DNA of 38,128 nucleotides from Mucilaginibacter sp. (GTDB taxonomy: Bacteria > Bacteroidota > Bacteroidia > Sphingobacteriales > Sphingobacteriaceae): contig JAQBOU010000239.1 in assembly GCA_028287865.1 (NCBI GenBank), forward strand, positions 1 through 38,128, read 5' to 3'. Below the pieces are notes generated by a model. That model was not told where the DNA came from and did no database searches. It was given only the letters and a program-made list of their open reading frames with translations. Below are positions 1 through 38,128 of this stretch, piece by piece. A program made the translations under genes and the position numbers. How positions within the stretch are numbered: position 1 is the first letter of the stretch; each line of letters opens with the position of its first letter.

Positions 1-155
1 TCATTGCCCATCGTTTAAGCACCATACAAAATGCTGATATTATTATCGTTTTGGAAAATGGCAGGGTTGTTGAGCAGGGAACACACCATGAGCTCATTGA
101 GCATAATAAATTGTACAGAAAATTGATAGATATGCAAACCTTTAATGCTGATTAA
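1..155 (+). CDS. ABC transporter ATP-binding/permease protein, C-terminal end (partial)
   Basis: The window opens inside a reading frame that starts at base 3 and stops with TAA at 153-155. The visible 50 residues contain IAHRLST, then [21 protein letters not shown], the H-loop and the segment after it in the ATPase domain of exporter-type ABC proteins (MsbA/lipid A exporter-like half transporters). The Walker motifs and membrane part lie outside the window. It reads in the same direction as the glycosyltransferase genes that follow, so export of a glycan or glycolipid is a reasonable inference, but the substrate cannot be read from this fragment. Confidence 0.85.
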
Positions 156-225
156 TAAATTTTAAAATGCCGTGAGGCAGTTAATTCTTGATTGTAATAA
201 ATTTATTACATTAGCCGTTAAAGTT

Positions 226-1035
226 ATGAATGAAAAATACCGGGTTGCTGTTGTAATTCCCTTTTATCGTAATACGATTTCAGCATACGAAAAAATAGCT
301 TTAGAACAATGTGAAAAAGTATTATCCAATCATCCTAAAATAGCAATTAAACCTCAAAATTTAGATTTGCCCGAAATGGATGATATAATCAGTTTTTCGG
401 GTGTGATAAGTTTCGAAGACAAATACTTCGAAAATATTAAAGGGTACAATTCCTTAATGCTGGCTGATCTATTTTATGAGAAGTTTTTGGAATATGAATA
501 TATTTTAATTTACCAGCTGGATGCATTTGTATTTACAGATGATCTCATCTACTGGTGTAAACAGGGGTATGATTATATTGGTGCACCGTGGTTGCGTAAA
601 AAAGACTACCCACACTTATTAAAAGAACTTTCCTATAAAATTTTGTTTAGCCTTTACACGCGGTATAATATTACAAAAAAAGGTGTTCCAGGCAAAAAAC
701 AATTCGATGACAAAGTGGGTAACGGTGGCTTTTCCTTACGCAGGGTTAGTAAGTTTCATGCATTGAGCACAAGCATGGCTTCAAAAATACAAACGTATTT
801 AAGCCGGGACGAACACGAATTTAATGAGGATGCGTTTTGGAGTGTTGAAGTTAATCGCAAAAAGAAGCTTTTAAATATCCCATCTTACAAAGTAGCCTTA
901 AAGTTTTCAATTGAAAATGCGCCGGCGCGTGCAACTAAGCTCAATGATAATCAGTTACCTTTTGGTTGTCATGCCTGGGACAGACATCTCGATTTTTGGA
1001 GGCCGATATTTAAAAATTACGGTTACATTATTTAA
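226..1035 (+). CDS. DUF5672-family protein, putative glycosyltransferase
   Basis: This 269-residue soluble protein matches my recollection of the DUF5672 family, found in capsule and O-antigen clusters. It opens with a beta strand (VAVVIPFYRN), followed near residue 99 by YILIYQLDAFVF, where the Asp fits a GT-A metal/nucleotide-sugar site, then GYDYIGAPW, NGGFSLR, and EDAFWS. I chose ATG at 226; an in-frame GTG at 172 would add 18 residues with no family resemblance. It follows the ABC exporter end and precedes three more glycosyltransferase-like genes. The donor and acceptor sugars are unknown, and the enzymatic role is inferred from family and context. Confidence 0.75.
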   Translation: MNEKYRVAVVIPFYRNTISAYEKIALEQCEKVLSNHPKIAIKPQNLDLPEMDDIISFSGVISFEDKYFENIKGYNSLMLADLFYEKFLEYEYILIYQLDAFVFTDDLIYWCKQGYDYIGAPWLRKKDYPHLLKELSYKILFSLYTRYNITKKGVPGKKQFDDKVGNGGFSLRRVSKFHALSTSMASKIQTYLSRDEHEFNEDAFWSVEVNRKKKLLNIPSYKVALKFSIENAPARATKLNDNQLPFGCHAWDRHLDFWRPIFKNYGYII

Positions 1036-1202
1036 TCCTTCTGCTTGTATCGAAACCAGGTAACGAACCTTAGATAAATTTGGTTGTACATATTATTTCA
1101 AAAATTATAGCGTTTTGTTGTATATTCATAATCCGGGCGAGTAAGCTGGTTTGTTCGAGGTTGAGAGGACGTTATAAGATTAAAGCTTGTTAAGAATATC
1201 AA

Positions 1203-2036
1203 ATGGATAATTCAATTTCACCCCAAAAAATTACCGGGCTTAATCATAAATATAGATTTACCATCGCTACGTTGGTAACGGAGATGAATGAATACCATGA
1301 AATGGTACAGTCCTTCTTAATGGCGGGTTTTACAAAGGATATTTGCGAGTATATTTATATTGATAACAGTAATGGAAATAGCTTTGACGCCTACCAGGGC
1401 ATTAATTTGTTTTTACAAACGGCCAAGGCGGAATATATTATTATAACACACCAGGATGTCCTGATAAATTTTGATACGATAGACATATTAAACCGGCGCA
1501 TTGATGAAATTGCGAAGAAAGATGAAAATTGGGCAATACTTAGTAACGCTGGCGGAATTGAAAATAATCTGTACCTCCGGGTAGCTATTCATTTGGTATA
1601 TGGGGACGGACACTTGCAAAAGGAGGGTAAATTCCCTCAAAAAGTTTGCAGTATTGATGAGCATTTTATACTAGTCAAAAGGGCGGCAAACCTTTCTTTA
1701 TCACATAATTTAAAAGGTTTTCATTTATATGGTACTGATATTTGCCTTATAGCCGAATTACTGGGTTATTCGGCATATGTAATTGATTTTAAAATCACCC
1801 ATAAAAGCTATGGCAATCCGGATGTGAGCTATCATAATATCCTGAAGCAATTGATCGCTAAATATGTTCAATTTATGCGCAGCCGTACAATTATCACCAC
1901 AATCACTGATTTCAGGTTATCGCCATCGGTAATTAACACCCGTTTCTTTAATGCTAAATTTGTAAAAAAAGCGTACCGTTCAATAAAAAAGATCAATACA
2001 AAACCTGAGGACAGGAAACCTCATAAAATAAATTAA
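1203..2036 (+). CDS. GT-A fold glycosyltransferase-like protein
   Basis: A 277-residue protein with no signal peptide. The N-terminal part (RFTIATLVTEMNEY) and YIYIDNSNGNS resemble the first half of a GT-A domain. H83-Q-D85-V within IIITHQDVLI takes the place of the usual DXD, as in Glyco_tranf_2_5-like proteins. A later HLYGTDICLIAELLGY segment fits the acceptor-side helix of that group. The C-terminus is Lys/Arg-rich. About 165 bases separate it from the upstream gene, so it may have its own promoter; a TAAATTTG box lies at 1075-1082. The sugar specificity cannot be told. It could also be a non-catalytic relative, since the metal motif is atypical. Confidence 0.7.
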   Translation: MDNSISPQKITGLNHKYRFTIATLVTEMNEYHEMVQSFLMAGFTKDICEYIYIDNSNGNSFDAYQGINLFLQTAKAEYIIITHQDVLINFDTIDILNRRIDEIAKKDENWAILSNAGGIENNLYLRVAIHLVYGDGHLQKEGKFPQKVCSIDEHFILVKRAANLSLSHNLKGFHLYGTDICLIAELLGYSAYVIDFKITHKSYGNPDVSYHNILKQLIAKYVQFMRSRTIITTITDFRLSPSVINTRFFNAKFVKKAYRSIKKINTKPEDRKPHKIN

Positions 2037-2093
2037 AACTTAGTTTCTTAAATAATAAATACATTGCTAAATCACATTTAGAGTTGTTTTAAA

Positions 2094-3029
2094 ATGTCAG
2101 CTAAAAATTTCCCTTTAGTATCTATTGCACTGTGTACTTATAACGGGGAAAATCATTTAAAAATGCAAATAGATAGCATACTAGAACAAAGTTATGCCAA
2201 TATTGAGCTTGTTATTGTTGATGATTGCTCAACTGATAGTACTCGGAAAATTTTAGTTAACTATCAAACAAGCGACGACAGGATAAAATTATATTTCAAC
2301 GAGAAAAATCTTGGACATACCAATAACTTTGGGAAGGCAATAGGGCTTTGCAGCGGTAAATATATTGCTTTAAGCGACCAGGATGACATTTGGGTTAGGG
2401 ATAAGATCAGCACATTAGTTACAGCCATTAATGGCAATATATTGGTCTATCATGATTCAGATTTTATCGATGAAGAAGGCGAGCGAATTGGCGATAACAG
2501 TCTTGCAACTATTTATCATATGTATGAAGGGGAAAGCCTACTCCCTTTAATACTATTTAATTGTATCTCCGGCCATGCCGCCCTGTTTGACAGGGCATTG
2601 ATAAAATATATTCTTCCTTTCAATGAACATTTTTTTCATGACTGGTTGATAGCGTACGCCGCCTTTAATGTTGGAAAAATAAAATTCATAAATAGAATAT
2701 TGGTGCATTACCGACAACACAGGGAAAGTATTACCGATACTTTAAGCATGCGCGATAAACATTTATTAGTTCGTAAAAGGAGCGTTATTCAAAAGAAAGC
2801 ACTGAATTTACAATGGTTAAGCTATTGTAAAAATTATAAGTATAACAAGGAGCCCATATTAACGGAGAAAGCATGTCGCGCGCTTTCAAATATGGCAACG
2901 GGAAAAGAAAACGTTAAAAGTTTTCTGTTTTTATTAAGATATTTTGATTTGCTTTTTTATATCAGTTACAAGGTTGCTAAAGGCTTTTTTAGCAAGCTAA
3001 ATATACTACGGAAAGTTTATTTAAGTTAA
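2094..3029 (+). CDS. Family 2 glycosyltransferase
   Basis: A 311-residue GT2 protein of the rhamnosyltransferase (RfbF/WbbL-like) type. It starts with PLVSIALCTYNGENHL, has the nucleotide-binding V42-D43-D44-CSTDS, and carries the acidic motif D95-Q-D97-D98-IW that holds the metal and nucleotide sugar. The segment near residue 155, NCISGHAALFDR, and the following HDWLIAY fit the acceptor/catalytic part of this group. The C-terminus contains hydrophobic stretches that may touch the membrane. It likely adds one sugar to a lipid-linked surface glycan at the cytoplasmic face. The substrate is not readable. It sits 57 bases after the previous gene in the same direction. Confidence 0.88.
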   Translation: MSAKNFPLVSIALCTYNGENHLKMQIDSILEQSYANIELVIVDDCSTDSTRKILVNYQTSDDRIKLYFNEKNLGHTNNFGKAIGLCSGKYIALSDQDDIWVRDKISTLVTAINGNILVYHDSDFIDEEGERIGDNSLATIYHMYEGESLLPLILFNCISGHAALFDRALIKYILPFNEHFFHDWLIAYAAFNVGKIKFINRILVHYRQHRESITDTLSMRDKHLLVRKRSVIQKKALNLQWLSYCKNYKYNKEPILTEKACRALSNMATGKENVKSFLFLLRYFDLLFYISYKVAKGFFSKLNILRKVYLS

Positions 3030-3083
3030 CGTGCACAGAATCATATTCGCTGATTTATATTGATTTCTCTAAAAACAATAAAA

Positions 3084-4037
3084 ATGTCCAAGGTGCCCTA
3101 TCAAACAACGTCAGCCGTATTATTTGTTATATTTAACAGGCCTGATACCACTAGGAGAGTATTTGATCAAATTAAAGCAGCTGAGCCGAAGCGGTTATAT
3201 GTTGCAGCTGATGCTCCACGCAAAGATCATCTTCACGATATCGTATTATGCCGGGAAGCCAGGGAAATTGCAACTGCCATTGATTGGAATTGTGAATTGA
3301 AAACACTTTTCCGGGATGAAAATGCAGGTTGCAGGGACGGCGTTTCCGACGCTATCAACTGGTTTTTTGATCAGGAGGAAGAAGGGATCATATTAGAGGA
3401 TGATTGCTTGCCCGCAAATAGCTTTTTTAAATTTTGTGATGTGTTATTGGAAAAGTATCGACATGACACACGCATACGGCATATTACAGGGTGTAATTTA
3501 CAACTGGGCAAAAAGTGGGGGGAATACAGCTATTATTTCTCAAATAGAATACACGTTTGGGGTTGGGCAAGCTGGAAAAGAGCCTGGAATGACTATGATA
3601 AGGATCTTATTAAATATAATGAGGAAGAGATAACAAATAAAATGAAGAATATTTACGACGATGCTTTGGTAGTTGAAAGCTGGGTAAATATTTTTAAAGA
3701 GGTAAAGGCGGGTAAGATTAATTCGTGGGCCTATCCACTGGATTTTGTTAACTTTTTCAATAATGGGCTTGTGATCATCCCAAATGAAAATCTGATCTCT
3801 AACATAGGCTTTAGTTCAAACGCTACTCATACCATACAGGAAGAAAGCGTATATGCCAATATCCCGTTATCAGAAATTGAAGAAATAACACATCCGGTAT
3901 TCATAGTGCCCGAAAAACGAGCTGATCTCTCCATTATGAACCGTGATTTCCATATAGCTGAGAGACGGAGAAAACAAAATTCACTGAAAAGTAGGATCAA
4001 AAAATGGGCAAAATCACGATTTAAGAAAGTTGATTAA
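3084..4037 (+). CDS. Nucleotide-diphospho-sugar transferase-like protein (HlpA-like)
   Basis: A 317-residue protein with a GT-A like core: AVLFVIFNRPDTT at the N-terminus, LYVAADAPR near residue 40, and the acidic E105-D106-D107-CLP, which acts as DXD in this family. VWGWASWKRAW near residue 165 is typical of proteins often labelled 'hemolytic protein HlpA-like' or nucleotide-diphospho-sugar transferase. The hemolysin label is historical and says little about function. The C-terminus is strongly basic. I chose ATG at 3084; a TTG at 3060 is in frame but adds only a non-conserved octapeptide. It is the last gene of the glycan cluster and is followed by a hairpin terminator. Confidence 0.8.
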   Translation: MSKVPYQTTSAVLFVIFNRPDTTRRVFDQIKAAEPKRLYVAADAPRKDHLHDIVLCREAREIATAIDWNCELKTLFRDENAGCRDGVSDAINWFFDQEEEGIILEDDCLPANSFFKFCDVLLEKYRHDTRIRHITGCNLQLGKKWGEYSYYFSNRIHVWGWASWKRAWNDYDKDLIKYNEEEITNKMKNIYDDALVVESWVNIFKEVKAGKINSWAYPLDFVNFFNNGLVIIPNENLISNIGFSSNATHTIQEESVYANIPLSEIEEITHPVFIVPEKRADLSIMNRDFHIAERRRKQNSLKSRIKKWAKSRFKKVD

Positions 4038-4053
4038 TAGCGATCTGAAGTTA

Positions 4054-4090
4054 AAAAAGCCATTCTGATATATAGTCAAAATGGCTTTTT
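4054..4090. terminator. Bidirectional hairpin terminator
   Basis: An 11-base arm AAAAAGCCATT (4054-4064) pairs perfectly with AATGGCTTTTT (4080-4090) around a 15-base loop. A and T runs at the two ends give a T-tract on either strand. It lies between converging genes ending at 4037 (+) and 4112 (-), so it probably serves both. Confidence 0.8.
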
Positions 4091-4111
4091 ATATTTGATA
4101 AGAAAAAATTA

Positions 4112-4777
4112 TTATTGAAACTTAAATCCTAATCCTATTTGAAAAGACTCATTGTGATATCCGGGAACATAGTAACTGTTATCATTTGTTTCCTGGAAGT
4201 CATAGGTGTATCTAAACCGTAGTTCCACATTAGGATTAATATCAAAACCAATCCCAACTACACTGCCTACAACAGTTCTGTCAGAGGTCGTACTGTAATT
4301 TTGCTGTGCAGTTTGCGTGAATCCGTTATCATAAGTATTGGTTGTTGATATCGGGAATGATATTTGGGGGCCAATTACAAAATTAAAGTTCGGTGAAATC
4401 CGAAACTTTGCCAGTAATGGAACATCGATAAAATTGCTCCGCTGTGTAAAATTACCGTCAGCAGTTTGAGCAGCGTAGCCTTTTTGCGAGAATAATACTT
4501 CCGGTGCAAATGATAAAGGATAAATCAAAGGAACTTCCATTGTTAACCCAACATGGAAGGCAGCAATAGTACCGGTGCTATAGTTAGGGTTGTAAGCGTT
4601 AACAGCATCAGCCAGTGTTAAACCGCCGGCTATACCGAATTTTACTTTATAAAAATCATCTGTCTTGCGATGTGGCGGAGGACGCCTGACAACGCGGCGC
4701 GGTCCATAATAATAACCTTGAGCACTTACTGAGCCCGCAAATAGCAGGCATATTGCTAAATAAAGAAGTTTTTTCAT
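4112..4777 (-). CDS. Outer-membrane beta-barrel (porin-like) protein
   Basis: A 221-residue exported protein. MKKLLYLAICLLFAGSVSAQ is a clear signal peptide; it sets the start at 4777 rather than at the in-frame upstream codon at 4804. The mature protein begins with a Tyr- and Arg-rich stretch (RRVVRRPPPHR), then KVKFGIAGGLTLADAV and alternating polar/hydrophobic strands ending in an aromatic residue (GLGFKFQ), as in the OMP_b-brl_2 group of small eight-strand barrels. PEVLFSQKGY and VPLLAKFRISPNF match that family. The role is unknown; such proteins are often structural or adhesive. The basic N-terminal extension might face peptidoglycan or LPS, which is only a guess. Confidence 0.8.
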   Translation of the reverse strand: MKKLLYLAICLLFAGSVSAQGYYYGPRRVVRRPPPHRKTDDFYKVKFGIAGGLTLADAVNAYNPNYSTGTIAAFHVGLTMEVPLIYPLSFAPEVLFSQKGYAAQTADGNFTQRSNFIDVPLLAKFRISPNFNFVIGPQISFPISTTNTYDNGFTQTAQQNYSTTSDRTVVGSVVGIGFDINPNVELRFRYTYDFQETNDNSYYVPGYHNESFQIGLGFKFQ

Positions 4778-4968
4778 AACGTTTTTGTGTTTAATATATC
4801 CCATAGAGTAAAATTTATGGCAAAGGTTTATTCACCTTGTGGTTTTTTTATCAGTTACTGTAAACTGCCTGTATAATTTAATCAACCAGGTTGAATTCAT
4901 TGCCAATAAAAGCAACTTATCTAACTAAAAATCATGCCACGAAACACAGATTAAGCTACATTTGGATT

Positions 4969-6693
4969 ATGGAAATCTGCAAAAAGAATGTTAGATGGGC
5001 TTTAGTATTTATAATTAACCTTATAGCAATTCACGTATCTGCACAAAAAGAAGGTTTTATATCTTCTTTAAAACAACAAAACCATTGGGTCGATTCTGTT
5101 TTCAGAAAAATGAACCGGAAGAAAAAAGTGGCGCAGTTATTTTTCGTGAGGGCGCATACTGATAAGGGTCTTGCTTATGAGGATTCTGTTGCCAAGGTAA
5201 TAGAATCAGAAAACATTGGCGGTTTGGTATTTTTTCAGGGTGGCCCCGTGAGGCAGGCTGAGTTGATTAACCGCTATCAAAAATTAGCCGGAGTTCCCTT
5301 ATTGATTGCAATGGATGGCGAGTGGGGGGTAGGCATGCGGCTGGATTCCACCACTTCATTTCCCTATCAAATGACGCTTGGCGCTGTACAGGATAACGCC
5401 CTGATATACAAAATGGGCCAGCAGGTAGCATACGATTTTAAACGACTGGGTATGCAAATGAACTTTGGACCTGATATGGACATCAACAATAATCCAAATA
5501 ACCCGGTGATTAATTACCGGTCATTTGGTGATAATAAATACAATGTCGCAGCAAAGGGCATTGCTTATTTTAAAGGCATGCAGGATGAAGGTTTATTAAC
5601 CACTGCAAAGCACTTTCCCGGACACGGAGACACCAACGTAGATTCACACCTGGATCTGCCACTACTTCCTTTCAACAGGCAAAGACTGGAATCGCTGGAA
5701 GAATACCCGTTCAGGGAGGCAATAAACGCAGGTATAAGCGGGGTAATGATAGCCCATATGGATATCCCGGCGTTAGACAGTACCAGGAATTTGCCTTCCA
5801 CCTTATCAAGGCCGATCGTCACCGGTGATCTGAAAGATTCGTTAGGATTTAAAGGGCTGGTGGTATCAGATGCAATGGAGATGAAGGCGGTAATAAAATA
5901 TTTCCCTAATGGCGAAGCTGATTTAAAAGCGTTTCTTGCCGGCAATGATATCATTGAATTGTCGGAAAATTCTGCCAGGGCGATAAAAATGATCCGTAAA
6001 GCCGCACGTAAAAATAAAACGGTAAATGACGAGTTGAATGCCAGGGTAAAAAAGATACTTACAGCCAAATATTGGACCGGCTTAGATCATTATCATGAAA
6101 CAGTGATTGAACATTTAACCGATGATCTCAACAGATCTTCGGAAAAAGAACTGGTTCAGCAGTTGAGCGATGGTGCGGTTACCGTTTTAAAAGGGGATGC
6201 AGCAGATCTGCAGATGAATCCCTTACAAAAAACTGCGATCATTAGCATAGGAGTTAAGCAGCCTACTATTTTTCAGCATGGATTATCGGAATGGTATGCG
6301 ATTAGTACATTATTCCAGGTGGATAAGGATACGCCGGATGCAGTGCTGAAAACATTATTAGAAACTCTAAAACAATATGACCAGGTTTATATAAGTATAA
6401 ATGATACCCGCGCCCGCCCGGCAAGCAAGCTTGACTATAGCAACGAAGTGAAATTATTCATCGATGAGGTGGCGGCTCGCAGCAATACGGTGATAAGTAT
6501 TTTTGCAAACGCTTATACGATAGCAGGTTTACCCGGAATAGAGAAATGCCGGGCTTTGTTGGTTTGTTATCAAATGACAGATGAGTTACAATATTCGGCC
6601 GTAAAAGTTATTACCAGGCAAATCCATCCCACCGGAAGGCTGCCTGTTACCATTAATGCTTTATTTACTACAGGCACAGGGAGCCATTTGTAA
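4969..6693 (+). CDS. Glycoside hydrolase family 3, NagZ-like beta-N-acetylhexosaminidase
   Basis: A 574-residue secreted enzyme. Counting from ATG 4969 it starts with a signal peptide ending near HVSAQ. The GH3 barrel has IAMDGEWGVGMRL, MNFGPDMDINNNP, and the NagZ signature KHFPGHGDTNVDSH from about residue 214, whose Asp-His pair acts as acid/base in NagZ enzymes. VVSDAMEM puts the nucleophile at D301. A C-terminal alpha/beta domain (about 390-570) follows; the beta-lactamase-like domain often fused in Bacteroidetes is absent. It probably removes N-acetylglucosamine from peptidoglycan or other glycans in the periplasm. The start at 4969 is preferred over TTG 4891 because it gives the signal peptide directly. 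Confidence 0.88.
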   Translation: MEICKKNVRWALVFIINLIAIHVSAQKEGFISSLKQQNHWVDSVFRKMNRKKKVAQLFFVRAHTDKGLAYEDSVAKVIESENIGGLVFFQGGPVRQAELINRYQKLAGVPLLIAMDGEWGVGMRLDSTTSFPYQMTLGAVQDNALIYKMGQQVAYDFKRLGMQMNFGPDMDINNNPNNPVINYRSFGDNKYNVAAKGIAYFKGMQDEGLLTTAKHFPGHGDTNVDSHLDLPLLPFNRQRLESLEEYPFREAINAGISGVMIAHMDIPALDSTRNLPSTLSRPIVTGDLKDSLGFKGLVVSDAMEMKAVIKYFPNGEADLKAFLAGNDIIELSENSARAIKMIRKAARKNKTVNDELNARVKKILTAKYWTGLDHYHETVIEHLTDDLNRSSEKELVQQLSDGAVTVLKGDAADLQMNPLQKTAIISIGVKQPTIFQHGLSEWYAISTLFQVDKDTPDAVLKTLLETLKQYDQVYISINDTRARPASKLDYSNEVKLFIDEVAARSNTVISIFANAYTIAGLPGIEKCRALLVCYQMTDELQYSAVKVITRQIHPTGRLPVTINALFTTGTGSHL

Positions 6694-6846
6694 TAATTGT
6701 AATACAACATAATACTTGATATTATTGAATTATTATTTATCTTTAAAAGATTAAGTTATTGTTAAATTAAGTGGGCGGGTTATAATAGAGGAGATTTAAC
6801 GGCTTTTTGTTGATAAATTATTGTTAAACTATTATACCTGATAGCC

Positions 6847-7641
6847 TTGAAGCATTCATTCGTTTACCTCCTGTTTTTTAATTTAATTTTTACAGTTTCT
6901 AACACTTTCGGACAAGCAGATAACCCATATGCACGAAACATTGGTTTGGGTATAAAAGGCGGAATAAGCCTGAGCAATTTAAGTGCAGGCAGCAGCGGCA
7001 GTAATCCGTTAAATAGCGGATATAGCTCACTTTTAGCACCGGATGCCGCATTATTTACCGAAATTAAACTATCCGGGTTGTTGTCGGTAGCGCCAACTCT
7101 TGAATATTCATCACAAGGAGGTAATAAAAATGGAATGCAGGCCTTTCCAACTCCGTCTCAGGCAGGAGCCTATTATCCATCCGGTACTGCACCCACCTAC
7201 CTGTATGCTAACTTTAAAAACAAAATTGAATTAAATTATTTAATGCTTCCTGTATTAATAAAATTGAATTGGAACTTTGAATACCTGCCATTAAGGGTAT
7301 ACATTGACGGCGGGCCGTTTGCAAGTTATTTGATAAATGCAAAGCAAATATCAACCGGATCAGGTCAAATTTATACAGACCAGGCAGGTAAGGAACCGCT
7401 GGCTATTGGTTCACAGTCTTTTAATCACACAATGGATTTAAGAGGGCAGCTGCAAACGTTAAATTACGGTGTGGAGGGAAATATAGGTATGGCCGTTAAA
7501 CTGGATAAAATAGACGCAACCTTCGTTTTTATTGAGATAGGCGGTAATTATGGTTTGCGAAACATACAAAAAGACCCATCAAACGGGAAAAATAATACAG
7601 GGGCTGCGGTTGTCTCTATAGGCTATAGTTATTGGTTTTAA
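6847..7641 (+). CDS. Outer-membrane beta-barrel protein (OMP_b-brl_2-like)
   Basis: A 264-residue exported protein. It appears to start at TTG 6847: no in-frame ATG or GTG lies between it and the upstream stop at 6814, and the signal peptide KHSFVYLLFFNLIFTVSNTF begins right there. NIGLGIKGGISLSNLS opens the barrel, LPVLIKLNWNFEYLPLRVYI is a typical paired strand region, and the end is SIGYSYWF with a terminal aromatic residue. It follows the GH3 gene by about 150 bases. Like the barrel on the other side of GH3 its function is unknown. Length and strand pattern suit a small eight- to ten-strand barrel. Confidence 0.78.
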   Translation: MKHSFVYLLFFNLIFTVSNTFGQADNPYARNIGLGIKGGISLSNLSAGSSGSNPLNSGYSSLLAPDAALFTEIKLSGLLSVAPTLEYSSQGGNKNGMQAFPTPSQAGAYYPSGTAPTYLYANFKNKIELNYLMLPVLIKLNWNFEYLPLRVYIDGGPFASYLINAKQISTGSGQIYTDQAGKEPLAIGSQSFNHTMDLRGQLQTLNYGVEGNIGMAVKLDKIDATFVFIEIGGNYGLRNIQKDPSNGKNNTGAAVVSIGYSYWF

Positions 7642-7689
7642 ACATTTAAATAAATTACGGGTTCCATTTTTATATTTAACTTTATTAAA

Positions 7690-8367
7690 ATGGATACAAA
7701 AATAAGAGCCATCATAACGGGGACAACCGGCATGGTTGGAGAAGGCGTATTGCATGAGTGTCTTTTACATTCAAAAGTGGAGGCAGTTTTAGTGATTAGC
7801 CGCAAACCTTGCGGCGTTCTTCATCCTAAGCTAAAAGAGATCATTCATACAGACTTTTTTGATATTACCCCGCTTGAAAGCCAACTTTCCGGGTATAACG
7901 CCTGCTATTTTTGCCTTGGCGTTTCATCAATTGGAATGAAGGAGCCCGAATACTACAGGCTGACCTATACGCTAACAATGAATGTAGCACAAGCTTTGAG
8001 CAAACTCAACCCCGGCATGACCTTTTGTTATGTTTCTGGCGGAGCAACCGATAGCACCGAAAAAGGACGGTCAATGTGGGCCAGGGTTAAAGGAAAAACT
8101 GAAAACGACTTAATGAAATTGCCTTTTAAGCAGGTGTTCGCCTTCAGGCCGGGTTATATGCATCCAACCAAAGGATTAAAAAACACGCTTCCCTATTATA
8201 AATATTTAAGCTGGATGTATCCATTTTTAAGAGCTGTATTCCCTAAATTTGTAAGTACGCTGGCGGAGTTGGGGCAGGCTATGATAAACGTGGTGATTAT
8301 AGGATACCCTACACAAGTTTTAGAGGTAAAAGATATTGTCAACCTGGCCCATGCTGCCGATAATTGA
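7690..8367 (+). CDS. NAD(P)-binding Rossmann protein (atypical SDR/epimerase-like)
   Basis: A 225-residue soluble protein with the dinucleotide-binding loop TGTTGMVGEGVL at residues 10-21 (TGxxGxxG type). It then has FCLGVSSIG and YVSGGATDSTEKGRSMWARVKGKTE, which has the form of an atypical short-chain dehydrogenase; the usual YxxxK is not present in canonical form, the closest being W-ARVKGKTE. The family is widely labelled 'NAD-dependent epimerase/dehydratase' or HTATIP2-like. No substrate can be assigned. It is followed after 19 bases by the YciI gene in the same direction, so the two are probably cotranscribed. Confidence 0.75.
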   Translation: MDTKIRAIITGTTGMVGEGVLHECLLHSKVEAVLVISRKPCGVLHPKLKEIIHTDFFDITPLESQLSGYNACYFCLGVSSIGMKEPEYYRLTYTLTMNVAQALSKLNPGMTFCYVSGGATDSTEKGRSMWARVKGKTENDLMKLPFKQVFAFRPGYMHPTKGLKNTLPYYKYLSWMYPFLRAVFPKFVSTLAELGQAMINVVIIGYPTQVLEVKDIVNLAHAADN

Positions 8368-8386
8368 AATATTAAAACAATAAAAC

Positions 8387-8680
8387 ATGCAAACTACCCA
8401 CTACTTTCTGAAACTTGTACCCTGCCGTCCAACATTTGCCCAGGATATGACTCCTGAAGAAAGAGCCGTTATGCACCAGCATGCTGCTTATTTAAAAGAT
8501 TTGGCTAATAGAGGAATGGTTATTGTTTTCGGACCTGTTTTTGATCCTAAAGCAGCCTATGGAATGGCGGTTGTTAATGCTGAGAATGAAGAACAGGTGA
8601 AAACAATTATAGCAAATGATCCTGCATCTGCAATAAATACCTATGAGTTTTATCCAATGGTGGCGGTGGTGAAAGAGTAA
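8387..8680 (+). CDS. YciI family protein
   Basis: A 97-residue protein of the ferredoxin-like YciI/dimeric alpha-beta barrel family. It has HYFLKLVPCRPTF, MTPEERAVMHQHAAYLKDL with the conserved His in the first helix, then GMVIVFGPVFDPKAAYGMAVV, where the GP...G...V pattern matches the family, and ANDPASAINTYEF near the end. The biochemical role of most YciI proteins is unknown; some have weak hydrolase or dehydrochlorinase-like activity. It appears to share a transcript with the upstream Rossmann protein. Confidence 0.85.
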   Translation: MQTTHYFLKLVPCRPTFAQDMTPEERAVMHQHAAYLKDLANRGMVIVFGPVFDPKAAYGMAVVNAENEEQVKTIIANDPASAINTYEFYPMVAVVKE

Positions 8681-8750
8681 TATTTTTCTTACGATAACAA
8701 TCCTCTTACCCCTTTACATCTGTCGGCATGTTTATTATCTTTACTAAATA

Positions 8751-11700
8751 ATGATTCCATCCGCCGCCAATAAATACAACGAAAAATTTCAGCAGGCACT
8801 GGCCCAGCTAAACCCCGAACAATTAGCCGCCGTTAACAAAATGGACGGCCCTGTTTTGGTAATAGCCGGACCGGGTACAGGCAAAACACAGATACTTGCC
8901 GCCCGCATTGGTAAAATATTACTGGAGACAGATGCCAATGCACACGAGATTTTATGCCTCACCTACACCGACGCCGGAGCGGTTGCTATGCGCAAACGCC
9001 TGTTTGAATTTATCGGTCCCGAAGCTTACCGGGTCAATATTTATACTTTCCATGCATTTTGTAATGAGATTATCCAGGAGAACCTTGATTATTTTGGCAA
9101 ACTAAGTCTTGAGGCATTGTCAGATTTGGAATCGGCTATGCTTTTCCGGGAACTGGTGGATGAATTTCCCAACGATCACTTGCTAAAGCGGTTTACCGGT
9201 GAGGTATATTACGATGCCCCACGTTTAAAAGGCCTTTTTTCGACGATGAAAAGTGAGGGATGGAATGAGATGGCTATTGAAAAAGCGGTGAATGACTACT
9301 TAGAAGATCTGCCTAACAGGGAAGAGTTTATCTACAAAAGGCCCAACCCTAAAAACGGTATAAAAGCCGGGGATCCAAAACAAAAGGACATAGATAAAGT
9401 ACATGACCTGATGAAAAAGCTGCTGGCGGCAGTGGGCGAATATCAAAATTTTGATAAAAAAATGAAGGAGCGCGGCCGGTATGATTATGATGACATGATC
9501 ATTTGGGTGCTTAAGGCTTTTCGGGAAAATGAAGATCTGCTGCGCCGTTACCAGGAGCGTTATCAGTATATTTTGGTGGATGAGTTTCAGGATACCAGCG
9601 GGTCACAAAATGAGCTGCTGAAGTTTATCCTGAATTACTGGGAAACGCCCAACGTGTTTGTGGTAGGTGATGATGATCAGTCGATCTTCAAATTCCAGGG
9701 GGCGAACATGAAGAACATCCTGGATTTCGCCAATGATTATGTGAATACGTTGCAAACGGTGGTGTTAAAACACAATTACCGCTCCAATCAGCATATACTG
9801 GATATTTCAAAAGCGCTGATAAACAATAACCGGGAGCGTTTAACTACCCAGCTAACACTTGACAAAAACCTGCAGGCCGCACATCCGCGGTTCAGTGAAC
9901 GGGTTGTTGAACCTGTTATATGTGAATATGAAAATCCGGATAAGGAACTGGTTGACGTAGCCCGGCAAATAAAACAATTGCTGGAAAAAGGTACCGAACC
10001 CGGCGAAATTGCAGTAATCTACCGCAATCACAGCCAGGTTGAAGACCTGATACAATACCTCGATGCGCAGCATATTGCGGTTAATACCAAACGCAAAATC
10101 GATATTTTTACACTGCCTTTTGGCGAAAAGATTATCAATATCCTGCGTTACCTGGCGATGGAAATGGATTCGCCCTATAGCGGAGATGAACTACTATTCG
10201 AGATCATGCACTATGATTTTTTTGAAATTCCTCCAATTGAGATCGCCAAGGCAAGTGTCGCAGTAGCAAAAGAAAATTACAGTACTAACAATAATAACGA
10301 ACCCAAAACCTCCCTGCGCCGGTATATCAGCCAGATGCGAACACCGGCACAGCCCGGTTTGTTTGATCAAACTCCGGATCATGGAATGAAATTCCTGGTA
10401 AATGATATTGATTACCTGCTGAAATATTCGGCCAGCAATACTTTGCAGCAGCTTTTTCAGCAGGTGATTGCCAAAATGGGCATCCTGAAATATATCATGC
10501 AGCAGCCCGATAAAGGCTGGTATATGCAGGTGCTCGCCAATTTCTTTGATTTTTTGAAGGATGAAAGCCGCAAAAATCCGGAAATTAAGCTTTCCGATTT
10601 TATTTCCATCATCAACCTGATGAAAGAAAATAAGATCAGGCTGTCATTAAATCAGATAATATTTTCGGAGAACGGTATTAATTTTTTAACCGCGCACGGA
10701 TCAAAGGGGTTGGAGTTTGAGCATGTATTTGTGATTGGTTGTACAAAAAAGATATGGGACGGCAAGGGGCGTAATTATGGATTCAGCTATCCCGATACCT
10801 TAACACAAGCCACAGACGATGATATCGCCCAAAAGGAAGAATCAAGACGGCTGTTTTATGTAGCCATCACCCGGGCAAAACAATGTTTATCTATTTCTTT
10901 TGCCGGTAATGATAAAAATGGCAAGGAACAGGAAGCATCGCAATTTGTAGGCGAAATACTGGCGGATACAAATCTTCAAGTTCATTATCCAAAAGTAAAT
11001 GAAGCGGACATGCTGGAGTTTTTGGCCATCCAGTTTACAGAAGCAGACCAGCCAAAAGTTGAATTGCTGGACAAAAACTATATCAACCTGTTATTGCAGA
11101 ACTATACGCTTTCGGTCACGCACCTGAGTAATTACCTGGACTGTCCGCTCCGGTTTTATTTTCAATGTCTCATTAGGGTGCCATCCGGTAAAAGTCCGTC
11201 GGCCACGTTTGGGCAGGCTGTGCACTGGGCTTTGAATAAAGCCTTTAAAAAACTGAAAGATGATGGTAATGAATTTCCGTTAACGGATGATTTTATGAAG
11301 GAGTTCCGATGGTACATGTACCGTAACCGCGACTCATTTACTAAAGAGGATTTTAAATTGCGGCTGGATTACGGCGAAAAAATATTACCTGCCTATTATA
11401 ACCAAAATATTGAGGTATGGAATAAGGTAGCGGTAACTGAACGCAGCATTAAAAATGTAGAGGTTGAAGGTGTGCCGATTAAAGGTAACCTGGATAAGGT
11501 GGAGTTTAACGGTAAACAGGTAACAGTTGTTGATTATAAAACAGGTAAACTTAAATACGCAAAAGATAAATTACTGAGGCCAACAACCGAACAGCCTAAT
11601 GGCGGCGATTACTGGCGTCAGGCTGTATTTTATAAAATTTTAATTGATAATGACCGTACTATTGATTGGGAAGTAATAAGTACGATATTTGAATTTGTTG

Positions 11701-11915
11701 AGCCCGTTAGTGAAGGAGAATATCACAAAGAAAAGATCGTGATCACACCGGATGATAGTGCGGAGGTTACCGATCAGATAAAAACGGTATATCAAAAAAT
11801 AATGACTCATGACTTTGACACCGGCTGCGGCAAAAAAGAATGCGACTGGTGCCATTTTGTAAAAAGTAATTTTAAGCAAGTTGGAAATGTGATGCAGGAG
11901 GAAGATACGAATTAA
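8751..11915 (+). CDS. UvrD/Rep-type helicase fused to AddB-like PD-(D/E)XK nuclease
   Basis: A 1054-residue superfamily 1A helicase-nuclease. The helicase part has Walker A AGPGTGKT (residues 39-46), motif Ia LCLTYTDAGA, Walker B VDEFQDT (276-282), motif III VVGDDDQSIFKFQGA (from about 303), motif IV HNYRSN, motif V TAHGSKGLEFEHVFVIG and motif VI RRLFYVAITRAKQ. From about residue 790 a nuclease domain follows: YLDCPLRFYF with C798, GNLDKVEF, then V-D928-Y-K930-TGK (the PD-(D/E)XK core), and C1026-x4-C1031-x2-C1034 at the end. C798 and the three C-terminal cysteines match the Fe-S staple of AddB/Dna2 nucleases. It likely unwinds and degrades DNA ends in recombination repair. A role against foreign DNA is possible but unproven. 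Confidence 0.9.
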   Translation: MIPSAANKYNEKFQQALAQLNPEQLAAVNKMDGPVLVIAGPGTGKTQILAARIGKILLETDANAHEILCLTYTDAGAVAMRKRLFEFIGPEAYRVNIYTFHAFCNEIIQENLDYFGKLSLEALSDLESAMLFRELVDEFPNDHLLKRFTGEVYYDAPRLKGLFSTMKSEGWNEMAIEKAVNDYLEDLPNREEFIYKRPNPKNGIKAGDPKQKDIDKVHDLMKKLLAAVGEYQNFDKKMKERGRYDYDDMIIWVLKAFRENEDLLRRYQERYQYILVDEFQDTSGSQNELLKFILNYWETPNVFVVGDDDQSIFKFQGANMKNILDFANDYVNTLQTVVLKHNYRSNQHILDISKALINNNRERLTTQLTLDKNLQAAHPRFSERVVEPVICEYENPDKELVDVARQIKQLLEKGTEPGEIAVIYRNHSQVEDLIQYLDAQHIAVNTKRKIDIFTLPFGEKIINILRYLAMEMDSPYSGDELLFEIMHYDFFEIPPIEIAKASVAVAKENYSTNNNNEPKTSLRRYISQMRTPAQPGLFDQTPDHGMKFLVNDIDYLLKYSASNTLQQLFQQVIAKMGILKYIMQQPDKGWYMQVLANFFDFLKDESRKNPEIKLSDFISIINLMKENKIRLSLNQIIFSENGINFLTAHGSKGLEFEHVFVIGCTKKIWDGKGRNYGFSYPDTLTQATDDDIAQKEESRRLFYVAITRAKQCLSISFAGNDKNGKEQEASQFVGEILADTNLQVHYPKVNEADMLEFLAIQFTEADQPKVELLDKNYINLLLQNYTLSVTHLSNYLDCPLRFYFQCLIRVPSGKSPSATFGQAVHWALNKAFKKLKDDGNEFPLTDDFMKEFRWYMYRNRDSFTKEDFKLRLDYGEKILPAYYNQNIEVWNKVAVTERSIKNVEVEGVPIKGNLDKVEFNGKQVTVVDYKTGKLKYAKDKLLRPTTEQPNGGDYWRQAVFYKILIDNDRTIDWEVISTIFEFVEPVSEGEYHKEKIVITPDDSAEVTDQIKTVYQKIMTHDFDTGCGKKECDWCHFVKSNFKQVGNVMQEEDTN

Positions 11916-11916
11916 C

Positions 11917-11987
11917 GTAGAGGCACGATACTTCGTGTCTTAACTCTATAAAATCATCCAGAGAGACACAAAGTATTGCGCCTCTAC
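11917..11987. repeat. Imperfect palindromic intergenic repeat (GTAGAG type)
   Basis: A 24-base arm at 11917-11940 (GTAGAGGCACGATACTTCGT...) pairs with 11964-11987 across a 23-base loop, with three mismatches of which one can be a G-U wobble. It starts two bases after the helicase stop codon and ends 12 bases before the peptidase ATG. There is no T-run after it, so it looks like an interspersed palindromic element rather than a plain terminator. Similar GTAGAGRCGC...GCGTCTCTAC elements are, from memory, common in Sphingobacteriaceae. Confidence 0.75.
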
Positions 11988-11999
11988 AAACAAAATCAT

Positions 12000-13352
12000 A
12001 TGAAATATTTACTACTTATTATCCCTGCGTTCTTCATTTTACAGGCAAACGCACAAACAACCATCAAACAGGATGCAGCCATTAAGCAAATGGTTGATGA
12101 AGTCTCATCAAAGAATATTGAGGCCACTATCAGGAAGCTGGTGACTTTTAAAAGCCGCCACACTTTAAGCGATACCACCAGCAAAACCGAAGGGAGCGGC
12201 GCTGCACGTAACTGGATAAAGGCTGAATATGAAAAATATGCGTCAGCATCAGGCGGCAGGATGACCGTTCAGTTTGATACCTTTACCCAACCCAAAAGTG
12301 AGCGGATTGAAAAACCGGCGCATTTGAAAAATGTATTGGCTATTTTAAAAGGAACTGATCCGAATGATACCCGGATCTATCTCGTATCTGGCCATTATGA
12401 CTCGAGGGTAACTAATGTGATGAACCCGGATGCTTTTGAACCTGGAGCCAATGACGACGCTTCGGGAACTGCGGTATCTATGGAGCTGGCAAGGGTAATG
12501 GCGAAAAGATCGTTCCCGGCTACCATAATATTTATGGCGGTGGTAGGCGAGGAGCAGGGGCTATTTGGGTCGGCCAATGTTGCCAAACGCGCCAAAGCCG
12601 AAAAATGGAATATTGATGCAATGCTCAATAATGATATTGTAGGCAATACGCATGGCATGGAAACAGATTTGAAGGATAACCGCAGCGTGAGGGTGTTTAG
12701 CGAAGGAGTGCCGTCCACGGCAATAGGCAACGAAAAGCAGATTGCAAGTTTAATTGCTCTGGGTGGAGAAAATGACAGCCCGTCGCGCGAGCTGGCCCGT
12801 TATATTAAGGAAACCGGTGAGCGTTATGTGGATCAGCTGGATGTAAAGCTGATCTACCGCCGCGACCGTTACCTGCGCGGCGGCGACCATGTGCCTTTTT
12901 TACAGCAGGGATTTACTGCTGTAAGGTTTACCGAAATGAACGAGGATTTTAATCGTCAGCACCAGGATATCAGAAATGAAAAAGGGGTAGATTATGGTGA
13001 CCTGCCTGATTTTGTCGATTTTAACTATGTGCAAAAAGTAGCACGGATGAATCTATCCGTGCTGGCAAACTTAGCCCTTGCACCTGCGGAGCCGGTAAAC
13101 GTTGGCGTAATTACCAGCGGCTTAACCAATAAAACACAATTAAAATGGGACGCACCTGCAGCAGGTAAAAAACCAGCAGGCTATTATGTGCTGATGCGTG
13201 AAAGTATCAGTCCGTATTGGGAGAAGAAATTTTATGTGACCGACACTACAGCAATATTAGGCTATTCAAAAGATAATTACTTTTTTGCTGTACAATCAGT
13301 AGATGCTGATGGACATGAAAGCCTGCCGGTATTTCCAAAACCGGTTAGGTAG
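12000..13352 (+). CDS. Secreted M28-family zinc metallopeptidase
   Basis: A 450-residue protein with signal peptide MKYLLLIIPAFFILQANAQ, which sets the start at ATG 12000. The M28 core shows the expected two-zinc ligands and general base in order: H132 in SGHYDSR, D152 in ANDDASG, E184/E185 in GEEQG, D212 in NNDIVGN and H297 in GGDHVPF. Residues about 365-450 form a fibronectin type III-like C-terminal domain (TQLKWDAP ... YFFAVQSVDADGHES). It probably acts as an aminopeptidase in the periplasm or outside the cell. It lacks a type IX sorting domain. A palindromic repeat separates it from the helicase gene, so sharing a transcript is uncertain. Confidence 0.88.
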   Translation: MKYLLLIIPAFFILQANAQTTIKQDAAIKQMVDEVSSKNIEATIRKLVTFKSRHTLSDTTSKTEGSGAARNWIKAEYEKYASASGGRMTVQFDTFTQPKSERIEKPAHLKNVLAILKGTDPNDTRIYLVSGHYDSRVTNVMNPDAFEPGANDDASGTAVSMELARVMAKRSFPATIIFMAVVGEEQGLFGSANVAKRAKAEKWNIDAMLNNDIVGNTHGMETDLKDNRSVRVFSEGVPSTAIGNEKQIASLIALGGENDSPSRELARYIKETGERYVDQLDVKLIYRRDRYLRGGDHVPFLQQGFTAVRFTEMNEDFNRQHQDIRNEKGVDYGDLPDFVDFNYVQKVARMNLSVLANLALAPAEPVNVGVITSGLTNKTQLKWDAPAAGKKPAGYYVLMRESISPYWEKKFYVTDTTAILGYSKDNYFFAVQSVDADGHESLPVFPKPVR

Positions 13353-13365
13353 GAACTAGAGATTG

Positions 13366-13437
13366 GTGATTAGAGGTTAGTAATTAGAAATTGGAAGGAA
13401 TGAGGGCACTAACCTCCAGTCTCTAACCTCTAATCAC
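13366..13437. repeat. Inverted repeat between converging genes (GATTAGAGGTTAG type)
   Basis: GTGATTAGAGGTTAG (13366-13380) is exactly inverted at 13423-13437, a perfect 15-base stem with a 42-base loop. The flanks hold further diverged copies of the AGAGATT/GATTAG words. It fills the gap between the M28 peptidase (+) and the ABC permease (-), where it could end both transcripts. It has no T-tract; the sequence looks like an interspersed repeat. Confidence 0.7.
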
Positions 13438-13443
13438 TACAAC

Positions 13444-14253
13444 CTATTTCACACTTTTCTTCAGTACTATAAAATATCCCAGCATAAAAACAACTGCGGC
13501 TACTACAAGGCTTACCCAGGTATCTTTAGTAAACATATCAACAGTAATTTGCGGCATTGCACCCGGCCCTGGTGTTCCACGGCCTTGCTGAAGGGCATGC
13601 ATTGCCAGCATAGGATGTGAGTAGGGAAACAGATAAGCATATTGCCATCCGGTAGTGGCCAAAATAACACCGGTTATGGTACAAATAAACCCGATGCCCA
13701 TCGGCTTTAAAAAATCGCGGAATAAAAGGCTCAGTAAAAATTGAATGGATAAAATGCCTAGTGAAGACAGGAAAAGCTTTGTATAAAGTTGTATTAAGGT
13801 ATTTGCAATGCTGTATTCATTAAACTTTAGACCAGGTTTTAATACGTGCAATAAATTGCCCAAACCTAATGTAAACAACACAAACAGAACCAGGCATAAA
13901 AGAACCAGAAAAAAAGCATAAAAGTATTTAGCCGAATAAACAGAAAGTTTTGAAATTGGCAGGCTAAACAGCGTTTTCCAAGTGTCTGCTTTATGCTCAA
14001 TACTGTTTACGGAATAACCAATAAACACAATAAGCATAGGTAACAATAACGAACCCATAACCCCTAAAATTGCACCTGCAAACCGCAGCCATAACATAAA
14101 GCCCGGCAAAGTCAATAGTTGATCGCTCTTGTTAAAAAAGCCGAAGAAAAGTAACAGACAAAGTAACAACGGCAACAAAACAGCGCTCCAAAAGCCCATT
14201 GTTTTGCGCGTTTTGTAAAACTCAGACCGGAATGATAGTATAAATCCCTTCAT
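13444..14253 (-). CDS. ABC-2 type transporter permease
   Basis: A 269-residue membrane protein with about six hydrophobic segments, the first after SEFYKTRKTMGFW (a typical entry of ABC-2/lantibiotic immunity permeases: Lys-rich amphipathic helix, then membrane). Others lie at about 53-78, 105-130, 150-175, 180-200 and 245-262. NSIEHKADTWKTLFSLPISK matches the cytoplasmic coupling loop of this family. It begins three bases after the stop of the ATPase gene, so both are in one operon. Export of a peptide or lipid is plausible, the substrate unknown. Confidence 0.85.
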   Translation of the reverse strand: MKGFILSFRSEFYKTRKTMGFWSAVLLPLLLCLLLFFGFFNKSDQLLTLPGFMLWLRFAGAILGVMGSLLLPMLIVFIGYSVNSIEHKADTWKTLFSLPISKLSVYSAKYFYAFFLVLLCLVLFVLFTLGLGNLLHVLKPGLKFNEYSIANTLIQLYTKLFLSSLGILSIQFLLSLLFRDFLKPMGIGFICTITGVILATTGWQYAYLFPYSHPMLAMHALQQGRGTPGPGAMPQITVDMFTKDTWVSLVVAAVVFMLGYFIVLKKSVK

Positions 14254-14256
14254 GGC

Positions 14257-15156
14257 TCAGGCGTTTTGGGTAATGGCTAAAAATAATTTTTCCAGGTCTT
14301 TTTGCTGCTTGTTAATACTGAATACGGTATGCCCGTTTTTGTTAAGCAGTGCATTTATTTCGCCCATTTGTTGCTTGTTAATATAGGGTACAAACAACTG
14401 ATGATCATTTACGTCAGCAACTGTAAAATTATTCCGGGTTAAAAAATTGGCGGCATCTACGGTGTTTTCCGTTTCAACTTGCACTAGTGGCTGGCTCATT
14501 GCTTCCAGGTCCTTAATGCTTCCCTGAAATAGGAGCTCGCCGTGATTGATGATACCAACATGTGTGGCCATGCGTTCAACCTCTGCCAATAAATGGCTCG
14601 ATATAAATACCGTTTTTTGATGTTGGTTTACCAACCTGACCAGCAATTCGCGCACCTCAATAATGCCATTGGGGTCAAGGCCGTTGGTGGGTTCATCAAG
14701 AATGAGCAGTTTAGGATCTGACAACAAAGCCAGCGCAATACCCAGCCGTTGTTTCATTCCCAATGAATATTGACCTGCCTTTTTATCGGCGGCATCTGTT
14801 AAATGCACCAGGTGAAGCATTTCGTCAACCCTTTTTGCCGGTATCTGTAATAATAACGCGCGGTTCAGCAGGTTTTCTTTTCCTGAAAGATGAAGATAAA
14901 TGGCAGGCTGCTCTATTAGCGAGCCAATTTGTGAAAGAATGTTTATGCGGTTGCTTTGCAGCTCCTGTCCGAAAATATGAATGCTGCCTTCCTGTGTTTT
15001 CAACAAGTTAAGCAGTAGTTTTATGGTAGTGGTCTTTCCGGCACCATTTGGTCCCAGGAAACCATATATGCTCCCTTCAGGCACCTGCAGGGAGAGTGAT
15101 TTTACAACCTTTTGTGCGCCAAAAGTAAAGGTTAATCCTTCGGTATTGATTACCAT
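14257..15156 (-). CDS. ABC transporter ATP-binding protein
   Basis: A 299-residue ATPase with Walker A GPNGAGKT at 35-42, the signature segment YSLGMKQRLGIALAL, Walker B LLILDEPTNGLDP, and the H-loop SSHLL. After about residue 215 comes a C-terminal extension (LVQVETENTV ... FSINKQQKDLEKLFLAIT) as seen in ATPases that pair with ABC-2 permeases of the bacitracin/lantibiotic resistance type (BcrA-like). It overlaps by seven bases with a small upstream membrane ORF and lies directly before the permease gene. The divergent LytS/LytTR genes may control it. Confidence 0.9.
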   Translation of the reverse strand: MVINTEGLTFTFGAQKVVKSLSLQVPEGSIYGFLGPNGAGKTTTIKLLLNLLKTQEGSIHIFGQELQSNRINILSQIGSLIEQPAIYLHLSGKENLLNRALLLQIPAKRVDEMLHLVHLTDAADKKAGQYSLGMKQRLGIALALLSDPKLLILDEPTNGLDPNGIIEVRELLVRLVNQHQKTVFISSHLLAEVERMATHVGIINHGELLFQGSIKDLEAMSQPLVQVETENTVDAANFLTRNNFTVADVNDHQLFVPYINKQQMGEINALLNKNGHTVFSINKQQKDLEKLFLAITQNA

Positions 15157-15353
15157 AATTTTTCCTTAGCTACTGCACATACGGTTTTTACCAGCGTAAC
15201 ACTTTTATAAAAAAGCGAAGTGGCATGTATCGTAGTACCAACAATAGCTTCTCTTTTTTGCTGAAACTGGTAACTAACCCCCATTATAAGGGCGAACAAA
15301 ACCGGTACCAGCAAAAGGATAAAGGGATTTGAGTTTGTGATTAGCTTTTTCAT
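15150..15353 (-). CDS. Small single-span membrane protein (hypothetical)
   Basis: A 67-residue ORF with MKKLITNSN followed by a strongly hydrophobic segment at about 10-28 (PFILLLVPVLFALIMGVSY) and then a charged, Lys-containing tail. It overlaps the start of the ATPase gene by seven bases, which suggests translational coupling and a real first gene of the ABC operon. I do not recognise a family. It could be a small accessory subunit of the transporter or a chance ORF; the overlap and the membrane segment right after a basic N-terminus favour a gene. Confidence 0.55.
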   Translation of the reverse strand: MKKLITNSNPFILLLVPVLFALIMGVSYQFQQKREAIVGTTIHATSLFYKSVTLVKTVCAVAKEKLW

Positions 15354-15554
15354 TGTGTGAGATTTTATGATACAAAGAAGTATCTTTTTTTTTACCTGCT
15401 AAAAAGAATTAGACCAACAGACCGGATTCATATACCAACCCTTGTTTCTGCGAGCAAACCTGTTTGTCGGAGATTATTGGCAGTTCATCGATAAAGCGTG
15501 TTACTACATATAAATAATACCCTGATAGTATGTTAAAATAGTAATTTAGTTGTG

Positions 15555-16568
15555 ATGAAACTTCGCTGGCAAATATTCTGGCATGCCTTTTTTTGGATCG
15601 TGATGATCTCATTTTTTGTATTTATTTTCCATAGTAAGACAAAACTGAGTAGTAACGACCTGTTTGTGATATTCGTAGTATACGGCATTATCAATATTAG
15701 CTTATTTTACCTGAATTATCTGGTTTTTATTCCACAGTTTTTAGATAAAAAACGATATGGATTTTATGCAGTTTCCATTGCTGCCGCTGTTGTTTTATAT
15801 GGTTTTGGAAAATATGGAGTGGCGCTTATTTTTAAGCAATATATACTGATGCATACCAAGGCGGAGGCTACGGGTTTTGGATCATATTTTTTGAGCACCG
15901 TCTTTACCAGCCTCACCTTTTTATTTTTAAGCGCAGTATTGAAATTTACAGTCGATTGGTTTTTAAATGAGCGCATACAACGTGACCTTGAAAATCAGCG
16001 CCTTAGTGCCGAATTGTCTTTTCTGAAATCGCAGATCAATCCTCATTTTTTATTTAACTCATTAAACAGTATTTATTCACTTGCCTACCAGCGATCTGAA
16101 ACCACTCCTGAAGCGATATTGAAACTCTCGGAAATTATGCGTTATATGCTATATGAGTGTAACGATAATAAGGTTGATCTCGTCAAGGAATTACAGTATT
16201 TGCACAATTACATCGATCTTCAAAAGATCAGGTTCGGCTCAAAAGCATTTATCGATTTTAAGGTGGACGGTAAGATTGAAAATCAACAGATAGTGCCTTT
16301 ATTGCTCATTGCATTTATTGAAAATGCATTTAAGCATGGGGTTGCAAATAATGCGCTGACGCCTATCCGCCTGTTAATTGATGTAGATGAAGCGCACCTG
16401 CATTTTTATATACAAAATAAAAAACACACCAATAACCGCGACGCCGCCGGGGGTATTGGGTTAAACAATGTTAAACGCAGGCTGGATTTGCTTTATCCCG
16501 GAAAGTATAATTTAGAAATACATGACGAACCGGATACTTACACTGTTGAATTATCATTAATTTTATAA
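15555..16568 (+). CDS. LytS/YehU-family sensor histidine kinase
   Basis: A 337-residue membrane kinase. Four predicted membrane spans lie at about 7-25, 37-58, 69-94 and 110-132, followed by a short coiled segment (NERIQRDLENQRLSAELSFLK). The His_kinase motif QINPHFLFNSLNS places the phospho-acceptor at H164. The ATPase end has FIENAFKHGV (N box) and GGIGLNNVKRRLDLLYPG (G box). There is no separate extracytoplasmic sensor, so the signal is probably sensed in or at the membrane. GTG 15552 directly precedes ATG 15555; I took the ATG. The LytTR regulator starts one base after its stop. It is divergent from an ABC transporter operon, its likely target by context. Confidence 0.9.
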   Translation: MKLRWQIFWHAFFWIVMISFFVFIFHSKTKLSSNDLFVIFVVYGIINISLFYLNYLVFIPQFLDKKRYGFYAVSIAAAVVLYGFGKYGVALIFKQYILMHTKAEATGFGSYFLSTVFTSLTFLFLSAVLKFTVDWFLNERIQRDLENQRLSAELSFLKSQINPHFLFNSLNSIYSLAYQRSETTPEAILKLSEIMRYMLYECNDNKVDLVKELQYLHNYIDLQKIRFGSKAFIDFKVDGKIENQQIVPLLLIAFIENAFKHGVANNALTPIRLLIDVDEAHLHFYIQNKKHTNNRDAAGGIGLNNVKRRLDLLYPGKYNLEIHDEPDTYTVELSLIL

Positions 16569-16569
16569 A

Positions 16570-17298
16570 ATGATCAGGTGCCTTATAGTTGACGATGAGC
16601 CTTTAGCATTGCATATACTGGAAGACTATATGTCAAAAATCCCATTTTTGCAGCTGATAAAGGCTACAACAAATCCTATTGAAGCGCTCACCATAGTGCA
16701 GGAGCGGGGTGTTGACCTTGTTTTTTTGGATGTACAAATGCCTGAGCTTACTGGTATCCAGTTTTTGAGGCTAGCCAATGGTAAAGCAAAAGTTATATTA
16801 ACAACGGCTTATCCGCAATATGCGCTGGAGGGATATGAGCTTGATGTAATTGATTACCTGCTAAAGCCGATAGCTTTCGACCGTTTTTTTAAGGCGGTAC
16901 AAAAAGCGCAGGCAGTTTTACAACCTGCGGCTAAGCCTGTGCAGGCCGAACCGGAAAAGCAAACCCGGCAGGATCTTTTAAGCGATTTTATTTTCGTTAA
17001 AACCGAACATAAGATCCAGAAGGTATATTTAAATGATATTCTGTTTATAGAAGGGTTAAAAGATTATATCTCTATTTTCACAAAGGCGGAGCGGGTAATA
17101 ACCCTGCAGAATATGAAAAAAATGGAAGATGCTTTGCCTCAAAAGCACTTTATCCGCGTACATAAATCATATATTGTATCCATTAATAAGATCGACAGTA
17201 TTGAGCGCAGCCGAATTTTTATTGGCGATAAAATTATCCCGGTAGGTGATACTTATCGCGAAGAGTTTTTTAAGATCGTTGATGGGAAGAATATTTGA
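16570..17298 (+). CDS. LytTR-family response regulator
   Basis: A 242-residue regulator. The receiver domain (about 1-120) has IVDDEP at 6-11, phospho-acceptor D54 in FLDVQMPELTG, TTAYPQYALEGYELDVIDYLLKP-type segment with the conserved Thr and Lys, then a short Pro/Ala-rich linker. Residues about 140-240 form the LytTR DNA-binding domain: FIFVKTEHKIQKVYLNDILFIEG, DYISIF, LQNMKKMEDALP, FIRVHKSYIVSI and DKIIPVGDTY. It begins one base after the kinase stop, so the two are translated together. It would act by binding direct repeats near promoters; the 200-base gap before the kinase gene is the first place to look. Confidence 0.93.
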   Translation: MIRCLIVDDEPLALHILEDYMSKIPFLQLIKATTNPIEALTIVQERGVDLVFLDVQMPELTGIQFLRLANGKAKVILTTAYPQYALEGYELDVIDYLLKPIAFDRFFKAVQKAQAVLQPAAKPVQAEPEKQTRQDLLSDFIFVKTEHKIQKVYLNDILFIEGLKDYISIFTKAERVITLQNMKKMEDALPQKHFIRVHKSYIVSINKIDSIERSRIFIGDKIIPVGDTYREEFFKIVDGKNI

Positions 17299-17301
17299 GT
17301 C

Positions 17302-17389
17302 CTTAGTCTGAAGTCGAATTTAATGCTTTGACAGTATTCCATTTCTTATCTGAGAATATCGACTTAAGATTTTCGACTACAGACTCAAG
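17302..17389. repeat. Imperfect inverted repeat overlapping a stop codon (AGTCTGAAGTCGAA type)
   Basis: CTTAGTCTGAAGTCGAA at 17302-17318 is nearly inverted at 17372-17389 (TTCGACTACAGACTCAAG), with a further GACTTAAGA word inside. It spans the gap between the LytTR gene (+) and the acyltransferase (-), and its right arm includes the acyltransferase stop codon at 17385-17387. It is probably an interspersed repeat that also serves as a shared 3' end. Confidence 0.65.
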
Positions 17390-18122
17390 TCTGCCCTAAT
17401 GCGTTTTTTATCCTGTTCTCCGCCTCCAAAACCAATTCTTCCATTGGTTTTCCATTTGGTTCAATAGGTTCAAGAACTTCCCATGTCATGCGTTGAAAAG
17501 TGTTTAACGGGTAGAAGCCGTACTGTACCATTTTCCAGGCGTTATTAATGGCGATTGGCACCAGCAAAGCTTCGGGGCATTTTTTCAATATAGTAGCAAT
17601 TCCGCCCACATGAAAAGTTTTTACCTTGCCGTTTTTGGAACGGGTGCCTTCAGGAAATATCACCGCCGACCATTTGTTTTCTTTCATCCGGTTTGCCAGC
17701 TTTACAATTTCGCTAACAGACTGCCGTGAATCACTGCGGTCAATATTGGCGCCGCCGCCGTACTTTAGATTAAAGGATATAGACGGTATCCCTTTGGTCA
17801 GCTCAATTTTTGATATGAATTTTGCATGATACTTACGCAAATAATAGATCAGCGGGGGGATATCTCCCAGGCTTTGATGGTTTGCCAAAAAGATCATAGG
17901 GCGGCCAACCGGTAAATTTTGTTTATTTATAAAAATCACCCGGTTACCTAAAATATAAAAGGTACTTAAAAGACACAGGTTTAATAGGTCAACGGACTTT
18001 TTATGAGCTGAATATCCGCCTAGTTTATAGCATAGCCATTGTACCGGCTGAAAGACAAGCAGTACTAAAAAAAAAGCAAGTATGGCAAAGGGTGATAAAA
18101 TGTAACCTAATAACTTTCTCAT
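17385..18122 (-). CDS. 1-acyl-glycerol-3-phosphate acyltransferase (PlsC-like)
   Basis: A 245-residue membrane-associated acyltransferase. A hydrophobic N-terminal segment (about 5-30) precedes the catalytic NHQSLGD motif (HX4D, about residues 82-88). VIFPEGTRSKNG is the substrate-binding EGTRS motif, and PLLVPIAIN-like ALLVPIAINNAW follows. This is the standard order for lysophosphatidate acyltransferases, which add the second acyl chain in phosphatidic acid synthesis. Related proteins can act on other lysolipids or ornithine lipids, so substrate is inferred. It stands alone between a repeat and an intergenic region. Its last codon and stop lie in a repeat arm. Confidence 0.87.
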   Translation of the reverse strand: MRKLLGYILSPFAILAFFLVLLVFQPVQWLCYKLGGYSAHKKSVDLLNLCLLSTFYILGNRVIFINKQNLPVGRPMIFLANHQSLGDIPPLIYYLRKYHAKFISKIELTKGIPSISFNLKYGGGANIDRSDSRQSVSEIVKLANRMKENKWSAVIFPEGTRSKNGKVKTFHVGGIATILKKCPEALLVPIAINNAWKMVQYGFYPLNTFQRMTWEVLEPIEPNGKPMEELVLEAENRIKNALGQT

Positions 18123-18130
18123 AAAAGTAT

Positions 18131-18138
18131 CAAATTTA
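18131..18138 (-). promoter_or_regulatory. Possible Bacteroidetes -7 box for the acyltransferase gene
   Basis: On the minus strand TAAATTTG fits the TAnnTTTG consensus, 8 bases before the ATG, which would give an almost leaderless transcript. I see no good TTTG -33 element at the usual spacing, so this is weak. Confidence 0.3.
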
Positions 18139-18244
18139 GGTTTTTTTCGGAATTGGGGAATATTAAGTTTTAGTTGGGTTAATCCGGTTATCCGATAGTG
18201 CAGATCGATCGCCCATTCTAATACTTTTATCCGCTCTGTATGGT

Positions 18245-18280
18245 CGGGATTGCTTCGTCTTACCTCCTCGCAAAAACGGA
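18245..18280. repeat. Degenerate copy of a TTGCGAGG...GCAATC-type repeat
   Basis: GGGATTGCTTCGTCTTACCT followed by CCTCGCAA reads like one arm of the GCAATC/TTGCGAGG palindromic element that, from memory, is scattered through Sphingobacteria. A second copy of the same words lies at 19984-20032. The rest of the 18123-18339 gap shows no ORF I can support. Confidence 0.5.
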
Positions 18281-18339
18281 TGGTGAATCTGAATCATTGA
18301 GCAATTAACCGATCAATTACTTCAACTCAATCAACCAAT

Positions 18340-18900
18340 TTATAACTGGCCCTCAACAATTAACAAACGTACCTTTAAAACCGCTGCAACGGTCATCGCA
18401 TCGGTTATTTCACCTCTGCAAACCATTTGATAAACGTCTTCAAACGGCAGCTTGTGCACCATTAATTGTTCAGTATCTTCAGGTTCGGCTTCAAATTGCT
18501 GTAAACCGCGGGCCAGGTAAAGAATGCTCAACTCATCACAAACTGAGTTTGAGAGGTGCATCCTTTGTATTTCAGTCCAGTTTTCGGCTTTTAGCCCTGT
18601 CTCCTCCAGTAGTTCCCGTTTAGCCGACGCTATAGGGTCGACACCTAAATGCCCTCCGCCTTCGGGTATTTCCCAGCTGTATTGTCCCAATACAAACCGA
18701 TACTGCCCAACCAGGTAAGTATTCATGTTATCATCCAGCGGCAAAATACCAATGGCGAAATTTTTGAAATGCACCTTTCCATAAATTCCGGAATTTCCTG
18801 ATGGGTTGATCACCTGGTATTCGGTTACGTTAATCCAGGGGTTATCATAGATTACTTTTTGATCAGTTACTTTCCAGGGATTTTCTTCGGGATGCTGCAT
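18340..18900 (-). CDS. Nudix hydrolase (ADP-ribose pyrophosphatase-like)
   Basis: A 186-residue soluble protein. The Nudix region reads EIPEGGGHLGVDPIASAKRE followed by LLEETGL, and QYRFVLGQYSWEIPEGGG upstream matches the ADP-ribose/NDP-sugar pyrophosphatase branch. The first Glu of the GX5EX7REUXEEXGU box is replaced by Val, while the metal-binding REllEE part is intact. It likely cleaves a nucleoside diphosphate linked to a sugar, such as ADP-ribose, in the cytoplasm; the exact substrate is inferred from family. It is a single gene, with a TATTTTTG box just before its start. Confidence 0.88.
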   Translation of the reverse strand: MQHPEENPWKVTDQKVIYDNPWINVTEYQVINPSGNSGIYGKVHFKNFAIGILPLDDNMNTYLVGQYRFVLGQYSWEIPEGGGHLGVDPIASAKRELLEETGLKAENWTEIQRMHLSNSVCDELSILYLARGLQQFEAEPEDTEQLMVHKLPFEDVYQMVCRGEITDAMTVAAVLKVRLLIVEGQL

Positions 18901-18904
18901 GCGA

Positions 18905-18912
18905 CAAAAATA
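18905..18912 (-). promoter_or_regulatory. Possible -7 box for the Nudix gene
   Basis: TATTTTTG on the minus strand fits TAnnTTTG and ends four bases before the ATG at 18900. If used, the mRNA would be essentially leaderless. No convincing -33 element was found. Confidence 0.3.
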
Positions 18913-18963
18913 GTTGTAAAGTTGTTATATTAGCCAGACAACTTATAAAATGAATTTATCTGG

Positions 18964-19104
18964 ATGAAAAGATTAAGGTCAATTGTTAATCAAATTGAAG
19001 TAAGTATCCGCTCTTTAATCCCGGAGATACTGGATTTTATAAATGATGTTATGGATGATAATAAATTGCCGATGGAGTTGACTATATTACATCGCAAACG
19101 TTAA
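18964..19104 (+). CDS. Small ORF, 46 residues (hypothetical)
   Basis: An ATG-started ORF (MKRLRSIVNQIEVSIRSLIP...) ends 16 bases before the ATG of the amidotransferase-like gene. It is amphipathic, with a helix-like pattern of Ile/Leu and charged residues and no membrane segment. I recognise no family. Its position suggests cotranscription or an upstream ORF that affects translation of the next gene; it may also be chance. Confidence 0.35.
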   Translation: MKRLRSIVNQIEVSIRSLIPEILDFINDVMDDNKLPMELTILHRKR

Positions 19105-19120
19105 AAAGAATTTGAAAAGA

Positions 19121-19963
19121 ATGATACAAACAGGTAAACAGCCAATAAAAGTAGCCATACTTGATCTTTATGATGGTATTGAAAATGAGGGAATGCGTGG
19201 TTTTGCTGATATATTGGACCGATACAAAAAAAAGAACGATTTAGATTTAAGCTACGAGGTATTTGATGTGAGAAGAAAGGTGGAAGTGCCGGATACCGGT
19301 TTTGACATTTATATTTCCAGCGGTGGTCCGGGAAGCCCGATTGACAGTGAAGGTACAGAGTGGGAAAAGAAATATTTCGGATTGATCGATAAACTGGAAG
19401 ATCATAATCTTTCTAATAGCGCTCAAAAGAAATACGGTTTTTTTGTTTGCCATTCTTTCCAGCTAATGTGCCGCAAATATCAACTGGGCGATGTAAATAT
19501 GCGCGTTTCAGCTTCATTTGGTGTTTTACCGATTCATAAAACAGATGCCGCAATAGATGAACCTGTCTTTAAAGGTCTGGCTGATCCGTTTTATGCGGTT
19601 GATTCCCGGCTTTGGCAGGTGATCAATCCGAACGAAAAAAGGTTCACTGACCTGGGCATGCAACTGCTGGCGATTGAAAAGGAAAGGCCACACATCGATT
19701 TGCCCCGAGCCATGATGGCAATTCGTTTCAGCGATTATTTTTTTGCCGTCCAGTTTCATCCCGAAGCTGATGCAACAGGTGTAAAATCACTTTTATCAAA
19801 AGAAGAGAAAAAAAAGGAAGTAGTAAGTGAACACGGCCTTGATAAATACAACGAAATGCTGGAGGGCCTGGAAGATCCGGATAAAATGACGCTTACACAA
19901 AATACCATGATCCCGAATTTTTTGGACCAGGCTATTTTAAGCTTGCAGGAAAGCAGAGCATAA
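19121..19963 (+). CDS. Class I glutamine amidotransferase-like protein (GMP synthase-like)
   Basis: A 280-residue protein with a class I GATase fold. It has ISSGGPGSP near residue 67, the nucleophile elbow FFVCHSFQL with C110, and the His/Glu pair H213 and E215 in QFHPEAD. The elbow reads C-H-S-F-Q rather than the usual C-x-G-x-Q. There is no synthetase domain, so it is a stand-alone GATase-like hydrolase, and its partner is unknown; homologs are often labelled 'GMP synthase' without proof. I chose ATG 19121 instead of the in-frame TTG at 19112. The C-terminal 60 residues are helical and charged (SKEEKKKEVVSEHGLDK), unlike plain GATase domains. Confidence 0.8.
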   Translation: MIQTGKQPIKVAILDLYDGIENEGMRGFADILDRYKKKNDLDLSYEVFDVRRKVEVPDTGFDIYISSGGPGSPIDSEGTEWEKKYFGLIDKLEDHNLSNSAQKKYGFFVCHSFQLMCRKYQLGDVNMRVSASFGVLPIHKTDAAIDEPVFKGLADPFYAVDSRLWQVINPNEKRFTDLGMQLLAIEKERPHIDLPRAMMAIRFSDYFFAVQFHPEADATGVKSLLSKEEKKKEVVSEHGLDKYNEMLEGLEDPDKMTLTQNTMIPNFLDQAILSLQESRA

Positions 19964-19983
19964 CGACATTCAAGCCCCCCATT

Positions 19984-20032
19984 GTCATTGCGAGCGCAGC
20001 GCGGCAATCGCATGCAGCAGAAAGCGGCAATG
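19984..20032. repeat. GTCATTGCGAG...GCAATC-type intergenic repeat
   Basis: GTCATTGCGAGCGCAGCGCG directly followed by GCAATCGCATGC is a good copy of the GTCATTGCGAGG...GCAATC element; CATTGC at 19985-19990 is inverted as GCAATG at 20027-20032. It lies just after the amidotransferase-like gene. Confidence 0.6.
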
Positions 20033-20084
20033 CGTAGTCGACAAGTACTTTGTGTAATAACAATTGAACTAGTTTAAAAAATGA

Positions 20085-20304
20085 TTTTTCATTCGCCGGT
20101 CAGGGATTATCATTGATGTTTCAAAAAATGACATTGAAAATATAAAGAATCCTGAAAGCCGATACACGCCAAAAATAAACTATGGGCCTTTGCAAAAGCT
20201 CCCGATGGGATGTAAACGTAGAAACAGGCTTTTATACTTATGGGGTCATGCTTTATGCCAAATTAGAGAAGCAAGAGACAAGAACAAGCAGCCTTGTTTC
20301 CTGA
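20085..20304 (+). pseudogene. Frameshifted gene remnant, family unknown
   Basis: Two coding-like pieces join across a frame change. Frame one (20085 to about 20207) reads IIIDVSKNDIENIKNPESRY, then TPKINYGPLQKLPMG. Frame two (about 20206 to the TGA at 20302-20304) reads WDVNVETGFYTYGVMLYAKL. Read together they make a continuous protein-like stretch of roughly 65-70 residues. There is no credible start codon, because a stop lies at 20082-20084. I do not recognise the family. The downstream end runs into an imperfect inverted repeat. It is most likely a decayed end of a gene. Confidence 0.45.
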
Positions 20305-20317
20305 TTCTTGACTCTCT
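20266..20317. repeat. Imperfect inverted repeat (CAAGA/TCTTG words)
   Basis: AGAAGCAAGAGACAAGAACA (from 20267) is roughly inverted by CTTGTTTCCTGATTCTTGAC (from 20293), with several mismatches. It overlaps the end of the gene remnant. It resembles decayed AAGAATCAAGA-type intergenic repeats. Confidence 0.4.
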
Positions 20318-20368
20318 CTTAAACCAAATACTATTTTTGCTGTCTATACATATATAAGTAATTTGTAG

Positions 20369-20376
20369 TAAATTTG
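20369..20376 (+). promoter_or_regulatory. Possible -7 box for the small Cys-rich membrane protein
   Basis: TAAATTTG fits TAnnTTTG, four bases before the ATG at 20381. The nearest upstream TTTG is about 29 bases away, longer than the usual 19-21, so support is limited. Confidence 0.3.
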
Positions 20377-20380
20377 TGAC

Positions 20381-20542
20381 ATGAATATCCAGATAATTAT
20401 AATAGCCATATTATTTTTAGCAGCCATTTTTTATGTTTGCAGGCTTGTTTATAAAAATTTGTTTGAAAAGAAAAGCTGTGGAAGTAACTGCAAGTGCGGC
20501 GTCGATTTTTCGTCCATTGAACCAACTAAAACTCAAAATTAA
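20381..20542 (+). CDS. FeoB-associated-type Cys-rich membrane protein
   Basis: A 53-residue protein with one membrane span at about 3-21 (IQIIIIAILFLAAIFYVCRL), a basic KNLFEKK stretch, then a cysteine cluster SCGSNCKCGVDF (C-x3-C-x-C). Length and layout match the FeoB-associated Cys-rich membrane protein family, which is often next to ferrous iron transporter FeoB. No feoB gene is in this window; the next gene downstream is a polysaccharide enzyme 50 bases away. A role in iron handling is a family-based inference. Confidence 0.7.
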   Translation: MNIQIIIIAILFLAAIFYVCRLVYKNLFEKKSCGSNCKCGVDFSSIEPTKTQN

Positions 20543-20592
20543 TAAAGGGCCTCTTATTAACCTTTATACCCGAATAATTATTAAAAGAATTA

Positions 20593-23500
20593 ATGGCTGA
20601 TAAACAGGTTTTTCAAACCGATACCCCTGGTAGGTGGATGCGTTTTAAATGGCTTAGCCGTATTATTATTATTGTACTTGTATGCAGTGTTTTAGCCGCA
20701 ATTATTACCATTACATCCAAACAATATCCAAACTTACCAAACTTAAACCCGGCTCCAAAAAAACTGACCAAAGAAGAACTTGAAAGTTTAAAAAGATCAA
20801 AAAAATATAAAGATTTTAAAATTGATAAGGCCGAGATTCAAAAACTGGCCCGATCCCGCCATTTACATCAGCTAAAGCGGCCTAATAATAAAGACCGTAT
20901 AAATGCAGCGTTCTACCGTGCCTGGGAGCCGCAAGCCTACTATTCCCTTGCCGATAATTTTTCAAAGCTGGATATGGTGGTTAGTGAGGGCTTTTTTATT
21001 ATGCCGGGTCATGATACCCTGGTTGCAAATATCGATACCGGACTTGTTAATCTTAACAAAAAGTTTAAAAAGCCGATATTGATCTCCCTTTCAAATTATG
21101 TAAACACAAGCAATACCACCGGTGGCTATGATACCAGGGATATTGAGCGGATCATAAAAAACAAGAAGCTGCGCAGTCAATTTATCATCAACATAGCCAA
21201 ACAGCTTTCACGTTATAAATTCAAAGGGATTAATCTTGATTTTGATGATATTAAAGATATCAACAGTAAAAATTACATTGCCTTTGAAAATGATCTTTAT
21301 GCCATTCTGCATCCGATGGGTTTATTGGTAACACAAAATGTAATACCTGACGATGACAAGTATAATTTAGAACGATTGCAACGGGTAAATGATTTTTTAT
21401 TCGTTATGGCAATTGATCAGCATAACGATGGAAGCAATGCGGGTGATCTTTCAAATCAACACTGGGTTGAAGAAATATTGGATAACGTTTGTACAAGAAT
21501 ACCCAGCGAAAAAGTTATACTGACCATTGCTGCCGGAGCCTATGACTGGCCGGAAAGCAGTGTAGGGAAATCCCTTGGATATCCGCAGGCCATAAGTGCC
21601 GCCCAGGAAAACAATAGTAAAATAACTTTCGACCCCATCTCTGCTAACCTGCATTATACTTATTTTGACCAGGACAGTTTACAGCATACTGTTTATTTTA
21701 CAGATGCAGCGACCAATTTTAATATTATCCGCATGGCTGACGACTGGGCAACGGGCGGCGTTGCGCTTTGGCGATTGGGAGCTGAAGATCCGCGTTTATG
21801 GTCATTTTTTCAAAAGAACCTGGCAATTGATTCATTGCGCAAAACAGGTATCGATGTTAAGAAACTGACTGCTGTAGGGTTAAATAACAGGATTGGTTAT
21901 GATGGAGACGGTGAAGTGCTTGACCTGGTAACACATCCAACAACTGGAAAGATCAATGTGCAGATGGATACAACAAACTTTGTTATAACCAATCAGCAGT
22001 ACATTAAATTACCTACAAAATACGTAATAAGGAGATATGGTTATGCGCCCGGAAAAATAGTATTAACTTTTGATGATGGTCCCGATCCGGATTATACCCC
22101 CCGGATTTTAGATATATTAAAACGGGAACATGTGCCTGCGGCTTTTTTTGTAGTAGGATCAATGGCTGAAAAAAACGTTCCCATTCTTCGCAGGGAATTT
22201 GAAGAAGGTTACGAAATTGGCAACCATACTTTTTTCCATCCTGATATTTCAACTATCAGTGTTGATAGGGTGAAACTTGAATTAAATGCCACAAGAAAGC
22301 TCATTGAATCAGTAACGGGTAAGAGTACTATTTTATTCAGGCCGCCATTCAATGCCGATGCCGAACCGCAAACACTGGCCGAAGTTATTCCGGTAGAGGA
22401 GAGTCGTAAACAAAGTTATATCACCATCGGGGAATCTATTGACCCATGGGACTGGCAGCCTGGTGTAACAGCCGATAGCATTGTTGCCCGTGTTAAAAAG
22501 CAAAGAAATGCAGGTTCAATGTTATTGCTCCATGACGCCGGTGGTGATACACGTGACGAAACAGTTAAGGCCTTGCCTGCAATCATACATTATTTTAAGA
22601 GTCATGGCTATAAATTCACTACCATAGCGGACGTTTTAGGAAAAACAAAAGCAGACCTGATGCCGGCAATAAAAGATGACGCCAATTCAGGTATACTGGG
22701 TTCTTTGTATAATTTACTTATCCAGTTTTATTTTTACGGCAACTGGTTTTTACTGTACCTGTTTTTATCGGCTATATTTCTTGCAGTTGGCCGTATTATA
22801 CTTATAGCAATACTTGCGATAAGGCAATATGCCGAGGATAAAAAAATAACCCGTGCGGTAATTGATAAAAGCTTACTGCCTGCACTCAGTATTATAGTGC
22901 CCGGTTACAATGAAGAGGTTACCGCTATAAAAACCATTCAAAGTTTGCTCAAAACGGAATATCCTGTTTTTGAAATAATTTTTGTTGATGACGGATCAAA
23001 AGATAAAACTTATGACCTTGTAAATAATGCTTACGGCCATCATCCTTTAGTTAAAGTATTAACCAAACCAAACGGAGGCAAAGCATCTGCTCTTAACTTT
23101 GGGATAAGCCATGCCCAAAATAGTTTTGTTGTATGTATTGATGCTGATACCCAGCTAAAGGACGATGCTATTTATCATTTGATGACCTATTTTACCGACG
23201 AGGAAATAGGCGCTGTTGCAGGTACTGTTAAAGTCGGTAACGAAAACAACATGATTACCCGCTGGCAATCTATCGAATATATTACTTCTCAAAATATGGA
23301 CAGGCGCGCTTTTGATCTTATCAATAGCATAACGGTTGTCCCCGGTGCTATCGGAGCCTTCCGTAAATCGGCCATATACAAGGCAGGAGGATTTACTTAT
23401 GATACGCTGGCTGAAGATTGTGACCTGACGATGCGTATATTAAAGCAAGGTTATATAGTAAGAAATTGTGCAGAAGCCATCGCCTATACAGAAGCACCTG

Positions 23501-23967
23501 AAACACTTAACGGCTTGTTAAAACAACGCTTCCGCTGGAGCTTTGGGGTAATCCAAAGCTTTTGGAAAAATAAAGACGCTTTGTTTAATAAAAAGTATAA
23601 GTTTTTTGGGATGTTGGGCATGCCTAATATCCTCATATTCCAAATTGTATTGCCGTTGTTTTCACCATTGGCCGACCTGATGATGATCATTGGGTTATTT
23701 GGCGAAAAGCCGGGTAGGATATTGATATACTACGTAGGCTTTGTGGTGATAGATTTTATTGTGGCTATAATAGCTTTCTGGATGCAAAAGGAGGATTACA
23801 AAAAATTAATATACATTATACCACAGCGATTTATATGGCGCCAGTTAATGTATTATGTATTATTTAAATCCATACGCAAAGCGCTAAAAGGAGAATTGAG
23901 TGGTTGGGGCGCTTTAAAGCGCACAGGGAATGTCATTATAAAAAAGGACGTTGTACTGGAGCAATAA
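20593..23967 (+). CDS. Trifunctional-type membrane protein: GH18-like, NodB deacetylase and GT2 synthase
   Basis: An 1124-residue fusion. An N-terminal membrane span (about 20-40) leads into a GH18-like barrel (about 90-430) with KGINLDFDDI at 211-220, where the canonical acid Glu is D218. Next is a NodB/CE4 deacetylase: TFDDGPDPD with D494/D495, H545-TFF-H549 for the metal, RPPFNAD, and LLHDAGGD. After a membrane span (about 705-745) comes a processive GT2 domain with VDD(799-800)GS, D850-A-D852, LAEDCDLT and Q978-RFRW, then three to four C-terminal spans. By analogy with PgaB plus PgaC and chitin/hyaluronan synthases it may make and trim a beta-linked N-acetylhexosamine polymer across the inner membrane. 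The product is unknown. Confidence 0.9.
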   Translation: MADKQVFQTDTPGRWMRFKWLSRIIIIVLVCSVLAAIITITSKQYPNLPNLNPAPKKLTKEELESLKRSKKYKDFKIDKAEIQKLARSRHLHQLKRPNNKDRINAAFYRAWEPQAYYSLADNFSKLDMVVSEGFFIMPGHDTLVANIDTGLVNLNKKFKKPILISLSNYVNTSNTTGGYDTRDIERIIKNKKLRSQFIINIAKQLSRYKFKGINLDFDDIKDINSKNYIAFENDLYAILHPMGLLVTQNVIPDDDKYNLERLQRVNDFLFVMAIDQHNDGSNAGDLSNQHWVEEILDNVCTRIPSEKVILTIAAGAYDWPESSVGKSLGYPQAISAAQENNSKITFDPISANLHYTYFDQDSLQHTVYFTDAATNFNIIRMADDWATGGVALWRLGAEDPRLWSFFQKNLAIDSLRKTGIDVKKLTAVGLNNRIGYDGDGEVLDLVTHPTTGKINVQMDTTNFVITNQQYIKLPTKYVIRRYGYAPGKIVLTFDDGPDPDYTPRILDILKREHVPAAFFVVGSMAEKNVPILRREFEEGYEIGNHTFFHPDISTISVDRVKLELNATRKLIESVTGKSTILFRPPFNADAEPQTLAEVIPVEESRKQSYITIGESIDPWDWQPGVTADSIVARVKKQRNAGSMLLLHDAGGDTRDETVKALPAIIHYFKSHGYKFTTIADVLGKTKADLMPAIKDDANSGILGSLYNLLIQFYFYGNWFLLYLFLSAIFLAVGRIILIAILAIRQYAEDKKITRAVIDKSLLPALSIIVPGYNEEVTAIKTIQSLLKTEYPVFEIIFVDDGSKDKTYDLVNNAYGHHPLVKVLTKPNGGKASALNFGISHAQNSFVVCIDADTQLKDDAIYHLMTYFTDEEIGAVAGTVKVGNENNMITRWQSIEYITSQNMDRRAFDLINSITVVPGAIGAFRKSAIYKAGGFTYDTLAEDCDLTMRILKQGYIVRNCAEAIAYTEAPETLNGLLKQRFRWSFGVIQSFWKNKDALFNKKYKFFGMLGMPNILIFQIVLPLFSPLADLMMIIGLFGEKPGRILIYYVGFVVIDFIVAIIAFWMQKEDYKKLIYIIPQRFIWRQLMYYVLFKSIRKALKGELSGWGALKRTGNVIIKKDVVLEQ

Positions 23968-24028
23968 GGAATGGCCCGGACGAAATGAGTAATCTGACAT
24001 TAGCTTTTTTATCTTTCTAACTCCCGGG

Positions 24029-24514
24029 CTAATTGATCTTCTCTATCAGGCAAACGGCATAAGCAACAATTCCTTCTTCGCGGCCAATGAAGCCTAATTG
24101 TTCGTTGGTGGTGGCTTTTATCGAAATATCTTCAACACTAATTCCGGCGGCGGCGGCAATATTTGCTTGCATTTCGGGTATATGAGGATTTATTTTTGGT
24201 GCTTCGAGGGATATCATCGCATCGATATTATTTATTTCCCAGCCCTTTTCTCTTAACAACTTCATTACGTGCTGTAACAATATTAAACTGCTGATACCCC
24301 TCCATTTTTCATCCTTATTTGAAAAATGAAAACCTATATCACGCAGGTTGGCAGCCCCCAATATAGCATCGCAAATAGCATGTAATAATACGTCGGCGTC
24401 AGAGTGCCCGAATGCACCCGAATGATGTGCTAAATTAACCCCTCCCAAAACAAAAGGATGTTGTTCTTTTAACTGGTGCACATCAAATCCAAACCCTACC
24501 CTTATTTTCCCCAT
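24029..24514 (-). CDS. ispF: 2-C-methyl-D-erythritol 2,4-cyclodiphosphate synthase
   Basis: A 161-residue protein of normal IspF length. It starts RVGFGFDVHQL with metal ligands D11 and H13, has GHSDADVLLHAICDA with the third ligand H45, and the C-terminal ATTNEQLGFIGREEG motif that closes the CMP-binding site. It converts CDP-ME 2-phosphate to the cyclodiphosphate in the non-mevalonate isoprenoid pathway. Its ATG overlaps the porV stop by one base (TAATG), so the two are translationally coupled. The pairing of an isoprenoid gene with a type IX secretion gene is probably only operon packing. Confidence 0.96.
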   Translation of the reverse strand: MGKIRVGFGFDVHQLKEQHPFVLGGVNLAHHSGAFGHSDADVLLHAICDAILGAANLRDIGFHFSNKDEKWRGISSLILLQHVMKLLREKGWEINNIDAMISLEAPKINPHIPEMQANIAAAAGISVEDISIKATTNEQLGFIGREEGIVAYAVCLIEKIN

Positions 24515-25692
24515 TATTTTTTGTTGGAATTCTTATCCCCACCAAAATTAGCAATTAATGTAAAACGCAGCGTATTAGCTAACGGGCTGTTTTGCTGAGA
24601 AGCCGCAAGGTATGAAAAGTCAAAATTATAGCCGCTATACTTAAAACCAACGCCCATAGTAAAATAATGCGCACCGCCCTGGTTAGCGTTTTGGTAAAAG
24701 TAGCCGGCTCTCACCGCAAATAGCTGGTTATACCAGTATTCAATCGCTGGAGAAAGTGTGATCTCCTGTAATTCTTCGCTAAAGCCGTTCGGCGCATCGG
24801 TGAATGAACCGAAAATTCCGGCTGGTACAGAAACATTGTCATCCGTGCCTTTTATAATGTTGCCATTGGCGTCACGTATTGGCGGGGTTGGCACTAATAA
24901 TTTATTAAGATCTAGAGTAATTGTTATTTGATTATAATCATCAAGGTTGATCATGTTTGCCGCGCCGATCTTTAAATTGGCAGGTAAAAAATACTTAGGC
25001 CCACTATTGCTGTAACTTATTTTTGAACCGATGTTTGACATGTTTGTACCAAAGGAAAAAACGGCATCGTTACCGAATTCCTGGAGTGGCTTGTTGTAAT
25101 AAAAAGACACACCGGCCGCTACTGCGTTGCCTGCTTTTGCCTGTTGTCCCGTTCCGGTGGCAAAAAAGGAGTTTGACAAATTTGAATGAATAAAGCCTGC
25201 CGTTAATGCAAGTGAAAAATCATTGCCAAACTTACGGGCAAATGATCCGTTTATTTCAAATTCATTGGGGTTATAAGTGCCCAGGTCATTTTGATTTGCA
25301 TCCCTTAGTTGTACTGTGCCATAATTAAAATAACGCAAGGATGCCCCTATCGAATTGCGTTCATCAACCTTATGTGCATAACTTAAATAGGATAAACTGA
25401 TATCAGGCTGTAATTGTCGCAGCCAGGGGCTATATGATAAAGAAACATCATTGTCATTTGTTAAGAAAGCCAGCTTACTGGGATTCCAATAATTTGCATT
25501 TACATCCGGACTGATGGCAACGCCCGCATCGCCCATTGCTCCGGAGCGGGAATCAGGTGTAATATTTAAAAATGGCACTGCTGTTGGTATAGCAGTTAAA
25601 TTACTCCCATTGGTATTTGTTTGTGACATTGCCAGTGCCGGCAAAAGAAGTGAACAAAGAAAAAAGAGTGATTTAGTAGAAAAAACCTTCAT
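24514..25692 (-). CDS. porV: Type IX secretion outer-membrane protein PorV
   Basis: A 392-residue beta-barrel protein with signal peptide ending around ALAMSQ. After a short linker it has the PorV hallmark AVPFLNITPDSRSGAMGDAG and NYWNPSKLAF, then repeated amphipathic strands of the FadL-like 14-strand barrel and a C-terminal strand FTLIANFGG. PorV binds the C-terminal domains of type IX cargo at the outer membrane and hands them to the PorU sortase. porU, its usual neighbour, is not in this window. The gene is divergent from gldJ, with a 233-base gap between the two start codons (25693-25925). It is cotranscribed with ispF. Confidence 0.93.
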   Translation of the reverse strand: MKVFSTKSLFFLCSLLLPALAMSQTNTNGSNLTAIPTAVPFLNITPDSRSGAMGDAGVAISPDVNANYWNPSKLAFLTNDNDVSLSYSPWLRQLQPDISLSYLSYAHKVDERNSIGASLRYFNYGTVQLRDANQNDLGTYNPNEFEINGSFARKFGNDFSLALTAGFIHSNLSNSFFATGTGQQAKAGNAVAAGVSFYYNKPLQEFGNDAVFSFGTNMSNIGSKISYSNSGPKYFLPANLKIGAANMINLDDYNQITITLDLNKLLVPTPPIRDANGNIIKGTDDNVSVPAGIFGSFTDAPNGFSEELQEITLSPAIEYWYNQLFAVRAGYFYQNANQGGAHYFTMGVGFKYSGYNFDFSYLAASQQNSPLANTLRFTLIANFGGDKNSNKK

Positions 25693-25925
25693 CGGGTTAG
25701 TTGAGTTTTATTAATTAAATAATAAATATAAAATAATTGTGCCCTATTACGCACAACCAGGCAAATAAGTTTTCCACCAAAATAATTCGGATTAAATGAA
25801 ACTCATTCTGTTCAATTTCCGTTTAAAAGCAAATAAAAGATTAACTCCTTTAAAGAATAGGATAAATTAATTAGCATTTTATGCAAAATGTATTAAATTT
25901 ACGTTCTAAAAATAATTGTAAAAAT

Positions 25926-27614
25926 ATGAAAGTACTTTTTACTAAGACTGCTATTGTGTTGTTGGGCATTGGTATCTTATTGAGCAGCTGCAGTAAACAT
26001 CAGCAATCCAGTAAAACCGGGATTACTTATAATGATAAGAAAACTGGTGGTTATGAGCGGTTTAGGCAAACACACCCTAGTCCGGGACCAGGCCTTGTTC
26101 CCATTGAAGGTGGAACCTTTGTAATGGGTGGCAGCGCAGATCAGGATGTTACTTTTGACTATAATAACGTACGCCGCCGGGTAACTGTTCCATCATTTTA
26201 CATGGATGAAACGGAAGTTGCAAACCAGGACTGGCTTGATTACCTTCATTGGATAAGTGTTACTTATCCGCAGGATCACGAATTATATTACAACGCGTTG
26301 CCTGATACATTGGTATGGCGCAAGCCGTTGTCATACAATGAGCCGTATGTTGATAACTATTTAAGGCATCCGGCGTTCCAGGATTACCCGGTAGTAGGTG
26401 TAAGCTGGGACCAGGTGCAGGATTATTGTTCATGGAGAACAGACCGTACCAATGAAAACATTTTACGCGAAAGGGGTAACCTGGTAGCATGGAACGATTT
26501 GAACGGAACTGCAAAAGGAAAAGGCAAAAATGCTACACCGGCTGCTACTAATAAGGATCCTTTTAATACTGATATTTATCTTAACGGCCAATATAAAGGA
26601 ACCGGAATTGACGGTAAAAAAATGATTACTGATCTAAGCCCTAATGCTAAACCTGCTACAGGCGCAAATGGTAAAGGTTCAAAACAACCTGTTAGACCGG
26701 TGCGTATTGAAGATGGTATATTAAAGCAGGGATATCGCCTTCCGTCTGAAGCCGAATGGGAATACGCAGCTTTAGCCTTAATAGGAAACACGCAGTTTGA
26801 GAACATTGATGATGGTAAAATATATCCATGGAATGGCCTGGGTGTACGTTCTGCGAAAAAAGCAACGCGTGGAATGATCATGGCCAACTTTAAACGCGGC
26901 GCTGGTGATAATGCCGGTGTTGGTGGATATTTGAATGATAAAGCGTATATCACAGCTGACGTAAGATCGTATCAACCCAATGATTTTGGCTTATATAACA
27001 TGGCCGGAAATGTAAATGAGTGGGTGCAGGATACTTATCGCCAAACTACATTTGAAGAGTTTGATGATTTTAACCCGTTCCGCGGAAACGAATTCAGCAA
27101 TAAACGTCTTAGTGATGCTTCCAAAGGATTATATGCTAAAGACAAATACGGTAAGCCAATTAAAGACCCGTCTGTATCGAATAAGAAAATGAAGTATGCT
27201 GATCTGCTGGCCTTACAACAAAGCCAGGCTGCAGGTGCTAACGGTGCAACACCGCCGGCAACTGGTGCGCCGGCTGGAACTCCGACAACAGGAGCACCTT
27301 CTGCTGCACCTAAAAACGCTTTAGACGGCAAGCCATTTAATGCGGATTTCAGGGGTTATGGCGATAGTGTAAACACAGTATTATATGGTACTACTACCTT
27401 GGTAAACGATCACTCAAAGGTTTATAAAGGAGGCTCATGGAATGACATGGCTTTCTGGTTAAACCCTGCTACACGTCGCTTTATGAATGAAGACGATGCG
27501 AGTGCTGAAGTTGGTTTCCGTTGTGCAATGACACTGGTTGGCGCGCCTGAAATACATACAGAAGGAAAACCACATTTCGCTGTAAAAAAAGCAAAACAAT
27601 TTAAGGCACACTAA
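25926..27614 (+). CDS. gldJ: Gliding motility / type IX secretion lipoprotein GldJ
   Basis: A 562-residue lipoprotein of the FGE-sulfatase (SUMF1) fold. I chose ATG 25926, giving MKVLFTKTAIVLLGIGILLS followed by SCSKH with the lipobox Cys. The domain begins VPIEGGTFVMGG, then VPSFYMDETEVANQDW, VVGVSWDQVQDYCSWR, YRLPSEAEWEYAA, GLYNMAGNVNEWVQDTYR, and KGGSWNDMAFWLNPATRRF near the end. The catalytic cysteines of FGE are not expected and not evident. A Gly/Ala/Pro/Thr-rich insert (about 27225-27315) and a KGKGKN-rich insert (about 26515) interrupt the fold. GldJ is needed for stability of GldK/type IX machinery in Flavobacterium. A strong hairpin terminator follows. Confidence 0.93.
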   Translation: MKVLFTKTAIVLLGIGILLSSCSKHQQSSKTGITYNDKKTGGYERFRQTHPSPGPGLVPIEGGTFVMGGSADQDVTFDYNNVRRRVTVPSFYMDETEVANQDWLDYLHWISVTYPQDHELYYNALPDTLVWRKPLSYNEPYVDNYLRHPAFQDYPVVGVSWDQVQDYCSWRTDRTNENILRERGNLVAWNDLNGTAKGKGKNATPAATNKDPFNTDIYLNGQYKGTGIDGKKMITDLSPNAKPATGANGKGSKQPVRPVRIEDGILKQGYRLPSEAEWEYAALALIGNTQFENIDDGKIYPWNGLGVRSAKKATRGMIMANFKRGAGDNAGVGGYLNDKAYITADVRSYQPNDFGLYNMAGNVNEWVQDTYRQTTFEEFDDFNPFRGNEFSNKRLSDASKGLYAKDKYGKPIKDPSVSNKKMKYADLLALQQSQAAGANGATPPATGAPAGTPTTGAPSAAPKNALDGKPFNADFRGYGDSVNTVLYGTTTLVNDHSKVYKGGSWNDMAFWLNPATRRFMNEDDASAEVGFRCAMTLVGAPEIHTEGKPHFAVKKAKQFKAH

Positions 27615-27659
27615 ACAAAACGGAGCAATCCGGGTAATAGCCGTTCTTTAATAAATATA

Positions 27660-27706
27660 AAAAGCAAGAAAGCGCCCGGTTTTGAATCGGGCGCTTTCTT
27701 GCTTTT
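27660..27706. terminator. Strong bidirectional hairpin terminator
   Basis: A perfect 19-base stem (AAAAGCAAGAAAGCGCCCG at 27660-27678 against 27688-27706) with a 9-base loop lies between gldJ (+) and the biotin carrier gene (-). The A/T-rich ends provide T-tracts on both strands. Confidence 0.93.
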
Positions 27707-27719
27707 ATACCGGCGTTAA

Positions 27720-28217
27720 CTAAAACATCATTAACACCTGTCCTTTTTCCACTTTGTCACCGGGTTTTATTTTAACCGTTTTCACTATTACATCAGCAGG
27801 TGCTTTGATGATGTTTTCCATTTTCATGTCCTCTAAAACAAAAAGATTATCACCCTTTTTAATTTCCATTCCTTCGGTAACAAAAACCTTAAGTACCATT
27901 CCGGGCATGGGGGCCTTTATCTCACTAACTTTAGCCGCATTCAAACTGCTTAACCCCAATTTATCCAGCAGGATATCAAACTGATCTTTTGCGATAACTG
28001 TATAGGTGTTATTGTTGACTTTTATTTCGGCGGTTTTTTGTGAATGATCAAAAGTAATCACCTCCACATTATAAGAGTTCAGGTTATTAATTATATGCCA
28101 CTGAGCGGCGCTTATTTGCGCAATATCCGTTACAGTATTTTCGCCGTCAACCAGCAATCCGTCTCCGTTTTTATCCACCTCATAATTGTATTTTCCATTT
28201 ATTTTTACCTGGTACAT
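27720..28217 (-). CDS. Biotin carboxyl carrier protein of an acyl-CoA/pyruvate-type carboxylase
   Basis: A 165-residue protein. Residues 1-90 form a poorly conserved N-terminal domain (QVKINGKYNYEV). The last 70 residues are a biotinyl/lipoyl domain with KAPMPGMVLKVFV, GDNLFVLEDMKMEN (biotin-accepting K132 in the MKM motif), and KPGDKVEKGQVLM. The layout fits the biotin carrier subunit of acyl-CoA carboxylases rather than AccB of acetyl-CoA carboxylase with its longer linker. No biotin carboxylase or carboxyltransferase gene is adjacent, so the partner subunits must be encoded elsewhere. The 103-base gap before it shows no gene. Confidence 0.88.
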   Translation of the reverse strand: MYQVKINGKYNYEVDKNGDGLLVDGENTVTDIAQISAAQWHIINNLNSYNVEVITFDHSQKTAEIKVNNNTYTVIAKDQFDILLDKLGLSSLNAAKVSEIKAPMPGMVLKVFVTEGMEIKKGDNLFVLEDMKMENIIKAPADVIVKTVKIKPGDKVEKGQVLMMF

Positions 28218-28320
28218 TTGTGCTGGAGATTAGAAGTTAGTTAGTTGTAGATTGGCTAAATTTTATAAAAGTGCAATGAAAATCAGTAAAATTAAATTAA
28301 TCACCTAAAATCTATGATAC

Positions 28321-28983
28321 TTATTGCGTTAGTACATATTGTATCAGGTTTGCGCCCATTTTTAAGGCCTTTAAGCGTGTTTCCTGGGTATCGCCGGCAT
28401 AAGTGCCGAAATCTTCCCACCCATTGCCTAAGTCACATTCATAGGTATAAAAACATACCAGCCTGCCATTATATATTAACCCAAAGCCCTGCGCTCGTTT
28501 ACCATCGTGCTCATGTATTTTAGGCAATCCCGCGGGGAAACTAAATTTCTGGTGATATATAGGATGATTCAGCGGTAGCTCAACAAAATCAAGTTCCGGA
28601 AACACTTTTTTCATTTGTGGCCGGATAAATTGGTTCAATCCATAATTATCGTCAATATGCAAAAAGCCGCCACCGGTTAAATATTTCCGCAGGTTACATG
28701 CTTCCTGGTCAGAAAATATAACATTCCCATGGCCGGTCATAAAAATAAAGGGATAATTAAATAACTCGGCGCTGCCCACTTCAACAACCTCGCCATCGGG
28801 TTGAAAATTCGTTTTTAAATTTTCATTGCAAAACTTTATAAGGTTAGGCAACGCAGTTCTGTCGCCATACCAATCACCACCACCGTTATATTTAAGCTTT
28901 GCCATTTTATACGATGGCGTGTTAAAACTGCTTATAAAAATTACAAGGCAAAAAGCAGTAAACATGTAAATGGCTTTTTTCAT
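28321..28983 (-). CDS. DUF4159 domain-containing exported protein
   Basis: A 220-residue protein with N-terminal signal-like MKKAIYMFTAFCLVIFISSF. The DUF4159 body has AKLKYNGGGDWYGDRTALPNL, FNYPFIFMTGHGNVIFSD, YLTGGGFLHIDDNYG, LPLNHPIYHQKFSF, and FYTYECDLGNGWEDFG near the end. The fold is related to glutamine-amidotransferase-like/ThuA domains, but the catalytic Cys is not evident; function is unknown. It begins two bases after the rsmE stop, so the two form an operon. Confidence 0.85.
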   Translation of the reverse strand: MKKAIYMFTAFCLVIFISSFNTPSYKMAKLKYNGGGDWYGDRTALPNLIKFCNENLKTNFQPDGEVVEVGSAELFNYPFIFMTGHGNVIFSDQEACNLRKYLTGGGFLHIDDNYGLNQFIRPQMKKVFPELDFVELPLNHPIYHQKFSFPAGLPKIHEHDGKRAQGFGLIYNGRLVCFYTYECDLGNGWEDFGTYAGDTQETRLKALKMGANLIQYVLTQ

Positions 28984-28985
28984 TT

Positions 28986-29693
28986 TTAACGGTTTAAGAA
29001 GTTTACTTCAAAACAAGCCTCTAATGCAGCAGTTTCAGTACGTAAACGACTTTCACCTAAAGTTATGGCTTTAAATTGATGATGCAAAGCGTCATCAATT
29101 TCAGTTGGTGTAAAATCACCCTCGGGGCCTATTAACACCTGATAGCTGCCATTGATAACTATATCGCTGCTTAAACTGGTTTTCTCAGTTTTTTCGCAAT
29201 GGGCTATAAATTGTTGACCAATAAAAGGCTTTGCTAAAAACTGGTTATAGTTTACCGGTTCGTTTAATTGGGGGTGATATGCTTTAATTGATTGCTTTAT
29301 TGCTGAGGTAATGATCTTGTTTAACCTGTCCATTTTTACATCTTTCCGTTCAGAACGCTGACAAATAATAAAGGATATTTCATCAATTCCAATTTCGGTT
29401 GCTTTTTCTAAAAACCATTCAATGCGCTCAATATTTTTAGTTGGGGCCATTGCTATGTGTAAGTAATGGTTCCTTTTATTAAACGCTTGTATAACCGAAA
29501 TTATTTGCAGTACCGTTCTTTTTGGATGGGCATCGTGGATCAGCGCGGTATATAACCCTCCTTTTCCGTCAATTAATTGAACTTCGCAGCCTTTTTCCAG
29601 CCGGAGAACCCTGATGCAGTGCTTACTTTCTTCTTCACTCAGAAAGTAGTGCGGTAACGATGGGTTAATATCAGGTGTATAAAAAAGTTGCAT
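28986..29693 (-). CDS. rsmE: 16S rRNA (uracil-1498-N3)-methyltransferase
   Basis: A 235-residue SPOUT-class enzyme of typical length. The N-terminal PUA-like part has HYFLSEEESKHCIRVLRLEKG. The SPOUT part has TEIGIDEI and SERKDVKMDRLNKIITSAIKQ-like residues, and the C-terminal trefoil knot carries VLIGPEGDFTPTEI and LGESRLRTETAALEA. It methylates U1498 of 16S rRNA using S-adenosylmethionine. It lies in a minus-strand run, 12 bases after the CorC-like gene. Confidence 0.95.
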   Translation of the reverse strand: MQLFYTPDINPSLPHYFLSEEESKHCIRVLRLEKGCEVQLIDGKGGLYTALIHDAHPKRTVLQIISVIQAFNKRNHYLHIAMAPTKNIERIEWFLEKATEIGIDEISFIICQRSERKDVKMDRLNKIITSAIKQSIKAYHPQLNEPVNYNQFLAKPFIGQQFIAHCEKTEKTSLSSDIVINGSYQVLIGPEGDFTPTEIDDALHHQFKAITLGESRLRTETAALEACFEVNFLNR

Positions 29694-29705
29694 GTGCTTA
29701 GCATA

Positions 29706-31043
29706 TCAATGTAAATCTACAGCATCTTCTTCATTTATCAGCAGTTCCAGCTTAACAGATTCAATATTCTGATCTGATTTTTTTAGGACGGTGATGTTAT
29801 AGCCGTTGGATTCTTTTTGTTCGCCAACATCAGGTATTTTGCCGAATATATCGCCCAGCCATCCCGAAACCGTATCGAAGTCGCCATCTTCGGGCAAATC
29901 ATGCGGCAAGTGGCTGTTTACGTCATAGATGGGAGCAAGTGCATTTACAATAAATTCGCGATCATTTATTTTCTCAACTATCGGCTTTTCTTCATCATAT
30001 TCATCCTGTATCTCTCCTACCAACTCTTCCACTATATCTTCAAGTGTTACCATACCGGCAGTACCACCAAACTCATCCAATACTATGGCTATTTGTATCC
30101 GCTTTTGCTGCAACTCAGCCATCAGGTCATTGATCTTTTTAGTTTCGGGAACAAAGTAGGGTTTGCGAATGATATCCTTTAAAACGATCTCTTCATTGTG
30201 CACAAGTAGGGGTAATATATCCTTGGCATGTACTATGCCAATAATTTTGTCAATAACATCATCATAAACAGGAATACGGGAGTAGCCTTCGGTGATGATT
30301 ATTTGAAGCAACTCCTCTTTTTCAGTATTAACATCAATCCCGGATATTTTGGTTCGCGGAACCATTATGTTTTTAACTACGCGTTCGTTAAAGTCAAACA
30401 CGTTCTGGATCAGCTCATGCTCAGTAGAATCTATTGCACCGGTTTGTTTTCCCTGGTCGAGCAAATACTGCAGTTCCTCAGAGCTATGGCTGGTTTCGCC
30501 TTGTACAGGCTTTATCCCAATAATGTTTAAAACAAAGTTTGCAAATCCATTTAGTAACCAGATGATTGGTCTGAATACTACAAAAAAGAAACGCAGCGGG
30601 AATGAAATAGTCATTACCGTGCGCACAGACCGTTGAATTGCTATCGATTTTGGAGCAAGTTCACCAAATACTATATGGAAAATGGTGATAAAAGCAAATG
30701 CCACAACGTGGCTGGTATCAATTATAAAAACTGAGGTGATGTTTAAACCAAATGCCAGAAAAAGCCGAAGCATTAATGCAGTAACTACCGATTGACCAAC
30801 CCAGCCCAGCCCAAGCGATGCGATAGTGATACCTAACTGCGTGGCTGCCAGGTACCCGTCCAGGTTGTGCATAATGCTGCGTGCCACTTTTGCAACAGCA
30901 CTGCCTGATTTAGCTTTTAGTTCTATCTGCGAGCCCCGAACCCTTACCATAGCAAACTCCGCGGCTACAAAAAAGCCGTTCAGCAAAACCAGAAAAAAGG
31001 TAAGGAAAAGATATAAACCGTTTATTTCAAGATCAGGCCCCAT
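29706..31043 (-). CDS. Hemolysin-family/CorC-like CNNM transporter (DUF21, CBS, CorC_HlyC)
   Basis: A 445-residue membrane protein. Four hydrophobic segments in the first 150 residues make the DUF21 domain (ending FGELAPKSIAIQ), followed by FANFVLNIIGIKP, two CBS domains (about 205-335; VMVPRTKISGID-like IMVPRTKISGI, GYSRIPVYDDVIDKIIGIVHAKD, IQIAIVLDEFGGTAGMVTLED), and a C-terminal CorC_HlyC domain (about 350-440; LPEDGDFDTVSGWLGDIFG). Members are magnesium/cobalt transporters or regulators; the 'hemolysin' name is historical. It lies seven bases after ppa. Metal specificity is an inference. Confidence 0.93.
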   Translation of the reverse strand: MGPDLEINGLYLFLTFFLVLLNGFFVAAEFAMVRVRGSQIELKAKSGSAVAKVARSIMHNLDGYLAATQLGITIASLGLGWVGQSVVTALMLRLFLAFGLNITSVFIIDTSHVVAFAFITIFHIVFGELAPKSIAIQRSVRTVMTISFPLRFFFVVFRPIIWLLNGFANFVLNIIGIKPVQGETSHSSEELQYLLDQGKQTGAIDSTEHELIQNVFDFNERVVKNIMVPRTKISGIDVNTEKEELLQIIITEGYSRIPVYDDVIDKIIGIVHAKDILPLLVHNEEIVLKDIIRKPYFVPETKKINDLMAELQQKRIQIAIVLDEFGGTAGMVTLEDIVEELVGEIQDEYDEEKPIVEKINDREFIVNALAPIYDVNSHLPHDLPEDGDFDTVSGWLGDIFGKIPDVGEQKESNGYNITVLKKSDQNIESVKLELLINEEDAVDLH

Positions 31044-31050
31044 AGATTAA

Positions 31051-31596
31051 TTATTGATACACCGGAAAAGTAGACTTATACAATTCCAAACTTTCATGTA
31101 TTACTTTATGAGCATACCGCATTCCTAATAAGTGCTCAATAGTAACATTTTTACCTTCCAGTTTTTTATAATCTTTAAAGAAACGCACAATTTCAGTCAT
31201 TGCATGCGGCGGAAGTTCATTAAGGTCGTTTATGTAATTTACTGACATGTCATTTTTTGCTACCGCGATGATCTTATCATCCTGCTCACCATTATCAACC
31301 ATGTGCATTACACCAATCACTTTTGCTTCAATAATCGACATCGGAAAAACATCGATAGAGCAAAGAACAAGAATATCTAAAGGATCATTATCGTCACAAT
31401 AAGTTTGAGGTATAAAACCGTAATTAGCGGGGTACATTACTGAAGAAAACAGTACGCGATCGAGTTTTAAAAGGCCGGATGCTTTATCAATTTCATATTT
31501 AGCTTTTGAGCCCTTTGGGATCTCAATTATAGCATTAACGACTTCGGGAAAATTTTCACCAGGCGAAACCTGGTGCCATGGATGTTGTGTACTCAT
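31051..31596 (-). CDS. ppa: Inorganic pyrophosphatase
   Basis: A 181-residue family I soluble pyrophosphatase. It carries [35 protein letters not shown], and the signature [11 protein letters not shown] with the metal-binding aspartates, then [16 protein letters not shown]. It splits pyrophosphate to two phosphates and pulls biosynthetic reactions forward. It is on the minus strand between the DedA gene and the CorC-like gene, short gaps suggesting one transcript. Confidence 0.95.
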
Positions 31597-31623
31597 TTTT
31601 TATTATTTAAACTCTTTAACATT

Positions 31624-32250
31624 TTAGCCGCTATGCAACTTTCGTTTAAGAAAAGCAAAAATCAGCGGAATTGTTGTAAATATTATTAACCCGATGACAA
31701 TAAATTCCATATAGTCTTTTAATTGCGGATATCTTCTTCCTAAAAAAAATCCTGCCAAAGTAAAAGTGCATACCCACGTTACACTGCCAATAATGTTGTA
31801 AATGGTAAATTTTTTGATATCCATTTTAACAACGCCTGCAAAGATAGGCGCAAAAGTTCTAATTATTGGAAAAAATCTGCCTAACACCAATGCCATACCG
31901 CCATGTTTGGCAAAAAACTCTTCGGCAATAGCCACATAATGCTTCTTAAAGAACAAAGAATTGTTTTTATTGAATAGCGCGGGCCCAGTACGGTAACCAA
32001 ACCAATAACCGGTAAAGTTGCCCAAAATACCTGCAGCCATAAGGGAAAATACAAGGGTATAAATTGATATATTAAATCTGCCGGTTGAACAAAGCAGACC
32101 AGACATAAATAATAGGTAATCTCCCGGAAGGAAAAACCCGAAAAACAAACCGGTTTCAGCAAAAACAACAATAAGCAAGAAGTAAAAACCTATGCTTATG
32201 ATGGATTGAGCGTCCGTTAAATTTTGAAAATGTTCCCAAAAATTATCCAT
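31624..32250 (-). CDS. DedA family membrane protein
   Basis: A 208-residue protein with four to five membrane segments. It has the DedA hallmarks: FAETGLFFGFFLPGDYLLF (E and the FxPG motif), GILGNFTGYWFGYRTGP, and VLGRFFPIIRTFAPIFAGV (the conserved Arg segment). DedA proteins are thought to flip phospholipids or undecaprenyl phosphate. It lies 57 bases after nuoN in the same direction. The substrate is not known for this member. Confidence 0.93.
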   Translation of the reverse strand: MDNFWEHFQNLTDAQSIISIGFYFLLIVVFAETGLFFGFFLPGDYLLFMSGLLCSTGRFNISIYTLVFSLMAAGILGNFTGYWFGYRTGPALFNKNNSLFFKKHYVAIAEEFFAKHGGMALVLGRFFPIIRTFAPIFAGVVKMDIKKFTIYNIIGSVTWVCTFTLAGFFLGRRYPQLKDYMEFIVIGLIIFTTIPLIFAFLKRKLHSG

Positions 32251-32307
32251 TCACTATATCCGTAAAACTACAAATATTAAATGAATTTGTAATGCTTATG
32301 TTACAGA

Positions 32308-33687
32308 TTAAAGTAAACCAGAAATAAAGCCCGGGTAAATACCAATTACAATTGTTATTAGTGCAGAGAAGCCCAGAACAAATTTATAGTAAGCAGGGAC
32401 GGTAAGTTCCGTATGTTCAGCATCGCGGAAATACATTGCTATAATAACCCTGAAATAATAAAAAATACTGATTACAGCGTTTACCACGGCCAAAATAACC
32501 AATAATACCTGATATTGCTTCAATGCACCGGAGAACATGAAGAACTTACCAATAAAACCTGCCGTAAGCGGTATGCCAGCCAGGGAAAGCATGCTGATAG
32601 TTAATACAAGGGCCAAAAACGGATTGTTTTTGGATAAGCCATTAAAGCTTTCAAAATTATCGCTGCCGGATTGCTGCTGAACCAGTATAAGTGCCCCAAA
32701 AGCAATTATTGACGCTATCGAGTATGCAGTAGCATATATAAATACCGAGCTTGCTGAGCTGGCCCCAAGGGCTACAATGGCAAAAAGCAAATACCCTGCA
32801 TGTGATATGCTGGAAAATGCCAGCATACGTTTAAAGCTTTGCTGATAAAGGGCTGTTATGTTCCCGACAAATAAGGTCAAAATAGTTATAACCAATAATA
32901 CCGGAACCCAAAAATCTGATAATGGTGCGAAACAAGCGGTAAACAAACGTAAAAATGCAGCAAAGCCCGCAGTTTTCACCACTGTTGACATAAATGCGGT
33001 AATAAGGGTAGGGGAGCCTTCATAAACATCAGGTGTCCAGAAATGGAATGGAGCCGCACCTACTTTAAAACACAGGCCAACAATAATGAGCAGGATGCCG
33101 GTATAAAACATCGGATCGATATTGCGCGGATGTTCAATTACCCAGTTGCGGATAGTTTCCAGATTAAATGAACCCGAAGCGCCATATATTAAAGCGATGC
33201 CGAACAATAAAAACCCGGTAGAAAATGCGCCCATTAAAAAATATTTTAAAGCGGCTTCGTTCGATGCAAAGTCATTCTTTTTAATACCGGCCAGGATATA
33301 CAAGCTAACCGACATAATCTCGATGCCGATAAACAACATGGTTAAATTATAAAAAGATACCATTACTATAATACCTGCCAGTGAAAATAGGATAATGGCA
33401 TAATATTCGGCTATGTGACTGCTTATTTTTTCAAAATATCCCCTTGAAAGTAAAATAATCAATATAGTGGACACAATTGTGATGGCTGAGAATGCAATTG
33501 AGAAATTGTCAAACAGCATCATACCATGATAAATGGGTTGTGCGCTATCATTCCATTGCGCAATTGCAAATCCTAAGGCAGCAAGCAAACCGATAATTGT
33601 AACAGGTAATAATGCTTTTTGGGCCTTATATAAACCCAGATACAAAAGCACTATAGGTAAAATAGATATAATAATTAAAGTACTCAT
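32308..33687 (-). CDS. nuoN: NADH-quinone oxidoreductase subunit N
   Basis: A 459-residue antiporter-like membrane subunit with about 14 spans. FIGIEIMSVSLYILAGIKK, AALKYFLMGAFSTGFLLFGI, VGAAPFHFWTPDVYEGSPT and FKRMLAFSSISHAGYLLF are clear NuoN motifs with the conserved Glu and Lys of the proton channel. The ATG overlaps the nuoM stop by four bases (ATGA). It is the last nuo gene in the window. Confidence 0.96.
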   Translation of the reverse strand: MSTLIIISILPIVLLYLGLYKAQKALLPVTIIGLLAALGFAIAQWNDSAQPIYHGMMLFDNFSIAFSAITIVSTILIILLSRGYFEKISSHIAEYYAIILFSLAGIIVMVSFYNLTMLFIGIEIMSVSLYILAGIKKNDFASNEAALKYFLMGAFSTGFLLFGIALIYGASGSFNLETIRNWVIEHPRNIDPMFYTGILLIIVGLCFKVGAAPFHFWTPDVYEGSPTLITAFMSTVVKTAGFAAFLRLFTACFAPLSDFWVPVLLVITILTLFVGNITALYQQSFKRMLAFSSISHAGYLLFAIVALGASSASSVFIYATAYSIASIIAFGALILVQQQSGSDNFESFNGLSKNNPFLALVLTISMLSLAGIPLTAGFIGKFFMFSGALKQYQVLLVILAVVNAVISIFYYFRVIIAMYFRDAEHTELTVPAYYKFVLGFSALITIVIGIYPGFISGLL

Positions 33688-35151
33688 GGTTTTACTTGGC
33701 TAAATTTAGTATTCACCGTATTAAACAGGTTATGGACCGCCGCTTCTGATATATGAAGAATTGGCTGCGGGTAAATGCCGATAATTATTATTAAAGCGCA
33801 AATGATAGAAAGTGCCAGCGTTTCTGAGCCGCTTATATCTGTAAAGTTAATTGTAAGTGCGTTGGTTTCGCCCTGCATTACTTGTTTGTACATCCTAAGC
33901 ATATATACAGCGCCGAATATCATAGTTAAGCCTGCGGCACTGACCATCCAAATGTTCCACTGAAGCACGCTGCTTAGTAATAAAAATTCACCTATGAAAC
34001 CATTGGTTAAAGGCAATGCCACTGTACCCAGAACAATAATTAAAAAGGCAATTGCAAATTTAGGCGCCACTTTCGCTATCCCGCCCAGGTCACTGATCTG
34101 CCTTGTATTTAAGCGCGTGCTGATAATATCCCATATAAAGAACATACCCACAATGTTAATACCATGGCTCAGCATTTGTATCATTGCACCCTGAAGGCCG
34201 TTTTCGGTCCAAACAAAGATACCGGCTGCTATTAGTCCAACGTGTGCTATAGATGAGTAAGCAGCTAAACGCTTGCCGTCATTTTGCCTGAATGCTATGA
34301 TGGAAGCATACACTATACCGATAACCGATAACATAATTGTCATACTTTGCCATTGGGTGAAACCTAAAGGCGCGTTTGGTAACATCCAGCGGATAACGCC
34401 GTAAATACCCATTTTAAGCATAATGCCCGATAGCATCATAGTACCCGCTGTTGGCGCCTCGGTATAAGTATCCGGCTGCCAGGTATGGAAAGGGAATAAC
34501 GGCATTTTAATAGCAAAAGCCAGGAAAAATCCCCAGAATACCCACGACTGGTGATGTGCATCCAGCCCTAAATTATAAAACTGGAAAAGATCATATGTTT
34601 TTGCGGGTGTTTGCAGGTACAGGTAGATGATTGCCAGCAGCATGAACAATGATCCCGAAAAAGTATAAATAAAGAACTTTAACGTTATCCGGATACGATT
34701 CTGACCTCCCCAAAGTGAGCAGATAAAATAAATAGGAATCAGTGCCGCTTCCCATCCTATATAAAATAAAAATCCGTCTAAGGCTGTAAACACCACCAGT
34801 AAACCAGCCTGCATAAATAAGATGAGCGCGTAAAAAGCACCTTCATTTTTGTACTGGTGTTTATAGGTTGTTAAAATGATGATTGGAACCAGCAAGGTGG
34901 TAAGCAATACCATCATCATACTTATACCATCAATACCCGCATTAAAATAAATACCTAACTTGGGTATCCAGGGTACGTCAATTGCAAACTGCACAGACGC
35001 ATCAGGTACAAATTTGCTTAAAAAATATTGCTGCTAATGCTAATTCGGCTACCGAAAGAGCTAAGGCCGCATGCTTTGCTGCACCGTTTTTAAATAATAA
35101 AACAGCGAGACCTGCTATCACAGGCAAAAAAATTAAAATACTAACCGTCAT
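33684..35151 (-). CDS. nuoM: NADH-quinone oxidoreductase subunit M, with apparent frameshift
   Basis: The main frame (33684-34994 and upstream in frame) encodes a classic NuoM core: NAGIDGISMMMVLLTTLLVPI, IGWEAALIPIYFI, FAIKMPLFPFHTWQPDTYTE, KRLAAYSSIAHVGLI and FIGEFLLL. The missing N-terminus is present just upstream in another frame: ATG at 35151 opens MTVSILIFLPVIAGLAVLLF and continues KNGAAKHAALALSVAELALA, but stops at 35002-35004. A run of six T (minus strand) at 35020-35025 joins the two; with five T the protein reads AAIFLSKFVPDASVQFAIDV continuously, 488 residues, normal for NuoM. The start is 26 bases after nuoL. Sequencing error, mutation or slippage cannot be told apart here. Confidence 0.9.
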
Positions 35152-35177
35152 TTTATATTGTAAACGCTAATCGTTTT

Positions 35178-37082
35178 TTAAACTTTAAAAACCATGTACA
35201 TTAATACGGAAATGATACCCACTACCATCATGAAGATATAAAACCCTACATTTCCTGTTTGCAGTAAACGCAAGCCCTTGCTTGCCTCAATTGACCCTTT
35301 TCCTAATCCATTTACAAAGCCATCAATACCTAACTGGTCAACTACTTTATAAAAGAACACCGATAAAGCATCCAGCGGTTTGCGGATCACCGTATCATAC
35401 AACTCATCTATGTAAAACTTATGGTAAGAAAGATCAACCAGTGCCGGCCTTTCTTCAGCATCAGATACAGGTACATGTGCGTTCTTTATGTATTTAACAT
35501 AAGCATAAATTAACGCCAGTACTGCTCCGCCGACAGAGATTACCATTAATATTAATTCTGTTTGTTGTAATGACGGAACTCCTTTTATAATTGCTGCTGA
35601 TCCTTTAAACACGGGGGATAAAAATTGTTCCAGCCAATGATGGCCGCCCAAAGATTCGGGAACACCAATAAAACCGCCCACAACAGACAATATAGCAAGT
35701 ATGATGAGCGGAATGGTCATGGTTGGAGGAGACTCATGCAGGTGATGTTCCTGTTCATGTGTTCCGCGGAATTTGCCGTAAAAAGTAAGGAATAACATCC
35801 GGAACATATAAAAGGAGGTAAACATGGCCGTAATTACGCCTATTACATACATGGATGTGCTTTGCGTAAAAGTGTGCGCCAAAATTTCGTCTTTAGAAAA
35901 GAAACCTGCAAACGGTGGAATACCCGAGATGGCCAGTGTTCCGATGAGCATTGTCCAGAAAGTGATTGGCAATTTGCTCCGTAAGCCGCCCATGTTGCGC
36001 ATATCCTGTTCCCCGCTAACTGCGTGAATAACTGAACCCGCACCCAGGAATAATAAAGCCTTAAAAAATGCATGGGTAAGTACATGGAAAAATGCACCTG
36101 TATAGGCGCCAACACCCAACCCTAAAAACATATAACCAAGCTGTGATACTGTTGAGTAAGCCAGCACTTTTTTAATATCAGTTTGTGTTAACGCTATAAG
36201 CGCTGCTACAACTGCGGTTGTTAATCCAATTATTGAGATAACGTGTAGCGTAGGGGGAGCAAGCGTAAAAAGAATATTGGAGCGGGCTATCATATAAATA
36301 CCTGCCGTTACCATGGTTGCAGCATGGATCAAAGCTGATACAGGAGTAGGACCAGCCATCGCATCAGGCAGCCAGGTAAATAAAGGCAGCTGAGCCGATT
36401 TGCCTACCGCGCCAACAAATAGCAGCATGGTAATTAAAACATACGGAACGGCACTATATTCTTTTGTACCGGCTTTCTGAAAAATATCGGCAAAATTGGC
36501 GCTTCCAAAAATCAGCATCATTATGATAATGGCGATTATGAAACCCAAATCACCAATCCGGTTCATTACAAACGCTTTTTTTGCTGCATCGGCATAAGAG
36601 GGATTGGTATACCAAAATCCTATCAGCAGGTACGAACAAAGCCCTACACCTTCCCAGCCTATAAACATGATGAGGTAGTTTGAACCCAGCACCAATAAAA
36701 GCATAAAGAAGATAAACAGGTTTAAATAAGCGAAGAACTTGCCAAAACCAGCATCGTCCTTCATATAACCGATTGAATACAGGTGGATAAGAAAGCCCAC
36801 CCCGGTAATGATCAGTAGCATTAAAGAACTTAGCTGATCAATTAAAAAAGCAAAGGATACCTTAAATTGACCAACAGCAAACCAATCAAATACGGTTACA
36901 TTAATCGGGATGCCTGTAGATTTTACCTGTAAAAAGGTTCCAACGCTTAAACCGAAAGAAATTAATACTAAAACACTGCCTATAAAGCCTATGGTAGCTT
37001 TTGACAATGTATTACGGCCAATACCGTTAATAATAAAACCGGCTAACGGTAAAAAAGGAATAAGCCAGATGTATTTATCCAT
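35178..37082 (-). CDS. nuoL: NADH-quinone oxidoreductase subunit L
   Basis: A 634-residue membrane subunit of usual length. FIGWEGVGLCSYLLIGFWY, NRIGDLGFIIAII, LPLFTWLPDAMAGPTPVSAL, KKVLAYSTVSQLGYMFLGLG, and FFKALLFLGAGSVIHAV are NuoL signatures, including proton-path Glu and Lys. The last segment (KFYIDELYDTVIRKPL and a terminal membrane span) is the lateral helix end typical of NuoL. Complex I moves electrons from NADH to menaquinone and pumps protons. The 112 bases between nuoK and nuoL hold two interspersed repeats. Confidence 0.97.
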   Translation of the reverse strand: MDKYIWLIPFLPLAGFIINGIGRNTLSKATIGFIGSVLVLISFGLSVGTFLQVKSTGIPINVTVFDWFAVGQFKVSFAFLIDQLSSLMLLIITGVGFLIHLYSIGYMKDDAGFGKFFAYLNLFIFFMLLLVLGSNYLIMFIGWEGVGLCSYLLIGFWYTNPSYADAAKKAFVMNRIGDLGFIIAIIIMMLIFGSANFADIFQKAGTKEYSAVPYVLITMLLFVGAVGKSAQLPLFTWLPDAMAGPTPVSALIHAATMVTAGIYMIARSNILFTLAPPTLHVISIIGLTTAVVAALIALTQTDIKKVLAYSTVSQLGYMFLGLGVGAYTGAFFHVLTHAFFKALLFLGAGSVIHAVSGEQDMRNMGGLRSKLPITFWTMLIGTLAISGIPPFAGFFSKDEILAHTFTQSTSMYVIGVITAMFTSFYMFRMLFLTFYGKFRGTHEQEHHLHESPPTMTIPLIILAILSVVGGFIGVPESLGGHHWLEQFLSPVFKGSAAIIKGVPSLQQTELILMVISVGGAVLALIYAYVKYIKNAHVPVSDAEERPALVDLSYHKFYIDELYDTVIRKPLDALSVFFYKVVDQLGIDGFVNGLGKGSIEASKGLRLLQTGNVGFYIFMMVVGIISVLMYMVFKV

Positions 37083-37085
37083 AAT

Positions 37086-37121
37086 AAGCCCCCTCTAAAT
37101 CTCCCCCGGCAGGGGAAACTT
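37086..37121. repeat. CCCCCTCTAAATCTCCCCC-type intergenic repeat
   Basis: AAGCCCCCTCTAAATCTCCC followed by CCGGCAGGGGAAACTT matches, from memory, the widespread Bacteroidetes element AAGCCCCCTCTAAATCTCCC...GGGGGAGACTT. It starts four bases before the nuoL ATG (on the minus-strand upstream side), inside the nuo operon. Confidence 0.7.
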
Positions 37122-37158
37122 TTGGTTTTTTTGTTAAGTTGTTATTTTATAAAGAAAA

Positions 37159-37189
37159 ATCCGAAATCGAACATCCGACTTCCGAAATC
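37159..37189. repeat. CCGAAATC short direct repeats
   Basis: TCCGAAATC occurs at 37160-37168 and again at 37181-37189, with ATCCGAC between. It resembles the CCGAAATCGGACATC-type intergenic repeat seen in Sphingobacteria. It sits between nuoK (ending 37195) and nuoL. Confidence 0.55.
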
Positions 37190-37194
37190 AAATT

Positions 37195-37524
37195 CTACCA
37201 CTTTAACCTGTTCAGTACATTTATATCTATCGAGTTTGTATTGCGATAGATCATCACGATGATGGCCAAACCAACCGCTACTTCTGCTGCAGCCAGCGCC
37301 ATGATAAAAAATACGAAAACCTGGCCGGTGGCATCTCCGCGATAAACAGAGAAGGCGGTAAGCAACAGATTTACCGAATTAAGCATCAGCTCAACCGACA
37401 TAAATATTACGATAGCATTGCGGCGGATCAATACACCAATTACTCCTATTGAAAAAATGATGGAGCATAATAATATGTAATGATTAAGCGGAATGGCTTG
37501 TATATTTTGTGTTAAAGTTTCCAT
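37195..37524 (-). CDS. nuoK: NADH-quinone oxidoreductase subunit K
   Basis: A 109-residue protein with three membrane spans. It has the NuoK pattern GVIGVLIRRNAIVIFMSVEL with the conserved Glu, then MLNSVNLLLTAFS, and FFIMALAAAEVAVGLAIIVM with the second conserved Glu. Its ATG overlaps the nuoJ stop by one base (TGATG). It is part of the membrane arm of complex I. Confidence 0.96.
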   Translation of the reverse strand: METLTQNIQAIPLNHYILLCSIIFSIGVIGVLIRRNAIVIFMSVELMLNSVNLLLTAFSVYRGDATGQVFVFFIMALAAAEVAVGLAIIVMIYRNTNSIDINVLNRLKW

Positions 37525-38021
37525 CAGGCAGTTTTAGGGTCTTTTGTGGCTAATAAAACAGCGCCTACCATTGCTGATAACAGCAATATGGATGACACCT
37601 CAAATGGCAGCAAATATTCGTTGAATAATATTTTACCTAAGTTTTTTACTAAACCGAGGTTGGCATTTTGCAAAATTACCGGGTGCGAAACGCCGAATGC
37701 TTTTAATGAAGCAACAATTGTTAATAAAAAGCATCCGCCCCCTATAACACCTGCAATTTTTACCAATGATGATTTACGTGGTTCCGATTCTTTGTTCAGG
37801 TTGATGAGCATCAGCGTATATAAGAACAATACGAGAATGGCACCCATGTAAACTATAAAATTAACGATCGCCAAAAACTGGGCATTCATTAAGATATAGT
37901 GAATAGTGAAAGTGAAAAAAGTGAGTATCAGGTAAAGAATACTGTGTACGGGATTTTTTGCAGTAATTACCAGTATCGAAAAGAATATGGATAAAAATGC
38001 GATAAAGTAAAATGTACTCAT
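37524..38021 (-). CDS. nuoJ: NADH-quinone oxidoreductase subunit J
   Basis: A 165-residue membrane protein with five spans. KNPVHSILYLILTFF, IHYILMNAQFLAIVNFIVYM and GAILVLFLYTLMLINLN match NuoJ. The C-terminal segment FEVSSILLLSAMVGAVLLA is also typical. It is coupled to nuoK by a one-base overlap and lies after nuoI with about 60 bases between, a gap filled mostly by a short inverted repeat. Confidence 0.95.
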   Translation of the reverse strand: MSTFYFIAFLSIFFSILVITAKNPVHSILYLILTFFTFTIHYILMNAQFLAIVNFIVYMGAILVLFLYTLMLINLNKESEPRKSSLVKIAGVIGGGCFLLTIVASLKAFGVSHPVILQNANLGLVKNLGKILFNEYLLPFEVSSILLLSAMVGAVLLATKDPKTA

Positions 38022-38039
38022 GGTTTATATTTCAAAATA

Positions 38040-38071
38040 CCTTTACCCCCTTTAAAAGAGCAGGGCAAAGG
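38040..38071. repeat. Short imperfect inverted repeat between nuoI and nuoJ
   Basis: CCTTTACCC (38040-38048) is inverted as GGGCAAAGG (38063-38071) with one mismatch around CCTTTAAAAGAGCA. It resembles CCCCTTTAAAGGGG-type intergenic repeats. It lies in the nuo operon, 18 bases before the nuoJ ATG. Confidence 0.5.
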
Positions 38072-38083
38072 TATAAAACTTCT

Positions 38084-38128
38084 TTATTGATTTAAGGGAG
38101 CTTCTACTAATTTGTCTTTTCCGTAAAT
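38084..38128 (-). CDS. nuoI: NADH-quinone oxidoreductase subunit I, C-terminal end (partial)
   Basis: The minus strand reads IYGKDKLVEAPLNQ and stops at 38084-38086. The YGKDKLVE ending and the position directly before nuoJ fit the C-terminus of NuoI, the ferredoxin-like subunit. The cluster-binding part is outside the window, so this assignment rests mainly on gene order. Confidence 0.65.
   Translation of the reverse strand: MYGKDKLVEAPLNQ

Follow-up and report, generated by a model that had tools for sequence, protein, structure and literature searches.

The closest described counterparts of a single protein that would both polymerise and deacetylate an aminosugar chain come from the systems that produce poly-β-GlcNAc (PNAG). 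In PgaABCD, from E. coli and Bordetella, a GT2 synthase, a CE4 deacetylase and a barrel domain located outside the inner membrane are distributed over separate proteins, and PgaB is reported to join deacetylation with limited hydrolysis, its hydrolase belonging to family GH153 and following the deacetylase (PMC5933820). That barrel was initially reported to bind PNAG and to be needed for export, and its cutting activity was shown later (PMC5933820). In Streptomyces, MatB (SCO2962 / SLI_3306) carries an outer CE4 and an inner GT2 in one chain, joined by a membrane span; the papers describe two functional domains and no GH18, and the gene adjoins matA and an icaC-like gene (PMC5972031, PMC4391728). 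MatB is reported to be needed for PNAG staining in S. lividans, which is supported by dispersin B (PMC5972031). Proteins that add a GH18 module to this pair have already been listed, namely ZP_09465738 of Acetivibrio cellulolyticus (GH18-CE4-GT2; PMC3413522) and a protein of Sphingobacterium multivorum w15 (written CE4-GH18-GT2; PMC7065263), whose likeness to the protein studied here is that of the listed CAZyme architecture, the same three modules on one protein. Among the papers listed from the open PMC literature, there were these two listings and neither a functional study nor a product for any GH18-CE4-GT2 protein.

The gene considered here lies in a stretch of 38,128 nucleotides from Mucilaginibacter sp. 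(contig JAQBOU010000239.1), hereafter the window, and its features are collected in Table 1. It is a single, uninterrupted reading frame with an ATG start, and the three-domain fusion is confirmed computationally in the order given by the preliminary description: Pfam finds Glyco_hydro_18 at residues 123-397 (E 1e-14, 55.4 bits against a cut-off of 29.6), Polysacc_deac_1 at residues 487-587 (E 3e-30) and Glycos_transf_2 at residues 766-929 (E 2e-33). A sequence or frame artefact was ruled out by the clean frame and by orthologues 88-89% identical in independent assemblies. The expected membrane spans, one at the N-terminus and one directly preceding the GT2 domain, were both recovered by hydropathy. 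They would place GH18 and CE4 outside and GT2 inside, in agreement with the periplasmic and cytoplasmic locations proposed beforehand, a sidedness that we infer from hydropathy and from where such enzymes work; the charge bias is consistent with it around the second span and uninformative around the first, and the full-length AlphaFold model (mean pLDDT 56.1, pTM 0.31) is of too low quality to be used.

Table 1. Features of the GH18-CE4-GT2 fusion gene, in window coordinates.
Feature	Position	Strand	Details
GH18-CE4-GT2 fusion gene	20593..23967	+	1124 aa plus stop; ORF and domain search
N-terminal membrane span, residues 24-42	20662..20718	+	hydropathy peak 2.88; family average 2.6
GH18 (SleL/YaaH-like) domain, residues 105-412, predicted extracytoplasmic	20905..21828	+	Pfam; PDB sequence matches 5jh8, 4s3j, 3cz8; model against SleL
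Degenerate GH18 motif D-F-D, residues 216-218	21238..21246	+	residue 218 aligned with catalytic Glu of 5jh8, 4s3j, 3cz8
Ile274 where the GH18 substrate-assisting Tyr is expected (MAYD to MAID)	21412..21414	+	alignment
CE4/NodB de-N-acetylase domain, residues 484-684	22042..22644	+	D494 D495, H545, H549, R583, D620 W621, H647
Second membrane span, residues 723-741, chain back to cytoplasm (predicted)	22759..22815	+	hydropathy
GT2 processive synthase domain, residues 763-985	22879..23547	+	DDG 799-801, DxD 850-852, ED 941-942, QRFRW 978-982
C-terminal membrane spans, about residues 1004-1064	23602..23784	+	hydropathy

The architecture itself is not new, as the preliminary description had stated: apart from the two published listings, almost every Mucilaginibacter genome sampled has it, and it recurs in other Bacteroidia, in Deinococcus and in Alphaproteobacteria; one of the surveys behind this scored two candidates per genome, and its misses may be false. 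Full-length loci were kept (103 of 123), leaving out partial reading frames and GT2-only loci. The first tree held 92 distinct sequences, the second alignment 115 distinct rows after one duplicate was dropped and the final one 141 after seven were dropped; alignments A1 and A3 do not include the partial locus L035.

The domains assigned to making and modifying carry the catalytic residue at every position tested. The ten CE4 positions checked are invariant in all 141 family sequences except for one substitution at 646; of the ten in GT2, variation is confined to 799 (N in 8/141), and the window protein carries the standard residue at all twenty. As to their affiliation, the GT2 domain has PgaC_IcaA as its best NCBIfam match (192.6 bits, far below the curated cut-off of 422.3 for the equivalog TIGR03937), followed by TIGR03111 (113.1) and NodC (95.5), while the CE4 domain matches PdaB best (135 bits), then PgdA-like deacetylases (about 120 bits), with NodB at 112 bits, and resembles deacetylases of peptidoglycan and chito-oligosaccharides more than PgaB/IcaB. 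In the window protein, CE4 and GT2 have intact motifs and are joined by a membrane span. MatB is the nearest characterised relative found and a better parallel than PgaB/PgaC; MatB itself is compared through its published description, and the sequence comparison was made with Streptomyces and Kocuria plasmid CE4-GT2 proteins, which share 36-37% identity with the window protein over 97-98% of its CE4 and GT2 part. From the similarity to PgaC and from what is reported for MatB, the polymer would be PNAG-like. The NodB, PgdA-like and NodC scores could instead point to a β-1,4-linked, chitin- or chitosan-like product of a NodC-like synthase and a NodB-like deacetylase, with a GH18 that formerly trimmed β-1,4 GlcNAc chains, and the solved relatives of this GH18 are indeed chitinases and cortex-lytic enzymes. 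We regard this as unlikely, though worth weighing: the GT2 score for PgaC_IcaA is twice that for NodC, and the CE4 of MatB also looked β-1,4-directed, in spite of which the mat mutant was reported to be normal with calcofluor white and to have lost PNAG staining (PMC5972031).

The other PNAG partners are a different matter. No PgaA- or PgaD-like reading frame was recognised in the window on reading its translations, as had been noted before, and across the genome (assembly 85% complete) PgaD (PF13994) gave no match, the E. coli control being positive; the PgaB hydrolase family GH153/GHL13 (PF14883) gave none either, and in 198 genomes of the phylum it gave two weak matches, neither above the cut-off. 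For the PgaA porin (TIGR03939), three short matches were obtained, the best with 27.4 bits against a cut-off of 366.65, from a model that matched 12 of 14 control genomes with only one above the cut-off (E. coli being expected). This distinguishes the locus from PgaABCD, and the absence of an evident partner distinguishes it from matB. Within the genus, the neighbours most often seen at 55 loci, whose flanks are often short, are ispF (42), an FGE-sulfatase-domain gene (41), porV (40) and a GATase-like gene (38), and no polymer-export gene is among those conserved. Neither a PgaD-like partner nor an outer-membrane exporter was found.

The GH18 fold anticipated in the preliminary description is present. 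When residues 96-420 were modelled with AlphaFold2 (mean pLDDT 70.7, pTM 0.69; the loop following residue 274 and the part starting near residue 391 fall below pLDDT 50), the model matched the cortex-lytic enzyme SleL (4s3j) with Z 28.2 over 301 residues at rmsd 3.2, and SleL is also among the closest solved sequences (5jh8, 4s3j, 3cz8). What differs is the active site. In GH18 enzymes, the glutamate of the DxE motif is the proton donor and a tyrosine holds the N-acetyl carbonyl (PMC12502790); both are kept in SleL, and in the window protein the aligned positions are Asp218 and Ile274, the latter replacing the oxazoline-forming tyrosine. Asp218 could retain a weak acid function, but the domain is, judging from the alignment, probably inactive as a hydrolase. 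GH18 proteins without the glutamate are considered likely lectins (PMC1945033), and the chitinase-like lectins of the YKL-40/CHI3L1 type, which keep the barrel without the catalytic Glu, rank among the structural matches of the model; unlike the window protein, they are animal proteins with no synthase fusion, and glycan binding by this GH18 is putative.

This loss is not a peculiarity of one sequence. At least one of Asp216, Glu218 and Tyr274 is missing in 95 of 97 distinct Mucilaginibacter sequences, the window protein included, whereas the three are kept in 34/34 other Bacteroidia. Glu218 is kept in 22/97 and Tyr274 in 2/97, both against 34/34, and both residues are gone in 75/97; Asp216 is mostly kept (73/97). 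The loss is incomplete across the genus, since two sequences (L087 and L154) keep the full set and 20/97 keep Glu without Tyr. The effect is concentrated in this module: of the positions invariant in the 34 other Bacteroidia, the Mucilaginibacter majority has lost 4/41 in GH18 and 0/156 in the remaining chain to residue 1112 (Fisher p 0.002 for 4/41 against 0/146, with two short segments left out); an earlier set of 71 rows gave 5/41 for GH18 (p 4e-4). A mere shift of the glutamate by one residue was rejected, position 219 being D/E/N in Mucilaginibacter as well as in those relatives where Glu218 is retained, and so was an unconstrained relic, the domain being still full length and W393, D318 and W319 being kept in 97/97. 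These three residues are the only feature bearing on a putative binding of GlcNAc polymers.

The active-site W is kept along with D, E and Y in the 34 other Bacteroidia and, outside that class, by alignment in 4/4 Deinococcus and Sphingomonadaceae relatives, in two of which Pfam recognises the GH18. Rhodobacterales members have Ser or Thr aligned with the catalytic Glu, a parallel weaker than it appears because Pfam finds no GH18 in those four proteins. A minimum of four state changes is required on a quick tree that does not separate loss from regain, a first version having given long-branch warnings. The dN/dS is 0.035 for GH18 and 0.014 for CE4, a weak comparison with only 15 of 2556 pairs unsaturated. 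The divergence of the protein sequences agrees with this: mean identities for GH18, CE4 and GT2 are 0.69, 0.87 and 0.85 within Mucilaginibacter and 0.48, 0.62 and 0.64 in the other Bacteroidia.

Two further readings turn on this domain. The full make-modify-cut machine of the preliminary description, in which GH18 hydrolyses the polymer during synthesis and deacetylation, has in its favour the fold, the precedent of PgaB (PMC5933820) and the intact sites of the 34 and four relatives, for which it may hold; for the window protein it is improbable, given the substituted Glu and Tyr, the pattern among its congeners and two actinobacterial CE4-GT2 proteins without GH18 by Pfam. Its PNAG parallel also calls for correction at the cutting module, the PgaB hydrolase being GH153, not GH18, and differently placed (PMC5933820). 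Still less probable is an envelope-remodelling protein that acts on peptidoglycan and whose GT2 makes a wall-linked glycan rather than a secreted polymer: the PdaB and PgdA matches, the SleL match, an AcvB/VirJ gene near three Sphingomonadaceae loci (L100, L101 and L131), two of which (L100 and L101) also have an MprF/LPG-synthase gene, would suit it, but trimming peptidoglycan requires no processive GT2 equipped with QxxRW and flanking spans, and the GH18 is probably inactive.

With moderate confidence, we favour a single-chain poly-β-GlcNAc synthase/de-N-acetylase of the MatB/PgaC kind, whose GH18 module is now a glycan-binding pseudo-hydrolase. The cytoplasmic GT2 would polymerise UDP-GlcNAc and, with the surrounding spans, export the chain; the CE4, which would lie between spans 1 and 2 and so be anchored to the outer face, would strip part of the N-acetyl groups from the emerging chain; and since nearly every Mucilaginibacter sampled has lost residues needed for cutting, the chitinase-shaped barrel probably holds or guides the polymer, as a chi-lectin would, instead of cleaving it, before a presumed passage across the outer membrane. 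Points against this proposal include the GT2 score far below the PgaC_IcaA cut-off, the CE4 nearer to other deacetylases, the lack of an exporter among the genes found and the two intact GH18 sites in 97. In a broader version, the hydrolase would have turned into a guide that no longer cuts the polymer, in both Mucilaginibacter and its sister genus and possibly a second time in Rhodobacterales, and its essential function would lie in the barrel rather than in cleavage. This version is tentative and somewhat doubtful, its odds being lowered because Pfam finds no GH18 in the four Rhodobacterales proteins. Its bolder form, a convergence on a PgaB-like single-Asp site for deacetylated polymer with Glu gone and Asp216 mostly kept, is disfavoured because position 216 varies.

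In practical terms, annotating the window protein as a chitinase is inadvisable. Beyond this, the family bears on a live question for PNAG-like systems: does a hydrolase inside an exopolysaccharide synthase cut the chain or hold it? Here there is a natural experiment, with the site intact in all the other Bacteroidia compared and apparently dead in nearly all Mucilaginibacter while the other conserved residues of the chain are unchanged, and swapping or mutating the GH18 module alone would separate the cutting and holding roles.

The window encodes a GH18-CE4-GT2 fusion protein, and the preliminary description was right in observing that a single chain joins a GH18, a NodB deacetylase and a GT2 (one ORF, three Pfam domains). 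The same regions are recovered by PDB sequence matches, which are a probable chitinase and SleL for GH18, PgdA-like deacetylases for CE4, and chondroitin, cellulose and hyaluronan synthases, among others, for GT2. The full-length AlphaFold model was poor (mean pLDDT 56.1) and was not used; restricting AlphaFold2 to the GH18 domain yielded a usable model (mean pLDDT 70.7, pTM 0.69, 67 of 325 residues below 50), which matches SleL best (4s3j; Z 28.2, 301 residues, rmsd 3.2); further GH18 enzymes and chitinase-like proteins rank below it. The GH18 and CE4 domains would lie outside, because the GT2 would be cytoplasmic, where nucleotide sugars occur. The charge around span 2 fits this topology (5 basic/3 acidic on the GT2 side, 1 basic/2 acidic opposite) and that around span 1 gives it no such support (5 basic/2 acidic before, 4 basic/0 acidic after).

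Features of the fusion protein (residues), the window and comparison loci (L-numbers)
Feature	Position	Strand	Basis or remark
GH18-CE4-GT2 fusion gene	20593-23967	+	single ORF, ATG start, 1124 aa
GH18	residues 123-397		Pfam, E 1e-14, above curated cut-off
Polysaccharide deacetylase/CE4	residues 487-587		Pfam, E 3e-30, above curated cut-off
GT2	residues 766-929		Pfam, E 2e-33, above curated cut-off
Membrane span 1	residues 24-42		hydropathy; also family-average peak
Membrane span 2	residues 723-741		hydropathy; also family-average peak
Membrane spans after GT2	about residues 1004-1061		hydropathy; family-average peak at 1018-1061
PorV and FGE-sulfatase-domain genes	24514-27614		downstream of fusion
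Four consecutive ORFs	172-4037		resemble glycosyltransferases/sugar-transfer proteins, by eye from translation only
AcvB/VirJ and MprF/LPG-synthase genes, Sphingomonadaceae	L100:9087-12432; L101:4780-5532, 11959-14553; L131:9765-10730
DUF3131 genes, Rhodobacterales	L102:9015-11552; L126:5998-8448; L127:6106-8436; L128:5905-8394
Diguanylate cyclase gene, Deinococcus	L099:9327-10862		after fusion gene
Annotated chitinase, Kocuria rosea	L130:5972-6958		GH18 match below cut-off

Close relatives comprise 55 loci at 67-97% identity, all titled Mucilaginibacter or Bacteroidetes MAGs, and within the genus a search at E 1e-60 hits 36 of 37 genomes, some of the hits being partial. Across 251 genomes drawn from the family, 99 match at 1e-80 (50 same-genus, 49 others), with at least two same-genus genomes lacking a match at that threshold. 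Occurrence is patchy beyond the family (10/198 genomes of the class), and of 53 matching genomes among 296 of the phylum, 17 match nearly the whole protein and 36 only the GT2 part, in shorter ORFs. Nineteen plasmid records cover at least 80% of the protein, the 15 listed coming from Prevotella nigrescens, Deinococcus, Sphingobium, Novosphingobium, Sphingomonas and Sulfitobacter. Excerpts of earlier papers already list the architecture for Acetivibrio cellulolyticus (PMC3413522) and, given as CE4-GH18-GT2, for Sphingobacterium multivorum (PMC7065263); searches of open PMC papers aimed at the fusion found no functional study of it.

As for the neighbourhood, PorV (type IX secretion) occurs in 40 and the FGE-sulfatase-domain gene, presumably GldJ-like, in 41 of the 55 genus loci. 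In three Sphingomonadaceae plasmid loci the fusion has an AcvB/VirJ gene (in L101 annotated as lysyl-PG hydrolase) nearby, and two of them also carry an MprF/LPG-synthase gene, a hint that the fusion may be involved in envelope charge; the diguanylate cyclase gene in Deinococcus could point to c-di-GMP control.

Regarding the product, the best NCBIfam score of the GT2 is with PgaC/IcaA (192.6 bits), ahead of TIGR03111 (113.1) and NodC (95.5), and the nearest families to the CE4 are PdaB, PgdA and NodB; all these matches fall below their cut-offs. This pairing of a PgaC-like GT2 with a PgdA/NodB-like CE4, a fusion that also defines Streptomyces MatB, is reported for that protein in an excerpt of PMC5972031, where antibody staining and dispersin B back PNAG as its product; a PNAG-like polymer is therefore favoured by analogy, beta-1,4 chitosan being the main rival. 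Two actinobacterial CE4-GT2 proteins (Streptomyces, Kocuria) lack GH18 by Pfam; the Kocuria gene adjoins the annotated chitinase. By the tests run, the fusion protein belongs to neither the PgaC/IcaA equivalog nor the PgaABCD system: genome-wide, in an assembly 85% complete, no PgaD or PgaB-type hydrolase was found, nor any PgaA above cut-off; no outer-membrane exporter for the putative PNAG-like polymer was found.

Asp218 and Ile274 of the window protein align in PDB alignments with the catalytic Glu and the Tyr of 5jh8, 4s3j and 3cz8, which in chitotriosidase are the proton donor and the residue that, in substrate-assisted catalysis, holds the carbonyl of the N-acetyl group (PMC12502790, excerpt). 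Judged by these residues the GH18 site is broken and the domain probably inactive, so that, of the make-modify-cut set proposed earlier, making and modifying stand and cutting is probably wrong here. Among 141 distinct full-length members, including 97 from Mucilaginibacter and 34 from other Bacteroidia, the latter all keep Asp216, Glu218 and Tyr274, whereas Mucilaginibacter keeps them in 73, 22 and 2 members, respectively, and all three in only two (L087, L154), which with their apparently intact site would be natural controls; 75 of the 97 have lost both Glu and Tyr. Two sister-genus members (L041, L133) keep the Glu without Asp216 and Tyr274. Eight members are more distant, with GH18 recognised by Pfam in two (L099, L101) and by alignment alone in six: the four from Deinococcus and Sphingomonadaceae show the intact set when aligned, and the four from Rhodobacterales (three Sulfitobacter, one Limimaricola) have Ser or Thr aligned at the Glu position. 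In all four Rhodobacterales loci an annotated DUF3131 gene, Pfam-confirmed in two, directly follows the fusion and might supply a replacement enzyme. In CE4/GT2, variation among the 141 at the twenty positions checked is confined to 646 (1 row) and 799 (8 rows).

The losses are concentrated in GH18: of its 41 positions that never vary in the 34 other Bacteroidia, four (V109, E218, D256, Y274) are majority-lost in Mucilaginibacter, against 0/156 in the rest of the chain to residue 1112. Since the rows are related, the Fisher p of 0.002 (4/41 vs 0/146 elsewhere), that of 4e-4 for an earlier 71 rows (5/41 vs 0/146) and, for those 71, the 0.012 chance of both named catalytic sites falling among five random losses of 41 are guides only. 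On a quick tree (columns after residue 483), at least four changes between intact and broken sites are needed. The domain shows no general decay: W393, D318 and W319 are kept by 97/97 Mucilaginibacter. A domain that keeps its barrel and aromatic residues but has lost the cutting residues resembles chitinase-like lectins, and an excerpt of PMC1945033 considers GH18 proteins without the Glu likely lectins; the GH18 domain of the fusion protein probably binds the polymer. In relatives from other genera, the full make-modify-cut set, cutting included, is possibly right.
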